From Allobosea sp. AAP35 (lineage in GTDB: Bacteria > Pseudomonadota > Alphaproteobacteria > Rhizobiales > Beijerinckiaceae), in NCBI RefSeq assembly GCF_001295925.1, contig NZ_LJHQ01000024.1, positions 1 to 64,000 of the forward strand: a stretch of DNA of 64,000 nt, given 5' to 3'. The translations under genes and the position numbers were made by a program. This document shows, piece after piece, positions 1 to 64,000 of the stretch (position 1 is the stretch's first letter; each line of letters starts with the position of its first letter). A model generated the notes under the pieces. That model did no database searches, was not told the origin of the DNA, and saw only the letters and a list, made by a program, of their open reading frames with translations.

Positions 1-48
1 CCCACCCCGACCCTCCCCACCGCAAGCGGGGGGAGGGGGAAGGGGGAG
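1..48. repeat. REP-like palindrome, copy A (inside cobG)
   Basis: The core CCCCACCGCAAGCGGGG (15-31) is flanked by C-rich and G-rich arms that can pair with each other. The same 17-base core occurs twice in cobN (2437-2453, opposite orientation, and 2531-2547). It is read in frame through cobG as PPPPACGGEG. The window edge may cut off a second, inverted copy. Confidence 0.7.
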
Positions 49-372
49 CTGCGCCAGCGGCGAAACCAGCGTCAGCCTTTGCGGCCCGTCGCCCTCATGC
101 TCGTCGACCAGCCGCTCGGCCAGCAGCGTCGCGACCAGTTCCGGATGGCTTTGCGCCGTGACCCCACGCAACTGCATGTTGCCGCGCGCCGAGATCTCGA
201 TCAGCCCGTTGCCGTGCTGGCCCGCCAGCGTCGCGATGCGCCGCAATTGCGCCGGGGTTAGACAGGCGCCAGGCGGATGCAGCCGCACCAGCCAGCCATC
301 GCCGGTCTCCATCGGCTTGAGCGTGCTCGGGCACCAGCCGCGCCGCAGGGCTTGGGGGGAGGGCGCGTTCAT
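1..372 (-). CDS. cobG: Precorrin-3B synthase CobG, N-terminal part (cut by window start)
   Basis: CobG is the iron-sulfur mono-oxygenase that converts precorrin-3A to precorrin-3B in aerobic cobalamin synthesis. Only the first 124 codons lie in the window; the frame is still open at base 1. The N-terminus reads MNAPSPQALRRGWCPSTLKP and continues with GDGWLVRLHPP and ISARGNMQLRG, which is the ferredoxin-like half domain of the nitrite/sulfite reductase family as found in CobG. The start codon (370-372) overlaps the stop of cobN by ATGA, so the two are translationally coupled. From about residue 109 the protein runs into a proline/glycine-rich stretch (PLPPPPACGGEG) encoded by a palindromic repeat that is also inserted in cobN, so the family match breaks there. 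Identification comes from the N-terminus and context; the iron-sulfur cysteines lie outside the window. Confidence 0.82.
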   Translation of the reverse strand, partial: MNAPSPQALRRGWCPSTLKPMETGDGWLVRLHPPGACLTPAQLRRIATLAGQHGNGLIEISARGNMQLRGVTAQSHPELVATLLAERLVDEHEGDGPQRLTLVSPLAQLPLPPPPACGGEGRGG

Positions 373-3300
373 TCCGCCGCCTCCGCCGCAGGCCTGCCCG
401 CCAGAAACGGCCCCACCGAATTGCGCCGGCTCGTCCACAGGCCGCGCCGCGCGGCATCCGCCAGCCGCGACCGGATCGCCTCGGCGGCCGGCGCATTGGC
501 GGCCTCGATCGCGGTCCAGACAGTCGTATCGGCGCACCAGGCCTGGAAAACCGCGTCGAACAGCCCGTCGGAGACCGCATCCGTGCTCGCCGCAAAGACG
601 AAGAGCGTGTCGATTGCCTCCGCCAGTTCCGCCGCGCCGCGCCAGCCATGGGCGAGATGGGACGCGATCCAGCGCGGATGCGTCAGCCGGCCATGGACGA
701 TGCGGGTGATGTCCTCGGCCAGCGTGCGGGCTTTCGGCGCCTCGGGGTTGGAGGAATCGAGGCTGTAGAGCGCGGGTGCGGCCCCGAGCGACTGCGCCGC
801 GGCCGCAAGCCCGCCGATGACGTCGGCAGCACTAGAGGCTTCGAGGATATCGCGCCCGGCGGTGTCGCTGACATGCACGAAGGCATCGGCCGCGCGGATT
901 CGGGCGGAGAAACTGTCATCGGGATGGGCAGCACCCTCCGGCCCGCCATAGGCGTGGCTGGAGGCGGCGAGATAGGCGGCGCCCAGTTCGTCGCGGCTCG
1001 TCCAGTCGCCGTCGAGCGCCCGGTCGGCGACGGCCGCGCCATAGCGGCCCGGCGCTGCCCCGAAGACGCGCGCGCCGGCTTCGCCACGACGCCGCGCGGC
1101 GGCGGGCTCGTTACAGTCGTCCGGTTCGTCGAGCAGCGCGACGGCGCGCGCAGCCGCATCGAGCAGCGCGACTTGGCTCGGAAACGTGCCGCGGAAGGCG
1201 CCCGAGATACGCACCGTCACATCGACGCGCGGATGCTCCAGCTTGGGTTGCGGCGTGATCGCAAAGCCGGTGACGCGCGTCGAGGCATCGTCCCAGAGCG
1301 GCACGACGCCCATCAGCGCCAGCGCATGGGCGATGTCCTCGCCGCCCGAGCGCAGCGTCGGCGACGCCCAGAGATCCATCACGATCCGGCGCGGCGGCTC
1401 GCCCTCATCCTGCAAATGGCGCGCGATGACGGCCTGCGCCGCCAGCGCTCCCAGCCGTGCCGCCGCTCGCGTGGGAATTGCGCGCGGGTCGAGCGTCGAG
1501 AGGTTGCGCCCGGTCGGCAGCACGTCGGGCCGGCCACGATGCGGCGAGCCGGCGGGCCCGGGAGCCACGAAGTGCCCGTCGAGCGCGCGCAGCAGCCCCT
1601 CGCGCTCGCTTTCCGCCGAGACCGGGTCGAGCGCGGACTGTCCAAAGACATGCAGCCCGTCGCGGAAGGGCAGTTCGGCGATGTCGCAAAGATGCGCGTC
1701 GAGCCGCGTCAGCGCTTCACTCATCGGCTGATCGGCCGTGACGCCGCAAGCCGCGGCCAACCCGCTGGCCTCCGCCCGCGCCCGGATCTCGCTGGCGACG
1801 ATGTCGGCCCGGCGCGGATCGAGCACCTGTGCCTGGCTGAACTCCTCGACGAGGTCGCGCAGCAGCGCGGTCTCGCCTGAAGCCCCGATCTGTGCCAGCG
1901 GCGGCGGCAGATGGCCGAGCGTCATCGCCGAAAGCCGCCGCTTGGCCGGCGCGGCCTCGCCGGGGTCATCGACGACGTAAGGATAGATGACCGGCAGGCC
2001 GTGCGTGACCAGCCGCGGCCAGCAGGACGACGACAGCGCCACCGCCTTGCCCGGCAGCCATTCGGTCGTGCCATGGGTGCCGAGATGGATCAGCGCGTCG
2101 ATGCCCGCCGTCTCCCGCAGGGCGCGGTAGAAGGCGAGATAGCCATGGGCCGGCGGCGCGTCGGGGTCATGATAGCGCGCCTTCCGGTCGGGCGTCGCAT
2201 CGCGCGGCGGCTGCAGCGCGATGGTGAGGGCACCATTGCGGACGATGCGGAAGCGGAAGGCGCCATCGCTGACGGTCGGATCGGATTCCGGCGTGCCATG
2301 GGCGGCGATGAGGGCCTCGCGCGCGTCGTCGGGGATGGTGGCAAGCCAGGCGCGATAAGCGTCGAGGGGGAGCGAGAGAGCGGCTGGCCCGGTGGTGAGG
2401 GAGGTCATCAGAGCCGCGCCGGCCTTTTCTCCCTCCCCCCGCTTGCGGTGGGGAGGGCCGGGGTGAGGGGGCATTCCGCTTGGCTCAACGGTCAAGGCCT
2501 CTCCTGCACGCCCCCCCATCACTAACCCTTCCCCACCGCAAGCGGGGGGAAGGGGATGGCGTAAGGCTTCAACCGCTCCACCGGAAACGGCGTACCCCGC
2601 CGCCGCCAGCAGCCCCTGGATCACGCCGACGCTCGCCGGCGTGTCGAGCCCCACCGCGAAGCCCGCCCGCCCGCCGCGCGCGGGGTAATCCGACATTACC
2701 AGCGCCAGCCGGCGCGCGGCGACCGGCTTGGACGCCAGCGCGGTCCAGCTGGTCACGAGATCGGCGAGCGCTGCAACGCCCTCCGGATCGGGCACCAGCC
2801 GGCGGGTCGCCAGCCCGGTCGCAGGGTCGGTGATCTCGGCCTTGAAGGCGACGGGGATCGTGCCCAGCCGCCCGTCGAACTCCGGCAGCGCGACTTGCAT
2901 CGCGAGATCCACCGCCGAGAGCCCCCGCGCCGAGGCCGCCCAGGCCTCGCGGGTGCTGCCGACCGGCATGGCCTGAAAGACGGGGCAGTCCGCCGCGTCG
3001 AGCACGAAATCGGCGCCCTCGCGCGCCGAGAACGCGGTCGTGGTGACGATGGCCGCCGGCTGCCGCGTCGCGATCAGTGCCGCGAGCTCGGCGGTGACGG
3101 CGGGGTCCTTCAGGCTGGTCAAGGCGAGGATCAGCGGGGCCGTGCCGCGTGCAGCGAGCGCGGCGGCCAGCGCTTCGCCCATCGCCGTGTCGCCGGCGCT
3201 GACGGCCGAGCGGTAGACCAGGATCGGCACGAAGGACTTGTCGGGCAAGGCGGCGAGCGCCTCGCGCCAGGGCATCGGCGCGGCGTTGGCGCCCAGCGCA

Positions 3301-3830
3301 AACAGCGGCGGGAGGGAGAGGGGCGCAAGCTCGGAGGGCGGCCGGTCGCGGCCGAGATACCCCCCCGCCATCGCCAGCAGCCGGCGCATGTTCTCCGCCC
3401 CGCCGCCGGCATGGAAATAGCTCAGGATCGCCCGCGCGCAGGCGGGCGGCACGGTGCCGTACTCCGCCAGCCGGGCATCGTCGCGGTCGTCGCCCGGCAG
3501 CACGGCGAGTGCGATGCCCTCGCGTCGGCAAGTTTCGCTCAACTGCTCGACGCCGTAGCGCCAGTAATCCAGCCCGCCGAGGCAGCGCAACAGCACGAAG
3601 CGGCTCCTGGCGACCGTCTTCTCGATCAGAAGATCGACCGAGAGCGGGTGCCGTAGCCGCCGCAGCGAGACGAGGCGGACGCTCAGGGCACTGTCTCCGG
3701 CCGCCGCCGCCAGCGCGGAGAGATCGCTGTCGGCGAAGGAGAGCACGACCACGTCTCCCGGCGGCAGGCCAAGATCGACGGCGTCTTCGCCATCGTCGAG
3801 CCTGATCTCGCTGGTCGGGAGCAGATGCAT
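369..3830 (-). CDS. cobN: Cobaltochelatase subunit CobN
   Basis: CobN is the large subunit of the ATP-dependent cobaltochelatase CobNST, which inserts Co2+ into hydrogenobyrinic acid a,c-diamide. The 1153-residue protein begins MHLLPTSEIRLDDGEDAVDL, as CobN proteins do, and carries the family signature HLGTHGTTEWLPGK in its centre. An AAAGGA ribosome-binding site lies about 8 bases before the ATG. cobS and cobT are not in the window. The gene follows cobW by 27 bases and its TGA overlaps the cobG ATG. Odd: residues about 424-468 (PLPPACGGEG ... PPHPGPPHRKRGEG) are low-complexity, do not look like CobN, and are encoded by two inverted copies of a palindromic repeat. Family-like sequence resumes afterwards at LSLPLDAYRAWLATIP. 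The frame stays open, so the gene is probably functional with an extra loop of about 50 residues. Confidence 0.95.
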   Translation of the reverse strand: MHLLPTSEIRLDDGEDAVDLGLPPGDVVVLSFADSDLSALAAAAGDSALSVRLVSLRRLRHPLSVDLLIEKTVARSRFVLLRCLGGLDYWRYGVEQLSETCRREGIALAVLPGDDRDDARLAEYGTVPPACARAILSYFHAGGGAENMRRLLAMAGGYLGRDRPPSELAPLSLPPLFALGANAAPMPWREALAALPDKSFVPILVYRSAVSAGDTAMGEALAAALAARGTAPLILALTSLKDPAVTAELAALIATRQPAAIVTTTAFSAREGADFVLDAADCPVFQAMPVGSTREAWAASARGLSAVDLAMQVALPEFDGRLGTIPVAFKAEITDPATGLATRRLVPDPEGVAALADLVTSWTALASKPVAARRLALVMSDYPARGGRAGFAVGLDTPASVGVIQGLLAAAGYAVSGGAVEALRHPLPPACGGEGLVMGGRAGEALTVEPSGMPPHPGPPHRKRGEGEKAGAALMTSLTTGPAALSLPLDAYRAWLATIPDDAREALIAAHGTPESDPTVSDGAFRFRIVRNGALTIALQPPRDATPDRKARYHDPDAPPAHGYLAFYRALRETAGIDALIHLGTHGTTEWLPGKAVALSSSCWPRLVTHGLPVIYPYVVDDPGEAAPAKRRLSAMTLGHLPPPLAQIGASGETALLRDLVEEFSQAQVLDPRRADIVASEIRARAEASGLAAACGVTADQPMSEALTRLDAHLCDIAELPFRDGLHVFGQSALDPVSAESEREGLLRALDGHFVAPGPAGSPHRGRPDVLPTGRNLSTLDPRAIPTRAAARLGALAAQAVIARHLQDEGEPPRRIVMDLWASPTLRSGGEDIAHALALMGVVPLWDDASTRVTGFAITPQPKLEHPRVDVTVRISGAFRGTFPSQVALLDAAARAVALLDEPDDCNEPAAARRRGEAGARVFGAAPGRYGAAVADRALDGDWTSRDELGAAYLAASSHAYGGPEGAAHPDDSFSARIRAADAFVHVSDTAGRDILEASSAADVIGGLAAAAQSLGAAPALYSLDSSNPEAPKARTLAEDITRIVHGRLTHPRWIASHLAHGWRGAAELAEAIDTLFVFAASTDAVSDGLFDAVFQAWCADTTVWTAIEAANAPAAEAIRSRLADAARRGLWTSRRNSVGPFLAGRPAAEAAE
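2424..2560. repeat. Inverted doublet of REP-like palindromes inside cobN (copies B and C)
   Basis: Two copies of the CCCCACCGCAAGCGGGG core lie in opposite orientation (2437-2453 and 2531-2547), separated by about 77 bases. Each copy is itself a hairpin, and the pair can form a larger cruciform. This layout matches what is known as a REPIN (REP doublet). The cobN frame is open through both copies: the first is read as PLPPACGGEG and the second as PPHPGPPHRKRGEG. A third copy is in cobG at 1-48. That the doublet was inserted after the gene arose is an inference from the break in CobN-like sequence. Confidence 0.75.
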
Positions 3831-3857
3831 GCGCGTCCTTTGACTGCCGCCCCGCGC

Positions 3858-4910
3858 TCAGGCGCCGGCGAGCGCGGCCTCCACAGCCTTCACGTCGAAG
3901 CCCTTGAGCCCGATCACGGTGAGGCGTCCGTCGCGCGCTTCGCCCTCGGTCCAGGCGCGGTCGAAATGATGGCTGACGCGCCGGCCGACGCCCTGCACGA
4001 CGAGCCGCATCGGCTTGCCCGGCACGGCGGCGAAGCCCTTCAGCCGCAGCACGCCCTGCGCTTCGGCGGCCTTGCCGAGGCGCGCCGCCAGCGCCTCGGG
4101 CGCAAGGCCGGCCGGCAAAGCGAGCGCAACCGAATCGAAATCGTCGTGTTCGTGATCCTCGCCATCGCCGTGATGGGAGGGGCGCGACGCCAGATCGGCC
4201 TCGGCGGCCGCGCTCAGACCCAGGATCAGCGCCGGCTCGATCGTGCCGTGGCGGGTCTCGACAATCTTGATGGCCTTGGGCAGATGCGCGGCGATCTCGC
4301 TCTTCACCCGCTCGCGCGTCGCCTCATCGATCAGGTCGCTCTTGTTGAGCAGGATCAGGTCGGCGCAGAGGATCTGGTCCTCGAACACCTCCTCCAGCGG
4401 GTTGTCGTGCTCGACGGACGCATCCTGCGCCCGCTGTGCGGCCAGCGCCTCGGGATCGTCGGCGAACTGCCCCTCCGCCACGGCGGGCCCGTCGACCACG
4501 GCGATGACGCCATCGACGGTGACGCGGGCGCGGATCGCCGGCCAGTTGAAGGCCTGGACCAGCGGCTTGGGCAAAGCCAGCCCCGAGGTCTCGATCAGGA
4601 TGTGCTGCGGCCGGTCGGCCCGGTTCAGGAGCTTTTCCAGCGCCGGCACGAAATCATCCGCCACCGTGCAGCAGATGCAGCCATTGGGCAGTTCGACCAC
4701 GTCGTCCTCGGTGCAGCCGGAAATGCCGCAGCCCTTGAGGAACTCGCCGTCGAAGCCGAGATCGCCGAACTCGTTGACGAGGACCGCGAGCTTCTTGCCT
4801 CCGGCATTTTCCAGCAGATGGCGCACCAGCGTGGTCTTTCCGGCGCCGAGGAAGCCGGTGACGATGGTGCAGGGAATTTTGCCGAGGGTGATGTTGGTTG
4901 GGGACGTCAT
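3858..4910 (-). CDS. cobW: CobW-type GTPase metallochaperone (COG0523)
   Basis: This is a G3E-family GTPase that handles metal for a client enzyme. Next to cobN the client is most likely the cobalt branch of B12 synthesis. Visible in the 350-residue protein: Walker A GFLGAGKTT (19-27), the metal-binding GCICC motif (C78, C80, C81), the ETSGLALP segment, the guanine-specificity motif NKSD, a His/Asp-rich linker (HHGDGEDHEHDD) and a C-terminal CobW_C domain. It lies between a DUF1636 gene (4-base ATGA overlap) and cobN. Related G3E proteins serve zinc or nitrile hydratase, so the cobalt role rests on family naming and context. Confidence 0.92.
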   Translation of the reverse strand: MTSPTNITLGKIPCTIVTGFLGAGKTTLVRHLLENAGGKKLAVLVNEFGDLGFDGEFLKGCGISGCTEDDVVELPNGCICCTVADDFVPALEKLLNRADRPQHILIETSGLALPKPLVQAFNWPAIRARVTVDGVIAVVDGPAVAEGQFADDPEALAAQRAQDASVEHDNPLEEVFEDQILCADLILLNKSDLIDEATRERVKSEIAAHLPKAIKIVETRHGTIEPALILGLSAAAEADLASRPSHHGDGEDHEHDDFDSVALALPAGLAPEALAARLGKAAEAQGVLRLKGFAAVPGKPMRLVVQGVGRRVSHHFDRAWTEGEARDGRLTVIGLKGFDVKAVEAALAGA

Positions 4911-5326
4911 TGCGGACTCGCGATCGGAAGAGGGGGAAGGCGCGCCACGACGCCCTTGCGGATCGCCTCGGCGCGCTCGCGCCAGGGCACGATGCCATCA
5001 GGGGTCGAGCCATACTGGCGCGCGAAGGTGAGCAGCGTCTCGACGCCCATTGCGGGGTCGAGATCGCCATAGATATAGGTCCAGCGGCCCTCGCCGGTGA
5101 GCGCCACCGTGCAGGGCCGCTTGCAGACCGAGAGGCATTCGACCGTCTCGACGGTGACGGCCTGCCGGTCGCCGGCATCGAGAGCCTGCCGAAGTCCGGC
5201 GGCGAGAACCGCGCCGGGGCGCGGCGCATCGGGGTCGCCCCCGGCCGCGCGGCAACTGGCGCAGACGAGAATGCGCACGCAGTCCGCGCCCGTGCCCGGG
5301 CGCGGCGGCTCCAAAAGATCACTCAT
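4907..5326 (-). CDS. DUF1636 predicted metal-binding protein
   Basis: A 139-residue protein starting MSDLLEPPRPGTG. It has an N-terminal CASC pair and a second cluster VECLSVCKRPCTVALTG. These spaced cysteines suggest a thioredoxin-like ferredoxin fold that binds a [2Fe-2S] cluster or a single metal, as proposed for DUF1636. A longer open frame extends upstream, but the ATG at 5326 lies directly before the family-like sequence and just after the HupE stop. It overlaps cobW by ATGA. The position between a cobalt permease and CobW, behind a B12 riboswitch, suggests a part in cobalt handling or redox support of corrin synthesis. The biochemical function is unknown to me. Confidence 0.8.
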   Translation of the reverse strand: MSDLLEPPRPGTGADCVRILVCASCRAAGGDPDAPRPGAVLAAGLRQALDAGDRQAVTVETVECLSVCKRPCTVALTGEGRWTYIYGDLDPAMGVETLLTFARQYGSTPDGIVPWRERAEAIRKGVVARLPPLPIASPQ

Positions 5327-5340
5327 GCTGCGGTCTGGCT

Positions 5341-5964
5341 TCAGGCCGTGCCGGGCAGGGCGGCGGCGAGGAAGACCAGGCCGACGCAGGCGAGCGCAGC
5401 GGCCGCTGCACGAACCGGCAGGGGCAGGGCGGCGGGCATCGCAAACAGGCGCCGCACGAGCAGGATCGTGCCGACCGTGACCGCAGCCTGGATCGCCACC
5501 AGCCCGACAAGATAGGCCCCGACCACGGCGGTGTCGGCACCGATGATCGATTCGGCCAGCGCATGGCCATGGGCGAAGCCGGCCGCCGCAAAGAGCGCAG
5601 CCAGGGCAGGCAGCGGCAGCGAGGGCTTGAGCACGCCGATGGCGCCGATCAGCACCAAGCTGCCGGCAACCAGGATCTCGCCGGCCGGCAGATCGATGCT
5701 GTTCATATGGGCGAAGGCGCCAAGCCCCATGCCGACGATCCAAAGCACGGGCAAAAGCAGCGCGCCCGAGGCATAGCGCGAGGCGACGAGGCCGACCGCA
5801 ACGAGCGCGGCGAGGTGATCGAGGCCGAGAATGGGATGGCCGAGGCCCGACAGCAGCCCCTCGGCGAGGGTCGAGGGCGTCGCGCCACCCATCGGGTGGT
5901 GGGCGAGCGCGGGCGTCGCGAGCAGGGCGGTGAAGGCGAGGGTCAGGCGGTTGCGAAGCGTCAT
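5341..5964 (-). CDS. HupE/UreJ-family permease, probable cobalt importer
   Basis: A 207-residue membrane protein with an N-terminal signal-like segment (MTLRNRLTLAFTALLATPAL) cleaved or anchored near ALAHHP, then about six hydrophobic helices. The HupE/UreJ metal motifs are present: GHPILGLDHL near residue 45 and FAHGHALAE. Family members import nickel or cobalt. Here the gene is the first after a B12 riboswitch and precedes DUF1636, cobW, cobN and cobG, so cobalt is the likely substrate. The start at 5964 places the signal sequence at the N-terminus; the upstream open frame overlaps the riboswitch and is not coding. Confidence 0.85.
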   Translation of the reverse strand: MTLRNRLTLAFTALLATPALAHHPMGGATPSTLAEGLLSGLGHPILGLDHLAALVAVGLVASRYASGALLLPVLWIVGMGLGAFAHMNSIDLPAGEILVAGSLVLIGAIGVLKPSLPLPALAALFAAAGFAHGHALAESIIGADTAVVGAYLVGLVAIQAAVTVGTILLVRRLFAMPAALPLPVRAAAAALACVGLVFLAAALPGTA

Positions 5965-6089
5965 GGTCGCAGGGTCTCCGTCACAAGGCAGCCGGTCTTG
6001 CGACCGGCCAACGTTCCCAAGGACGGAGCCGCCTGGCTTGACGCCACGCGAACACAGCCGCCGTCGGAACACCCCGTCCGATGGGCCCA

Positions 6090-6262
6090 TGGGAACAGTG
6101 TCGACGGCAGGTCTCCTGGCTCGCGGGTCTAGGCCTTTCGCGCCGCCTTCCCGGGATCGCTCCCAGTGGCCGATGGCGCGAAACTCGCCGCTTACAGTTG
6201 CGGGGGCAGCCACGGCATCGCACCGCGTTCCCTTTTCACCTCCTCGCGGAGGCACCGTCGGC
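6090..6262 (-). promoter_or_regulatory. Cobalamin (AdoCbl) riboswitch
   Basis: On the minus strand this leader contains the B12-box AGCCAGGAGACCTGCC (complement of 6106-6121), the conserved GCTGCCCCCGCAACTGTAAG block (complement of about 6190-6212) and the GGGAACGCGGTGCGATGCCG-type segment upstream. These are the hallmark conserved blocks of the cobalamin riboswitch in the expected order. It precedes the HupE start (5964) by about 125 bases, so high AdoCbl should shut off hupE-DUF1636-cobW-cobN-cobG. The boundaries are approximate. Confidence 0.92.
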
Positions 6263-6319
6263 GACGATCATTAGCCATGTGCGGGAGGCTGTGCAATGCA
6301 GTTGCTTCGCTTCCACCCC

Positions 6320-6426
6320 AGCCCTCATCCTGAGGAGCCGCGAAGCGGCGTCTCGAAGGATGCTCCAGCGCACTCTGGAACATCCTTCGAGACGCGGACT
6401 GTCGTCCGCTCCTCAGGATGAGGGCT
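6320..6426. repeat. Intergenic palindromic element with CCTCATCCTGAGGAG arms
   Basis: Perfect 18-base terminal inverted repeats (6320-6337 and 6409-6426) enclose inner arms (CTCGAAGGATG ... CATCCTTCGAG). The whole can fold into one long hairpin of about 107 bases. Similar CTGAGGAG/CTCCTCAG elements are, from memory, common between genes in Rhizobiales genomes. Its right end contains an ATG (6418) in frame with cobU. Confidence 0.75.
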
Positions 6427-6447
6427 CGCTTCCTTGCGCGGGCTGCC

Positions 6448-6966
6448 GTGACAGAATCGATCCCCCACCTCACCCTCGTCCTCGGCGGCGCCCGCTCCGG
6501 CAAGAGCCGCCATGCCGAAGCGCTGATCGAGGCCCTGCCGCCACCTTGGGCCTATATCGCGACCGCCCAGGCCTGGGACGACGAGATGCGGGCGCGAATC
6601 GCCGAGCATCGCGCCCGCCGCTCCCCGGACTGGCTCACGCTCGACGCGCCCCTCGACCTGCCCGATGCGATTCGCAGGCTTCCCGAGGGCCGCCCGGTGC
6701 TGGTCGATTGCCTGACGCTGTGGCTGACCAATCTGATGCTCGCCGAGCAGGACACCGTCGCCGCCGGTGCCGCGCTGATCGCGGCCTGCGCGCAGGCCTC
6801 GGCGCCCATCGTTCTCGTCTCCAACGAGGTTGGGCTCGGCATCGTGCCCGACAATGCGCTGGCCCGGCGTTTCCGCGATGAGGCCGGCCGTCTGCACCAG
6901 GCGATTGCGGCAAGGGCCGGCCGCGTGGTCTTCATGGTCGCCGGGCTGCCGATGCAGGTGAAGTGA
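6448..6966 (+). CDS. cobU: Adenosylcobinamide kinase / guanylyltransferase (CobU/CobP)
   Basis: A bifunctional enzyme that phosphorylates adenosylcobinamide and then attaches GMP, giving AdoCbi-GDP for nucleotide-loop assembly. The protein of 172 residues (GTG start) shows the P-loop GGARSGKS at 13-20, DCLTLWLTNLM and VSNEVGLGIVP, all typical. An in-frame ATG at 6418 would add ten residues, but it lies inside the right arm of the palindromic element at 6320-6426 and adds no family-like sequence, so GTG 6448 is preferred. The stop overlaps or abuts the start of cobO, so the two are coupled. Confidence 0.93.
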   Translation: MTESIPHLTLVLGGARSGKSRHAEALIEALPPPWAYIATAQAWDDEMRARIAEHRARRSPDWLTLDAPLDLPDAIRRLPEGRPVLVDCLTLWLTNLMLAEQDTVAAGAALIAACAQASAPIVLVSNEVGLGIVPDNALARRFRDEAGRLHQAIAARAGRVVFMVAGLPMQVK

Positions 6967-6974
6967 GAACGACG

Positions 6975-7586
6975 ATGACGAACGAAACCGACGACGCCGC
7001 CCGCTACAAGGCCAAGATGGCAAAGCGCAAGGCGCTTCAGGATGCCGAGGTCGCCTCCAAGACGGTCGAGAAGGGCCTGCTGATCGTCAACACCGGGCCC
7101 GGTAAGGGCAAGTCGACGGCGGCCTTCGGGTTGATGCTGCGCGCGCTCGGCCATGGCTGGCGCGTCGGCGTGGTGCAGTTCATCAAGGGCGCCTGGGAAA
7201 CCGGCGAGCGCCGGGCGCTGGAGGCCTTCGGCGAGCAGATCGCCTGGCACACCATGGGCGAGGGCTTCACCTGGGAGACGCAGGACAAGGCCTGCGACAT
7301 CGCTGCCGCGACCCGCGCCTTCGACAAGGTCAAAGAGCTGATGGCCGATGACAGCATCCGCCTGATCGTGCTGGACGAGCTCAACATCGCGCTGCGCTAC
7401 GATTACCTGCCGCTGGCCGAAGTCATCGCCACGCTGCAGGCGCGCCGCCCCGATCTCCACATCGTCGTCACCGGCCGCAACGCCAAGCCGGAGCTGATCG
7501 AGGCCGCCGACCTCGTGACCGAGATGACACTGGTGAAGCACCATTTCACCGCCGGCGTGAAGGCGCAGGAGGGGATCGAGTTTTAG
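6975..7586 (+). CDS. cobO: Cob(I)yrinic acid a,c-diamide adenosyltransferase (CobO)
   Basis: Transfers the 5'-deoxyadenosyl group of ATP to cobalt(I) corrinoids. The protein of 203 residues has the usual CobO start (MTNETDDAARYKAKMAKRKA), the phosphate loop NTGPGKGKST, the FIKGAWETGE segment and the LDELNIALRYDYL motif. ATG 6975 matches the family N-terminus; a GTG at 6963 that overlaps the cobU stop (GTGA) is an alternative adding four residues. It forms a two-gene unit with cobU. Confidence 0.94.
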   Translation: MTNETDDAARYKAKMAKRKALQDAEVASKTVEKGLLIVNTGPGKGKSTAAFGLMLRALGHGWRVGVVQFIKGAWETGERRALEAFGEQIAWHTMGEGFTWETQDKACDIAAATRAFDKVKELMADDSIRLIVLDELNIALRYDYLPLAEVIATLQARRPDLHIVVTGRNAKPELIEAADLVTEMTLVKHHFTAGVKAQEGIEF

Positions 7587-7593
7587 AAGGGTG

Positions 7594-8037
7594 TCAGGCC
7601 GTGGGAATGAGGTGAAGCGCGTCGGCACCGCCACGGACTGTATAGGTGGCGATATGTGTATCGAAGGTCGCCAGCTTCCCGCCTTTGGATGACGCGAGCG
7701 CCAGCAGATAGGTATCGGTCACCTCTTTTGAATGGCGCAGCCGTGAGAGATCGACGATCGCGTCGTCAAACAGACTGACCGCATCAGGCCAAAAAACGTG
7801 TCCGGGAATGGCGCGGAGTTCGCTCAGAATCCGGGCAACGCCAGCAGGTGACGATTGGGCCGGCGAAAACGGATAGCGCGGGTTTCCGAGGATACGCACC
7901 ACGCCGTTCTCGACGATCGGACAGGTCGCCCATGACTCTTTCGCACGGGACGCAAACCAGTCATGTGCGACCGAGGAATGAATGTGCGACGGATTGATGA
8001 GCGCGATCAGAACGTTGACGTCGAGCAGATACGTCAC
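7594..8037 (-). CDS. vapC: VapC-type PIN-domain ribonuclease toxin
   Basis: A 147-residue PIN-domain protein: MTYLLDVNVLIALIN carries the first conserved Asp (D6), ENGVVRIL the central Glu, and the VTDTYLLALA and LATFDTHIA segments supply the remaining acidic residues of the metal-dependent RNase site. Family members cut tRNA or rRNA when not bound by antitoxin. It is translated from a start that overlaps the vapB stop by four bases. The pair is convergent with cobO (7-base gap). Target RNA unknown. Confidence 0.9.
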   Translation of the reverse strand: MTYLLDVNVLIALINPSHIHSSVAHDWFASRAKESWATCPIVENGVVRILGNPRYPFSPAQSSPAGVARILSELRAIPGHVFWPDAVSLFDDAIVDLSRLRHSKEVTDTYLLALASSKGGKLATFDTHIATYTVRGGADALHLIPTA

Positions 8038-8258
8038 GGCTCTTCATCGCGAAGCGCGTTCACCAGTTCCAACGTGACCACGACGCCGGGACGGCTCGGC
8101 AGTTGAGGGAAGCCGTTTCGGTAGGTGATCTCCGGCTCCGCTGGCAGAGCGCGCCGGGCCAGGTCGGAGATCACCTCCCCGACGGTGCGGTCCTGCTCCC
8201 GCGCCAGCTTCTCGGCGGCCCGGACGACGTCGTCGTCGATCGTCACATGCGTGCCCAT
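8034..8258 (-). CDS. vapB: VapB-type ribbon-helix-helix antitoxin
   Basis: A 74-residue protein. The N-terminal part (MGTHVTIDDDVVRAAEKLA, then EQDRTVGEVISDLARRAL) has the pattern of a ribbon-helix-helix DNA-binding domain. The C-terminal tail (RPGVVVTLELVNALRDEEP) would wrap the toxin. It precedes vapC with a 4-base overlap, the usual antitoxin-first order, and such complexes normally repress their own promoter. Confidence 0.88.
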   Translation of the reverse strand: MGTHVTIDDDVVRAAEKLAREQDRTVGEVISDLARRALPAEPEITYRNGFPQLPSRPGVVVTLELVNALRDEEP

Positions 8259-8325
8259 GATCGCCTTCCCACCCGGCTTCAGAACGATTTTAGCGCAAAC
8301 TGCGGCCAGCCGTAAGCCGGCCTGC

Positions 8326-9315
8326 TCACCCCCGCGACAGCACCAGCGCGATCAGCGCGCCGCATCCCGCCAACCCCCACAACAGCCCGCAAGCCTTGCG
8401 ATACAGCCGCAAGCCGCGCCGGATGTCCGCCGCCGTCGCCTCGGCCCGGCCGTCGCCCATCCAGCCATCCTCGACGGTGACATCGCCATAGATGCGCGGC
8501 CCCGCCAGCCTCAATCCCAGCGCGCCCGCCATCGCCGCTTCCGGCCAGCCGGCATTGGGCGAGCGATGCAGGCGCGCATCGCGGCGCACGGCCCGCCAGG
8601 CGCCCGCCGCATCGGCGTCGCGGTCGAGCGAGGCGGCTGCGACGATCAGCAGCGCGGTCAGCCGCGAGGCTGGCAGGTTGACGAGGTCGTCGAGCCGCGC
8701 CGAGGCCCAGCCGAAGGCGAGATGGCGCGGCGTCTTGTGCCCGATCATCGAATCGGCGGTGTTGATCGCCTTGTACAACGCGATGCCGGGCAGCCCTCCG
8801 ACACCAAGCCAGAAGGCCGGCGCCACCACGCCATCGGAAAAATTCTCCGACAGACTCTCGATCGCGGCGCGCGAGACGCCGGCCTCGTCGAGGCTGTCGG
8901 GATTGCGCCCGACGATCATCGACACCGCCTTGCGCCCCTCGGCCAACCCGCCGCTTTCCAGCCCGTCGGCGACAGCCGCGACATGCTCATGCAGGCTGCG
9001 CTGCGCCAGAAGCGTCGAGGCGAGCAGCGCCAGCGGCAAAAGTCCCGCCGGCCCGAGCAGCCAGCACAGGGCGTTCAGCGCGAGTGCGGCAACCAGCGCC
9101 ACCGCGAGCAGGATGACGAGCGCGGCCACGCCCGCCGCCTTGCGGGCAGCGAAACCGGCGCTCTCGCGATTCATTCGGCGGTCGAGCGTGGCGATCAGCG
9201 CACCGAGCCAGGTGACGGGATGGCCGATCCGCGCATACAAGCGCTGCGGATAGCCGGCCGCAGCCTCGATCGCGAGCGCGGCCAGCAGCAGAAGCATTGT
9301 GTCGGGCAGGGCCAT
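8326..9315 (-). CDS. cobD: Cobalamin biosynthesis protein CobD (CbiB), adenosylcobinamide-phosphate synthase
   Basis: A membrane enzyme that joins the aminopropanol (or its phosphate) arm to adenosylcobyric acid. The 329-residue protein has several hydrophobic segments and the conserved stretches GHPVTWLGALI, SMIVGRNPDSLDEAGVSRAA, ESLSENFSDGVVAP and KAINTADSMIGHK. The start at 9315 (MALPDTMLLLLAALAIEA) lies on the opposite strand of the cobC start codon; an internal ATG at 9297 (MLLLLAALA) is the alternative. Transcribed divergently from cobC with no intergenic space. Confidence 0.93.
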   Translation of the reverse strand: MALPDTMLLLLAALAIEAAAGYPQRLYARIGHPVTWLGALIATLDRRMNRESAGFAARKAAGVAALVILLAVALVAALALNALCWLLGPAGLLPLALLASTLLAQRSLHEHVAAVADGLESGGLAEGRKAVSMIVGRNPDSLDEAGVSRAAIESLSENFSDGVVAPAFWLGVGGLPGIALYKAINTADSMIGHKTPRHLAFGWASARLDDLVNLPASRLTALLIVAAASLDRDADAAGAWRAVRRDARLHRSPNAGWPEAAMAGALGLRLAGPRIYGDVTVEDGWMGDGRAEATAADIRRGLRLYRKACGLLWGLAGCGALIALVLSRG

Positions 9316-10351
9316 GGGCGAAACGACGGGGACCGGAGGCATCTGGCATGGCGGCGATCTCGGCCAAGCCCGGGCGCTGTTTCCGGCAGCGCCCGAGCCC
9401 TGGATCGATCTCTCCACCGGCATCAACCCGATCCCCTATCCGCTTCCCGCGCTGCCGTTAAGCCTGTGGCAGCGCCTGCCCGGTGCCGATGATGAGGCTG
9501 CGCTGCTGACGGCGGCGCGAAAGGCCTATCGCGTCCCGCCCGAAGCGGGGATCGTCGCCGCGCCCGGCACGCAGATTCTGATCGACCTGCTGCCGCGCGT
9601 TTGTCCAGAGATCGCCCGCGCCGGGCCCGTCGCGGTGCTTGGGCCGACCTATGCCGAACATGCGCTGGCCTGGCGGAAGGCGGGCGCGCAGGTTATCGAG
9701 GTGGAGACCGTCTCACGGGCAGCCGAGGCAGCGAGCCTGGTGGTCGTCAACCCCAACAACCCCGACGGCCGCAGCTTTCAGCCGGCAGAACTCAGCGCGC
9801 TCGCCATGCGCTGCGCCGCGCGCGGCGGCCTCCTTGTTGTTGACGAGGCCTTCTGCGATGTCACGCCGAAGCTGAGCCTGATCCCGGCCCTGCCGCCGGC
9901 TGCGATCGTGCTACGCTCCTTCGGCAAGACCTATGGGCTAGCGGGTGTCCGGCTCGGCTTCGCGATCGGCGAAGCGGCTCCGATAGCAGCGTTGCGCACC
10001 GCGATGGGCCCCTGGGCCGTCGCCGGCCCGGCGCTGGAGATCGGGGCACAGGCTCTGGCCGACGCCGAATGGCTCGCGCAGGCCGGCGCGGCGCGCGTCG
10101 CCGATGCCGCCAGGCTCGATGCTTTGCTGTCGCCGCTGGGCCGGATTGTCGGGGGCACGGCGCTGTTTCGCCTGCTCGCGACCCCGGATGCGCCGCAACT
10201 CTTCGCCCATCTCGGCCGTGACGGACTCTATGTCCGCCGCTTCCAGAACGATGCGACATGGCTGCGCTTCGGCCTGCCCGGCGATGGCGCAGCCTGGCGC
10301 AGGCTCGAAGCGGCGCTGTCGTCCTTCGCTCCGCGCTCGGGTTCAGCGTGA
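9314..10351 (+). CDS. cobC: Threonine-phosphate decarboxylase CobC (PLP aminotransferase fold)
   Basis: A class I/II aminotransferase-fold protein that decarboxylates L-threonine-O-3-phosphate to aminopropanol phosphate for the nucleotide loop. The 345-residue sequence starts MGETTGTGGIWHGGDLGQAR and shows IDLSTGINPIPYP, VVNPNNPDG, DEAF and the PLP lysine in SFGKTYGLAGVRLGF (K205). A GTG at 9299 would add five residues. The ATG at 9314-9316 shares CATG with the divergent cobD start. Adjacent to its pathway partner CobD, which uses its product. Confidence 0.93.
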   Translation: MGETTGTGGIWHGGDLGQARALFPAAPEPWIDLSTGINPIPYPLPALPLSLWQRLPGADDEAALLTAARKAYRVPPEAGIVAAPGTQILIDLLPRVCPEIARAGPVAVLGPTYAEHALAWRKAGAQVIEVETVSRAAEAASLVVVNPNNPDGRSFQPAELSALAMRCAARGGLLVVDEAFCDVTPKLSLIPALPPAAIVLRSFGKTYGLAGVRLGFAIGEAAPIAALRTAMGPWAVAGPALEIGAQALADAEWLAQAGAARVADAARLDALLSPLGRIVGGTALFRLLATPDAPQLFAHLGRDGLYVRRFQNDATWLRFGLPGDGAAWRRLEAALSSFAPRSGSA

Positions 10352-10450
10352 GTCTTGCATGCGCCACGCGCCGGGACAGAGCCCAAACCGCCCGCTACGT
10401 TGCCCTCAACCGCGCCTGATCACGCCTTGCCTCGAGAGGATACGACCGAC

Positions 10451-11422
10451 ATGCCCGCCCTGCCGCCATCAGGCGATCTGACCATCTGCTTTGCCCATGC
10501 CGCCTATCAGTTGCAGGCCGAATTTGCGACGCGCGGCCATGCGGCGAAGAGCTTCGAGGTCCGCTCCCTCGACGCGTTGAAGGCCCGCGCGCATGAGGCC
10601 GATGTCGTGGTCGTGTCAGGCCTGTGGCGCAACGAACTGATCGCGACGAGCCCGAAGCTGCGCTTCGTCCAGTCGGTCTCCGCCGGCACCGACCAGTACG
10701 ACAAGGCGGCGTTCGCGGCCGCCGGCATTCGCCTCGCCAGCGCGCAAGGAGCCAATGAGCGCGCCGTCTCCGAGCATGCCATGGCGCTGATCCTCGGCCT
10801 GACCCGCCAGATCCACCTCGCCCGCGACAACCAGACGGCCGGGATCTGGCGCCCGATGATCGGCGACCGCAGCCGGCGCGAGGACGAACTTGCCGGCAAG
10901 ACGCTGGTGATCGTCGGCCTTGGCCGCATCGGCCTGCGGCTGGCGACGCTCGCCGCCGCTTTCGGCCTGCGCGTCATCGGCGTGCGCCGCAGCCCGCAGC
11001 CGAATGCCAGCATCGAAGCGATTGTGCGGCCCGATCAACTGCACGAGGTCCTGACGCAGGCCGACATCGTCGCGCTGACCTGCCCGCTGACGCCGGAGAC
11101 GGAAAACCTGATCGACGCGGCGGCGCTGGCCGCAATGAAGCCGAGCGCGCTCCTGATCAACGTCGCGCGCGGCAAGGTCGTCGATGAGCAGGCGCTGATC
11201 GAGGCTCTCAGCGAAGGGCGCATCGCCGGTGCGGGGCTCGACACCTTCGTCGAGGAGCCGCTGGCGGCGGCTTCGCCGCTCTGGGCGATGAAGAACGTCA
11301 TCGTCACGCCCCACAGCGCCGGCGAAACCCGCGCCTATGAGACGAATGTCGTCGATCTGCTGGTGGACAACCTCGCCCGCCTTTCGCGCGGCGAGACGGT
11401 GCTGCGCAATCAGGTGGTTTAG
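10451..11422 (+). CDS. D-2-hydroxyacid dehydrogenase family protein
   Basis: An NAD(P)-dependent oxidoreductase of the D-isomer 2-hydroxyacid dehydrogenase family, 323 residues. It has the dinucleotide-binding motif VGLGRIGLRLA, the catalytic Arg in LINVARGKVVD, Glu in GLDTFVEEP and His in VTPHSAGET. GAGAGGA lies 11 bases before ATG 10451, which is preferred over the ATG at 10355 whose extra residues are unlike the family. The substrate (glyoxylate, hydroxypyruvate, another 2-keto acid) cannot be told from the sequence. It stands alone between cobC and a repeat. Confidence 0.88.
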   Translation: MPALPPSGDLTICFAHAAYQLQAEFATRGHAAKSFEVRSLDALKARAHEADVVVVSGLWRNELIATSPKLRFVQSVSAGTDQYDKAAFAAAGIRLASAQGANERAVSEHAMALILGLTRQIHLARDNQTAGIWRPMIGDRSRREDELAGKTLVIVGLGRIGLRLATLAAAFGLRVIGVRRSPQPNASIEAIVRPDQLHEVLTQADIVALTCPLTPETENLIDAAALAAMKPSALLINVARGKVVDEQALIEALSEGRIAGAGLDTFVEEPLAAASPLWAMKNVIVTPHSAGETRAYETNVVDLLVDNLARLSRGETVLRNQVV

Positions 11423-11444
11423 CCTCTTCACGATCGCCCCTATG

Positions 11445-11556
11445 CGCCGTCATCCTGGGCGGCCCTAGGCCGACCGGGATCCATCATAGGGCAGCGACGG
11501 TGCTCGATGATGGATCCCGGCCTGCGCCGCTGCGCGGCTCGGCCAGGATGACGGCG
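11445..11556. repeat. Palindromic repeat with GGGATCCATCAT arms, copy 1
   Basis: Perfect outer arms of 14 bases (CGCCGTCATCCTGG, 11445-11458, and its complement 11543-11556) enclose inner arms GGGATCCATCAT / ATGATGGATCCC. The second copy, at 36181-36309, has the same arms and the same GGCCTGCGCCGC-type inner sequence. It lies 23 bases after the dehydrogenase stop and could act as an mRNA 3' end for it. Confidence 0.8.
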
Positions 11557-11581
11557 TGTTTCCATTCGAACTTGATGCCGC

Positions 11582-12103
11582 TTACACCCGCAACCCGCGC
11601 CACCAGCTGCGCGCTGCGTCGCGAGCCCGGATGGCAAAGCCGTAAGCCGCGCTGCTACGAACCCAGTCGAGCGCCCGGCGCCGCAGCCGCTCGAGCAGGG
11701 TCATCAGCCAGTTCAGCCAGCCATAGGTCAGAAGCTTCTCGCGCCCGGCATGATAGATCCGCTCGACCAGCAGGAAGCTGACGAGATGGGCGAAGGCGAA
11801 GACGACGAGCCCGGTCCGGAACCGGCCATCCGTCATCATCCACAACCCCAGCAGCTTCAGCGGTTCGGCGATGGCGAAGGGCACGGCGAGCAGGGCGAGG
11901 ATCGCCAGCCGCGACTGCCGCGCGATCACGGCCTCCATCCGCGCCACGATCCGCAGCGAGGCGAACCAGGCGATCAGCGGGCGGTAGAGCGGCCGGGCGA
12001 TCTCGTCGACGACGATGACGACGGTCAGGATCGCTCGCAGGATGGCGAAGAGGATACGGGCGAGGGGGCCGCGCGCGTCGCTTGGAGGATCAGACTTTGT
12101 CAT
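11582..12103 (-). CDS. Hypothetical membrane protein
   Basis: A 173-residue protein I cannot assign to a named family. It has an N-terminal hydrophobic helix (about 17-36), two or three more (about 67-90 and 98-112), and Arg-rich segments between and after them (LERLRRRALDWVR, ARDAARSWWRGLRV), which suggests an inner-membrane protein with a basic cytoplasmic tail. The start codon is 9 bases from the stop of the GMC oxidoreductase gene (12113) and the two read in the same direction, so they may be co-transcribed. Confidence 0.65.
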   Translation of the reverse strand: MTKSDPPSDARGPLARILFAILRAILTVVIVVDEIARPLYRPLIAWFASLRIVARMEAVIARQSRLAILALLAVPFAIAEPLKLLGLWMMTDGRFRTGLVVFAFAHLVSFLLVERIYHAGREKLLTYGWLNWLMTLLERLRRRALDWVRSSAAYGFAIRARDAARSWWRGLRV

Positions 12104-12112
12104 CGGTCGTGC

Positions 12113-13762
12113 TCACCCCGCCTTGGCATCCTCCAGCATCATTGCCGCGCCCTTTTCGGCAATCATCATGGTCGGGTTGGCGGTGTTGCCCGAGGTGATG
12201 GCCGGCATCACCGAGGCGTCGATCACGCGCAGACCCTTGATCCCGCGCACCCGCAACCGCTCGTCGAGCACGGCGAAGGCGTCATCATCGCGGCCCATCT
12301 TTGCCGTGCCGACGGGATGGAAGATCGTCGTGCCAAGCGTTGCTGCCGCCGCGAGCAATTCGTCGTCGCTGCTAGCGGCGGGGCCCGGCAGATGCTCCTG
12401 AGGCCGGAAGCGCGCCAGCGGCGCCTGCGCGACAATCCGGCGCGTCAGCTTCATCGCGTCGATCGCGACCTGTCGGTCGGCTTCCGTGTCGAGGTAGTTC
12501 GGCGAGATCGCGGGCGCGTCCTGCGCGGAGGGCGTCTTGAGATGGACATGGCCGCGGCTGGTCGGGCGCAGATTGCAGACGCTGGCGGTGAAGGCATCGA
12601 AGGGATGCAGCCCCGAGCCCCAGGAATCCAGCGACAGCGGCTGGAAGTGATACTGGAGATTGGCCGTCGCATACTCGGCCGAGGACTTCGCGAAGGCGCC
12701 GACCTGCGAGGGCGCCATCGTCAGCGGCCCGCTGCGCAGCGCCGCATATTGCAGCGCCATCAGCGGCCGTCGCCAGATCTTGGCATAGTCGCTGTTGAGG
12801 GTCCGCACGCCCTCGACCTTGTAGACGGGCCGGATCTGGAGATGGTCCTGCAAATTCTCGCCGACGCCGGGCAGGTCGGCCACGGTCGCGATGCCGAGGC
12901 CTTGCAGCCGAGCGCCATCGCCGATGCCCGAACGTTCGAGCAGCGCCGGCGAGCCGATGGCGCCGGCTGACAGCACCACCTCGCCCGTCACCTCGGCGCG
13001 CAGCATCTCGCCCCCGTGGCTGAACTCGATCGCCGTGGCGCGGCCGTTCTCGACAACCACGCGTTCGACCAGCACACCCATTTCGAGCCGCAGATTGGCC
13101 TCCCGCGCGTCCAGCACCGGCCGCATGAAGGCGTTGAAGGCGCTGAGCCGCCGCCCACGCCGCTGATTGACCTGGAAATAGGACGAGCCCTCGTTGTCGC
13201 CGGTGTTGAAGTCGTCGATCTTGGCGATGCCGGCCTCGGCCGCCGCCTCGCGGATCGCGTCGAGGATCGCCCAGCGCACGCGCGGATGCTCGACGCGCCA
13301 TTCCCCGCCTGCCTTGTGCATGTCGCTGGCGCCAGGCCCGGCATGGTCCTCATGCTGGAGGAAATAGGGCAGCACATCGTCCCAGCCCCAGCCGGAGAGG
13401 CCGAGCTGGCGCCAGCCGTCATAATCGGCAGCCTGCCCGCGCATATAGACCATGGCGTTGATGGCGGACGAGCCGCCGACCACCTTGCCGCGCGGATAGG
13501 CCAGGGCCCGCCCGCCCAGCCCTGCCTGGGCTTCCGTCTTGTACAGCCAGTCGGCGCGCGGATTGCCGATGGCGAAGAGATAGCCGACCGGGATGTGGAA
13601 CCAGATCCAGTCGTCCCGCCCACCAGCCTCCAGCAGCAGCACGCGGTTCTTCGGGGCACGCGACAGGCGGTTGGCCACGACGCAGCCGGCCGAGCCGGCG
13701 CCGATGACGACATAATCGTAAGTGCCGATCGTGCGGCGTCCGGCATCGTCTTGGTCGGCCAT
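12113..13762 (-). CDS. GMC-family FAD oxidoreductase (choline/alcohol dehydrogenase type)
   Basis: A 549-residue flavoprotein oxidising an alcohol. The N-terminal ADP-binding motif is VIGAGSAGCVVANRLS followed by LLLEAGG; the GMC signatures KVVGGSSAINAMVYMRG and SAGAIGSPALLERSG are present; the active-site His lies in FHPVGTAKMG and the C-terminal NPTMMIAEKGA completes the fold. AGGAAA precedes the ATG at 13762. Such proteins are often labelled choline dehydrogenase, but the substrate is not defined by sequence. It is divergent from eutBC (about 190 bases apart). Confidence 0.9.
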   Translation of the reverse strand: MADQDDAGRRTIGTYDYVVIGAGSAGCVVANRLSRAPKNRVLLLEAGGRDDWIWFHIPVGYLFAIGNPRADWLYKTEAQAGLGGRALAYPRGKVVGGSSAINAMVYMRGQAADYDGWRQLGLSGWGWDDVLPYFLQHEDHAGPGASDMHKAGGEWRVEHPRVRWAILDAIREAAAEAGIAKIDDFNTGDNEGSSYFQVNQRRGRRLSAFNAFMRPVLDAREANLRLEMGVLVERVVVENGRATAIEFSHGGEMLRAEVTGEVVLSAGAIGSPALLERSGIGDGARLQGLGIATVADLPGVGENLQDHLQIRPVYKVEGVRTLNSDYAKIWRRPLMALQYAALRSGPLTMAPSQVGAFAKSSAEYATANLQYHFQPLSLDSWGSGLHPFDAFTASVCNLRPTSRGHVHLKTPSAQDAPAISPNYLDTEADRQVAIDAMKLTRRIVAQAPLARFRPQEHLPGPAASSDDELLAAAATLGTTIFHPVGTAKMGRDDDAFAVLDERLRVRGIKGLRVIDASVMPAITSGNTANPTMMIAEKGAAMMLEDAKAG

Positions 13763-13954
13763 GGCGTTTCCTGTCAACGACGGCAGGTACGCCCCGCTCT
13801 TGATCCGGCGAGGGATAAGGCGCGGGGGACGCCGCTGCAATGGAACTGTCGTCTATGAACAAGGCACCCGCCCTCGGCCTGCGCCTTGCTAGGGCGGAGA
13901 CGAGCGGTTGATATGCCACCGTGGCTTCGTGGTGCGCGTCTGGGAGACGGGTTG

Positions 13955-15343
13955 ATGGGATATCGCATCGCGGTCGGCAACCAGACTTACGTCTTCGCCG
14001 ATCTCAAGGAACTGATGGCGAAAGCGACGCCGCTGCGTTCCGGCGACCGGCTGGCTGGTCTCGCGGCCGGCAGCTTGGAGGAGATGATGGCGGCGAAGAT
14101 CGCGCTGGCCGATCTCCCCCTGCGGACCTTCCTGCACGAGGCGCTGGTGCCTTACGAGCAGGACGAGGTCACCCGCCTGATCATCGACGGCCATGACGCG
14201 CCGGCCTTCGCGACCGTCGCCTCGCTGACCGTCGGCGAGTTCCGCGACTGGCTTTGCTCGGACGCCGCAACGACGGAGGGGCTTGCCAGGCTCGCGCCCG
14301 GCATCACCCCCGAGATGGCGGCGGCGGTCTCCAAGCTGATGCGCAATCAGGATCTGATCCTCGTCGCGCGCAAATGCAGCGTCGTCACGCGCTTCCGCAA
14401 CACGCTGGGCCTGCCCGGCCGGCTTGCCGTTCGCATCCAGCCCAACCACCCGACGGATGATGCTGCTGGCATCCTCGCCTCGACCATCGATGGGCTGAGC
14501 TATGGCTGCGGCGATGCCGTCATCGGCATCAACCCGGCCTCCGACAGCACGGCCCGGATCGGCGAATTGCTGCGCCTGCTGGACGGCCTCATCGCGCGCT
14601 TCGACATCCCAACCCAAGCCTGCATCTTGACCCATGTCACCACCTCGATCGCGCTGATCGAGCAGGGCGCGCCGGTCGATCTCGTTTTCCAGTCGGTCGC
14701 CGGCACCCAAGCCGCCAACGCCTCCTTCGGCGTGACGCTGCCGTTGTTGCAGGAGGGGCTGGAGGCCGGCCGCTCGCAGAAGCGCGGCACGGTCGGCGAC
14801 AATGTCATGTATTTCGAGACCGGCCAGGGCTCGGCGCTCTCGGCCAATGCCCATCATGGCGTCGACCAGCAGACGCTCGAAGCGCGCGCCTACGCCGTCG
14901 CCCGGGCCTACCAGCCGCTCTTGGTCAACACCGTCGTCGGCTTCATCGGCCCGGAATATCTCTATGACGGCAAGCAGATCATCCGCGCTGGTCTTGAGGA
15001 CCACTTCTGCGGCAAGCTGATGGGCGTACCGATGGGCTGCGACATCTGCTACACCAACCATGCCGAGGCCGATCAGGACGACATGGACACGCTGCTCACC
15101 TTGCTGGGCACGGCCGGCGTCAATTTCATCATGGGCGTGCCCGGCGCCGACGACGTCATGCTGAACTACCAGTCGACCTCCTTCCACGACCAGCTCTACA
15201 TCCGCGAGGTGCTCGGCCTAAAGCGCGCGCCGGAATTCGAGGATTGGCTGCGGCGGATGGACATCACGGATGCGAGCGGCCGTTTGAGCGCCGGGCAGGG
15301 CGGGCCGGCCTTGCTCGCCGCCCTGCAGGACCGGGCGGCATGA
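13955..15343 (+). CDS. eutB: Ethanolamine ammonia-lyase large subunit EutB
   Basis: The catalytic, TIM-barrel subunit of the adenosylcobalamin-dependent enzyme that converts ethanolamine to acetaldehyde and ammonia. The 462 residues match EutB along the whole length: FADLKELMAKATPLRSGDRLAG near the start, IQPNHPTDDAAGI, SYGCGDAVIGINPASDS, the substrate-site region VFQSVAGTQAANASFGV, YFETGQGSALSANAHHG and MGCDICYTNHAEADQDDM. GGGAGACGG precedes ATG 13955. The stop overlaps the eutC start (ATGA). No EutA reactivase, EutE aldehyde dehydrogenase or shell protein is near, so the acetaldehyde must be handled elsewhere. Confidence 0.96.
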   Translation: MGYRIAVGNQTYVFADLKELMAKATPLRSGDRLAGLAAGSLEEMMAAKIALADLPLRTFLHEALVPYEQDEVTRLIIDGHDAPAFATVASLTVGEFRDWLCSDAATTEGLARLAPGITPEMAAAVSKLMRNQDLILVARKCSVVTRFRNTLGLPGRLAVRIQPNHPTDDAAGILASTIDGLSYGCGDAVIGINPASDSTARIGELLRLLDGLIARFDIPTQACILTHVTTSIALIEQGAPVDLVFQSVAGTQAANASFGVTLPLLQEGLEAGRSQKRGTVGDNVMYFETGQGSALSANAHHGVDQQTLEARAYAVARAYQPLLVNTVVGFIGPEYLYDGKQIIRAGLEDHFCGKLMGVPMGCDICYTNHAEADQDDMDTLLTLLGTAGVNFIMGVPGADDVMLNYQSTSFHDQLYIREVLGLKRAPEFEDWLRRMDITDASGRLSAGQGGPALLAALQDRAA

Positions 15344-16131
15344 GCGTGTCGGACAAGCCGCCGGCCGCGGGCCGTTTCGCGGAACTCGCCAGACTGACGC
15401 CGGCTCGGATCGCGCTGGGACGGACCGGCGCCTCGCTGCCGATGCGCGAGGTGCTGCGCTTCGGCCTCGCCCATGCCCAGGCGCGCGACGCCGTCCATGC
15501 ACCCTTCCGCCCTCACGAGGTCGTGGCCGCACTCGTGGGGCTTGGGATCGAGACGCTTGCGGTTGAGAGCGCGGCCCGTTCGCGCGAGGATTATCTGCGC
15601 CGGCCGGATTGGGGCCGAAGTCTCTCGCCGGAAAGCCGCGCCGCACTGGAGGCGCGTCGCGCTTCGTTCGACCTCGCCATTGTCGTCGCCGACGGGCTGT
15701 CCTCGACCGCCGTCCACCAGAACGCCGCTGCGCTGATCGGCGCGCTGCTGCCGTTCCTGCAGCGCCAGTCGCTCACCGTGGCGCCGATCGTCATCGCCAC
15801 GCAGGCGCGGGTGGCGCTGGGGGACGCGGTGGGCCAGGCGCTGGGCGCGCGCATGGTCGCGGTGCTGATCGGCGAGCGCCCTGGCCTGTCCTCGCCGGAT
15901 TCGCTGGGCGCCTATCTCACTTTCGCGCCGCGGATCGGGCTGACCGACGAAGCCCGCAACTGCATCTCGAACATCCGCCCCGGCGGGCTCGGCTTCCCGG
16001 AGGCGGCCTTCAAGCTCGCCTGGCTGATCGACCAGGGGTTTCGTCGCGCCCTGACCGGGGTCGATCTCAAGGACGACAGCGATGCCGCGCTGGAGACGGG
16101 CGCTGATCGGCTACGGCTTCCACAGCCTTGA
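15340..16131 (+). CDS. eutC: Ethanolamine ammonia-lyase small subunit EutC
   Basis: The small subunit, which together with EutB forms the cobalamin-binding interface. The 263 residues show the family segments TPARIALGRTGASLPMREVL, FRPHEVVAAL, VVADGLSSTAVHQNA, IGERPGLSSPDSLGAYLTF and NCISNIRPGGL. The ATG at 15340 overlaps the eutB stop; the longer upstream frame overlaps eutB and is not used. Together with eutB it is the only obvious B12-dependent enzyme in this window. Confidence 0.95.
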   Translation: MSVSDKPPAAGRFAELARLTPARIALGRTGASLPMREVLRFGLAHAQARDAVHAPFRPHEVVAALVGLGIETLAVESAARSREDYLRRPDWGRSLSPESRAALEARRASFDLAIVVADGLSSTAVHQNAAALIGALLPFLQRQSLTVAPIVIATQARVALGDAVGQALGARMVAVLIGERPGLSSPDSLGAYLTFAPRIGLTDEARNCISNIRPGGLGFPEAAFKLAWLIDQGFRRALTGVDLKDDSDAALETGADRLRLPQP

Positions 16132-16489
16132 ACGCGGCCGCGAACCGGCAGGCGCAGAGGCAACTCAGCGGCGCCGGTGCTTGCGCATGCCTCGGGCGAT
16201 CCCATCAGGCGAATCCCTGCCGCGCGCCGGGCGCCGGTCGGTCTTTCGAATCAGGAACGGCATCGACGTTTCGCTGTCCAGATCAGACGCGCCGCTCGTA
16301 AAAAGGGCTGCCCTTACGGGAATTTCACGCAGAGGTTGAAGGAGGGCATTTGCTCCCGTTGCAGCAGCATCTCGTCAACCTTTTGAATCAGGTTTCGAGC
16401 GGTCGTGGATAGACATTGCCTTGTCTTCGTCCTAATTCGAATGGACTTCTAACAGCAATGACCTTCACTTCCCCCGATCGGAACACCTC
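16132..16489. other. 358-base gap between eutC and mucR
   Basis: No convincing gene. Short frames here have no family resemblance. The right-hand half (from about 16380) is clearly richer in A+T than its surroundings and presumably holds the mucR promoter; MucR proteins are known to bind AT-rich promoter DNA, including their own. I see no strong terminator after eutC. Confidence 0.5.
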
Positions 16490-16939
16490 ATGGCAGACAA
16501 TAACGAAGAGCTACTGGACCTGACGACCTCGATCGTCTCCGCCTACGTCGCCCGCAACAACGTCCCCCGTGCTGATCTCGCCGATTTGATCGCCAGCGTC
16601 CATGCCTCGCTCGCCAAGCTCGGCGGCGAGCCTGAAGCGCCAGCCGCCGCGCCGCTGGTTCCAGCCGTGTCGATCCGCAAATCGGTCACCCCTGATGCGA
16701 TCATCTGCCTGGAGGACGGCAAGTCGTTCAAGTCGCTGAAGCGCCATCTCAGCAGCAAATACGACCTCACCCCCGAGCAGTACCGCACGAAATGGGGTCT
16801 TCCGGCCGATTATCCGATGGTTGCGCCGGCTTATGCCGAGGCACGCTCGGCGCTGGCCAAGTCGATGGGACTCGGCCGCAAGGCCGCCGTGCCGGCCGCT
16901 GCCGCCAAGCCCAAGCGCGTCGCCCGCGCCAAGGCGTGA
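16490..16939 (+). CDS. mucR: MucR/Ros-family zinc-finger transcriptional regulator
   Basis: A 149-residue regulator. Its middle part SVTPDAIICLEDGKSFKSLK followed by RHLSSKYDLTPEQYR and KWGLPADYPMVAPAYAEARS matches rhizobial MucR, including the CLEDG form of the finger in which the second zinc cysteine is replaced by Asp. The N-terminal region (LTTSIVSAYVARNNVPRADL) is the oligomerisation domain of H-NS-like MucR proteins. The tail is Ala/Lys-rich. MucR regulators control exopolysaccharide, motility and cell cycle genes in Rhizobiales; targets here are unknown. Confidence 0.92.
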   Translation: MADNNEELLDLTTSIVSAYVARNNVPRADLADLIASVHASLAKLGGEPEAPAAAPLVPAVSIRKSVTPDAIICLEDGKSFKSLKRHLSSKYDLTPEQYRTKWGLPADYPMVAPAYAEARSALAKSMGLGRKAAVPAAAAKPKRVARAKA

Positions 16940-17040
16940 CGCTCAAGCTCCGACGCGCTTGACGTCAGCGCGCCCGGAACCAACGGGCCTCCGACCTCCG
17001 CCACGCGCGGCGGAGCCGCAACACGACGAAGCGAACACGA

Positions 17041-17071
17041 CAGAACCCGCCCGGCCGCCGGGCGGGTTCTG
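17041..17071. terminator. Hairpin between convergent mucR and acetamidase genes
   Basis: A perfect 14-bp stem (CAGAACCCGCCCGG and its complement) with a three-base loop, about 100 bases after mucR and 19 bases after the acetamidase stop on the other strand. No long T-run follows on either side, so termination strength is uncertain, but the symmetric position suits a bidirectional terminator. Confidence 0.7.
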
Positions 17072-17089
17072 AACGTCCACGCGGGCGAA

Positions 17090-18031
17090 TCAGCGCTGCT
17101 CCAGCAGGCTCTTCTTCAGCATGCAATGCACGCCCTTGTGCTGGTTCACCGTTTGCGTGACGCGGAGATCCGCCGCCATCGAGCACAGCGCATAGGCCTG
17201 CTCGCGGGTGATGCCCGTGCGTTCGACGATCAGCACGATCATGTCGCGCAGCGCCTTTTCGGCACAGCGGTCGAGATCGGGGTCCATGCCGCAGGTGATG
17301 ACATGGGTCGGCGTCTCGGCACGCGGATAGGTGAAGCTCAGATCCTTGCGCACAGTCAGCCGGAAGGTGCCCGACAGCGCCGTCTCGATGGCGGTGACGT
17401 TGACCTCGCCATCGCCCTGCACGCCATGGCCGTCACCGACCGAAAACAGCGCGCCGGGCGCGAAGACCGGCAGATACAAGGTCGTGCCCGCGACCAGTTC
17501 CTTGTTGTCGAGATTGCCGCCGAAAGCGCGCGGGATGATCGAGGTGCAGCGCCCCCATTCGATCGGCGGCGCGACGCCCATCACCCCGAAGAACGGCGCG
17601 AGCGGCAACTCGAGACCCCATGGCATCGTCGCGACCATCCGCGCCTTGTCGAGCGGGATGTTCATCAAATGGAAATGCGGAAAGTCGTCGGGCAACGTGC
17701 CGGCGAGCGGCCGGTTGAAATTGTAGCCCCAATCCTGGCGCAGCGAGACGGCCTCGATATCGACCTGCAGCACGTCGCCGGGCCAGGCCCCCTCCACCGC
17801 CACGGCCCCGGTCAGGATATGCGGCCCGAACGGCAGGCCCTTCTGCGCGGCGTGGATCGCGTGCAGTTCGGGCGGCACGTGGAACCCGGCAGGCGGCAGT
17901 GTCTCGACCGTCCCGCTGACGGATTCGATCGTCACCCTCTCGCCGCTTGCAATCGTCACGGCCGGCGCGACGCGCGCGTCGAAATACCCCCAATGGCAGG
18001 TTTCGGGCGAGGCGTGCAGATGGTGGGGCAT
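17090..18031 (-). CDS. Acetamidase/formamidase family protein
   Basis: A 313-residue member of the FmdA/AmdA family, enzymes that hydrolyse short aliphatic amides to ammonia and the acid. Visible family segments: CHWGYFDARVAP near the start, GPHILTGAVAVEGAWPGDVL, GYNFNRPLAGTLPDDFP, PFFGVMGVAPP, FGGNLDNKELVAGTTLYLPV and FSVGDGHGVQGDGEVNVTA. ATG 18031 precedes MPHHLHASPETCHWG; the longer frame upstream runs into the divergent promoter region. It is divergent from an amidohydrolase, suggesting a shared nitrogen-scavenging role (inference). Confidence 0.88.
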   Translation of the reverse strand: MPHHLHASPETCHWGYFDARVAPAVTIASGERVTIESVSGTVETLPPAGFHVPPELHAIHAAQKGLPFGPHILTGAVAVEGAWPGDVLQVDIEAVSLRQDWGYNFNRPLAGTLPDDFPHFHLMNIPLDKARMVATMPWGLELPLAPFFGVMGVAPPIEWGRCTSIIPRAFGGNLDNKELVAGTTLYLPVFAPGALFSVGDGHGVQGDGEVNVTAIETALSGTFRLTVRKDLSFTYPRAETPTHVITCGMDPDLDRCAEKALRDMIVLIVERTGITREQAYALCSMAADLRVTQTVNQHKGVHCMLKKSLLEQR

Positions 18032-18227
18032 GAGCGATCCCTGGCGGCTGGGGGGTGGCAGGAGGATGGACTTTGGGCGCTTTGCATGTCGAGTGCCAAT
18101 CCCGCAAGCCAGGCGCCTCACGCCAGCAGGCGGAGCGGCCCGCTTCTTGCTCCCACATCGTGCTGGTGCTTGTCGCGCGGCCGACATTCCGGCATGCCCG
18201 GACTGGCCTGTTCCTCGGAGAGACCCC

Positions 18228-19661
18228 TTGCGCCAGATCATTGCCGGACACGCCTTCGATGCCCATCGCAGCCTGAGCGACACCCGCTTGACGCTGGATT
18301 GTGGCACCATCGCCGCAGTCGCCCCCGCCGCGCAGGCGCCTTCCGACGACATCGTCCTGCTGCCGGCGCTGGTCAACGCGCATGACCATGCAAGGCCGAT
18401 CCGCACCAGCTCGGTCGGCGGCTTCGCCAGGCCGCTCGAACTTTGGCTGCACCGGCTGGCGCTGTTTGCCCCCGTCGATCCTTACCTCGCGACCCTGGCC
18501 CCGCTCGGCCGTGCCGCGCTCGGCGGGCAGGGCGCGGTGATGATCCACCATGTCCGGCCGATGGGGCTGACCGACCTGCCGACGGAGGCCGCCGCGATGG
18601 CCCGCGCCGCCCGCGACATCGGCGTGCGCATCGCCTTTGGCGTCGGCATGCGCGACCAGAACCCGCTGGTCTATGGCGATCACGCCCCCGTTCTCGCCGA
18701 TCTCGACCCCGTCGCCCGCGCCGAGATCGAGGCGCGCTATCTTGCGCCGGTGCTGCCGGTCGCCGAGCAGATCGCCCGTGTCGACGCCGTGGCGGAGGCC
18801 ATCGCCGGGCCGATGGTCGATGTGCAATATGCGCCCAACGGTCCGCAATGGGGCTCGGATGCGCTTTGGCAGGCGATCGCCGAAGCCTCGGCCCGGACCG
18901 GCCGGCGCGTCACCACCCATCTTTTCGAGACGAAATACCAGCGCGACTGGGCCGACCGGACCTATCCGGGCGGGCTGGTGAAGCACTGGAAGGAGATCGG
19001 CCTGCTCTCCCCGCGCCTGACGCTGGCCCATTGCGTCTGGGCAAGGCGCGACGAACTCGAGATGATCGCCGAGGCCGGCTGCGTCATCGTCACCAACACC
19101 TCCTCGAACCTGGCGCTGCGCTCAGGGTTGGCGCCGGTCGCCGAGATGGTCGCGCGCGGCTGCAAGGTCGCGCTCGGCGTCGACGGGCAGGCCTTCGACG
19201 AGGATGACGACGCGCTGCGTGAATTGCGCCTGCTCTGGTCGCTGCAGGCCGGCTGGGGCTTCGACCAGACGCTCAAGCCGCGCGATGTCCTCGCCATGGC
19301 GCTGGAGACGGGCCGCATCGCGCTCGGTGCGCCCCCGGGCGGCCAACTTGCGGAAGGGCAGGCGGCCGATCTCCTGATCCTCGACCGTGCCGCACTCGAC
19401 GAGGATGCGCTGATGCCGGTCGATCCGCTGGATCTGATGTTTGCCCGCGCCAACCGCCGCCATATCCGCGAACTGATCGTGGCGGGGCGCACGGTCGTCG
19501 CGCATGGCCGCGTCCAGGGCGTCGATCTCGACGCCGTCCATGACGAACTGCGCGGCATCTACCGCGCCGGAATTAAGGAGCGCGCCGGTCTCGCCGCAGC
19601 CCTCCCGGCGCTGGAGAGCGCCGTGACGCGGCACTACCTCTCGCGCCTCGGCTGCTGCTGA
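18228..19661 (+). CDS. Amidohydrolase-family deaminase/hydrolase (TRZ/ATZ-like)
   Basis: A 477-residue metal-dependent hydrolase of the amidohydrolase superfamily. It carries the NAHDHARP metal motif, the central His in TTHLFETKYQRDW, LAHCVWARRDELEMIAEAG, TNTSSNLALRSG and the catalytic Asp region ALGVDGQAFDEDDD. The pattern fits the cytosine/guanine deaminase and s-triazine hydrolase branch; the exact substrate is not evident. A CGGAGAGA ribosome-binding site lies just before TTG 18228, after which family-like sequence (RQIIAGHAFDAH) begins, so this start is preferred to the ATG at 18030, which lies within the divergent acetamidase start. Confidence 0.82.
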   Translation: MRQIIAGHAFDAHRSLSDTRLTLDCGTIAAVAPAAQAPSDDIVLLPALVNAHDHARPIRTSSVGGFARPLELWLHRLALFAPVDPYLATLAPLGRAALGGQGAVMIHHVRPMGLTDLPTEAAAMARAARDIGVRIAFGVGMRDQNPLVYGDHAPVLADLDPVARAEIEARYLAPVLPVAEQIARVDAVAEAIAGPMVDVQYAPNGPQWGSDALWQAIAEASARTGRRVTTHLFETKYQRDWADRTYPGGLVKHWKEIGLLSPRLTLAHCVWARRDELEMIAEAGCVIVTNTSSNLALRSGLAPVAEMVARGCKVALGVDGQAFDEDDDALRELRLLWSLQAGWGFDQTLKPRDVLAMALETGRIALGAPPGGQLAEGQAADLLILDRAALDEDALMPVDPLDLMFARANRRHIRELIVAGRTVVAHGRVQGVDLDAVHDELRGIYRAGIKERAGLAAALPALESAVTRHYLSRLGCC

Positions 19662-19691
19662 AGCGCGGCGGCGACCATCAGGAGCGCGATG

Positions 19692-20351
19692 TCAGTCGAG
19701 CGGCGCGGGCGGCGCCAGCCCGTGCAGGAAGACATCGATACAGTGCCGCGCATGGGCGAAACGGTCCTCGCGCGTCAGCAGGTCATCGCCCGGAAAGCGC
19801 TTGACCAGCACGCCGAACACCATGTCCATCAGCATGCGCGCCGCCGTCTGCGGCGGAAACGGGCGTAGCGCGCCGCGCTCCTGCTGATGCGTCATCCAAG
19901 TGGTCAACAGCCGAAGCGCCGGCTCCGCCCCCTCAAGGGTGATCGCCTCGGCGATCTCCGGGTAGCGGTCCGAATCAGCCATGGCGAGCCGAATGAAGGC
20001 GAGCCTCTCATTGTTGTCGGGCTCCTCGATATCGAGGCGGAAGATCGCGGCCAGGGCCTGCGCCAGCGGCAGATCCTCCGGCGGGCGCGGCAAGGCCAGC
20101 ATCGTGCGCCGGTTATCGGCGACCATGGCCCTGAACAGATCCGTTTTGGCCGGAAACAACCGGTAAAGCGTCTTCTTGGAGATGCCGCAGCGCGCCGCGA
20201 CGCCGTCCATCGTCGTGCCGCCATAGCCGACATCGAGAAAGAATTCGCAAGCCAGCGCGATGATTCGCTGCCGCTCTTCCGCGTCCGAACGCTGCTTGGG
20301 CCGCCCGCGCGGCCGTGTGGCGTGCATTGCTGCTTCCGTATGGTCATTCAT
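19692..20351 (-). CDS. TetR-family repressor of the RND operon
   Basis: A 219-residue TetR regulator. After a basic tail (RPRGRPKQRS) the helix-turn-helix reads YGGTTMDGVAARCGISKKTL with YRLFPAKTDLF following, the canonical TetR_N pattern; the rest is a helical ligand domain (TetR_C of the AcrR/AefR type). It is divergent from the RND efflux genes with a 91-base intergenic region that contains a candidate operator, so it most likely represses the pump and itself until a pump substrate binds. Confidence 0.9.
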   Translation of the reverse strand: MNDHTEAAMHATRPRGRPKQRSDAEERQRIIALACEFFLDVGYGGTTMDGVAARCGISKKTLYRLFPAKTDLFRAMVADNRRTMLALPRPPEDLPLAQALAAIFRLDIEEPDNNERLAFIRLAMADSDRYPEIAEAITLEGAEPALRLLTTWMTHQQERGALRPFPPQTAARMLMDMVFGVLVKRFPGDDLLTREDRFAHARHCIDVFLHGLAPPAPLD

Positions 20352-20442
20352 TAACCGTCACCACTTTCGGAAACATCTTTGGGTTTGACAGGCGAAGAAA
20401 TCAAGCGTTAAGAAACCGAAGAGTTTCCAAAAGAGGCGCCTC
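20352..20442. promoter_or_regulatory. Divergent promoter/operator region of tetR and RND operon
   Basis: Contains the inverted repeat GAAACCGAAGAGTTTC (arms GAAAC/GTTTC, 20412-20427) directly before the efflux operon, and a further GGAAAC at 20370-20375 that can pair with GTTTCC at 20423-20428. An AAGAGG ribosome-binding site precedes the ATG at 20443. The palindrome is the best candidate for the TetR operator. Confidence 0.55.
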
Positions 20443-21684
20443 ATGCCGACTAACCGATTCGAGACCGCCAGGCACGTCCTTCTGTCCGGCAGCGTCCTGC
20501 TTGGCCTTGTCAGCTGCAACAGCGAGAAGGCCGCAGCACCACCGCCGCAGCCGCAGGCCCAGGTCAGCGTCGTGGTGCTGCGTCAGCAGCCCGTCGCGAT
20601 CAGCGCCGAACTGCCGGGCCGCGTCGCCGCCAGCCTGGTCGCCGAAGTCCGCCCGCAGGTCGGCGGGCTGATCAAGTCGCGCCTGTTCCGCGAAGGCTCC
20701 GAGGTCAAGGCCGGCGACCTGCTCTACGAGATCGACCCGGCGAGCTATCAGGCGGCGCTCGACAGCGCCGTCGCGTCGCTGGCCCGCGCCGAGGCGTCCG
20801 TACCCAGCGCCCAGGCCAAGGTCGACCGCTATCGCGACCTGATCCGTCAGAATGCGATCAGCAAGCAGGACAATGACGACGCCAATGCGGCGCTGGCACA
20901 GGCGCAGGCCGATGTCGCCTCCGCCAGGGCAAGCCTTGCCACGGCGCGGATCAATCTCGCCTTCACCCGCGTCACGGCCCCGATCGGCGGCCGCGTCGAT
21001 GCCTCGACGCTGACGCCCGGCGCGCTGGTGACGGCCAACCAGACCACCGCACTGACCACAATCCGTCAGCTCCACCCGATCAATGTCGACGTCATCCAGT
21101 CGAGCACCAACCTGTTGAAGTTCCGCAGCGCGGTGGCGGAAGGACGGCTGAAGCTCAGCGGCCCCAATGTCGCGGTCAAGCTGAAGCTGGATACGGGCAT
21201 CGAATACGCCCAGTCCGGCCAGCTCGAATTCGCCGAGGCGAATATCGACGCGACCACCGGCACCTTCACGGTGCGCGCCGAATTCCCCAATCCCGACCGG
21301 CTTCTGCTGCCGGGCATGTTCGTGCGGGCCGTGATCCAGGAGGGCGTTGCCGAAAACAGCTTCCTGCTGCCGCAGCGCGCCGTCACCCGCAACACCAAGG
21401 GCGAGGCGATGGCCAAATTCGTCGCAGCCGACGGCAAGGTCGAGGAGCGGGTGGTCGCGACCTCTCGCAGCGTCGGCAACAATTGGCTCGTCGATCAGGG
21501 CGTCAAGGACGGCGAACGGATCGTTGTCGAAGGCGCGCAACTCGTCCGCCCCGGCCAGACCGTCACCGGCAATGAAGTGACGATCGACGAGGCCAGCGGC
21601 GAGCTCAAGCCGGCCAACCGCCAGGCTTCGCTGCCCGCCTCGCCGCCGGCCGCCCCGGCCGTCAGCCCGACCGCGAAGAACTGA
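20443..21684 (+). CDS. RND efflux periplasmic adaptor (AcrA/MexA type), lipoprotein
   Basis: A 413-residue membrane fusion protein that links the inner-membrane pump to the outer-membrane channel. A lipoprotein signal ends in LVSC (C25). Then come a lipoyl-like half ([20 protein letters not shown]), a coiled-coil hairpin ([20 protein letters not shown]-type repeats, about 105-170), the second lipoyl half ([13 protein letters not shown]) and the beta-barrel and membrane-proximal domains. The C-terminus is Pro/Ala-rich. First gene of adaptor-pump-channel, 5 bases before the pump gene. Confidence 0.94.
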
Positions 21685-21689
21685 ACCTC

Positions 21690-24600
21690 ATGTCGCGTTT
21701 TTTCATCGACCGCCCGATCTTCGCCTGGGTCGTGGCCATCGTCATCATGGTCGCGGGTCTTCTGGCCCTGCGGACGCTGCCGATCTCGCAATATCCGCAG
21801 ATCGCCCCCACCACCGTCAGCATCAGCGCGAGCTACCCCGGCGCCGACGCGCAGACGGTCGAAAATTCGGTGACCAAGGTCATCGAGCAGGGCATGACCG
21901 GCGTCGACAACCTGCAATACATGTCGGCCACCTCGACGTCTTCGGGGCAGGCGACGATCACCCTGACCTTCACCAGCGCGGCCGACCCCGACGTCGCGCA
22001 GATGCAGGTCCAGAACAAGCTGCAGCTTGTCACCTCGCAACTGCCGCAGACGGTGCAGAACACCGGCATCACGGTCGCCAAGGCGTCGAGCGGCTTCCTG
22101 ATGGTGGCCGCCTTCGTCTCGACCGACGGGCGGATGTCCACCACCGACCTCGCCGATTATGTCGACTCGACCCTCAACGACACCTTGAAGCGCGTGGCCG
22201 GCGTCGGCTCGACCCAGCTCTTCGGCGCCGGCTATGCGATGCGGATCTGGCTTGATCCCGACAAGCTGCAGAAATATGCGCTGATGCCCAGCGACGTCGT
22301 CACCGCGATCCAGGCGCAGAACGTCCAGGTCTCGGCTGGCCAGCTCGGCGGGCTGCCGCAGACCAGGGGGCAGCAGCTCAACGCCACCGTCACCGCGGTG
22401 AGCCGCCTCCAGACGGTCGGCCAGTTCGAGAACATCATCCTCAAGAGCGGCGCCTCGGGTTCGATCGTGCGGCTCAACGACGTTGCCCGCGTCGAGCTCG
22501 GCGCCAAGGATTACACCACCGCGACGCGCTATAACGGCGTTCCGGCAACGGGCCTGGCGGTCAATCTCGCGACCGGCGCCAATGCCCTCGACACCGCCGC
22601 CGCCGTGAAGGCGACCATCGACCGGCTGAAGCCGACGCTGCCTGTGGGCGTCGACGTGGTTTACCCCTTCGACACCACGCCCTTCGTCCAGGTCTCGATC
22701 GAAAAGGTGATTCACACGCTGATCGAGGCGATCGTCCTCGTCTTCATCGTGATGTATGTCTTCCTGCAGAACCTGCGCGCCACCCTGATCCCGATGATCA
22801 CGGTGCCGGTGGTGCTGCTGGGCACCTTCGGGGTTCTCGCGGTCGCCGGCTATTCCATCAACACGCTGACCATGTTCGCCATGGTGCTCGCCATCGGCCT
22901 GCTCGTCGACGACGCCATCGTCGTCGTCGAGAATGTCGAGCGCGTGATGCAGGAGGAGAAGCTGTCGCCCAAGGAGGCGACGATCAAGTCGATGAACGAG
23001 ATCACCGGCGCGCTGGTCGGCATCGCCACGGTGCTGTCTGCGGTGTTCGTGCCGATGGCCTTCTTCGGCGGCTCGGTCGGCATCATCTACCGGCAGTTCT
23101 CGATCACGATCGTCACCGCCATGGCCTTGTCCGTGATCACCGCCCTGATCCTGACCCCGGCGCTCTGCGCGACCATGCTCAAGCCCGCCGGCGATCACGC
23201 CGCGAAGAAGGGCCCCTTCGGCTGGTTCAACCGCGGCTTCGACAAGACGATGCATGGCTATGCCAGCGGCGTCGCCGGCATGATCGCGCGGCCGCTGCGC
23301 TTCATGCTGGTCTTCCTGCTGATCGGCGGCGGCATGGTCTATCTCTTCGCGCGGCTGCCGAGCTCCTTCCTGCCCGAGGAGGACCAGGGCGTGCTCTTCA
23401 CCATCGTGCAGTTGCCTGTCGGGGCCACCCAGGATCGCACGCTCGCGGTCCTCGACCAGGTCAGGCGGCACTACCAGGAGAACGAGAAGGACCTGGTCGA
23501 GGGCGTGCTGACCGTCACCGGTTTCTCGTTCAGCGGCGCGGGCCAGAATGTCGGCATCGCCTTCGTGCGGCTCAAGCCCTTCGAGGACCGCGTCGGCAAG
23601 CAGGCGACGGCCCAGGCGGTCGCAGGGCGCGCCATGGGGGCCTTCCGCGGCATCAAGGACGGCATGGTGTTTGCGCTGGCGCCGCCCTCGATCCAGGGCT
23701 TCGGCAACAGCGCGGGCTTCGAGTTCTACCTGCAGGACGTCGCCGGCGCCGGCCACGCCAAGCTGATGGAGGTGCGCAACCAGTTGCTGGGCCTCGCCGC
23801 GCAGAGCCCTGTGCTGTCGGGCACGCGCCCCAACGGCCAGGAGGACACGCCACAATATGCCGTCGAGATCGACCAGGAGAAGGCCAGCGCCCTGACGGTG
23901 TCGCTGGGCGACGTCAACACGACGCTCTCCACCGCCTGGGGCTCGGCCTATGTCAACGACTTCATCGACCGGGGCCGCGTGAAATCGGTCTATGTCCAGG
24001 CCGACGCGCCGTTCCGGATGCAGCCCGAGGACATCGATCGCTGGCATGTCCGCAACAGCGGCGGCGCGATGGTGCCGTTCTCGGCCTTCGCCTCCGGCCA
24101 CTGGACCTATGGCTCGCCCCGGCTGGAACGCTACAACGGCGCCTCGGCGGTCAATCTCCAGGGCGCGGCGGCGGCCGGCATCTCCTCGGGCGCGGCGATG
24201 GACCAGATCGATGTGCTGGCCAGGCAGCTACCCGCCGGCTTCAACCATGAATGGACCGGCCTGTCTTTCCAGGAGCGGTTGTCGGGCAGCCAGGCGACCG
24301 CGCTCTACGCGCTCGCCATGCTTGTCGTCTTCCTGTGCCTGGCGGCGCTCTACGAGAGCTGGTCGGTGCCGTTTGCGGTGATGCTGTCGGTGCCGATCGG
24401 CATCTTCGGCGCGCTCGTCGCGGCGACCGTCTTCGGCCAGACCAACGACGTCTATTTCAAGGTCGGCCTGCTCACCACGATCGGCCTGGCGGCCAAGAAC
24501 GCGATCCTGATCGTCGAATTTGCGATCGAGCAGGAGGCGGCCGGCAAGAGTCTCGTCGATGCGACGGTGGATGCCGCGCGCCAGCGCCTGCGCCCGATCC

Positions 24601-24833
24601 TGATGACCTCGTTCGCCTTTATCCTCGGCGTGCTGCCGCTGGCAATCGCGACCGGCGCCGGCTCCGGCAGCCAGAATTCGATCGGCATCGGCGTGATGGG
24701 CGGCATGATCGCGGCGACCCTGCTCGGCGTGTTCTTCGTGCCGCTGCTTTATGTCGTCGTCGCCGGCACGGTCCGGCGCTGGCGCAAGGCCCCGGCTGCA
24801 AGCCCGACCCCGGCGCCGGCCGAGGCGCATTGA
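21690..24833 (+). CDS. RND multidrug efflux pump (AcrB/MexB type)
   Basis: A 1047-residue inner-membrane proton-driven pump, full length for the HAE1 family. It begins [20 protein letters not shown]; the proton-relay aspartates D407 and D408 in [14 protein letters not shown] sit at the same numbers as in E. coli AcrB, and the later repeat [17 protein letters not shown] contains the relay lysine. The docking and porter segments ([50 protein letters not shown]) are present. Substrates are probably hydrophobic drugs or toxic organics; sequence does not say which. Confidence 0.96.
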
Positions 24834-24837
24834 GGAC

Positions 24838-26385
24838 ATGACGCGGATGACGAAGACGATTTGCGCCATGTTGCCTTGTGCCATCACCCCTGCCGCAACT
24901 GGTGCGGCACCTGTCGCGCGCCTCTTGCCTCTGGCCGGCCTGGGCCTGCTGGCAATGGCTCTCGCCGGCTGCGCGGTCGGGCCCGATTACGCCACACCGG
25001 CGCAGTTTCTGCCGACCAATTGGGGCAACGCCCCAAAGACGAACAAGCCGCTCGAGGCCAAGCGGCTGGCGCGGTGGTGGACGAAGCTTGGAGATCGCCG
25101 TCTCGACGCGATCGTCGAACGCGCGGTGGCCGGAAACCTCGATGTCGCCTCGGCCAAGGCGCGCATCCGCGAGGCCCGCGCGACCCGTCGGCAGGCGGTC
25201 GGCGCGCTGTTCCCGCAGGTCGACGGGTTCGGCTCGGGCACGCGCTCGCGCACGGCGGCCGCGACCTCGGCCAGCGGCGGCAACACCACGGGCAACCTGT
25301 TCCAGGCAGGCTTCGATGCGAGCTTCGAGCTCGATCTCTTTGGGGCCAATGCCCGCAATGTCGAGGCGGCGACCTTCGGGGTCGATGCCGCCGACGAGGA
25401 TCTGCGCGGGGTTCTGCTGACCCTGATCGGCGATGTCGCGACCAACTATGTCGAGGCGCGGGGCGCCCAGGCTCGCGTCGCGCTGGCCCGCCGGACCTCG
25501 GCCTCGCAGCGCGAAACCGAGCGGCTGACCCGCACCCGGTTCACGGCCGGTTCGGCCTCGGCTCTCGATGTCGAGCGCGCCGCCGCCCAGGCCGCCACCA
25601 CGGAAGCCGCCGTCCCGACGCTGGAGGCGGCCTATGCCCAGAGCCTGCACCAGCTCGGCATCCTGACCGGCGAGGCCCCGACCGCGCTCGCGGGCATCCT
25701 CGACCGGGGCGGGCCGATCCCCGCCGCGCGCGGCACGCCGCCGGCGGGCATCCCCGCCGATGTCCTGGTCAACCGCCCCGATGTGCGCCGGGCCGAGCGC
25801 CAACTCGCGCAGTCAACCGCACGGATCGGCCAGGCGGAAGCCGCGCTTTATCCAAGCATCAGCCTGACCGGAAACATCGCAACCACCGCTCTCAAGACCG
25901 GCGACCTCGCCAAGAACTCCTCGATCGGCTGGTCCTTCGGCCCGTCCCTGAGCGTGCCGATCTTCAATGGCGGCGAATTGCGCGCGGCCGTCGAGGTCGC
26001 GCAGGCCCAGCGCGATCAGTCCGACGCGGCGCTGCGGCTCTCGGTGCTCACAGCCCTGCAGGATGTCGAGAATTCGCTCGTCAACCTCGCCAAGGAGCGC
26101 CAGCGCGCCGGCAAGCTCGCCGCCGCCACAGCCTCCTTCCGCGAGGCGGCCAGGCTCTCGCGCACGCTCTACCAGTCGGGTGCGGCGAGCTTCCTCGACG
26201 TGCTCGACGCCGAACGCTCGCTCTACAGCGCGGAAGACACGCTGCTGCAGAGCCGCGTCGCCGTGACGTCCAATTTCGTGTCGCTCAACAAGGCGCTCGG
26301 CGGCGGCTGGGACAAGCCGGTCGCCGTCGATCTGCCCCGGGTGATCGACGCCAACACCGGCCCGCATCCGCGCGCCGCCTATTGA
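24838..26385 (+). CDS. Outer-membrane efflux channel lipoprotein (NodT/OprM type)
   Basis: A 515-residue TolC-like outer-membrane factor. The lipobox LAGC places the lipidated cysteine at residue 45, which implies an unusually long stretch before it; a later start is possible but no ATG lies closer. The two OEP repeats follow (LDAIVERAVAGNLDVASAKA and the NRPDVRRAERQLAQSTARIG repeat, with SVPIFNGGELRAAVEVAQA). Four bases after the pump gene. The stop codon lies in a small stem shared with the convergent TRAP gene. Confidence 0.93.
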   Translation: MTRMTKTICAMLPCAITPAATGAAPVARLLPLAGLGLLAMALAGCAVGPDYATPAQFLPTNWGNAPKTNKPLEAKRLARWWTKLGDRRLDAIVERAVAGNLDVASAKARIREARATRRQAVGALFPQVDGFGSGTRSRTAAATSASGGNTTGNLFQAGFDASFELDLFGANARNVEAATFGVDAADEDLRGVLLTLIGDVATNYVEARGAQARVALARRTSASQRETERLTRTRFTAGSASALDVERAAAQAATTEAAVPTLEAAYAQSLHQLGILTGEAPTALAGILDRGGPIPAARGTPPAGIPADVLVNRPDVRRAERQLAQSTARIGQAEAALYPSISLTGNIATTALKTGDLAKNSSIGWSFGPSLSVPIFNGGELRAAVEVAQAQRDQSDAALRLSVLTALQDVENSLVNLAKERQRAGKLAAATASFREAARLSRTLYQSGAASFLDVLDAERSLYSAEDTLLQSRVAVTSNFVSLNKALGGGWDKPVAVDLPRVIDANTGPHPRAAY

Positions 26386-26400
26386 GCCGAAGCCGGCTCA
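26383..26400. terminator. Small stem containing both stop codons of convergent genes
   Basis: TGAGCCG (26383-26389) pairs perfectly with CGGCTCA (26394-26400) across AAGC. The left arm begins with the TGA of the channel gene and the right arm contains the TGA (reverse) of the TRAP permease gene. A weak bidirectional terminator is possible; no T-run follows. Confidence 0.35.
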
Positions 26401-28290
26401 GCCCGGCGTCTTCTGCGGCACCTCGACACCGGCGATCGACGCCGCCTTGGGCGCCCGTTCGCGGCGGGGCCATTGCAGCGCGATCACGCCCAGCGCCAGC
26501 CCGAAGCCGATCAGATCCGTGATCAGGCCCGGCTTGATCAGGGTGAAGGCCGCCGCCAGCATCATGGCCCGTTCGATGTGCGTGGCGCGGGCCAGGAAGA
26601 AGCCGTGCAGCCCGGCTGCGAGAAACAGAGCCCCGCAGGTGGCACTGACCGCCGAGGTTATGATCGTCGGCCAGTCGCCGATCATCAGCAGGGCCGGCTC
26701 GTAGACGAACATGAACGGCACGATGAAGCCGGCCGCGCCGATCTTCACCGACGCCCAGCCGGTCTCCCAGAGGTCGGATTTGGCGAGCCCGGCCGCGGCA
26801 TAGACCGCCAGCGCCACTGGCGGCGTGATCGCGGACATGATCGCGAAATAGAACGCGAACATATGGGCCGCCGGTGCGACGACGCCGAGCTTGACCAGGG
26901 CCGGCACCAGCAGCGCCGTCATGATGATGTAGGCTGGCGTCGTCGGCATGCCCATGCCGAGCAGGATGCCGGCGAACATTGTCAGGATGAGTGCGAGCAG
27001 CAGCGTCTGATCCGCGGCGCTGATGACGAGCTGCGTGAAGACGATGCCGACGCCCGTCAGCGAGATCGCCCCGATCACGATGCCGGCGCAGGCGCAGGCC
27101 AGCGCCACCGCCAGCGTGCCCCTCGCGCCGTCGATCAGCGCGCCGATCAGATTGGCGAAGGTCACCGTGCCGCGTGACGATTTGCGCAGCGCGGCGACCG
27201 GAAAGCAGGCGACCGTGCCGGCAAGCGCCGCCAGCGGGGCGCTGTAGCCGGCGTAGATGATCGCGAGGATGACCGCGACCGGCAGGAAGAGATGGCCGTG
27301 CTCGGAGAGGACGTTGCGCATCCGCGGCAGGTCGGCACGCGGCAGCCCGGCGAGGCCGAGCCGGCGGGCCTCGAAATGCACCGCGCCGAAACAGGCGACA
27401 TAGAACAGGATCGCCGGGATCAGCGCCCAGATCGTCACCTGCGCATAGGAAACGCCGAGGAACTCGGCGAGCACGAAGGCGGCGGCGCCCATGATCGGCG
27501 GCATGATCTGCCCGCCGGTGGAGGCCACCGCCTCGACGCCGCCGGCGAAGGCGGGCCGGAAGCCGGTGCGCTTCATCAGCGGGATCGTCATCGTGCCGGT
27601 GACCATGACATTGGCCACCGCGCTGCCCGAGATCGTGCCGAACAGGCTCGACGAGATCACCGCGACCTTGCCGGGCCCGCCCGAACTGCCGCCAGCGATG
27701 CTCATGGCGAAATCCATGAACAGCCGTCCCGTGCCCGTACGCTCGACGAAAGCGCCAAACAGCACGAAGATCATCACATAGGAGGCCGAGACCGACAGCG
27801 GGATGCCGAAGATTCCTTCGGTCGTCATGAAGAGCTGGTCGAGCAGCCGCATCGGCTCGACCCGTGAGACGAACAGGGCATAGACCAGGAACACCATCGC
27901 CGTGATCGGCAGGGCCCAGCCGATGACCCGGCGCGTCGCTTCGATCAGCGTGACGATCAGGACCACGGCAAAGACCATGTCCAGCGTCGAGAGATCGTCG
28001 ACATAGTAGATGCGGTTGACCAGGTAGTCGTAGTTGAAGAACAGATACAGGATCGGCGCGCTGGCGACGATCATCCAGACATAATCGCTCCAGGACGGAC
28101 CCGAACTGTCGTCTACCGATCTGCGGAAGATCAGGAAGGTCAGCGCCAGCGCAAACAGCAGGTGCATGCCCCGGAAGATCACCGCCTCGGGCGTTCCGGT
28201 CAGGATCACCCAGATATGGTAGAGCGACATCGCGCTGGCCAGCACGGCGATGAGCCAGGCGCTCGGCGACAGGGTTTTCAAGCGCTGCAT
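26398..28290 (-). CDS. TRAP transporter fused permease (4TM/12TM, TAXI type)
   Basis: A 630-residue inner-membrane protein combining the small (DctQ-like) and large (DctM-like) TRAP permease parts, the normal form in TAXI systems. The N-terminal third has about four helices; the C-terminal part carries DctM signatures such as GTISGSAVANVMVTGTMTIP, GGQIMPPIMGAAAFVLAEF and GMGMPTTPAYIIMTALLVPA. It lies about 95 bases downstream of its receptor gene in the same direction. Substrate unknown; characterised TAXI systems import organic acids such as 2-oxoglutarate or glutamate. Confidence 0.93.
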   Translation of the reverse strand: MQRLKTLSPSAWLIAVLASAMSLYHIWVILTGTPEAVIFRGMHLLFALALTFLIFRRSVDDSSGPSWSDYVWMIVASAPILYLFFNYDYLVNRIYYVDDLSTLDMVFAVVLIVTLIEATRRVIGWALPITAMVFLVYALFVSRVEPMRLLDQLFMTTEGIFGIPLSVSASYVMIFVLFGAFVERTGTGRLFMDFAMSIAGGSSGGPGKVAVISSSLFGTISGSAVANVMVTGTMTIPLMKRTGFRPAFAGGVEAVASTGGQIMPPIMGAAAFVLAEFLGVSYAQVTIWALIPAILFYVACFGAVHFEARRLGLAGLPRADLPRMRNVLSEHGHLFLPVAVILAIIYAGYSAPLAALAGTVACFPVAALRKSSRGTVTFANLIGALIDGARGTLAVALACACAGIVIGAISLTGVGIVFTQLVISAADQTLLLALILTMFAGILLGMGMPTTPAYIIMTALLVPALVKLGVVAPAAHMFAFYFAIMSAITPPVALAVYAAAGLAKSDLWETGWASVKIGAAGFIVPFMFVYEPALLMIGDWPTIITSAVSATCGALFLAAGLHGFFLARATHIERAMMLAAAFTLIKPGLITDLIGFGLALGVIALQWPRRERAPKAASIAGVEVPQKTPG

Positions 28291-28385
28291 GGCGCTGCTT
28301 TCATGTCTGGATCAGGCGGGAGGGGTCGTCCGGAGCGCAGCGTGGCGCTCCGGATGGCCAGGCGAGAGACCGTCGAGGCCGCGCC

Positions 28386-29339
28386 TCACTGCGTCGCGAC
28401 GGTGACGCCCTTTTCCTGATAGAACTTCGCCGCGCCGGGATGGAACGGCACGCCGACATCCTCCGCCATGCCCTTCACCGTCAGCCCGGCCACGGCCTTG
28501 CTGGTCGCGGCCAGCGCGGGGATGCTCTCGGCCACCGCCTTGGTCATGGCGTAGATCTGGTCGGCCGGCAGCTTGCAGGACGCGACGAGATGGGTCGCAT
28601 AGCCAATCACCTTCACGTCGCCGTCCTGTTTGGGATAGGTGCCTTTGGGCACGGTCACCAGCGTGTAGCCCGGGTTGAGCTTCTTCATGCCCTCGAGATC
28701 GGCGCTGAGATCGAGCAGCTTGATGTCGCGCGACGAGGCGAGGTCCATGATCGATCCTGCCGGGATCGCCGTCCCGAGCGAAAAGGCCGAAGCCTGCCCG
28801 TCCTGCATCTGCTGCACCGAGTCTGTGTAGGAGACGAAGGAAACCTTCACGTCGCTGTAGCTGAGCCCATGAACCTTCAGCAATTGCCCGGTGATCAGTT
28901 CCCCGGTGTTGCCGCGCGGCTGGGTGGTGATCGCCTTGCCCTTGAGGTCCTTGACGGAGTTGATCCCCGCATTGGCCGGAACCACCATCTGGAAATACTG
29001 CGGATAGAGCGAGGCGATGTTGCAGATATTGGTGTGCTTCTTCGGGAAGGGCGCGTTCCCGGCCAGGCCGTCGACGGTCGAGATCGAGTTGCCGAAGCCG
29101 ATTTCCGCCTTGTTCTCCTCGATGGCGCGGACATTGGCGATGCCCGCGCCCGGCAGCGCCTGCACCGAGAGCCCCGGCACGGCTTTCTCCCAGATATCCT
29201 TGAGCTGTCCGCCGAGCGGCACCCAGACGCCGCCTTGCGGGCCGGTCATCAGCCGCATGTCGGCGGCCTGGGCCGTGGCGGGCAGCAGCGCGCCGACGGC
29301 GCAGGCGAGATACAGATAGGGCTTGAGTCCGAAATTCAT
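28386..29339 (-). CDS. TAXI-family TRAP solute receptor
   Basis: A 317-residue periplasmic binding protein with a signal peptide (MNFGLKPYLYLACAVGALLP, cleavage near AQA-AD). The mature part starts MRLMTGPQGGVWVPLGGQL, the typical TAXI N-terminus, and contains GAGIANVRAIEENKAEIGFGN, VPANAGINSVKDLKGKAITT and LGTAIPAGSIMDLASSRDIK. ATG 29339 has GGGAGA at the right distance. First gene of the receptor-permease pair. Confidence 0.93.
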   Translation of the reverse strand: MNFGLKPYLYLACAVGALLPATAQAADMRLMTGPQGGVWVPLGGQLKDIWEKAVPGLSVQALPGAGIANVRAIEENKAEIGFGNSISTVDGLAGNAPFPKKHTNICNIASLYPQYFQMVVPANAGINSVKDLKGKAITTQPRGNTGELITGQLLKVHGLSYSDVKVSFVSYTDSVQQMQDGQASAFSLGTAIPAGSIMDLASSRDIKLLDLSADLEGMKKLNPGYTLVTVPKGTYPKQDGDVKVIGYATHLVASCKLPADQIYAMTKAVAESIPALAATSKAVAGLTVKGMAEDVGVPFHPGAAKFYQEKGVTVATQ

Positions 29340-29513
29340 GGCGCGTTCTCCCAAGATTATGGTTCTGAAAGCGCCATGTCGTTGCTGCATGTGCGCCCTG
29401 GCGGCGCCCGGTCTTTCGGCCCAGCGCAGCCTCGCTGGTCAAGCTACCGGCTGTGACGCCTGTGGCAAGGCCGGATTTTGACGGCGGCGAAGTCCAGGAT
29501 CCATCCGGACGCC

Positions 29514-30968
29514 TCAGGTGCCGCAGAAGGTGCGGCGCACGCGCTCATGCGGTTGCGGTGGGGTTTCATAAGCCGCGAAGGCCGCGCGCTCCTCGAAAGG
29601 CTCGGCGAGCACGCTCATCAGCGTCTCGAACGGGCCGAAATCATCGCGCTCCTGAGCAGCCTCGATGGCCGCTGCGATGCGGTGATTGCGCGGGATATAG
29701 GCCGGGTTGACCGTCAGCAGCGACCCCTTCGCCGTGCCGGCGCCGCGGTTCCGCCACCGCGCCAGCCAGTCGGCGAGCGCGGGATCATCGCCAAGCGCCG
29801 CGCGCAGCGGTGCCTCATCGGCCAGACCTGCCTGCAGCCGGCTGAGATGGCGGAAGCTCAGGGTGAAATCGGCGCCCTGCGCACTCAGCATTCCGAGGAA
29901 TTCGGCACCCAGCACGGTGTCGGCCTCGCCGTCGCCGGCGAGCCCAAGCTTGCGCGCGATGCCGGTGTCGTAAGCGGCCTGGAAGCGCGGCGCGAAGGCC
30001 TCCAGAGCCGTCTGGGCCAGCGCGACCGCCGCGTCGGTGTCCTCCGCCAAGAGCGGCAGCAGCGCCTCCGCCAGCCGCGTCAGGTTCCACAGCGCGATGC
30101 TCGGCTGATTGCCATAGGCGTAGCGTCCATGGGCATCGATCGCGCTGAAGACGGTCTCCGGATCATAGCCGTCGAGGAAGGCGCAGGGGCCGTAATCGAT
30201 CGTCTCGCCGGAAATCGAGCTGTTGTCGGTGTTCATCACGCCATGGATGAAGCCGACCAGGAGCCAGCGCGCCACGAGATCGGCCTGCGCCGAGATGACC
30301 GCCTCGAGCAGGGCAAGGGTGGGATTGGCAGCCTCGGCGGCGTGGGGATAATGCCGCGCTATGGCATGGTCGGCCAATAGCCGCAGCGCCTCGATGTCCT
30401 GCCGCGCGGCGAAATACTGGAAGCTGCCGATCCGGATATGGCTGGTTGCGACCCGGGTCAGCACCGCGCCGGGCTGGATCTCCTCGCGGATCACCGGAGC
30501 ACCCGTCAGAACAAAGGCGAGCGCGCGCGTCGTCTTGATGCCCAGCGCCGCCATTGCCTCGCTCACGATGTACTCTCGCATCACCGGGCCCAGTGCCGCA
30601 CGGCCATCGCCGCCGCGCGAAAAGCGGGTGCGGCCGGCGCCCTTGAGCTGGATGTCGCGGCGCGTCCCGGCCCGATCGACGACCTCGCCGAGCAGGATGG
30701 CGCGGCCGTCGCCAAGCTGCGGCGAGAACTGCCCGAACTGGTGGCCGGCATAGGCGGTCGCGATCGGCGTCGAGCCCGGCGCCACCGCATTGCCCGCCAG
30801 CATGGCGACACCTTCGGGGCCTTCAAGCCAGGCCGCATCAAGACAAAGCTCGTCGGCCAGCGCTTCATTGAGCCGCACGAGGCGGGGGGCGGGAACCGGC
30901 GTCGGCGGCGTCAACGCGAAGAAGCGCTCAGGCAGCCTGGCATAGCTGTTGTCGAAGGCGATGGGCAT
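29514..30968 (-). CDS. selO: Protein adenylyltransferase SelO (YdiU/UPF0061)
   Basis: SelO is a pseudokinase-fold enzyme that transfers AMP to protein hydroxyl groups in redox control. The 484-residue protein has the family segments PRLVRLNEALADEL, AGHQFGQFSPQLGDGRAILLGE, LKGAGRTRFSRGGDGRAAL, REYIVSEAMAALGIKTTRAL, GFIHGVMNTDNSSISGETID and YGPCAFLDGYDP. The C-terminus ends FCGT, with Cys482 third from the end, where eukaryotic SelO carries selenocysteine. ATG 30968 gives MPIAFDNSYARLPERFF, the usual start. Single gene, divergent from the acyl-CoA synthetase/GNAT gene. Confidence 0.94.
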   Translation of the reverse strand: MPIAFDNSYARLPERFFALTPPTPVPAPRLVRLNEALADELCLDAAWLEGPEGVAMLAGNAVAPGSTPIATAYAGHQFGQFSPQLGDGRAILLGEVVDRAGTRRDIQLKGAGRTRFSRGGDGRAALGPVMREYIVSEAMAALGIKTTRALAFVLTGAPVIREEIQPGAVLTRVATSHIRIGSFQYFAARQDIEALRLLADHAIARHYPHAAEAANPTLALLEAVISAQADLVARWLLVGFIHGVMNTDNSSISGETIDYGPCAFLDGYDPETVFSAIDAHGRYAYGNQPSIALWNLTRLAEALLPLLAEDTDAAVALAQTALEAFAPRFQAAYDTGIARKLGLAGDGEADTVLGAEFLGMLSAQGADFTLSFRHLSRLQAGLADEAPLRAALGDDPALADWLARWRNRGAGTAKGSLLTVNPAYIPRNHRIAAAIEAAQERDDFGPFETLMSVLAEPFEERAAFAAYETPPQPHERVRRTFCGT

Positions 30969-31168
30969 GGCGCGTCCTGTGCACGGGGCGGCAAACCCCT
31001 CTCGTCGAAAGCCGTGGCGGCTGCAAAGGGTTCCCCGACGATGTGGGAGCCGGCTCGCGCGGCGCTTCCTCGACCATGTGGAGATCGGTTTGCACGAAGA
31101 CAACGCGTCGCGGCCCACGCGGGGCGGTTGTCACATATTCCCGGCGCGCATTCTGCTAGGCTTCCGCC

Positions 31169-33805
31169 ATGGCAACGCTCCGACTGAAACGCATGCTCGA
31201 ACCGGCGACGATCGCCGTCGTGGCGCCGCCGGGATCGGCGACTGTGCCGCTGCTTCACGGCATCCAGGCGGGGGGCTATGCCGGCCGGGTCTTCGTGCTC
31301 GGCGGCACGCAGGCCGAGGGTTTCGAGCCCGCCGCCGGCCTGGACGAGCTGCCGCTGCCGGCCGACCTCGTCATCGCCCCGTTCCGGGGCGCGCTGGAGA
31401 CAATCGCGGCGGCGGGTCGCCATGGCTGCGCCGGCGTCCTTATCGTCGATGGGAGCCGCGATGACGCCAGAGCCCTGTGCGAAGCGGCACGCCGCGCCGG
31501 CATCCGGCTGATCGGCCCCGATTCGATCGGGCTGGTCGCGCCCCGGCTGCAGCTGAATGCGAGTTTGGCGCCTGTTGTGCCCAGGGCCGGCAGCATCGCC
31601 CTTGTCGCGCAGTCGAACTCGATTGCCGCTGGCATTCTCGCCTGGGCCGCGCGTCGCGAGGTTGGCTTTTCCGGCGCTGTCACGCTGGGCGCCGCCGGCG
31701 ATGTCGATCTCGCCGATTGCCTCGACCATTTCGGGCTGGACGGCCGCACCCGCGCGATCCTGCTGGCGCTCGACGATGTCGAGGACGCGGCGCGCTTCCT
31801 GTCATCGGCGCGGGCCGCAGCCCGGCTGAAGCCCGTGCTGGTGCTGAAGCCCTGGCGCGCCGCGGCGGCGGCAGGGTCGGAGATGGCGGCCCATACCCAT
31901 GCGGGGCTGATCGTCACCTCCGACCGTGCCCATGATGCCGCCTTCCACCGCGCCGGGCTGCTGCGGGTCAACGATCTCGACGAGCTGTTCGCGGCGGCCG
32001 AGACGCTGGGGCGCACGCGGCCGCTGGCCGGCGGCCGGCTCGCGATCGTCAGCAACGGTTCGGGGCTTGCGGCCCTGGCGGCAGGGCGCCTGGCTCAGCT
32101 CGGCGGCGCGCTCGCGACCCGGATCGACCCAAGCCGCGGCTTGGACATCCGCAAGGAAGAGGCAGTGATCGAGGCCGCGACGCCTGCGGAGTATGGCGCG
32201 GCGGTTTCCAGCCTGATCGAGGATGACGGGGTCGATGCCGTGCTGGCGGTCCATGCACCGTATCTCCTGGCGGAAGCGGAGGCCTGCGCGGAGGCGGTGG
32301 TGGCGGCCGCGAAGGGCGCGCGCAGCACCAAGCCCGTGCTGGCGGCCTGGATCGGCGGCGACGAAACGATCGGCGCCCGCTTCGCAGCGGCCGGGCTGCC
32401 CTCCTTCGCGACGGGGGCCGAGGCGGTGATCGGCTTCCAGCACCTGCTGCGCCATGCCCGCCTGCAGGGCGAACTGATGGCGACGCCCCCTTCCGCAGAA
32501 GAGCGCGCCCCGCCCGACCTGGCGCAGGCGCGCGCGATCGTGTCGGGGGCCTTGGCCCAGCAGCGCGACTGGCTCGATCCCGACGAGGTCGCGGCGCTCC
32601 TGGCGATCTACCACATCCCGGAGCTGCGCCCGGTGGTGGCTGTCGATATCGAGGCGGCGCTGGCCGTGGCGCGGCCTCTGCTCGCGCGTGGCCGGCCCGT
32701 GGCGCTGAAGATCGTCTCCCCCGACATCGCCCACAAATCCGATGTCGGCGGCGTCGCGCTCGATCTGGCGACCGAGGCCGCCATCCAAGAGGCGGCGCAG
32801 ACCATGCTGGCGCGGGTGCGCGCCGAGCGGCCCCAGGCGCGGATCACCGGGCTTGCGGTCCAGCCGATGGCGGAGCGCGCCAAGGCGCGCGAACTGATCG
32901 TTGGCTTTGCCACCGATCCCTGCTTCGGGCCCGTCGTCGTCTTCGGCCGGGGCGGCATCGCCGCCGAGTTGATCGACGACAGCCACGCCGCCCTGCCGCC
33001 GCTCGATCTCGGCCTGGCGAGCCGGCTGATCGCCCGCACCCGCGTCTCGCGCGTGCTTGCGGCCTATCGCGATGTGCCCGCCGCGCGGCTCGATGCGGTC
33101 GCGGCCACGCTCGTCGCCGTGGGGCAGATGGCGGTCGACCTGCCCGAGATCCGGGAACTCGATCTCAACCCGCTCCTGGCCGATGAAACCGGCGTCATCG
33201 CGGTCGATGCCCGCATCATGCTGGAACGTTCGCCGGAGAAGCGCCGTCGCCCCGCGATCCGGCCCTATCCCGGCCACTGGCGACGCGAGGTCGCGCTGCG
33301 TGGCGATGTGCGCTTCTTGCTGAGGCCGATCAGGCCGGAAGACGAGACGGCGATCGGCGCCATGCTGCGCAAGGTCACGCCCGAGGATCTGCGCTTACGC
33401 TTTTTTGCGCCGCTGAAGAGCTTCAGCCACGCCTTCCTCGCCCATCTCACCCAGCTCGATTATGCCCGCGCCATGGCGTTCGTCGCCTTTGAGCAGGCCA
33501 CCGGGGAGGTGGCGGGCGTCGTGCGGCTCCATACCGAACCGGACCATGAGGAGGCCGAATACGCGATCCTGCTGCGCTCCGATCTCAAGGGCATCGGGCT
33601 GGGCTGGACCCTGATGACGCTGATCATCGAATGGGCGAAGGCCGAGGGGCTGAAGACGATCCGCAGCCAGGTGCTGGCCGAGAACACGCGCATGCTCGCG
33701 CTGTGCCGCGAACTCGGCTTCGAGATCGGCTATGATCCCGACGACATCGCGCTGCGCATCGTGACGCTGCCGGTCGAAGCGGCGGTGCTGCGCCTGCGCC
33801 GCTGA
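31169..33805 (+). CDS. Bifunctional NDP-forming acyl-CoA synthetase / GNAT acetyltransferase (PatZ-like)
   Basis: An 878-residue fusion. Residues about 1-450 are the CoA-binding and succinyl-CoA-ligase-like domains of ADP-forming acetyl-CoA synthetase (with LIGPDSIGLV and VAQSNSIAAGILAW). About 455-690 is the ATP-grasp domain (VALKIVSPDIAHKSDVGGVA, GRGGIAAELIDDS, LDLNPLLADETGV). About 710-878 is a GNAT domain (IRPEDETAIGAMLRKVTPED, EYAILLRSDLKGIGLGWTLM, LAENTRMLALCRELGFE). This is the architecture of Pat/PatZ protein lysine acetyltransferases, which modify acetyl-CoA synthetase and other enzymes. The catalytic His of the ligase part appears to be replaced (NSIA where active synthetases have a conserved SQSG context plus a His elsewhere), so ligase activity is doubtful. 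Confidence 0.88.
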   Translation: MATLRLKRMLEPATIAVVAPPGSATVPLLHGIQAGGYAGRVFVLGGTQAEGFEPAAGLDELPLPADLVIAPFRGALETIAAAGRHGCAGVLIVDGSRDDARALCEAARRAGIRLIGPDSIGLVAPRLQLNASLAPVVPRAGSIALVAQSNSIAAGILAWAARREVGFSGAVTLGAAGDVDLADCLDHFGLDGRTRAILLALDDVEDAARFLSSARAAARLKPVLVLKPWRAAAAAGSEMAAHTHAGLIVTSDRAHDAAFHRAGLLRVNDLDELFAAAETLGRTRPLAGGRLAIVSNGSGLAALAAGRLAQLGGALATRIDPSRGLDIRKEEAVIEAATPAEYGAAVSSLIEDDGVDAVLAVHAPYLLAEAEACAEAVVAAAKGARSTKPVLAAWIGGDETIGARFAAAGLPSFATGAEAVIGFQHLLRHARLQGELMATPPSAEERAPPDLAQARAIVSGALAQQRDWLDPDEVAALLAIYHIPELRPVVAVDIEAALAVARPLLARGRPVALKIVSPDIAHKSDVGGVALDLATEAAIQEAAQTMLARVRAERPQARITGLAVQPMAERAKARELIVGFATDPCFGPVVVFGRGGIAAELIDDSHAALPPLDLGLASRLIARTRVSRVLAAYRDVPAARLDAVAATLVAVGQMAVDLPEIRELDLNPLLADETGVIAVDARIMLERSPEKRRRPAIRPYPGHWRREVALRGDVRFLLRPIRPEDETAIGAMLRKVTPEDLRLRFFAPLKSFSHAFLAHLTQLDYARAMAFVAFEQATGEVAGVVRLHTEPDHEEAEYAILLRSDLKGIGLGWTLMTLIIEWAKAEGLKTIRSQVLAENTRMLALCRELGFEIGYDPDDIALRIVTLPVEAAVLRLRR

Positions 33806-33852
33806 CGGGGCGCGTCCCGAGGCACCGGTCAGCAGGGAGGGGCCGATCGCGA

Positions 33853-36129
33853 TCAGGTCCCGATCTGGCGGATTGCGATTGTGTCAAAGGGCGGGAGCTT
33901 GCTGCCCTCCTGCACCATGTCAATCTCGCCGTTGCGCACCCTGAACCGGATCACCGTCCCGCCCGCGCCGCGCCAGTCGGCAGTGTCGCCGTCATCCTCG
34001 TAGAGCTCGCCGCTGGCGCCCTCGACCAGCCCGCAGACCAGGATCTCCCGCTGTTCGGAGATGCCAGCCGGGTCGCCGAGCGGGATCAACGCGCCGGCCC
34101 GCACGAAGAGCGGCAGGCGTCCGAGCGGCGCCGCGACCGTCGCGACCGCGCCGCCCTGGTGGAGCTTGCCCTCGTGCCAGTCATACCAGCCGCCCGGATG
34201 GGCCGGCAGATAGACGCTGCGCTGCGTCGAACCCTCCTCCAGCACCGGCGCGACCAGCACGTCCGGACCCAGCATGAAGGCATCGTCCACGGTCACGGCG
34301 ACGGCGTCCCGCGGGAAGTCGTAGAGGAGCGGGCGGATGGCGGGCGTGCCGTCGCGGCTGGCGCGCCACATCTGCGTGTAGAGATAGGGCATCAGCCGGT
34401 AGCGCAGCGAAATCGCCTCGCGCACCTGCGGCACCATCTCCGGATGCATCCAGGGCAGGTTGACCACACCGTCGTCGTTCCAGGAGTTCATCACCATGCG
34501 CGGCCACAGGCTGCAGAACTCATTGAAACGCACGAAGAGCTCCGGCCCCGGGGTGGGACCATGGAAGCCGCCGACATCGTGGCCGATGCTGAACATCCCC
34601 GACAGGCTCATGTTGAGGCCTTGCGTCAGGTTGTAGCGCAGCGTCTTCCAGGCGGTTTCGTTGTCGCCCGACCAGGTCTGGCCGTAGCGCGAAATGCCGG
34701 CGCAGCCGCCACGCGTGATGGCATATGGCCGCTTCCCGGGTTCGCGCGCGCCTTGAGTCTCATAGGACAGCTTGGTCATCAGCAATGGCTGCGCCGGACG
34801 CGCCAGCGCCTGGCGGAAGGGCCGGCCATCGCCGTCGCAGAGTGCGTCCTCGTCCCAGATCTCGTACTCGTTGTTGTCGTTCCAGACCGTGCTGAAGCCG
34901 TGATCGAGCAGCGCGGTCTCGATGCCCTCGCGCCACCAGGCCCGGCCCTTGGGGTTCGTGTAGTCGAGATGGAAGCCGAGCCCGTCCCAGAACTGCGCGA
35001 CCGCCGGCTCCCCGGTCTGGCCGTCCTTCACCAGGAAGCCGCCATCCAGCGTCTCCTGCAGACGCGGATGGTCATCGAGCAGGCAGGGCTTGAGATTGGC
35101 GACCGTCTGCATGCCGGCTTCGTTCAGCCGCTGCATCGTCGCCTTGGGGTCCGGGAACTTGTCGCGGTTCCAGTTGAAGGCGTAGCGGCGATGGCCGATC
35201 TGCGTATAGCCCGAGCCGAAATGGAACGAGTCGCAGGGGATGCGATGCGTCGCGAGCTTGCCGATGAAGTCGCTGATGCGGGCATCGGCGTCGGGCGCGT
35301 CGGCGATCGCCATGGAGGTGACGCCGAAGCCGAAGGACCACAACGGCGCGAAGGCCTGCCCGCCGGTGAGCCAGGAGAAGCGCTTGACCACGTCGGGCAC
35401 GTTCGGCCCGGCCATGACGTAGTAGTCGAGATCGCCGTCATCGCCTTTCCAGGAGCGGAACAGGCCATGGTAGTTGTCCAGCGTGCAGCCGAAATCGACG
35501 CTGCCGGTCGAGAGGTTGTCGTAGAACACGCCATGCGCGCCCGCAGGCCCGTCGACGATGAAGAAGGGCAGCATCTTGTAGAGCGGGTCCGACAGCTCCG
35601 CGTCGAAGCCGCAGGGGTCGACGGCGTCGATGGCGAAACGCCGCCCGGTCCGGTCGAGCGGGCCGGCCTTGTCGCCCAGCCCGTAATGCCGCTCGGCATA
35701 ATCGCGCGCCATGAAATGCGCGAGCGCGCCGGTGCGCGGCGACATCAGATAGGCCTGGGTCGTGCGGTCCTGCAGGAACGGCTTGTCCTCCCCGGCGCGA
35801 AACCAGGCGATGCCGAAGGGCGACAGCGTGACTTCGGCAGTGAGGCCGCCGGCCGACAGGACGATTTTGCCATCGCTTTCGGCCACGCTCGCCTGCGGGC
35901 AGGCGAAGCCTTCGAGGCTGTCGCGCGGCCGGCCCTCATAGGCCGGCTCCAGCCCGCCGGGGGCGATCGACCAGCCCCGGTCGAGCCGGTAGCCGCCCTG
36001 CGGCTTCAGGGTCACCCGGCCGATGTCGCCTTCGAGGATGCGTACGGTGATCGTCGCGCCGAGCCCGACATCGAACAGGGCGGCTTCGCCGTCGCGGCCG
36101 AGATAGCGGCCTTGCGTGAGGGCTTTCAT
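33853..36129 (-). CDS. Glycoside hydrolase family 31 (alpha-glucosidase type)
   Basis: A 758-residue GH31 enzyme without a signal peptide, so it probably acts on imported oligosaccharides in the cytoplasm. The catalytic nucleophile is D418 in TVWNDNNEYEIW and the acid/base D489 in TWSGDNETAWKTL; SIGHDVGGFHG and YRLMPYLYTQMWRASRDG are further GH31 signatures, and an N-terminal galactose-mutarotase-like and C-terminal beta domain frame the barrel. It follows the sugar ABC transporter genes on the same strand, 190 bases after the ATPase gene, with a palindromic repeat in between. Alpha-glucosides or alpha-xylosides are plausible substrates. Confidence 0.92.
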   Translation of the reverse strand: MKALTQGRYLGRDGEAALFDVGLGATITVRILEGDIGRVTLKPQGGYRLDRGWSIAPGGLEPAYEGRPRDSLEGFACPQASVAESDGKIVLSAGGLTAEVTLSPFGIAWFRAGEDKPFLQDRTTQAYLMSPRTGALAHFMARDYAERHYGLGDKAGPLDRTGRRFAIDAVDPCGFDAELSDPLYKMLPFFIVDGPAGAHGVFYDNLSTGSVDFGCTLDNYHGLFRSWKGDDGDLDYYVMAGPNVPDVVKRFSWLTGGQAFAPLWSFGFGVTSMAIADAPDADARISDFIGKLATHRIPCDSFHFGSGYTQIGHRRYAFNWNRDKFPDPKATMQRLNEAGMQTVANLKPCLLDDHPRLQETLDGGFLVKDGQTGEPAVAQFWDGLGFHLDYTNPKGRAWWREGIETALLDHGFSTVWNDNNEYEIWDEDALCDGDGRPFRQALARPAQPLLMTKLSYETQGAREPGKRPYAITRGGCAGISRYGQTWSGDNETAWKTLRYNLTQGLNMSLSGMFSIGHDVGGFHGPTPGPELFVRFNEFCSLWPRMVMNSWNDDGVVNLPWMHPEMVPQVREAISLRYRLMPYLYTQMWRASRDGTPAIRPLLYDFPRDAVAVTVDDAFMLGPDVLVAPVLEEGSTQRSVYLPAHPGGWYDWHEGKLHQGGAVATVAAPLGRLPLFVRAGALIPLGDPAGISEQREILVCGLVEGASGELYEDDGDTADWRGAGGTVIRFRVRNGEIDMVQEGSKLPPFDTIAIRQIGT

Positions 36130-36180
36130 GGGGTCGTCTCCGGGATCGGACTATCGTTTGGCAGCGTTGAAAGGCTGGTT

Positions 36181-36309
36181 CGGAAACACCCCGTCATCCT
36201 GGGCAAGCGAAGCGCGGCCCGGGATCCATCGTAGAGCAGCGACATTGCCCTATGATGGATCCCGGCCTGCGCCGCTTCGCGGCTTGTCCAGGATGACGCG
36301 GTGTTTCCG
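36181..36309. repeat. Palindromic repeat with GGGATCCATC arms, copy 2
   Basis: Outer arms of 22 bases (36181-36202 and 36288-36309, one mismatch; core CGTCATCCTGG) enclose GGGATCCATCGTAG and CTATGATGGATCCC. It is the same family as 11445-11556. It lies between the ABC ATPase stop and the GH31 start, within what is otherwise one operon, so the hairpin could lower or uncouple GH31 expression. Confidence 0.8.
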
Positions 36310-36319
36310 AGGAGGCGGA

Positions 36320-37384
36320 TCAAGGCCGGATCGCCTGGCCGGTTTGGTCGAACAGGTGGAGCTGCGCCGAGGGCAGGGCGAGGAAGACGGTCTCACTGCG
36401 CTGATGCGCGCTCTGGCCGTCGAGCTTGAGCGTGATCTGCGGCAGGCCGGGCGAGGCGCCGTAGAGATAGCTTTCGCCGCCGAGCCGCTCGACGAGGTCG
36501 ATCGTGAGCGGCAGGCCTTCGCCCTCGGCGAGCGCCAGATGCTCCGGGCGAACGCCGAGCGTCACGGACGCGCCGGGCGCCAGCGTGCCCGTGGCGCAGG
36601 CGATCTCATGGCCGCCCTCGCCAACGGTCACAAACCCGGCGCGCGCCACCGTACCGGGCAGTAAATTCATCCGCGGCGAGCCGATGAAGCCTGCGACGAA
36701 CAGGTTGTCCGGACGGTTGTAGAGGTCGAGCGGCGTGCCGATCTGCTCGATCCGGCCGCCCTGCAACACGACGATGCGGTCGGCCAGCGTCATCGCCTCG
36801 ACCTGATCGTGGGTGACATAGATCATCGTGCCGCCGAGCTCGGCATGCAGGCCAGCCAGCTCCTTGCGGGTCGCGACGCGCAGCTCCGCATCGAGATTGG
36901 AGAGCGGCTCGTCGAACAGGAAGATCTTGGGGTCGCGCACGATCGCCCGCCCGATCGCGACGCGCTGGCGCTGGCCGCCCGAGAGCGCGCGCGGCTTGCG
37001 CTCGAGATAGTCCGTGAGCTTCAGCATCGCCGCCGCGCGCCGCACGCGCTGGTCGATCTCGTCGCGCGGCAGGCCCATATTCTCGAGCGCAAAGGCCATG
37101 TTCTTGAAGACGCTCATATGCGGATAGAGCGCATAGGACTGGAACACCATGGCGAGCCCGCGCTCGGAGGCCGGCAGGCCGGTGACATCGACGCCGTCGA
37201 TTGCGACCGCGCCCTCCGTCACGTCCTCCAGACCGGCGATGACGCGCAGCAGGGTGGATTTGCCGCAGCCCGAGGGGCCGACGAAGACGACGAATTCGCC
37301 ATCCGCGACGGTGAGGTCGATCCCATGAAGCACATGCGTCGCGCCAAAGGATTTGCGCACACCGGAAAGGGTCAGGCCGGCCAT
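36320..37384 (-). CDS. Sugar ABC transporter ATP-binding protein (MalK/UgpC type)
   Basis: A 354-residue ATPase. Walker A GPSGCGKSTLL, Q-loop FQSYALYPHMSVFKNMAF, signature ALSGGQRQRVAIGRAI, Walker B IFLFDEPLSNLDAEL and the H-loop YVTHDQVEAMTLADR are intact, followed by a TOBE/OB regulatory domain (VTLGVRPEHLALAEGE). ATG 37384 lies 2 bases before the permease stop. In this family one ATPase may serve several sugar transporters; here it belongs to the adjoining binding protein and permeases. Confidence 0.93.
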   Translation of the reverse strand: MAGLTLSGVRKSFGATHVLHGIDLTVADGEFVVFVGPSGCGKSTLLRVIAGLEDVTEGAVAIDGVDVTGLPASERGLAMVFQSYALYPHMSVFKNMAFALENMGLPRDEIDQRVRRAAAMLKLTDYLERKPRALSGGQRQRVAIGRAIVRDPKIFLFDEPLSNLDAELRVATRKELAGLHAELGGTMIYVTHDQVEAMTLADRIVVLQGGRIEQIGTPLDLYNRPDNLFVAGFIGSPRMNLLPGTVARAGFVTVGEGGHEIACATGTLAPGASVTLGVRPEHLALAEGEGLPLTIDLVERLGGESYLYGASPGLPQITLKLDGQSAHQRSETVFLALPSAQLHLFDQTGQAIRP

Positions 37385-37386
37385 GA

Positions 37387-38435
37387 CTACTTCATTCCCG
37401 TATTGGCGATGCCGGTGGTGATGAACCGCTGCAGGAAGACGAAGACCAGCGCCACCGGCAGCAGCGTCACCACGGTCATCGCGAGCAGGTAGTGCCACTG
37501 CGTCTGGAGTTCGCCCTGGAAGGCGTTGAGGCCGATCTGCAGCGTGTAGGATTCGGTCTTGGTCAGCACCGCGAGCGGCCAGAGGAACTCGTTCCAGCGC
37601 CACATCACCGAGAAGATCGCCAGCACCGCCAGCGCCGGCATGGCCAGCGGCATGACGATGCGCCAGTAGATCTGCCACTCCGAGGCCTTGTCCATGCGGG
37701 CGGCCTCGATCAGGTCGCGCGGCAGGGTCAGCATGTATTGCCGCAGCAGGAACACCCCGGTCGGCGTCGCGGCGCCCGGCAGGATCACCGCCCAGAGCGA
37801 GTTCACCAGCCCCAGTTCGGTGACGACCAGATAGACCGGGACGAGGATGATGGTGATCGGGATCATCAGCGTGCCGATCACCATCAGCATCACCGTGTTC
37901 TTGCCGCGGAATTCGTAGATCGACAGAGCATAGGCCGCCATCGAGTTGATGATCAGCGTGATGATCGTCGCCACCACCGTGACGAAGACCGAATTCCACA
38001 GGAAGCGCGTGAAGGCGAAGCGCTCCAGCGGCTCGGTATAGTTCTCGGTCGCGAGCTTGAACTCCCGCACCGGGGTGCGCTTGTCGATGGCGACGCGGAT
38101 GACCTCGGCCGGATTGGCGGGGTCGACCATCTGCGCCTGGATGCCGATGCGCCGGACCTGGGCGAGTACACGCGTCGATCCGTCGGGCATCGTGACTTCG
38201 AACAACGGCAACGGCTGCGCATGGCCCGCAACCACGACCTCCTGCTGCGACATCGGCAGGAGCGAGGGCGGGAATTCCAGCAGCCCGGCCTGCGTCTTGA
38301 AGGAGGACATCGCCAGCCAGAGCACCGGCCCGAACATCAGGACGACGCCAAGCGCGAGATAGGCGTAGGCCGCGACATCGGTCCAGTGCCAGCGGCCGGG
38401 TTTGCGGCGCGCGGTGGCGAGCTTGGTGACGAGGC

Positions 38436-38439
<4 letters not shown>
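37387..38439 (-). CDS. Sugar ABC transporter permease (MalG type)
   Basis: A 350-residue inner-membrane protein with six or more helices and the ATPase-contact EAA loop (LIEAARMDKASEWQIYWRIV MPL region, about residue 240). Between the first helix (about 22-45) and the second there is an extra periplasmic segment of about 75 residues (about 55-130, including VVVAGHAQPLPLFEVTMPDG and AIDKRTPVREFKLATENYTE), longer than in MalG-like proteins of 270-300 residues. The start overlaps the stop of the partner permease by four bases. Confidence 0.9.
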
Positions 38440-39449
<1,010 letters not shown>

Positions 39450-39455
39450 GCGGGC

Positions 39456-40736
<1,281 letters not shown>

Positions 40737-40887
40737 CTGCGTTCTCCCTGAATGGTCTCCAGCGCTCATGGACGCCTTGGGCGGCACTAAGGCAAACGAT
40801 TGCCTTGCTTGTCAACGGTCCAGATCGGCCTCATTGGTGAGGTAACGGCCGCAAGAGCCGGCGGCATTCGGGGAGATTCGGGCGGCG
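40737..40887. promoter_or_regulatory. Divergent promoter with LacI-type operator
   Basis: The 18-base palindrome AAGGCAAACGATTGCCTT (40789-40806) has perfect 7-base arms around a central ACGA, as LacI/GalR operators do. It lies 53 bases before the binding-protein ATG and about 80 bases before lacI, so it can control both. GGGGAGA precedes the lacI ATG at 40888. Confidence 0.8.
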
Positions 40888-41976
40888 ATGACGGGCAGGC
40901 CGGGAAGAACGTTACAGGGAGGACCGCGCAAGCACGCCGCCTCGCTCGCGACCGTAGCCAAGGATGCCGGCGTCTCGGTCGCGACCGTCTCGCGCATCGT
41001 CAACGGCAAGACCGGGCGTGCCTCGGCTGAGACCATCGCGCGCGTCGAGGAGGCGATTGCCCGGCTGAGCTATCGGCCCAATTCCGTCGGGCGGGCGCTG
41101 CGCCACCGGGCCAGTCGCGTCGTGGCGATGCTGGCGCCCAATCTCGACAATCCGGCGATGGCCGCGATCGCGGTCTCGGTCGAATCGGCCCTGCGGGATG
41201 CCGGTTACGTGATGATCCTGTGCGACACCCACGACCGCGCTGATCTCCAGGACGATTATCTGCGGGCGATGCGCGATCAGCTCGTCGCGGGCTATGTCAT
41301 GGTTAGTGCGGTGCGCAGCAAGGGGCTGGAGGAGACGCTGAAGCGCGGCGATCCGACCGTCTTCGTCGCCAGGCGCAACCCGCTCGGCGGCGGCGCCTTC
41401 GTCGGCATCGACAACCGCCGGGCCGGCGCCGATGTCGCCGATTTCCTGCTCGACTGCGGCGTCGATCGTCCCGCCGTGCTGATGGCGGCGCAGAATGCGT
41501 CCAGCACCTCGGAGCGCGCAGCCGGCTTCATCGAACGGCTGATCGAGCGCGGCGTGCCCGACGACGCCATCCGCCGCGCGATCGGTCCGGGTCTCTCGCA
41601 TATCGAGATCGGCTATGCCGCCGCCGGCATGCTTGTGCGCGAGGGCGGCTGGCCGCGCGGCGCGCTCTGCGTCAGCGATATGATCGCCTATGGCGCCTAT
41701 CGGCTGGCGGTCGAGCATGGCGTGCCGATCCCGCAGCGCTGTCGGCTCGTCGGCGTCGACGGCAACGCGATCAACGCCTGGATCGCACCCTGGCTGACCT
41801 CGATCCGCATTCCCTATGAGAGCTTCGGCCGCCATGTGGTCGAACAGCTCACCTCGCTCTGGAGCGGCGCTGCCACCAGCGAGATCCATGTGCCGCATGA
41901 GGCGCCCACCGCCTTGGCACAGCCCGACATCTCCAACCGTCCGGCCGCCGGCGCGAGCCTCCTCAGCAAGCGTTAA
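40888..41976 (+). CDS. LacI-family transcriptional regulator of the sugar operon
   Basis: A 362-residue regulator. The N-terminal helix-turn-helix is ASLATVAKDAGVSVATVSRI with VNGKTGRAS and the hinge helix SYRPNSVGRALRHRAS; a periplasmic-binding-protein-like effector domain follows (VVAMLAPNLDNPAMAAIAVS, IDNRRAGADVADFLLD, LVGVDGNAINAW). It is divergent from the sugar ABC operon and shares the palindrome at 40789-40806, so it most likely represses the transporter until the imported sugar binds. Confidence 0.93.
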   Translation: MTGRPGRTLQGGPRKHAASLATVAKDAGVSVATVSRIVNGKTGRASAETIARVEEAIARLSYRPNSVGRALRHRASRVVAMLAPNLDNPAMAAIAVSVESALRDAGYVMILCDTHDRADLQDDYLRAMRDQLVAGYVMVSAVRSKGLEETLKRGDPTVFVARRNPLGGGAFVGIDNRRAGADVADFLLDCGVDRPAVLMAAQNASSTSERAAGFIERLIERGVPDDAIRRAIGPGLSHIEIGYAAAGMLVREGGWPRGALCVSDMIAYGAYRLAVEHGVPIPQRCRLVGVDGNAINAWIAPWLTSIRIPYESFGRHVVEQLTSLWSGAATSEIHVPHEAPTALAQPDISNRPAAGASLLSKR

Positions 41977-42233
41977 AAACAGCTGGCCGAGGTTCGCCCG
42001 AACCATGGTGCCGATGACGGACGACAAGGCGTAGATGCCCGGCCACGCCTGGTGAAGATGCCGAAAATGTGAGGTGGCCTCAGGGCTGAGGTTGCCCGGA
42101 CGCCTGGAACGTTTCCAAACTCTGAGTGGTTGGGGTGTCAGGCAACCGCGCAGCGCGGCGCCGCGATGACGCGCCGGACTCCGAACGGCCGGTCATCGCA
42201 GCATCGCGCGATGCGTCCAATCTCGGAGCAACC

Positions 42234-42893
42234 ATGCAATTTCCCAGCGATCTGGCGGCAACGCGCCGTCACGTGCTGATCGGCACAGCCGCCGCGATGG
42301 CAACGACGTCATCGGGCTCGCGCCTGGCAGCCCAGACCCCTGCCAATCCCGCGGCCAGCGTGCCCAACGACCTCGCCCCGGTGATCTCGCGGATCTCTTT
42401 CGAGGTCAACGGTGCCAAGCGGGAACTCAGCCTCGACGCCCGCACCACGCTGCTCGACGCGCTGCGCGAGCATCTTCACCTGACCGGCACCAAGAAGGGC
42501 TGCGATCACGGCCAGTGCGGCGCCTGCACCGTCATCATCGACGGTCGTCGCGTCAATTCCTGCCTGACGCTCGCCGTCATGCATGAGGGCGACACGGTGA
42601 CCACGATCGAGGGTCTCGGCACGCCCGACAACCTGCACCCGATGCAGGCGGCCTTCGTAAAGCATGACGGCTACCAGTGCGGCTATTGCACGCCGGGCCA
42701 GATCTGCTCGGCAGTCGGGACGCTGGAGGAGATCAAGGCCGGCATCCCCAGCCATGTCACCGCCGATCTCAATGCGGCGCCCGAAGGCACCGAAGCCGAG
42801 ATCCGCGAGCGCATGAGCGGCAACATCTGCCGCTGCGGCGCCTATCCCAACATTGTCGATGCCATCACCGAAGTTTCAGGGAGGAAGGCATGA
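42234..42893 (+). CDS. paoA: Aldehyde oxidoreductase [2Fe-2S] subunit (PaoA type), Tat-exported
   Basis: The 219-residue small subunit of a molybdenum hydroxylase. The N-terminus has a twin-arginine signal ([20 protein letters not shown]). The first cluster is in [21 protein letters not shown] and the second in [12 protein letters not shown] with [14 protein letters not shown], eight cysteines in all. GGAG precedes ATG 42234. Overlaps paoB by ATGA. In the E. coli relative the Tat signal on this subunit carries the whole folded trimer into the periplasm, where aromatic aldehydes are oxidised. Confidence 0.93.
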
Positions 42894-43840
42894 AATCCTT
42901 CACTTACGAGCGCGCCGGCTCTCCCGCCGCTGCCGCCGCTGCCGCCCTCAAGACGCCGGGTGGAAAATTCATCGCCGGGGGCACGAACCTGCTCGACCTG
43001 ATGAAGCTCGAGATCGAGACGCCCCGGCATCTGATCGACGTCAACGACCTCGCTCTCGACAAAATCGAGCCGACGCAGGACGGCGGGATGCGGATCGGCG
43101 CGCTGGCGCGCAACACCGATCTTGCGGCCGATGCTCGGATCCGGCGCGATTACGGGCTGCTCTCGCGGGCCTTGCTGGCCGGCGCCTCCGGGCAGCTCCG
43201 CAACAAGGCGACGACCGCCGGCAACCTACTGCAGCGGACGCGTTGCCCGTATTTCTACGACACCAACCAGCCTTGCAACAAGCGCCAGCCAGGAAGCGGT
43301 TGCTCGGCGATCGAGGGCTACAGCCGGCAGCTGGCGATCGTCGAGACCAGCGAGGCCTGCATCGCGACGCATCCCAGCGACATGGCTATCGCGATGCGCG
43401 CGCTGGACGCGCAGATCGAGACGGTCAAGCCCGATGGTGCCACCCGCGCGATCCCGATCGCCGAGTTCTACCGTGCGCCGGGCGACACGCCCCATATCGA
43501 GACGGCGCTCGAAACCGGCGAACTGATCACGGCGGTGACCCTGCCCAAGCCGGTCGGCGGCAAGCAGATCTACAAGAAGGTGCGCGACCGCGCCTCCTAC
43601 GCTTTCGCGCTGGTCTCGGTTGGCGCGATCATCCAGCAAGACGGCAGCGGCCGCGTCACCGTCGGCGGCGTTGCTCACAAGCCCTGGCGTGTCGAGGCGG
43701 CCGAGGCTCGCCTGCCCCAAGGGGCCAAGGCCGTGACGGACGGTCTCTTGGCCAATGCCCGCACCACCAAAGACAACGCATTCAAGCTCCCGCTGGTGGA
43801 GCGCACGCTCGCCGCCGTGCTTGCCGAAGCGAGGGCCTGA
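42890..43840 (+). CDS. paoB: Aldehyde oxidoreductase FAD-binding subunit (PaoB type)
   Basis: A 316-residue subunit of the CO-dehydrogenase flavoprotein family. FAD contacts lie in [20 protein letters not shown] and [20 protein letters not shown]. The segment [20 protein letters not shown] with the following Cys provides the extra [4Fe-4S] site that distinguishes PaoB-type subunits. The ATG overlaps the paoA stop; the start of the large subunit follows 4 bases after its stop. Confidence 0.93.
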
Positions 43841-43844
43841 CGCC

Positions 43845-46052
43845 ATGAAGTTCGACACACCCGCCACCACCAACCCGATCGACCGGATGAAGGTCATCGG
43901 CCAGCCGCTGGACCGGATCGACGGGCCGCTCAAGGTCTCGGGCACCGCCCGCTACGCCTATGAGCAGCACGACGTCGCCGCCAACCAGGCCTATGGCCAT
44001 ATCGTCGGCGCCGCCATCGCCAAGGGGCGCATCGTCGCGATGGACCTCGATGCCGCCCGCAAGGCGCCGGGCGTGCTGTCGATCGTCACGGCCGAGAGCG
44101 CCGGCAAGCTCGACAAGGGCAAATACAACACCGCCAAGCTGCTTGGCGGGCCGGAGATCGAGCATTACCACCAGGCCGTCACGCTCGTCGTGGCGGAAAG
44201 CTTCGAGCAGGCCCGCGCCGCAGCTCAACTGGTCAAGGTGCGTTACGACGAGACCAAGGGCGCCTTCGATCTGGACGCCGCCAAGTCGGGCGCACCCGAC
44301 GCCCCCTCCGACGAGGACAGCCCGACCCAGACCTCCGTCGGCGATTTCGACGGGGCCTTCGCATCCGCGCCGGTGACGCTCGACCAGAGCTATTCCACCC
44401 CCGATCAGTCGCATGCGATGATGGAGCCGCACGCCTCCATCGCGCAATGGGAGGGCGACAAGCTCACGCTCTGGACCTCCAACCAGATGATCGCCTGGAG
44501 CGTCGGCGACATGGCCAAGACGCTGGGCATCCCCAAGGAGAACATCCGACTGGTCTCGCCCTATATCGGCGGCGGTTTCGGCGGCAAGCTTTTCAACCGG
44601 GCCGATGCGCTTCTTGCGGCGTTGGGCGCCCGCGCGGCTAAGCGGCCGGTCAAGGTGGCGCTACAGCGGCCGCTGATCTTCAACAACACCACCCACCGCC
44701 CCGCCACCATCCAGCGCATCCGCATCGGCGCGACGCCCGACGGCAAAATCACCGCCATCGGGCATGAGAGCTGGTCGGGGGATCTGAAGGATGGGCAGCC
44801 GGAACTGGCGACGCAGCAGACGAAGCTGCTCTATGCCGGCGCCAACCGGATGACCTCGCTCAAGCTCGCCGTGCTCGATCTGCCGGAAGGCAATGCGATG
44901 CGTGCGCCCGGCGAAGCGCCGGGCCTGATGGCGCTTGAAATCGCCATGGATGAGATGGCCGAGAAGCTGAACATGGATCCTGTCGCGTTCCGGGTCCTCA
45001 ACGACACGCAGGTCGATCCCGAGAAGCCCAAACTGCCGTTCTCGCAGCGGCATCTCGTCGAATGTCTGCGCCAGGGCGCGGAACGCTTCGGCTGGGACAA
45101 GCGCTCAGCCAAGCCTGGCACCGCGCGCGACGGCAACTGGCTGGTCGGCATGGGTGTCGCATCGGCCTTCCGCGGCAATCTGGTGATGAAGTCGGGCGCC
45201 CGCGTCACGCTCGGGAAGGACGGCGTCGTCACCGTCTTCTCCGACATGACCGATATCGGCACCGGCAGCTACACCATCATGGCGCAGACGGCAGCCGAGA
45301 TGATGGGTCTGCCGATCGGCAAGGTGAAGGTCGAACTGGGCGATTCCAGCTTTCCGGCCTCGGCCGGCTCCGGCGGCCAGTGGGGCGCCAATTCGGCGAC
45401 GTCTGGCGTCTACGCGGCCTGCGTCAAGCTGCGCGAGGCGGTGGTGCAGAAGCTCGGCTTCAACTCGGCCGACGCGGTGTTCGAGGACGGTGCCGTCAAG
45501 ACGGGCAACCGTGCGGTTCCGCTGACACAGGCTGTCAGCGACGGCGAGATCACCGCCGAGGACACGATCGAGTTCGGCGATCTCGACAAGACCCACGCGC
45601 AGGCGACCTTCGGCGGCCATTTCGTCGAGGTCGGCGTCGATGCCGCCACCGGCGAGGTCCGCCTGCGGCGCATGCTGGCCGTCTGCTCGGCCGGCCGCAT
45701 CCTCAATCCCAAATCGGCCCGCAGCCAGGTTATCGGCGCGATGACGATGGGGGCCGGCGCGGCCTTGATGGAGCACCTCGTCGTCGACAAGAGGCGCGGC
45801 TTCTTCGTCAACCACGATCTCGCCGGCTACGAAGTCCCGGTCCATGCCGACATTCCCCATCAGGAGGTCGTCTTCCTCGACGAGACCGACCCGATGTCCT
45901 CGCCGATGAAGGCCAAGGGCGTCGGCGAGCTCGGCATCTGCGGCGTCGGCGCCGCCGTCGCCAATGCGATCTACAACGCCACCGGCGTGCGCGTCCGGGA
46001 TTACCCGATCACGCTCGATAAGATGATCGACCGGCTCCCCGCCGTGAGCTGA
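43845..46052 (+). CDS. paoC: Aldehyde oxidoreductase molybdenum-cofactor subunit (PaoC type)
   Basis: The 735-residue catalytic subunit of the xanthine-oxidase family. Segments that bind the pyranopterin cofactor are visible: SPYIGGGFGGKLFNRADALL, MRAPGEAPGLMALEIAMDE, GTGSYTIMAQTAAEMMGLP and SSFPASAGSGGQWGANSATS; the catalytic Glu is in KGVGELGICGVGAAVANAIY near the C-terminus. No signal of its own, as expected if it travels with PaoA. A PaoD/XdhC-type cofactor-insertion chaperone is not found next to it. Confidence 0.94.
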   Translation: MKFDTPATTNPIDRMKVIGQPLDRIDGPLKVSGTARYAYEQHDVAANQAYGHIVGAAIAKGRIVAMDLDAARKAPGVLSIVTAESAGKLDKGKYNTAKLLGGPEIEHYHQAVTLVVAESFEQARAAAQLVKVRYDETKGAFDLDAAKSGAPDAPSDEDSPTQTSVGDFDGAFASAPVTLDQSYSTPDQSHAMMEPHASIAQWEGDKLTLWTSNQMIAWSVGDMAKTLGIPKENIRLVSPYIGGGFGGKLFNRADALLAALGARAAKRPVKVALQRPLIFNNTTHRPATIQRIRIGATPDGKITAIGHESWSGDLKDGQPELATQQTKLLYAGANRMTSLKLAVLDLPEGNAMRAPGEAPGLMALEIAMDEMAEKLNMDPVAFRVLNDTQVDPEKPKLPFSQRHLVECLRQGAERFGWDKRSAKPGTARDGNWLVGMGVASAFRGNLVMKSGARVTLGKDGVVTVFSDMTDIGTGSYTIMAQTAAEMMGLPIGKVKVELGDSSFPASAGSGGQWGANSATSGVYAACVKLREAVVQKLGFNSADAVFEDGAVKTGNRAVPLTQAVSDGEITAEDTIEFGDLDKTHAQATFGGHFVEVGVDAATGEVRLRRMLAVCSAGRILNPKSARSQVIGAMTMGAGAALMEHLVVDKRRGFFVNHDLAGYEVPVHADIPHQEVVFLDETDPMSSPMKAKGVGELGICGVGAAVANAIYNATGVRVRDYPITLDKMIDRLPAVS

Positions 46053-46293
46053 GACACGCATCGACCGGACCTTCCCGCAGCCCAGGGGGCGCGGGAAGGC
46101 CCGTTCGAACCTTCGCGCAGCCAAGAGGTTGCGGTGCAAAGCAAGTATCCGTCAAGATGAACATTTGTTCATTGTTGGCGCAGCAGCGTTGCGCCGAAAT
46201 TCGGTGGGAACAAATACTATAGCCGATACGTTTTCGCTGCATGACACGGACGGAGAATTTTTCTCCGATGTGGTCAAGCGAAGGACGATCCCC
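46053..46293. promoter_or_regulatory. Intergenic region with TGAACATTTGTTCA palindrome
   Basis: 241 bases without a gene. At 46158-46171 lies TGAACA-TT-TGTTCA, a perfect 6-base-arm inverted repeat containing GAAC-N4-GTTC, about 120 bases before the glycine-zipper gene. The region between 46180 and 46260 is relatively AT-rich and probably holds the promoter. The binding protein is unknown. Confidence 0.45.
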
Positions 46294-46710
46294 ATGTTCA
46301 AGCCTTTGGCTCTCGCAGCCGCGATCTTCATCATTCCCGCCGCCGTTTCCGCGCAGAACGCTCCTGCCGCCCAGGGCGGTGCCCTTAGCGGCGCTGCGAC
46401 CGGTGCCGTCGGCGGCGCCATCGTCGGCGGTCCGATCGGCGCGGCTGTCGGCGGTGTCGGTGGTGCCGTCGTCGGTGCGATCATCGGTGACAACACACCG
46501 AAGTTCCAGACCTATGTCGTCCAGCAGCGGCGTCCGTCCTACACCTATGCCGAGCCGGTCGTTGTCGGCGGCGTGCTGCCCAGCAACGGTATCGAATACT
46601 ACGCTGTGCCGCGCGAATACGGCGAGACCAACTATCAGTACACGGTGATCAACAACCGCACCGTGCTGGTCGATCCCGCGACGCGCCGCGTCGTTCAGGT
46701 CATCCAGTAA
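46294..46710 (+). CDS. Exported glycine-zipper protein with DUF1236 C-terminus
   Basis: A 138-residue secreted protein. Signal peptide MFKPLALAAAIFIIPAAVSA; then a Gly/Ala-rich zipper (GAATGAVGGAIVGGPIGAAV and further GxxxG repeats, about 30-65) that would insert into or line a membrane; then a DUF1236-like end (EYYAVPREYGETNYQYTVIN with NRTVLVDPATRRVVQVIQ). Proteins of this kind are common in Rhizobiales envelopes; function unknown. AAGGACGATCCCC precedes the ATG. Confidence 0.8.
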   Translation: MFKPLALAAAIFIIPAAVSAQNAPAAQGGALSGAATGAVGGAIVGGPIGAAVGGVGGAVVGAIIGDNTPKFQTYVVQQRRPSYTYAEPVVVGGVLPSNGIEYYAVPREYGETNYQYTVINNRTVLVDPATRRVVQVIQ

Positions 46711-46766
46711 CCGTTTTCCCGCCGGGCCGGGTCGACAGATCCGCGCCTGGCGTATCTACACCATGA

Positions 46767-46800
46767 CGAAAGCCCGGACCGAAATCGGACCGGGCTTTCG
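46767..46800 (+). terminator. Hairpin after the glycine-zipper gene
   Basis: CGAAAGCCCGG ... CCGGGCTTTCG arms (46767-46782 and 46785-46800 with one mismatch) form a strong stem about 57 bases after the stop. Only a short T-rich tail follows, so it is a terminator-like structure and not a textbook one. Confidence 0.65.
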
Positions 46801-46865
46801 CTGTTGCGGCGTCCCCGTCGCGTGAAACCCGGCCGGCCGAGAAGCCGTGCCGGTTGACAACCTGG

Positions 46866-48143
46866 ATGATCAGCACGGTGGACGCCTATATTCTGTTTCT
46901 TCTGGGCTTTGGCTGTCTCGTCCTGCTGACGGCCTGGCTGCCGATGGTTCTGAGCCGCGCGCCGCTCTCGTTGCCGATCGTCTGCGTCGCGATCGGCGCT
47001 GGCCTGTTCGCCATCCCTGGCGTGTTGACGTTCGATCCGCGCCCGCAGGCACATCTGCCCCTGGTCGAGCGTTTTTCCGAGATGGTCGTGATCATCTCGC
47101 TGATGGGCGCCGGGCTCAAGCTTGACCGGCGCATTGGCTGGAAACGCTGGATCCTGACCTGGCGGCTGCTCGGCATCGCGATGCCGCTGACCATCCTCGG
47201 CCTGGCGCTGCTCGGCTACGGGCTGCTGGGGTTGGGTGTCGCCTCCGCGCTGCTGCTGGCGTCGGTTCTGGCGCCGACCGATCCGGTGCTGGCGGCCGAT
47301 ATCCAGGTCGGCCCGCCCAATTCCGGTGAGGATGGCGACACCCGCTTTGCCCTCACATCGGAGGCTGGGCTCAACGATGCGCTGGCCTTTCCGTTTGTCC
47401 ACGCCGCCATCGCCCTGTCTCTGGTCTCGGCGAGCAGCGAGCCATGGCTCCTGCACTGGTTTTCCGTCGATGTCGTCTGGAAGCTCGCGGCAGGTCTCGC
47501 CGTCGGGGTCGTCACGGGCTATGGGCTCGGCTACCTCGTCTTCCGGCTGCCCAACACGGCGCGGCTGTCGCGCACGGGGGATGGGTTCGTCGCGCTGGGG
47601 ATCACCTGCATCGCCTATGGCGGGGCCGAACTCGTCCATGGTTATGGCTTTTTGTCGGTCTTCCTTGCGGCGCTGGTGATGCGTATGCAGGAGCGCGACC
47701 ACGACTACCACACGCGGCTGCACGACTTCGCCGAGGAACTCGAACGGCTGTTGATGATGGCGCTGCTGGTGGCCTTTGGCGGAGCCCTGTCGACAGGGGG
47801 GCTGCTGCAGGCGCTGGGCTGGGACGGCATCGCCTTCGGCATGCTCGCCCTTTTCGTCGTCCGGCCCTTGAGTGCCTGGATTGGACTGAACGGCGCCGTG
47901 CTGCCGGGCGACAAGAGGGCCGTGATCAGCATCTACGGCATCCGCGGCATCGGCTCGGTCTACTATCTCGCCTATGCCGCCGGTCACGGGTCCTTCGACG
48001 ACGCCGATCAGATCTGGAGCGTGGTTGCCTTCATCGTGCTCGTTTCGATCGTGCTTCACGGCGCCACCGCCAGCCCGGTGATGGCCTGGCTCGATCGACG
48101 AAGGGCGGAGCGCGAAGCCGTGGCGGGGACCGATCCTGCCTGA
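46866..48143 (+). CDS. Cation:proton antiporter (CPA1 family)
   Basis: A 425-residue polytopic membrane protein with about 12 helices. It carries the CPA1-type segments MGAGLKLDRRIGWKRW, LLASVLAPTDPVLAADIQVG, LTSEAGLNDALAFPFVHAAI (with the ND pair thought to bind the cation) and IYGIRGIGSVYYLAYAAGHG. It should exchange Na+ or K+ for H+. The ATG at 46866 is chosen; a TTG at 46854 would add four residues. Followed by the P-type ATPase gene 111 bases downstream, which has its own regulatory palindrome. Confidence 0.9.
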   Translation: MISTVDAYILFLLGFGCLVLLTAWLPMVLSRAPLSLPIVCVAIGAGLFAIPGVLTFDPRPQAHLPLVERFSEMVVIISLMGAGLKLDRRIGWKRWILTWRLLGIAMPLTILGLALLGYGLLGLGVASALLLASVLAPTDPVLAADIQVGPPNSGEDGDTRFALTSEAGLNDALAFPFVHAAIALSLVSASSEPWLLHWFSVDVVWKLAAGLAVGVVTGYGLGYLVFRLPNTARLSRTGDGFVALGITCIAYGGAELVHGYGFLSVFLAALVMRMQERDHDYHTRLHDFAEELERLLMMALLVAFGGALSTGGLLQALGWDGIAFGMLALFVVRPLSAWIGLNGAVLPGDKRAVISIYGIRGIGSVYYLAYAAGHGSFDDADQIWSVVAFIVLVSIVLHGATASPVMAWLDRRRAEREAVAGTDPA

Positions 48144-48188
48144 AGCCGCGACGCATGAGGCCGGCCTGATTGTCGCGGCCGATTGAAA

Positions 48189-48203
48189 TTAGAACTGTTC
48201 TAA
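48189..48203. promoter_or_regulatory. 15-base palindrome before the P-type ATPase gene, iron-box-like
   Basis: TTAGAACTGTTCTAA is a perfect palindrome with 7-base arms around a central T, 52 bases before the ATPase ATG. The TTAGAA-N3-TTCTAA pattern resembles, from memory, the Irr/ICE boxes of Rhizobiales. It is AT-rich in a GC-rich setting, and probably overlaps the promoter (TAAACTATAT follows at once). The identity of the regulator is inference. Confidence 0.6.
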
Positions 48204-48254
48204 ACTATATGAATGGGGCCGGCGCGGCACTCCCTGCGCTCAGGATGACCCATC

Positions 48255-50303
48255 ATGACCATCATCGTCCCGCCCGTGCCGGCCTGTCCGCAGAGCGACG
48301 CGCCCTGCACCTGCGCGCGCCCTTTCGAACGCAGCTGCTCGGCGAGCCCGGCGGAGCAGGCGAGGCGCTCGCCCGGCTGGTTCGGCGGCCGCCTGCCGCG
48401 CGCAGTCAGCCTGTTTGGTCACGATGTTCAAACCGTCGAGCTGCTGCGGGTCGCGGTCGTCGCGATCACGGCGGCGCTGGTCTGGTTCGAGATCGTGCCC
48501 CGCATCGCCGGCTGGGATGTGATCGGCATGGCAGGACTGCTGTTTGGCGCCTGGCCGATCCTGCGCGAGGCATTCGAGAACCTCAAGGCCCGGCGGATGA
48601 CCATGGAACTCTCCATGTCGATCGCCATCCTGGCGGCGGCCGCGATCTCGGAATTTTTCACCGCTCTGGTCGTCACCTTCTTCGTGCTCGTCGCCGAGGA
48701 GCTCGAGAATCTCACCGTCGACCGCGGCCGGGCCGCGATCTCCGATCTGATCGACGTGATGCCGCAGGACGCCACTGTGCGCCGCGACGGCGTGATCGCC
48801 GTGGTGCCGATCGACACGATCGTCGTCGGCGACCGGGTGCTGGTGGCGCCCGGCGAGAACATCCCCGTCGATGGCGTGGTCCAGTCGGGCCAGTCTTATG
48901 TCGATCAGGCCCGCATTACCGGCGAGTCGATGCCGATCAAGCGCAGCGAGGGCGACACGGTCTTCGCGGGCTCGATCAACCAGTCGGGCGCGCTCGATAT
49001 CCAGGTCGATCGCATCGGCCGCGACACCAGCTTCGGGCGCATCATCGACGCGATCGAGAACGCCGAGCAATCGCGCGCACCGGTCCAGCGCCTGGCCGAC
49101 CAGCTCGCCGGCTATCTCGTCTATTTCTCCTTCGCGGCGGCGATCCTGACCTACTGGCTGACCGGCAATATTCGCGACACCATCTCGGTGATCATCGTCG
49201 CCGGCGCCTGCGGTGTCGCGGCGGGAACGCCTCTGGCCGTGCTTGGCGGCATCGGGCGCGCCGCGCGCAACGGCGCCATCATCAAGGGCGGCATGCATCT
49301 CGAAATGCTGGGCAAGATCGACACCATCGTGCTCGACAAGACCGGCACGCTGACCTTCGGCGAGCCGCGCGTCGCGGGGATCCACCCGGCGCCGGGCCGG
49401 TCGGAGGCCGATCTGGTCAGGTTCGCGGCGTCCGCCGAACTGCGCTCCGAACACCCGCTCGCCAAGGCGATCGTCGCCGAGGCCCATCGCCGCGAGATCG
49501 CGGTGCCGGAGCCCGACAGCTTCGACTATACGCTGGGGCGCGGCGTCACCGCCCAGATCGGCGAGGCCCGCGTGCTGATCGGCAGCGTCAAGCTGCTGAA
49601 AGCCGAGGGTGTCGAGGTTCCAGACGACAGGGGCGGGGACATCGTCTCCTCCGAGATCTGCGTCGCGATCGACGGGCTTTATGCCGGGGCCTTCTCCGTG
49701 GCCGATGAGGTCAGGCCAGAGGCTGCGGCCGCCATCGCCGCCCTGCATGCGATGAAGATCCGCACCATCCTCCTCACCGGAGACAATGCCCGGGTGGCGC
49801 AGAGCGTCGGTGCCAGCCTGGGGATCAACACGGTCGAGGCCGGCATGCTGCCCGAGCAGAAGCTGGAGCGCGTGCGGGCGCTGGTGGCCTCGGGCGCCCG
49901 GGTCGCCATGCTCGGCGACGGCATCAACGACGCGCCCGCATTGACGGCGGCCAGCGTCGGCATCGCGATGGGCTCGGGCACCGATGTCGCCAAGGAGAGC
50001 GCCGACATCGTGCTGCTCGCCAACGATCTTGGACGTCTCGTCGAGACCGTCGCGCTCGCCAAGCAAACGCGCGGCGTGATCTGGCAGAACTTTGCCGGCA
50101 CGATCGCGGTCGATGCCATCGGCATCGCGCTGGCCGCCTTCGGCTTCCTGAACCCGCTATTTGCAGCCTTCATCCATGTCTCGTCGGAGCTGATCTTCAT
50201 CTCCAACTCGGCCCGCTTGCTGCCGGCTGCCGACAAGATCAAGCTGCCCGGGAAGGCCGCGGCTGCGAAGACGAACGCCCTCGCAGGCGGCGCGCAGGGC
50301 TGA
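48255..50303 (+). CDS. Heavy-metal-type P-type ATPase with non-canonical GAC membrane motif
   Basis: A 682-residue ion pump of the P1B type. The N-terminus has a Cys-rich stretch instead of an HMA domain (C11, C18, C20, C28). Actuator loop ARITGESMPIKRSEGDTVFA; phosphorylation site DKTGTLTFG with D361; HP motif SEHPLAKAIV; ATP-hinge LGDGINDAPALTAASVGIAM. The sixth-helix metal motif, normally CPC, SPC or APC followed by ALGLATP, here reads GAC (317-319) followed by GVAAGTP, so the conserved proline is absent. Metal specificity therefore cannot be read off known groups. An iron-box-like palindrome lies upstream, which makes iron or manganese export a possibility (inference). Confidence 0.88.
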   Translation: MTIIVPPVPACPQSDAPCTCARPFERSCSASPAEQARRSPGWFGGRLPRAVSLFGHDVQTVELLRVAVVAITAALVWFEIVPRIAGWDVIGMAGLLFGAWPILREAFENLKARRMTMELSMSIAILAAAAISEFFTALVVTFFVLVAEELENLTVDRGRAAISDLIDVMPQDATVRRDGVIAVVPIDTIVVGDRVLVAPGENIPVDGVVQSGQSYVDQARITGESMPIKRSEGDTVFAGSINQSGALDIQVDRIGRDTSFGRIIDAIENAEQSRAPVQRLADQLAGYLVYFSFAAAILTYWLTGNIRDTISVIIVAGACGVAAGTPLAVLGGIGRAARNGAIIKGGMHLEMLGKIDTIVLDKTGTLTFGEPRVAGIHPAPGRSEADLVRFAASAELRSEHPLAKAIVAEAHRREIAVPEPDSFDYTLGRGVTAQIGEARVLIGSVKLLKAEGVEVPDDRGGDIVSSEICVAIDGLYAGAFSVADEVRPEAAAAIAALHAMKIRTILLTGDNARVAQSVGASLGINTVEAGMLPEQKLERVRALVASGARVAMLGDGINDAPALTAASVGIAMGSGTDVAKESADIVLLANDLGRLVETVALAKQTRGVIWQNFAGTIAVDAIGIALAAFGFLNPLFAAFIHVSSELIFISNSARLLPAADKIKLPGKAAAAKTNALAGGAQG

Positions 50304-50361
50304 TGGGCCGATCGTGCCTGGCCCGACACCCGGCCATGCGGCTGGCTGACAATGCCGACGA

Positions 50362-50748
50362 TCAGGACCGCGAGGGCGTTCCCGTCTCGCGATCGCGGAC
50401 CCAGCGCTGCAGGGCAGGGCGGTAACGCAGGAAGCGGACATAAAGCCATTCCAGCGCCGCGCCGACATGGCGGTTGCGCGCAGCCAGCCCGAACGGCCGC
50501 AGGATCGGAATCGCCCGCCACATCGCCGCGAAGGCGGCGGCGCCCGACAAAAGCTTGCCGTTTTCCTCCGCATGGAAGCGCGCCAGCAGCGCGCCGCGAT
50601 CGATCGGGCAGCTGGTGTCATCGGAGGTCACGTCGAGAAAGGTGATGGCGCCGTTGCGGTCCAGCCGCCTCATCGCCGCGATCTCGCGCCGGCAAAGCGG
50701 GCAGTTGCCATCATACCAAACAGTGGGACCGGTCATGGACGAAGACAT
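50362..50748 (-). CDS. DCC-family thiol-disulfide oxidoreductase-like protein (DUF393)
   Basis: A 128-residue protein with the family's VWYDGNCPLCRREIAAMRRL start: the CPLC pair resembles a thioredoxin active site. The later parts (ITFLDVTSDD, LLSGAAAFAAMWRAIP, PALQRWVRDR) are DUF393-typical. Role in disulfide exchange is assumed from the motif. GAGGG lies before ATG 50748; ATG 50736 is an alternative start. It is convergent with the P-type ATPase gene and in the same direction as, but past a terminator from, katG. Confidence 0.85.
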   Translation of the reverse strand: MSSSMTGPTVWYDGNCPLCRREIAAMRRLDRNGAITFLDVTSDDTSCPIDRGALLARFHAEENGKLLSGAAAFAAMWRAIPILRPFGLAARNRHVGAALEWLYVRFLRYRPALQRWVRDRETGTPSRS

Positions 50749-50810
50749 GGGCCCTCAGTGCCGACCCGGCAAGCGAGGCCGACGCCGCAGGGCCTCTTGT
50801 CGCAGGTGTC

Positions 50811-50851
50811 GAAAAACAAGCCGTCCCGGCGCCAGGGACGGCGCCGGGACG
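50811..50851 (-). terminator. Rho-independent terminator of katG
   Basis: CGTCCCGGCGCC (50822-50833) pairs with GGCGCCGGGACG (50840-50851) in a perfect 12-bp stem. On the minus strand the stem is followed by CTTGTTTTT (complement of 50812-50820), giving a U-run. It lies 38 bases after the katG stop. Confidence 0.85.
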
Positions 50852-50888
50852 ATTGAGGAGCGCCGAGGCGCCCCGTCGAGACGTGGTC

Positions 50889-53203
<2,315 letters not shown>

Positions 53204-54142
53204 ATGATAGGCATCTCGATCAAGCATTTGCGCTATTTCGATGCGCTGGCGCGCCAGGGCCATTTCGGCCGTGCCGCAGAGGCCTGTTCGATCTCCCAGC
53301 CGGCCTTGTCGCTCCAGATCAAGGAGCTCGAGGAAATTCTCGGTGCCAAGCTGGTCGAGCGCAGCTCCAAGCAGATCCGTCTCACCATGCTGGGGGAGGC
53401 CTTCGCGCTGCGCGGGCGCGACATTCTGCAGGCGGTCGAGGAACTGACCGATCTCGCCAGGGCCTCGCGCGGCCCCCTCGCCGGGCGCCTGCGGATCGGG
53501 GTCATCCCCACCGTCGCGCCCTATCTGCTGCCCCGGCTGATCAAGGAACTGGTCGCACGCTATCCCGGCATCGAGTTGCATCCGCGCGAGGCGCTGACCC
53601 GGATCCTGCTGGAGGACCTCGTCGGCGGGCGGCTCGATGCCGCCATCGTCGCTCTGCCCATCACGGAACCCTCATTGGCCAGCTTCATCCTGTTCGAGGA
53701 AGAGTTCGTGCTGGTGCGCCCGCGCGACGATGCCGCCAAACCGGTGCCGAGCCCCAGCATGCTGCGCGAAATGCGGCTTCTGCTGCTGGAGGAGGGCCAT
53801 TGCTTTCGCGAGCAGGCGCTCGAGATCTGCAGCATTTCCTCGTTGGCGCCACGCGCGCTGATGGAGGGCAGTTCCCTGTCGACGCTCGTGCAGATGGTCG
53901 GCGCCGGGATCGGGGTGACGCTGATTCCGGAAATGGCGATGCCGGTTGAAATTCGGGGTGCGGCCGTCTGCGTCGCCCGGCTCGACGCGCCGCGTCCCAC
54001 CCGCATGATCGGCATGGTCTGGCGCAAGACCAACCCGCTCGCCGACCAGCTGATGGAAATCGCCGAGATGGTGCGTCGCGTCGGGCTCCTGGCGCTGGAG
54101 GATGCCGATAGCGCGTTCGGTCCGGCGCCGATCGCACCTTGA
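53204..54142 (+). CDS. oxyR: Hydrogen-peroxide sensor OxyR (LysR family)
   Basis: A 312-residue LysR regulator. The helix-turn-helix is in YFDALARQGHFGRAAEACSI followed by SQPALSLQIKELEEILG. The redox pair is in GHCFREQALEIC: C200 and C209, matching E. coli OxyR C199 and C208 in number, spacing and sequence context, so this is OxyR and not a generic LysR protein. Divergent from katG, its classic target. The start codon sits in a CCTATGATAGG palindrome, which may let the protein affect its own expression (inference). Confidence 0.95.
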   Translation: MIGISIKHLRYFDALARQGHFGRAAEACSISQPALSLQIKELEEILGAKLVERSSKQIRLTMLGEAFALRGRDILQAVEELTDLARASRGPLAGRLRIGVIPTVAPYLLPRLIKELVARYPGIELHPREALTRILLEDLVGGRLDAAIVALPITEPSLASFILFEEEFVLVRPRDDAAKPVPSPSMLREMRLLLLEEGHCFREQALEICSISSLAPRALMEGSSLSTLVQMVGAGIGVTLIPEMAMPVEIRGAAVCVARLDAPRPTRMIGMVWRKTNPLADQLMEIAEMVRRVGLLALEDADSAFGPAPIAP

Positions 54143-54159
54143 CCTCAGCCGCTGCGGCT

Positions 54160-54552
54160 TCAGACGAAGCGGCTGAGGACGAAGCCAGTCAAAGCGATAT
54201 GGGCCAGGGTGATGGCAACCGAAGCCCCGTGCAAGATCTTGAAGCGGCTCTTGTCGCCGGCATCGGTCGCAGCGTTGATCGCGGGCATCAGCAGTTGGCG
54301 GGTCGGGATCGTCGAGACGGCGATGGCGGCGAGCCAGGCCGCAGACGCCCCATCGCTGGTCCAGACCAGCGCCGCCGCAAGCGCCGATGTCGCGATGACG
54401 AACAGATAGAAATGCGGAAAGGCGCGCCGCAGCACCCGGCCGGCCTCATCCGCCGAGAGCGTGGCAAACAGGATCGCCGCGAACCCGAACGAAAACAGCA
54501 CCATGCCGCCAAACAACAGCGCGACGGTCAGAAGGGCGGCGGTCTGCATCAT
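54160..54552 (-). CDS. Small membrane protein, DUF4149-like
   Basis: A 130-residue protein with about four hydrophobic helices. The opening (LLFGGMVLFSFGFAAILFAT then LSADEAGRVLRRAFPHFYLF) resembles DUF4149/TMEM205-type proteins. Function unknown. It is convergent with oxyR (17-base gap) and follows the photolyase-like gene by 67 bases in the same direction, so the two may be co-transcribed. Confidence 0.75.
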   Translation of the reverse strand: MMQTAALLTVALLFGGMVLFSFGFAAILFATLSADEAGRVLRRAFPHFYLFVIATSALAAALVWTSDGASAAWLAAIAVSTIPTRQLLMPAINAATDAGDKSRFKILHGASVAITLAHIALTGFVLSRFV

Positions 54553-54619
54553 CGAACCTTGCGCTGGAGGAGGGGAGACGCTTCAGCCCAGCCACATCGA
54601 ACAAGACGACGAAGCGACA

Positions 54620-55837
54620 TCACTGGCATCGCAGCCGCCCGAGGATCTGGGGAATCTGCTGCTTGACCTTGAAGAAGCCGGCACTCGCATGCGGCCAGAT
54701 CAGGCCATCCCATTCGCGCCGAAATTCGCACAGCGCGATGCTGCGGGCCGCCAGCAGCGGCTGGGCCTGAGCCAGGAAATCATGCAACGGGCCCTGCGTG
54801 ACGTAAGGCGTCGCGATCTGGCGTGCGCCGGACCGCGCCGCCCATGTGACCAGATTGTCGGGCGCATCGGCCTGCAGGGAATCCACGGCGAGCCCGACGC
54901 GTGCGGCCGCATCGTCGAGCGCCCGGGCCTCGAAAGCCGCGACCGCATCCGACACCGGCAGGGGCGAACGCAGATGGCTCGCGCTAAGCGTGGCGCAGGC
55001 GCGGATGTCGAGGCCGGCGAGATTGAAATCTTCCAGCCGGCAGTCCTCCTCGGTGATCAGAAGCGCCGTCGGCAGGCCCGGCTCCGGTGCCCGGACGCTG
55101 CGCGCGGCCTGCGCCGGCGGCAGGCCGTCGGGCTCCTGCGCCTCGAGGCCCTGCGTGACCTCGGCCAGATCACTGTCGCGCGGTGTGAAACGCTGGCCGG
55201 TGAACTTGGCGATGTTCCAGGCCTGCGCCGGATAGGGCTTGCCGCGCGTGTGCAGCCCGGCGACCCAGCGCCAGCCCAGCGTGTTCGAGGCGGGGTCGCC
55301 ATCGAGCAGATGCCGGTAGAAGAAATCCGCGCCCAGCCGCCAGGGCAGACCCAGCGTGAAAATCCAGATCGAGGCGAACCACATCCGCGCATGATTGTGC
55401 AGATAGCCGGTCTCGGTCAGTTCCTGCGCCCAGGCGTCGAAACACGCCAGGCCCGTGCGCCCCTCTTCCGCCTCGGAAACCCGACGCCGCAACCGGCGAT
55501 CGGCATCGAGCACGGCGAGGTCGGCCTCAAGGCCCGTGACATAGGCGCTCCAGATCGACGGGCGCCGCTCCAGCCAGCCCTTGAAATAGCCGCGCCAGAG
55601 CACCTCCTCGACGAATTTCTCCGCCTCCTCGGGGCCATGCGCGGCGATCGCGGCCGACACCAGCTCGGCCTCGGTCACGAGCCGGCGCCGGATATAGGGC
55701 GAAAGCCGCGAGACCGCGTCGTGACGCCCGGGGCCATGATCGAAATTGCGACCATTGGCATAGCGGCGGCCCATGCGGGGCACGAACTCGGCCAGCATCG
55801 CCAGGCCGGTTTCACGGGTTGCCATCGGCATGGGCAT
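54620..55837 (-). CDS. Photolyase/cryptochrome-like FAD-binding protein with apparently permuted domains
   Basis: A 405-residue protein. Residues about 1-230 match the FAD-binding helical domain of photolyases and cryptochromes: GRNFDHGPGRHDAVSRLSPY, VEEVLWRGYFKGWLERRPSI, TGYLHNHARMWFASIWIFTL, WRLGADFFYRHLLDGDPASN and TLGWRWVAGLHTRGKPY. In ordinary photolyases an alpha/beta antenna domain comes before this; here nothing precedes it, and residues about 265-405 look like that antenna domain (ALLITEEDCRLEDFNLAGLD; GARQIATPYVTQGP). ATG 55837 is chosen; a TTG at 55897 would add 20 residues. DNA repair or blue-light sensing is possible; which one cannot be said. Confidence 0.75.
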   Translation of the reverse strand: MPMPMATRETGLAMLAEFVPRMGRRYANGRNFDHGPGRHDAVSRLSPYIRRRLVTEAELVSAAIAAHGPEEAEKFVEEVLWRGYFKGWLERRPSIWSAYVTGLEADLAVLDADRRLRRRVSEAEEGRTGLACFDAWAQELTETGYLHNHARMWFASIWIFTLGLPWRLGADFFYRHLLDGDPASNTLGWRWVAGLHTRGKPYPAQAWNIAKFTGQRFTPRDSDLAEVTQGLEAQEPDGLPPAQAARSVRAPEPGLPTALLITEEDCRLEDFNLAGLDIRACATLSASHLRSPLPVSDAVAAFEARALDDAAARVGLAVDSLQADAPDNLVTWAARSGARQIATPYVTQGPLHDFLAQAQPLLAARSIALCEFRREWDGLIWPHASAGFFKVKQQIPQILGRLRCQ

Positions 55838-55970
55838 GATCTCAGCGCATCGTCTCTCGGCTTTCGCGAGAGCTACGCGCAAACCGCGCCGATTCAACCT
55901 GCTGCGACGCTATGACCGCAACACCTGTGCCCAGACGCAAGCCCGGCGACGGCCCGCACCGCCGCAAGGA

Positions 55971-57290
55971 TCAGTTCAGGAACTCCGGCGAGATCAGGCT
56001 CGGCAAGAACAGCGAGACCTTGGGCCACATGATGATCAGGCCGAGGACGACGAACATCGGGATCAGCATGATCAGCGTGTCCCGGATCGCCGAGCGCATG
56101 CTGATGCCCGCGACCGAGCAGGCGATCATCAGGCACAGGCCGTAGGGCGGCGTCACCAATCCGAAGGCGAGGCTGACGATGCCGATCATGGCGAAATGGA
56201 CCGGGTCCATCATCACCGTGCTCGCCAAAGGCGCCAGGATCGGCCCCACGATGATGATTGCCGGGATCGCATCCAGGAAACAGCCGACGAGCAGGAAGAC
56301 CCCTGAGATAAAGAAGCCGGTCTCGTAGAAGCCCATCCCCCAGGCCGAGACGCCGGTCAGGATCGCCTGCGGCATCTTGTAATAGGCCATCAGCCAGCCG
56401 AAGGCCGACGCCGTGCCGACGCAAAACAGCGTCACGCCGGCAAGCTTGCCGGTGTCGAGCAGGGCCGCATAGAGCCCCTTGGCATCCATCTCGCGATAGA
56501 CGATGAGCGACAGGAAGGCTGCGTAGACCACCGCGATCGCGGCTGATTCCGTCGCGGTGAACCAGCCGAAGACCTTGCCGCCGATGATGATGCCGGGTGT
56601 CAAAAGCGCCAGGAAGGAATGCTCGACCGCCTTGAACACCTGCCGGAGGGAGGAGCGCGGATAGGTCGGGTAGCCGCGCCTGACCGCATAGGCATGGACC
56701 GTTGCCATCTGCGCCACGCCGATCAGGATGCCGGGAATGACGCCCGCCAGGAACAGCGCGCCGATCGATGTCGTCAGGATACCGCCCCAGACGATCATCA
56801 GGATCGAGGGCGGGATGATCACCGCCAGCACGGCCGAGACGGCGGTGATCGCCACCGAGAAGCTGTCGTCATAGCCTTCCCGGCGCTGCGCCTCGATGAA
56901 GATCTTGGATTGGCTGGCGGCGTCCGCCGTCGAGGAGCCGGAGATGCCGGCGAAGAAGAACGACAAAACCACGTTGATCTGGGCGAGGCCGCCGGGGAAA
57001 TGCCCGACCAGCGCCCGCGAAAGGCTCATCAGCCGGTTCGTCACCCCGCCGACATTCATCAGATTGGCCGTCAGCAGGAAGAACGGCACGGCCAGCAGGA
57101 TGAAGGAGTTGAACGCGTTGAACGTCTCGCTCATCAGCGTCATCGAATCGAGCCGCGGCTCGATGATCAGGATCGGCAGACAGGCCAGCGCCAGTGCGAA
57201 GGCCACGGGAATGCGCAGGAAGAGGCCGAGGAAGAAGCAGCCGAAGAGGATGAAGGCAGCCTGCCCCGAGGAGAGAACGCTGCCGGTCAT
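55971..57290 (-). CDS. dctM: TRAP transporter large permease (DctM type)
   Basis: A 439-residue inner-membrane protein with about 12 helices. Typical DctM segments: LLAVPFFLLTANLMNVGGVT, FAGISGSSTADAASQSKIFI, IIPPSILMIVWGGILTTSIG, GWFTATESAAIAVVYAAFLS, FLDAIPAIIIVGPILAPLAS and GLVTPPYGLCLMIACSVAGI. Last gene of dctP-dctQ-dctM; its ATG overlaps the dctQ stop by four bases (57287-57290). It transports the ligand delivered by DctP with Na+ or H+. Confidence 0.94.
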   Translation of the reverse strand: MTGSVLSSGQAAFILFGCFFLGLFLRIPVAFALALACLPILIIEPRLDSMTLMSETFNAFNSFILLAVPFFLLTANLMNVGGVTNRLMSLSRALVGHFPGGLAQINVVLSFFFAGISGSSTADAASQSKIFIEAQRREGYDDSFSVAITAVSAVLAVIIPPSILMIVWGGILTTSIGALFLAGVIPGILIGVAQMATVHAYAVRRGYPTYPRSSLRQVFKAVEHSFLALLTPGIIIGGKVFGWFTATESAAIAVVYAAFLSLIVYREMDAKGLYAALLDTGKLAGVTLFCVGTASAFGWLMAYYKMPQAILTGVSAWGMGFYETGFFISGVFLLVGCFLDAIPAIIIVGPILAPLASTVMMDPVHFAMIGIVSLAFGLVTPPYGLCLMIACSVAGISMRSAIRDTLIMLIPMFVVLGLIIMWPKVSLFLPSLISPEFLN

Positions 57291-57805
57291 GAGCTGATGG
57301 TCTTTCCGAAGAGGACGCGAAGATCATCGACGAACTGCTCGCCGAGGAAGATGACCCAGCTCACCCCGGCGATCGGCCAGGCGATATGGATTAGCCAGAG
57401 CGGCAGTTCGGCCAGCTCCGAGGTCCGGTTCCAGGCGAACTGGGTGAATTCGATGCCGCCATAAACGAAGACGATCGCGATCGTCAGCACGCCGAGCTTG
57501 GCGACGATGCGCATGAAGGCATCGCCCCGTGCGCCCAGCCTCGGCAGCAGGTCGACATCGAAATGAGCCGCGTCGCGCACGCCGATGATCGTGCCGATCA
57601 TCACGGTCCAGATGAACAGGAAGCGGGCCAGTTCCTCCGTCCAGATATAGGAGGGGATCAGGTTGGAGTAGCGCGAAACGATCTGCAGCATGACAGGCAC
57701 CACCAGGATGCCGACGGAGAAGACCACGACGAATGACAGCAATCGCGAATAGGCAGCGGTCATGCGTCGCCACAGGCTGGGCCTGTCAGACAAGGAAGCA
57801 TTCAT
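57287..57805 (-). CDS. dctQ: TRAP transporter small permease (DctQ type)
   Basis: A 172-residue protein with four hydrophobic helices. The DctQ signature IWTEELARFLFIWTVMIGTI is present, with AAHFDVDLLPRL after it. ATG 57805 (MNASLSDRPSLWRRMTAAYS) is preferred; the upstream extension passes through an intercistronic hairpin. Coupled to dctM by ATGA. Confidence 0.92.
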   Translation of the reverse strand: MNASLSDRPSLWRRMTAAYSRLLSFVVVFSVGILVVPVMLQIVSRYSNLIPSYIWTEELARFLFIWTVMIGTIIGVRDAAHFDVDLLPRLGARGDAFMRIVAKLGVLTIAIVFVYGGIEFTQFAWNRTSELAELPLWLIHIAWPIAGVSWVIFLGEQFVDDLRVLFGKTISS

Positions 57806-57831
57806 GAAGGGATCCCGCGCGTAACAGCAGC

Positions 57832-57855
57832 TTCCGGGCGCTTTCGCGCCCGGAA
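57832..57855. other. Intercistronic hairpin between dctP and dctQ
   Basis: TTCCGGGCGC-TTTC-GCGCCCGGAA: a perfect 10-bp stem with a four-base loop in the 75-base space between the receptor and permease genes. There is no U-run. Such stems often protect the upstream binding-protein mRNA so that more receptor than permease is made. Confidence 0.7.
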
Positions 57856-57880
57856 CTGATGGATTCAAAGGATGACGGGC

Positions 57881-58873
57881 TCAGACGCCGGCGATGGCGG
57901 TCTGGATGCCGCTGGCGTCGATTTCCTTCGCATAGGTCTGCATGATCGGCTCGGCGAGCTTCTGCATGGTGGGCCGGTCCTCGAAGGGAATCCGCTTCAG
58001 CCGGCCTGCCGCCTCGAGCCTGACGAGGATTTCCGCATCGCCGCTCGATTCGATCTTGCGCTCGTAATCGGCTGCTTCCTTGCCGGCCTGGATCACCGCC
58101 TCCTGCAGATCCTTGGGCAGGGTCGCCATGGTCTTCATCGAGAAGCAGATCGGCCGGACGGAGACCGCGTGCTGCGTCATCAGGATATTGGGCGCGACCT
58201 CGAAGAACTTCATCTGCTCGATGCCGGCCGCCTCGTTCTCGGCCGCCGAGATGACGTTGTTCTGGATGGCGTTGTAGATCTCGTTATAGGCGATGACCGT
58301 CGGCGACATGCCGATGGCCGCGAAGCTGCGCGACCAGATCGGAGCGCCCTGGACGCGCACCTTCAGGCCCTTGATCTCGGCAACGCTCTTCAGCGCCTTG
58401 TTGGCGAAGAGGTTGCGCACACCGCCGCCGCCAAAGCCGATCAGCCGCACGCCGGCCTTCTTCTCGATCTCGTCGGCGATCGGGTTCAGCAGGCCCTTGT
58501 TCACCACCGCTTCCATATGGGCGAAATCCCGGAAGACGAAGGGCGCGTCGATGAAGGGCGCGGCCTTGGAGAAGGTCGACATATGGGCGGGTGAAACCAC
58601 CGCGTAATCGACGTTCTTCCCCTGCGCCATGTACTCGAAATACTGCTTTTCGAGCCCGAGCGACGAATCCTTGTGCAGGGTGAAGTTGACCGGCTTGTTG
58701 TAGAGCGCCTTCACACGCTCCTCGAATTTGAGGAGCCCCTGCGTGAAGGGGTGCGCGTCGTTGAACTGCACGGCACCGACCAGCGTCGGCACTGTCTGGG
58801 CCCGCCCGATGGCGGGGGCGGCAATGGTGGCGGCGACCGCACCGATGCCCTTGAGCAAATCTCTGCGTTCCAT
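57881..58873 (-). CDS. dctP: TRAP transporter substrate-binding protein (DctP type)
   Basis: A 330-residue periplasmic receptor. The N-terminus MERRDLLKGIGAVAATIAAP has an RR-D-L-L pattern, so it may use Tat or Sec export; the mature protein starts near QTVPTLVGAVQFNDAHP. Family segments: EKQYFEYMAQGKNVDYAVVS, VRNLFANKALKSVAEIKGLK with VRVQGAPIWSRSFAAIGMSP, and EIYNAIQNNVISAAENEAAG. The Arg of KVRVQG typically binds the ligand carboxylate. Substrate unknown, probably an organic acid. Confidence 0.93.
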   Translation of the reverse strand: MERRDLLKGIGAVAATIAAPAIGRAQTVPTLVGAVQFNDAHPFTQGLLKFEERVKALYNKPVNFTLHKDSSLGLEKQYFEYMAQGKNVDYAVVSPAHMSTFSKAAPFIDAPFVFRDFAHMEAVVNKGLLNPIADEIEKKAGVRLIGFGGGGVRNLFANKALKSVAEIKGLKVRVQGAPIWSRSFAAIGMSPTVIAYNEIYNAIQNNVISAAENEAAGIEQMKFFEVAPNILMTQHAVSVRPICFSMKTMATLPKDLQEAVIQAGKEAADYERKIESSGDAEILVRLEAAGRLKRIPFEDRPTMQKLAEPIMQTYAKEIDASGIQTAIAGV

Positions 58874-58995
58874 GGACGATTCCTATCCCTTGACGCTCCT
58901 CTGATGGGAGCTGTCATCAGAATGTCAGACGGAATCCGGTTTGGCCATCGTCATGACCGAAAGAAAGCAGGGCAGCATCCGGCAAAACGGCCTGG

Positions 58996-59973
58996 TCAAC
59001 CCTCGACCCGGCGGGGGCTCACCTCGCCGAGATAGATGATCGCCTCGCCGGGCTTGGGCGTCTTGTTGGGAAAGATGGCAAAGCCGTCGCGCGGAGCCAG
59101 CACCACTGCGCCATCGGCCCGGCGCGCGATCGGCAGGCCGGCCGCGATGGCGTCCCCGGTCTTCCAGTCGCCCTCGATCTGGTCGCCCTCCGCCTCGCAT
59201 ATCACCAGATCGCACATGTGGATCACCTTCGGCCGCGTGCGCGCCGGGGCGGGGGCATCGATGAGGCCCAGATGCGCCAGCGCCTTGTGGATGGCGGCAT
59301 AGCCAACGTCGATCGAGGCTGGATCGTCATGCTGACCGCATTCGAGCGTGACGCCGTAGCCCCCGGCAAAGCGCATGTACTCCGTCGTGCCGAAGCCTTC
59401 GGTGACCGCCAGCCGGGCAAGCCCCAGCCGCTCGCGCGCCGCGATCAGCCGGACATAGATGTCGAGCCAGCCATGGATCAGCATGCCGGTGCCGAGGCTG
59501 GCGGCGAAGGACGCTTCCGCGCCGGCATGGCGAAACGCCTCGAGCTCGCCGGTGTTGTCCTCCGGGCCGAAGAAGACGAAGGGCTCGCCCTCGCCCCTGA
59601 AGGAATGCACGTCCAGCAGGACGTCATGCCGGCGCAGCAATGCGCAGAGACGGTTGCCGATCCGGTCCTCGTTATCGCCGGGCTGCGGCCGTTCGCGCAT
59701 GTCGCGGTTGAGGTTGCGGTCGCCCTCGCGGGTGTTCTGCCGGCGGGCCTTGGGGTTGGCGACCGGAACGAAGGTGACCTCACCCCGCAGCACGCTCAGC
59801 GCGCCCTTGCGGCAATCGGCGATGACCCGGTTGATCGCAGCCGGCCCGCAGCCCTCATTGCCATGCACGGCGCCGAGCACGATCAGCTTCGGCCCTGCCT
59901 TCAGCCCGTGAAAACAGACGCTTTCCAGCGGTCCGAGATCGAGCGCACCGGCTTGGAAGGACGAGTCGTGCAT
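58996..59973 (-). CDS. Succinylglutamate desuccinylase/aspartoacylase-family hydrolase
   Basis: A 325-residue zinc-dependent deacylase. The zinc motif is VLGAVHGNEGCGPAAINRVI, with NPKARRQNTREGDRNLNRDM, LLDVHSFRGEGEPFVFFGPE and the catalytic-Glu region GYGVTLECGQHDDP following. It removes an acyl group from an N-acyl amino acid or similar. It lies upstream of dctP in the same direction (about 120 bases), which suggests that the TRAP system imports its substrate (inference). Confidence 0.86.
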   Translation of the reverse strand: MHDSSFQAGALDLGPLESVCFHGLKAGPKLIVLGAVHGNEGCGPAAINRVIADCRKGALSVLRGEVTFVPVANPKARRQNTREGDRNLNRDMRERPQPGDNEDRIGNRLCALLRRHDVLLDVHSFRGEGEPFVFFGPEDNTGELEAFRHAGAEASFAASLGTGMLIHGWLDIYVRLIAARERLGLARLAVTEGFGTTEYMRFAGGYGVTLECGQHDDPASIDVGYAAIHKALAHLGLIDAPAPARTRPKVIHMCDLVICEAEGDQIEGDWKTGDAIAAGLPIARRADGAVVLAPRDGFAIFPNKTPKPGEAIIYLGEVSPRRVEG

Positions 59974-60076
59974 GGGGTGTCCGGATGGTTGGAGATGAGC
60001 TGCGGCATAGTTCTTGCTGTGAAAACTGCCGAGGCAAAGCGGCAGATATCACGTCAGATCTGGGGAGATAAGACCG

Positions 60077-61117
60077 ATGCGCGTGTCAAATATCAAAAAA
60101 AACCTGATGATTTTTGCGTTTTCAGCCTGTGCTGCCGGTTGGGCCAGTCAGGCCTCGGCCCAGGCCACGCTGGCTCAGGTCAAGGCCAGGGGACATGTCA
60201 ACTGCCAGGTCGGGCTGCCCACACCGGGCTTCTATGCGCTCGCCTCCGACGGCACCTGGTCGGGCATGGATGTCGATATGTGCCGTGGCGTCGCGGCCGC
60301 GATCTTCGACGATCCCAAGAAGGTGCAGTACCAGTCGGTCACCTCGGCTGTGCGCTTCACCTCGCTCGCCAATGGCGAGTCGGACATGCTCTCGCGGACC
60401 ACGACCTGGACGGCAGTGCGCGACACGCAGCTCGGTCTCGAATTCGCCGGCGTCAATTTCTATGACGGCCAGGGCTTCGTGGTGCCCAAATCCTCCAACA
60501 TCAAATCGGCCAAGGAGCTCAACGGCGCCACCGTCTGCGTGCTGACCGGCACCACGACGGAGCTCAATCTTGCCGATTATTTCCGCTCTACCGGCATGAC
60601 CTTCAAGCCGGTGACGAACGAAAACGTCAATGTCCTGGTCGAGACCTATCTCGGCGGCGGCTGCGATGCCTACACCAACGACAAATCCGGCCTTGCGGCC
60701 CGCCGTTCCGCCTTCCCCAAGCCCGACGAGCACATGATTCTGCCTGAGACGATCTCAAAGGAGCCGCTCGGCCCCGTCGTCCGTCATGGCGACAACAACT
60801 GGGGCGACATCGTGCGCTGGGTGCTGTTCGGCATGATCGAGGCCGAGGAACTCGGCGTCACCTCCGCCAATGTCGACGAGATGCTGAAGTCGTCCAACCC
60901 CAACATCAAGCGCCTGCTCGGCACCGAGGGCAATGTCGGCGAGGGCATGGGCCTGCCCAAGGACTTCATGGTGCGCGTGCTCAAGCATGTCGGCAACTAT
61001 GCCGAGACCTATGAGCGCAATGTCGGCGCCAAGACCCCCGTCAACATCCCGCGCGACGGCTCGCTGAATGCGCTCTGGAACAAGGGCGGCATCCTCTATC
61101 CGATGCCGTTCCGGTGA
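60077..61117 (+). CDS. aapJ: General L-amino-acid ABC transporter, binding protein AapJ
   Basis: A 346-residue periplasmic receptor with a signal peptide (MRVSNIKKNLMIFAFSACAA, cleavage after ASA-QAT). The mature part follows AapJ closely: LAQVKARGHVNCQVGLPTPG, GTWSGMDVDMCRGVAAAIFD, ANGESDMLSRTTTWTAVRDT, DGQGFVVPKSSNIKSAKELN, ISKEPLGPVVRHGDNNWGDI and NVGEGMGLPKDFMVRVLKHV. GGGGAGA precedes the ATG. First gene of aapJQMP; followed by two hairpins before aapQ. Confidence 0.95.
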   Translation: MRVSNIKKNLMIFAFSACAAGWASQASAQATLAQVKARGHVNCQVGLPTPGFYALASDGTWSGMDVDMCRGVAAAIFDDPKKVQYQSVTSAVRFTSLANGESDMLSRTTTWTAVRDTQLGLEFAGVNFYDGQGFVVPKSSNIKSAKELNGATVCVLTGTTTELNLADYFRSTGMTFKPVTNENVNVLVETYLGGGCDAYTNDKSGLAARRSAFPKPDEHMILPETISKEPLGPVVRHGDNNWGDIVRWVLFGMIEAEELGVTSANVDEMLKSSNPNIKRLLGTEGNVGEGMGLPKDFMVRVLKHVGNYAETYERNVGAKTPVNIPRDGSLNALWNKGGILYPMPFR

Positions 61118-61150
61118 GCCCGGCCACCGGCCGGCTGCGCTTGCCCTGAT

Positions 61151-61260
61151 GCGTCGCTCCCATCCCGGCCAGGCCAGGCCGGGCCGGGAGCGACGCCCTT
61201 CGCGATCGCCGCCGCCACCGCCTGTCATCGTTCCGGCCGACGGCTGCCAAAGGCCGTCGG
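61151..61260 (+). other. Two hairpins between aapJ and aapQ
   Basis: First stem: GCGTCGCTCCC (61151-61161) with GGGAGCGACGC (61186-61196), closing a GC-rich loop that can pair further. Second stem: CCGACGGC (61237-61244) with GCCGTCGG (61253-61260). Neither has a U-run. They fill the 173-base gap after the receptor gene and probably make aapJ mRNA more abundant than aapQMP. Confidence 0.7.
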
Positions 61261-61290
61261 TGGCTGCATGATACCAATGGCGAGGTCACC

Positions 61291-62490
61291 ATGGCCCTAC
61301 TCGACAGTCCGGCCCCGGCAGGCTCAGGCGCGCGCCTGATGGCGGTTCTCAACAACGCCACCGTCCGATCGGTGGTCTATCAGGCGCTGACGCTCGCCTG
61401 CGTGGTGCTGCTGTTCTGGTACCTGATCAGCAACACGATCGAGAACATGTCGCAGCGTGGCATGTCGGCGGGGTTCGATTTTCTGGGCGTCTCCGCCGGT
61501 TTCGGGATCGGCTTCACGCTGATCCCCTATCGCGAAGGCGACACCTATCTGCGCGTCTTCATGGTCGGCATCGCCAACACCATGCTGGTTGCCGTCGTCG
61601 CGATCGTACTGTCGACGGTGCTGGGGCTGATCGTCGGGCTGGCACGGCTGTCCAACAACTGGGTCATCCGCAACGTCGCGCGCTGGTATATCGAGGTGCT
61701 GCGCAACACCCCGCTGCTGCTCCAGATCATCGCCTGGTATTTCGGCGTCTTCACACTGCTGCCGAGGCCCCGCGACAGCATCGGCTGGGTCGACTCGATC
61801 TTCCTGAACAATCGCGGTCTCTATCTTCCCGCGCCCGTGATCGCGGATGGCTTCGGCACCGTGCTCGCCGCCGCGGTGCTGGGCCTGGCCGGCGCATTCG
61901 CCTGGGCGCGCTTTGCCCGCAAGGAGCGCGAGAACAGCGGCCGGATCAGGCCGGTCGTGCTGCCGGTCCTGGCGCTGCTCGTCCTGCCGCCGCTGCTCGC
62001 CACCCTGCTGGCGGGGGCCCCAGTGTCCTGGGACATGCCGCAACTGCGCGGCTTCAATTTCGTCGGCGGCCTCAACATCCCGCCCTCCTTCTGCGCGCTG
62101 ATCATCGCGCTGTCGATCTACACCTCCTGCTTCATCGGCGAGAACGTCCGTTCCGGCGTGCAATCGGTGAGCCGCGGCCAGACCGAGGCCGCGCGCGCGC
62201 TCGGCGTGCCGCCGGGCCGGACGATGCGGTCGATCATCCTGCCGCAGGCGCTGCGGGTGATCATCCCGCCCCTGATCAGCCAGTATCTCAACGTCACCAA
62301 GAACTCGTCCCTGGCCATCGCGATCGGTTTTCCCGATCTGGTCAGCGTCTGGATGAACACCTCGCTCAACCAGTCCGGTCGCGCCATCCCCATCGTGGCG
62401 ATGACGATGGGGTTTTACTGCCTGGTCAGCCTGGCGGTGTCGCTGGCGATGAACCGCTACAACCGCTCCATCCTGATCAGGGAGCGCTGA
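61291..62490 (+). CDS. aapQ: General L-amino-acid ABC transporter permease AapQ
   Basis: A 399-residue inner-membrane permease. The polar-amino-acid permease signatures are present: IANTMLVAVVAIVLSTVLGL, VRWYIEVLRNTPLLLQIIAW-like YIEVLRNTPLLLQIIAWYF, and the EAA loop GQTEAARALGVPPGRTMRSI. An extended central region (GLYLPAPVIADGFGTVLAAA) is characteristic of AapQ. It starts after the hairpins and is followed by aapM after 3 bases. Confidence 0.95.
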   Translation: MALLDSPAPAGSGARLMAVLNNATVRSVVYQALTLACVVLLFWYLISNTIENMSQRGMSAGFDFLGVSAGFGIGFTLIPYREGDTYLRVFMVGIANTMLVAVVAIVLSTVLGLIVGLARLSNNWVIRNVARWYIEVLRNTPLLLQIIAWYFGVFTLLPRPRDSIGWVDSIFLNNRGLYLPAPVIADGFGTVLAAAVLGLAGAFAWARFARKERENSGRIRPVVLPVLALLVLPPLLATLLAGAPVSWDMPQLRGFNFVGGLNIPPSFCALIIALSIYTSCFIGENVRSGVQSVSRGQTEAARALGVPPGRTMRSIILPQALRVIIPPLISQYLNVTKNSSLAIAIGFPDLVSVWMNTSLNQSGRAIPIVAMTMGFYCLVSLAVSLAMNRYNRSILIRER

Positions 62491-62493
62491 GCC

Positions 62494-63867
62494 ATGGATG
62501 AGGTCCTCAGCCGCGATTCCGCCGCCGTAGAACAGCTGCCGGCGGAGATCTTCAAGCCCAAACCGGCCCGCGCCGCGCCGCCCAGCACGCTCGGCGTCCA
62601 GGGCTGGGTCCGACAGAACATGTTTTCCAGCATCCCCAATGCGCTGGTCACCGTGCTGGGCATCTGGATCGTCTACGCCTTTTTCGACACGATCCTGACC
62701 TGGGCGGTCGGCAATGCCGTCTGGGAGGCCGAAAACCGGCGCCAATGCCTGGATCTGGTCGGCCGCTCCGGTGCCTGCTGGCCCGGCGTGATCGCCTGGA
62801 TCCCCAATCTGATCTACGGGCTCTACCCCAAGGATCAGGTCTGGCGCATCAATCTCGCAGGGGTGATCCTCCTGCTCTGGGCGTTGCCACTCTGGTTGCC
62901 CCGCGTCCAGTCGAAGGTTCAGATCGGCCTGTCGCTGGTGCTGCTGTTTCCGCTGCTGGCGTCCTATCTCTTCCTCGGCGGGGAGAAGGGCGTGATCTGG
63001 AGCGCGCTGATCGCGCTCGGGCTCGCCGGCTTCCTCTGGACGCTGCTGACGGCGGCGACCGAAACCATCAGCGGCCTGAGCTTCGGCCGCTATGCGGTGG
63101 CGGCAATCGGTTTTGGCGGCGACAATGATCCGGCCCGGCGCAACGGACAGATCGCGGCGCTGCTGGCGCTCTATGTGGTGGCGCTCATCGCCGTGCAGGC
63201 GATGTCGCTGTCTTTCGTCGCGACCCGCGCCTGGGGTGGGCTTTTTCTGACGCTGGTGATCTCGGGCATCGGAATCGCCTTCTCGCTGCCGGCCGGCATC
63301 GTGCTGGCACTCGGGCGGCGCTCGCGGATGCCGCTGATCAGCATGCTGTCGACGACCTTCATCGAGCTGTTCCGCTCGGTGCCGCTGATCACCATCCTGT
63401 TCACCTTCAACACCATGCTGCCGCTATTCTTGCCCGTCGGTGTCGAGGTCAACCAGTTGTTGCGGGCGATCGTCGCCGTCTGCCTGTTCTCGTCGGCCTA
63501 TATGGCGGAGGTCATTCGCGGCGGGTTGCAGGCGATTCCGCGCGGTCAGTACGAGGCGGCCTCCGCGATGGGCCTCGGCTTCTGGCAGTCGACCGGCCTC
63601 GTGATCATGCCGCAGGCCCTGAAGATCATGATCCCGACCATCGTCGGCAACTTCATCGGCCTGTTCAAGGACACCACACTGGTCTCCATCGTCGGCCTGT
63701 TCGACCTGCTGAGCATGTCGCGCGCGGTCGGTGAGGACACACGCTGGCTCGGGCTGTTCCTGGAGCCGTTCTTCTTCATCACGATGATCTACTTCGTGGT
63801 CTGTTTCACCATGTCGCAATACAGCCTCAACCTCGAACAGCGCCTCTCGGCGGGAGAGCGCCGATGA
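62494..63867 (+). CDS. aapM: General L-amino-acid ABC transporter permease AapM
   Basis: A 457-residue permease, longer than most because of its extra N-terminal helices, as is usual for AapM. Signatures: CLDLVGRSGACWPGVIAWIP, FIELFRSVPLITILFTFNTM, YMAEVIRGGLQAIPRGQYEA and ASAMGLGFWQSTGLVIMPQA. Pairs with AapQ. Its TGA overlaps the aapP ATG (ATGA). Confidence 0.95.
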   Translation: MDEVLSRDSAAVEQLPAEIFKPKPARAAPPSTLGVQGWVRQNMFSSIPNALVTVLGIWIVYAFFDTILTWAVGNAVWEAENRRQCLDLVGRSGACWPGVIAWIPNLIYGLYPKDQVWRINLAGVILLLWALPLWLPRVQSKVQIGLSLVLLFPLLASYLFLGGEKGVIWSALIALGLAGFLWTLLTAATETISGLSFGRYAVAAIGFGGDNDPARRNGQIAALLALYVVALIAVQAMSLSFVATRAWGGLFLTLVISGIGIAFSLPAGIVLALGRRSRMPLISMLSTTFIELFRSVPLITILFTFNTMLPLFLPVGVEVNQLLRAIVAVCLFSSAYMAEVIRGGLQAIPRGQYEAASAMGLGFWQSTGLVIMPQALKIMIPTIVGNFIGLFKDTTLVSIVGLFDLLSMSRAVGEDTRWLGLFLEPFFFITMIYFVVCFTMSQYSLNLEQRLSAGERR

Positions 63868-64000
63868 CGGACGCTGTCCGAGGGGAACCGCCCGTCGAGA
63901 TGATCGGCGTGAACAAATGGTTCGGCGCCTTCCATGTGCTCAAGGATATCGACCTGCGGGTGCGCGAGGGCGAGCGCATCGTCGTCTGCGGCCCCTCGGG
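63864..64000 (+). CDS. aapP: General L-amino-acid ABC transporter ATPase AapP, N-terminal part (cut by window end)
   Basis: Only 45 codons are in the window: MTDAVRGEPPVEMIGVNKWF continuing GAFHVLKDIDLRVREGERIV and VCGPSG, the beginning of Walker A. This is the normal N-terminus of polar-amino-acid ABC ATPases. Coupled to aapM by a 4-base overlap. The signature and Walker B parts lie beyond the window. Confidence 0.92.
   Translation, partial: MTDAVRGEPPVEMIGVNKWFGAFHVLKDIDLRVREGERIVVCGPS

Follow-up and report, generated by a model that had tools for sequence, protein, structure and literature searches.

Palindromic repeats of several families lie in frame in the same CobN loops across the Bosea clade

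The cobaltochelatase subunit CobN of Allobosea sp. AAP35 contains an inverted doublet of palindromic repeats that lies in frame within the protein, and in relatives from the Bosea clade the same loop is filled with unrelated repeats. At least one of three CobN loops is filled with a repeat in 29 of the 37 clade rows compared, and none of them is filled in the remaining 8. Several families share a site, changes of state along the CobN tree are many, and repeats of this kind are scarce in the other genes sampled. The preliminary description of this DNA, which had reported the doublet, was correct and understated: the filling of the same loop by unrelated repeats in relatives was invisible to it.

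The doublet in cobN

The window, i.e. the whole stretch of 64,000 nucleotides that was analysed, contains the following features.

1..372, minus strand: cobG-like open reading frame, 5' part, cut by the contig end
1..43, plus strand: another copy of the element, with its core at 15-31; the contig end truncates it, and it is read in frame in the cobG-like open reading frame
369..3830, minus strand: cobN, cobaltochelatase subunit CobN, 1153 residues, host of the insert (NF008973 equivalog; PF02514)
2424..2560, no strand assigned: inverted palindromic doublet inside cobN (labelled by hand as family a)
2428..2457, minus strand: hairpin arm 1 with the 17-bp core 2437-2453
2527..2556, plus strand: hairpin arm 2 with the 17-bp core 2531-2547
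2430..2579, minus strand: coding insert at CobN site 3, residues 418-467, placed by alignment with the outgroup rows (pLDDT below 50 at 418-465)
3333..3338, minus strand: CobN site 2, which follows residue 165; it has no repeat in the window, and 16 of the 37 clade rows hold family g here
3696..3701, minus strand: CobN site 1, which follows residue 44; it has no repeat in the window, and 12 of the 37 clade rows hold family f or a here
6314-6426: copy of family e between called genes, just upstream of the called cobU start (6448)
11442-11556: copy of family c (CGTC-like) between called genes
36193-36298: copy of family c (CGTC-like) between called genes

The open reading frame at 369-3830 scores 1429.4 bits against the NF008973 equivalog model, which has a cut-off of 1235, the match running over 1-1140. 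The sequence is thus CobN-like on both sides of the insert, as had been claimed, and the doublet is an insertion, in an open frame, into a real gene with homology on either side of it. A broken cobN was considered and is ruled out by the pN/pS ratios outside the insert sites, which are 0.17-0.23 for the window against three relatives (0.17 against L069) and 0.22 for other species.

The two arms of the doublet are 30 nt each, are 90% complementary and are spaced 69 nt apart, with their cores in opposite orientation. The element is therefore an inverted doublet of short palindromes, as in REP and REPIN sequences. The folding energy of the strand is -104.1 kcal/mol as compared with a shuffle mean of -76.9 (z -5.7), a value that beats all 200 shuffles. 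Both peptides named in the preliminary description, PLPPACGGEG and PPHPGPPHRKRGEG, are present in the CobN translation, the frame of which is uninterrupted, and the two opposed copies that it had reported in cobN are located by the cores and the arms. The insert that it had placed at residues 424-468 is real, with slightly different limits: against the outgroup rows it spans residues 418-467.

The 17-bp core has 27 matches in the 4.46-Mb genome, 20 of them exact and 7 with one mismatch, as compared with none for the reversed core used as a control. This genome-wide count, which had been proposed as a check, together with the folding score, shows that the repeat is not due to chance. Many of the core copies lie near contig ends, as is expected of a repeat that breaks an assembly.

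The fold of the AlphaFold model of CobN (mean pLDDT 78.2, pTM 0.78, based on a 20-row alignment) matches that of the solved CobN 7c6o with a TM of 0.74. Residues 418-465 are modelled with pLDDT below 50 between the predicted helices 398-410 and 464-480; the low values are partly expected, since few of the 20 alignment rows contain this stretch, and shorter stretches elsewhere in CobN are likewise below 50. Sites 1 and 2 are also predicted to fall between secondary structure elements. The alignment to two solved CobN relatives is interrupted at query 416-417/487-488, i.e. at the insert, and site 3 is thus a variable stretch of the family. When CobN is aligned with that of related genera, as the preliminary description had advised, the site 3 loop is short in the outgroup rows L101, L102, L103, L107, L113 and L116. 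An extragenic type of repeat has therefore become a loop of about 50 residues, as had been supposed: the stretch is missing from these six rows and is modelled with low pLDDT.

Copies in the window and in its genome

The window contains five repeat copies, of which three are intergenic according to our own gene caller and two lie in cobN and in the cobG-like open reading frame. The latter is probably cobG, as judged from its position next to cobN and its likeness to the cobG translations of relatives; its homologue in L071 matches PF03460 and PF01077. All four other internal doublets of the genome that were examined (contigs C20, C46, C64 and C65) lie between genes by the same caller.

Among the sequences compared, the cobN doublet is most similar to the intergenic C20 copy from its own genome, with 92% identity in 128 columns (many contig-end copies being cut and hence not fully comparable). 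The likeness to the cobN copy of L072 is 81%. The window doublet thus most likely comes from the pool of its own genome.

Three insertion sites across the Bosea clade

For the CobN alignment, 45 loci were used together with the window, and L098, L100 and L110, which are partial, were left out. With the rows of Microvirga, Salinarimonas, Methylobacterium and Phreatobacter as the reference, the CobN proteins of the Bosea clade have three main insertion sites, which follow window residues 44, 165 and 417. Of the rows in the tree, 37 belong to the Bosea clade: 28 bear the title Bosea, 7 are placed within the clade despite another title, and the last two are the window and the complete relative G010. 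Dropped before the tree were L092 (a metagenome bin with an in-frame stop), L107, L113 and L116, as well as L040 and L041, which are identical to L075 and L072, respectively, over the 3400 nt compared.

The 61 CobN inserts of at least 12 residues were listed with their fold energies, which stand without shuffle controls. They were assigned by hand to the families a, b, c (with its variant d), e, f and g and their remnants, whereas four of the inserts were judged by eye not to be repeats. When clustered automatically, the 61 inserts form four large groups and some small ones, in agreement with the hand labels except that a and f are joined (through L090 and L097) and that b and e are joined (through a single 27-nt match in L089).

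Four of these six families, a, b, c and e, occur at the loop that is filled in the window. Site 3 is occupied in 27 of the 37 rows, by family a in 2, b in 6, c or d in 13 (one-hairpin remnants included) and e in 6. One of the 12 repeats at site 1, that of L073, was read from the DNA upstream of the cut alignment. In the six-member clade that includes the window (support 98), site 3 holds family a in the window, b in L069, c in L070, L106 and L073, and e in L075. With the insert columns removed, the state must have changed on the CobN tree at least 11 times at site 1, 12 times at site 2 and 18 times at site 3; the tree is a quick one with support below 80 on 12 of its 37 inner branches, and the counts of changes could be lower.

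Eroded and mixed states are present as well. Eroded in-frame remnants are found at site 2 in L105 and L117, and single hairpins at site 3 in L081, L117 and L121. At site 1 of L090 and L097, family a lies beside remnants of family f. Site 3 of L089 (L089:7384-7506) combines family b with a 27-nt piece similar to family e, a possible trace of replacement. Some arrangements are of a different kind: at site 2 of L093 (L093:6535-6777) both arms of the family g hairpin carry an extra similar hairpin, a palindromic doublet forms a C-terminal tail of about 60 residues in the CobN of G010 (L042:4759-4938), and six copies similar to family b follow each other at regular spacing in L086:1317-2347. Beyond the Bosea clade, 5 of 39 CobN proteins (L101, L112, L114, L118 and L130, from Microvirga, Methylobacterium and Alsobacter) have inserts that look like repeats by eye, at other positions.

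Location of the copies genome-wide

The census of G010, a complete one-contig relative, covered 2.0 of 5.47 Mb in 100 stretches with 1953 genes by our own caller, 88% of the DNA being coding. Of its 91 copies, 81 are intergenic, 4 lie at gene edges and 6 are inside genes (more than 90 nt in). The six are two in cobN, one in cobG, two in glyS and one near the start of a further gene, which looks like a penicillin-binding protein gene by eye and the start of which may be wrong; of the four at gene edges, one forms the end of cobN. The window's genome was sampled over 0.4 of its 4.46 Mb and has 20 copies there, of which 19 are intergenic and 1 is at an edge. The repeats thus occur in many copies that are mostly extragenic, 100 of the 111 sampled over all families being intergenic, where the families are those defined from CobN inserts and other families could differ. 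An earlier, smaller census gave 41 intergenic, 2 edge and 2 inside copies in G010, and 21 intergenic and 1 edge copies in the window's genome.

The 59 cobN copies found by searching with the inserts are circular evidence, as the queries are themselves cobN inserts, and a family-blind scan of the cob cluster served as the control. It found inserts of at least 15 residues in 33 cases in cobN (n=40), in 7 in cobG (n=39) and in none of 11 neighbouring genes of the cluster (29-38 loci each); the scan overlooks inserts common to many rows as well as the cobG insert of L104. Within what was sampled, cobN is exceptional. Four of the seven cobG inserts are repeats at one site, that of L095 is near or before the start, and those of L093 and L098 are not repeats by eye. 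The single cobG site is filled by family a in L073, L104 and G010, by b in L069, by e in L082 and by an f-like repeat in L083. A copy in the cobK span of L069 was dropped as an in-gene case, since the translation runs into the apparent start of the next gene.

The glyS gene, which was identified in G010 by PF02092, holds inserts judged by eye to be repeats in 4 of the 16 genomes of the genus. In glyS of L154:14419-16977 (minus strand), two in-frame palindromic doublets occupy two loops.

Constraints on the inserted sequences

In 18 non-independent pairs from other species that share insert family and site, the inserts have a pN/pS of 1.07, as compared with 0.22 for the remaining CobN. By this measure the protein is conserved, and the inserts seem to be peptide without constraint on its amino acids. 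In the same pairs the silent divergence is 0.14 in the inserts and 0.36 in the host gene. Positions that are paired in a third copy differ by 10.8% and unpaired ones by 22.4% (overlapping comparisons). The low silent divergence and the low variation of paired positions could each be due to a more recent insertion, to conversion by copies elsewhere in the genome or to a constraint on the nucleic acid. Among 160 changed base pairs, again from overlapping comparisons, 117 are broken; pairing is preserved in 33 where one side has changed and in 10 where both have. Since most of the changed pairs are broken when the structure is taken from a third copy, selection for the hairpin is not claimed; a first version of the test (9.3% and 29.0%) was biased, its structure having been taken from the compared sequences.

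The suggestion in the preliminary description that the repeat was selected for readable frames found no support, as in no family do the extragenic copies have significantly more open frames than their dinucleotide shuffles. The copies tested were 6 of family a, 5 of b, 41 of c, 8 of e, 20 of f, 3 mixed f and a, and 4 of g, numbers that are small for a, b and g. Family a outside genes has 4.17 open frames as compared with 3.90 in the shuffles, 61 of 200 of which are equal or higher, and families c and e have fewer than their shuffles. High G+C makes open frames common. Family a is rich in G+C, and in its three copies of 110 nt or more there are 4.0 open frames as compared with 2.77 in repeat-free intergenic DNA; the family is therefore readable by composition, a point that counts against rejecting frame selection.

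A RAYT transposase was sought with the PF01797 profile, which has no match in the window's genome or in G010; among 16 genomes of the genus Bosea it matches in 2, and 5 of 14 control genomes are positive. RAYT was therefore set aside as the mobiliser.

Origin and turnover of the inserts

The observations are probably best explained by palindromic elements that land widely, are cleared from most genes by selection and are collected, eroded and replaced in a few tolerant loops. Bosea genomes would carry several families of short palindromic repeats, usually as inverted doublets of about 70-140 bp. Copies would arise genome-wide, and the surviving ones would be mostly intergenic because selection removes most of those in genes. 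An extra 20-60 residues may be tolerated in three CobN loops, one CobG loop and two GlyS loops, and owing to this tolerance insertions that keep the frame would survive there. The inserted peptide would be a nearly neutral filler that is shortened by in-frame deletion and replaced by other families over time. The window doublet would then be a copy from the family a pool of its own genome in the third CobN loop. We infer that the elements moved by transposition, that an enzyme was responsible and that CobN still works.

Several points count against this explanation. The transposase profile has no match in either of the two census genomes, and a target site duplication is not established for the inserts. 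Neutral decay predicts neither the difference in silent divergence nor that between paired and unpaired positions. As flexible loops are widespread, tolerance alone cannot explain the choice of CobN, CobG and GlyS. The census families are derived from CobN, and they were counted in the sampled parts of two genomes.

Other explanations have to be weighed against these data. An ordinary conserved low-complexity linker of CobN, with no repeat at all, would fit the interrupted alignment to the solved relatives and the variable stretch of the family, but it is refuted by the multicopy nature of the insert DNA and by the short loop of the outgroup rows. The hairpins might instead be kept in the cobN and cobG messages to regulate translation or stability of the B12 message, the palindromic families being interchangeable. 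The concentration of repeats in two adjacent B12 genes, the lower divergence of paired positions and the silent divergence of the inserts below that of the host all speak for such a role. It is nevertheless improbable, because most changed pairs are broken and 10 of the 160 are kept by changes on both sides, 8 of the 37 rows have no repeat, and the same pattern occurs in glyS, which is not a B12 gene. Somewhat less improbable, though still quite unlikely, is that the variation arose largely by exchange of cobN alleles among Bosea species and not by many separate insertions. The families at a site are indeed scattered over a CobN tree with weakly supported branches, but several families still require separate origins, the junctions differ among species, and the window copy is closest, among those compared, to an intergenic copy of its own genome.

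Targeted insertion, in which the elements favour existing palindromes or the loop site so that each loop is refilled, is unlikely as well, if less so. The mixtures of a with f remnants at site 1 and of b with an e-like piece in L089, and the reuse of the same loop by unrelated families, would be expected from it. On the other hand, no common sequence is seen at the three CobN sites (by eye, without statistics), and 81 of the 91 copies of the G010 sample are intergenic. A wider version of this idea, which may be put forward tentatively, is that a few loops in CobN, CobG and GlyS have harboured mobile palindromes over long times: a lengthened loop would become a preferred landing site that is refilled repeatedly, with the families alternating and the hairpins partly maintained as nucleic acid. 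Wide landing followed by clearance from most genes is the explanation that we favour.

The CobN loop constitutes a natural experiment: mobile DNA has repeatedly rewritten a single loop of an enzyme, and its empty, filled, mixed and eroded states coexist in relatives. Exchange of the loops makes the entry of palindromes into proteins, and the relevance of the peptide, directly testable. Palindromic repeats in annotated proteins are not always spurious open reading frames.

Comparison with known systems

Titles and abstract openings of the papers retrieved contain nothing on palindromic repeats in cobN or in Bosea, and the main text of one REP survey does not name cobN (PMC3733652), the list of target open reading frames being its separate Additional file 3. 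The in-frame insertion of REPs is already known; that one gene is saturated with repeats throughout a genus, and that unrelated families succeed each other in a single loop, was not found described in the literature searched.

REPINs are inverted doublets of palindromes that occur in many, mostly extragenic copies and are accompanied by RAYT transposases. The preliminary description had called the window element REPIN-like. This holds for the inverted doublet, the copy number and the mostly extragenic position; it does not hold for the transposase, as neither the window's genome nor G010 matches the RAYT profile.

The survey of GTAG and CGTC REPs by Di Nocera et al. 2013 describes in its main text REPs inside genes, including double insertions in uvrA, and suggests flexible loops for the in-gene REPs (PMC3733652). 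In recB of Xanthomonas, two species have different REPs near one site (PMC3733652, main text). Families b, c and f of the relatives resemble the CGTC-tagged REPs described there (PMC3733652), as by eye they start with CGTC, have stems that begin with AT and a CCA tail, and form inverted dimers. Unlike the CGTC- and GTAG-tagged REPs, the window element has neither terminal tag by eye.

The Rickettsia palindromic elements (RPE) are short palindromic repeats found in frame in unrelated protein genes (PMC10969869). The CobN inserts are similar to them in being palindromic repeats inserted in frame in a protein gene. Unlike the RPE, the repeats described here belong to several families that occupy the same loops of a single protein in a whole genus, and their other sampled copies are mostly intergenic.
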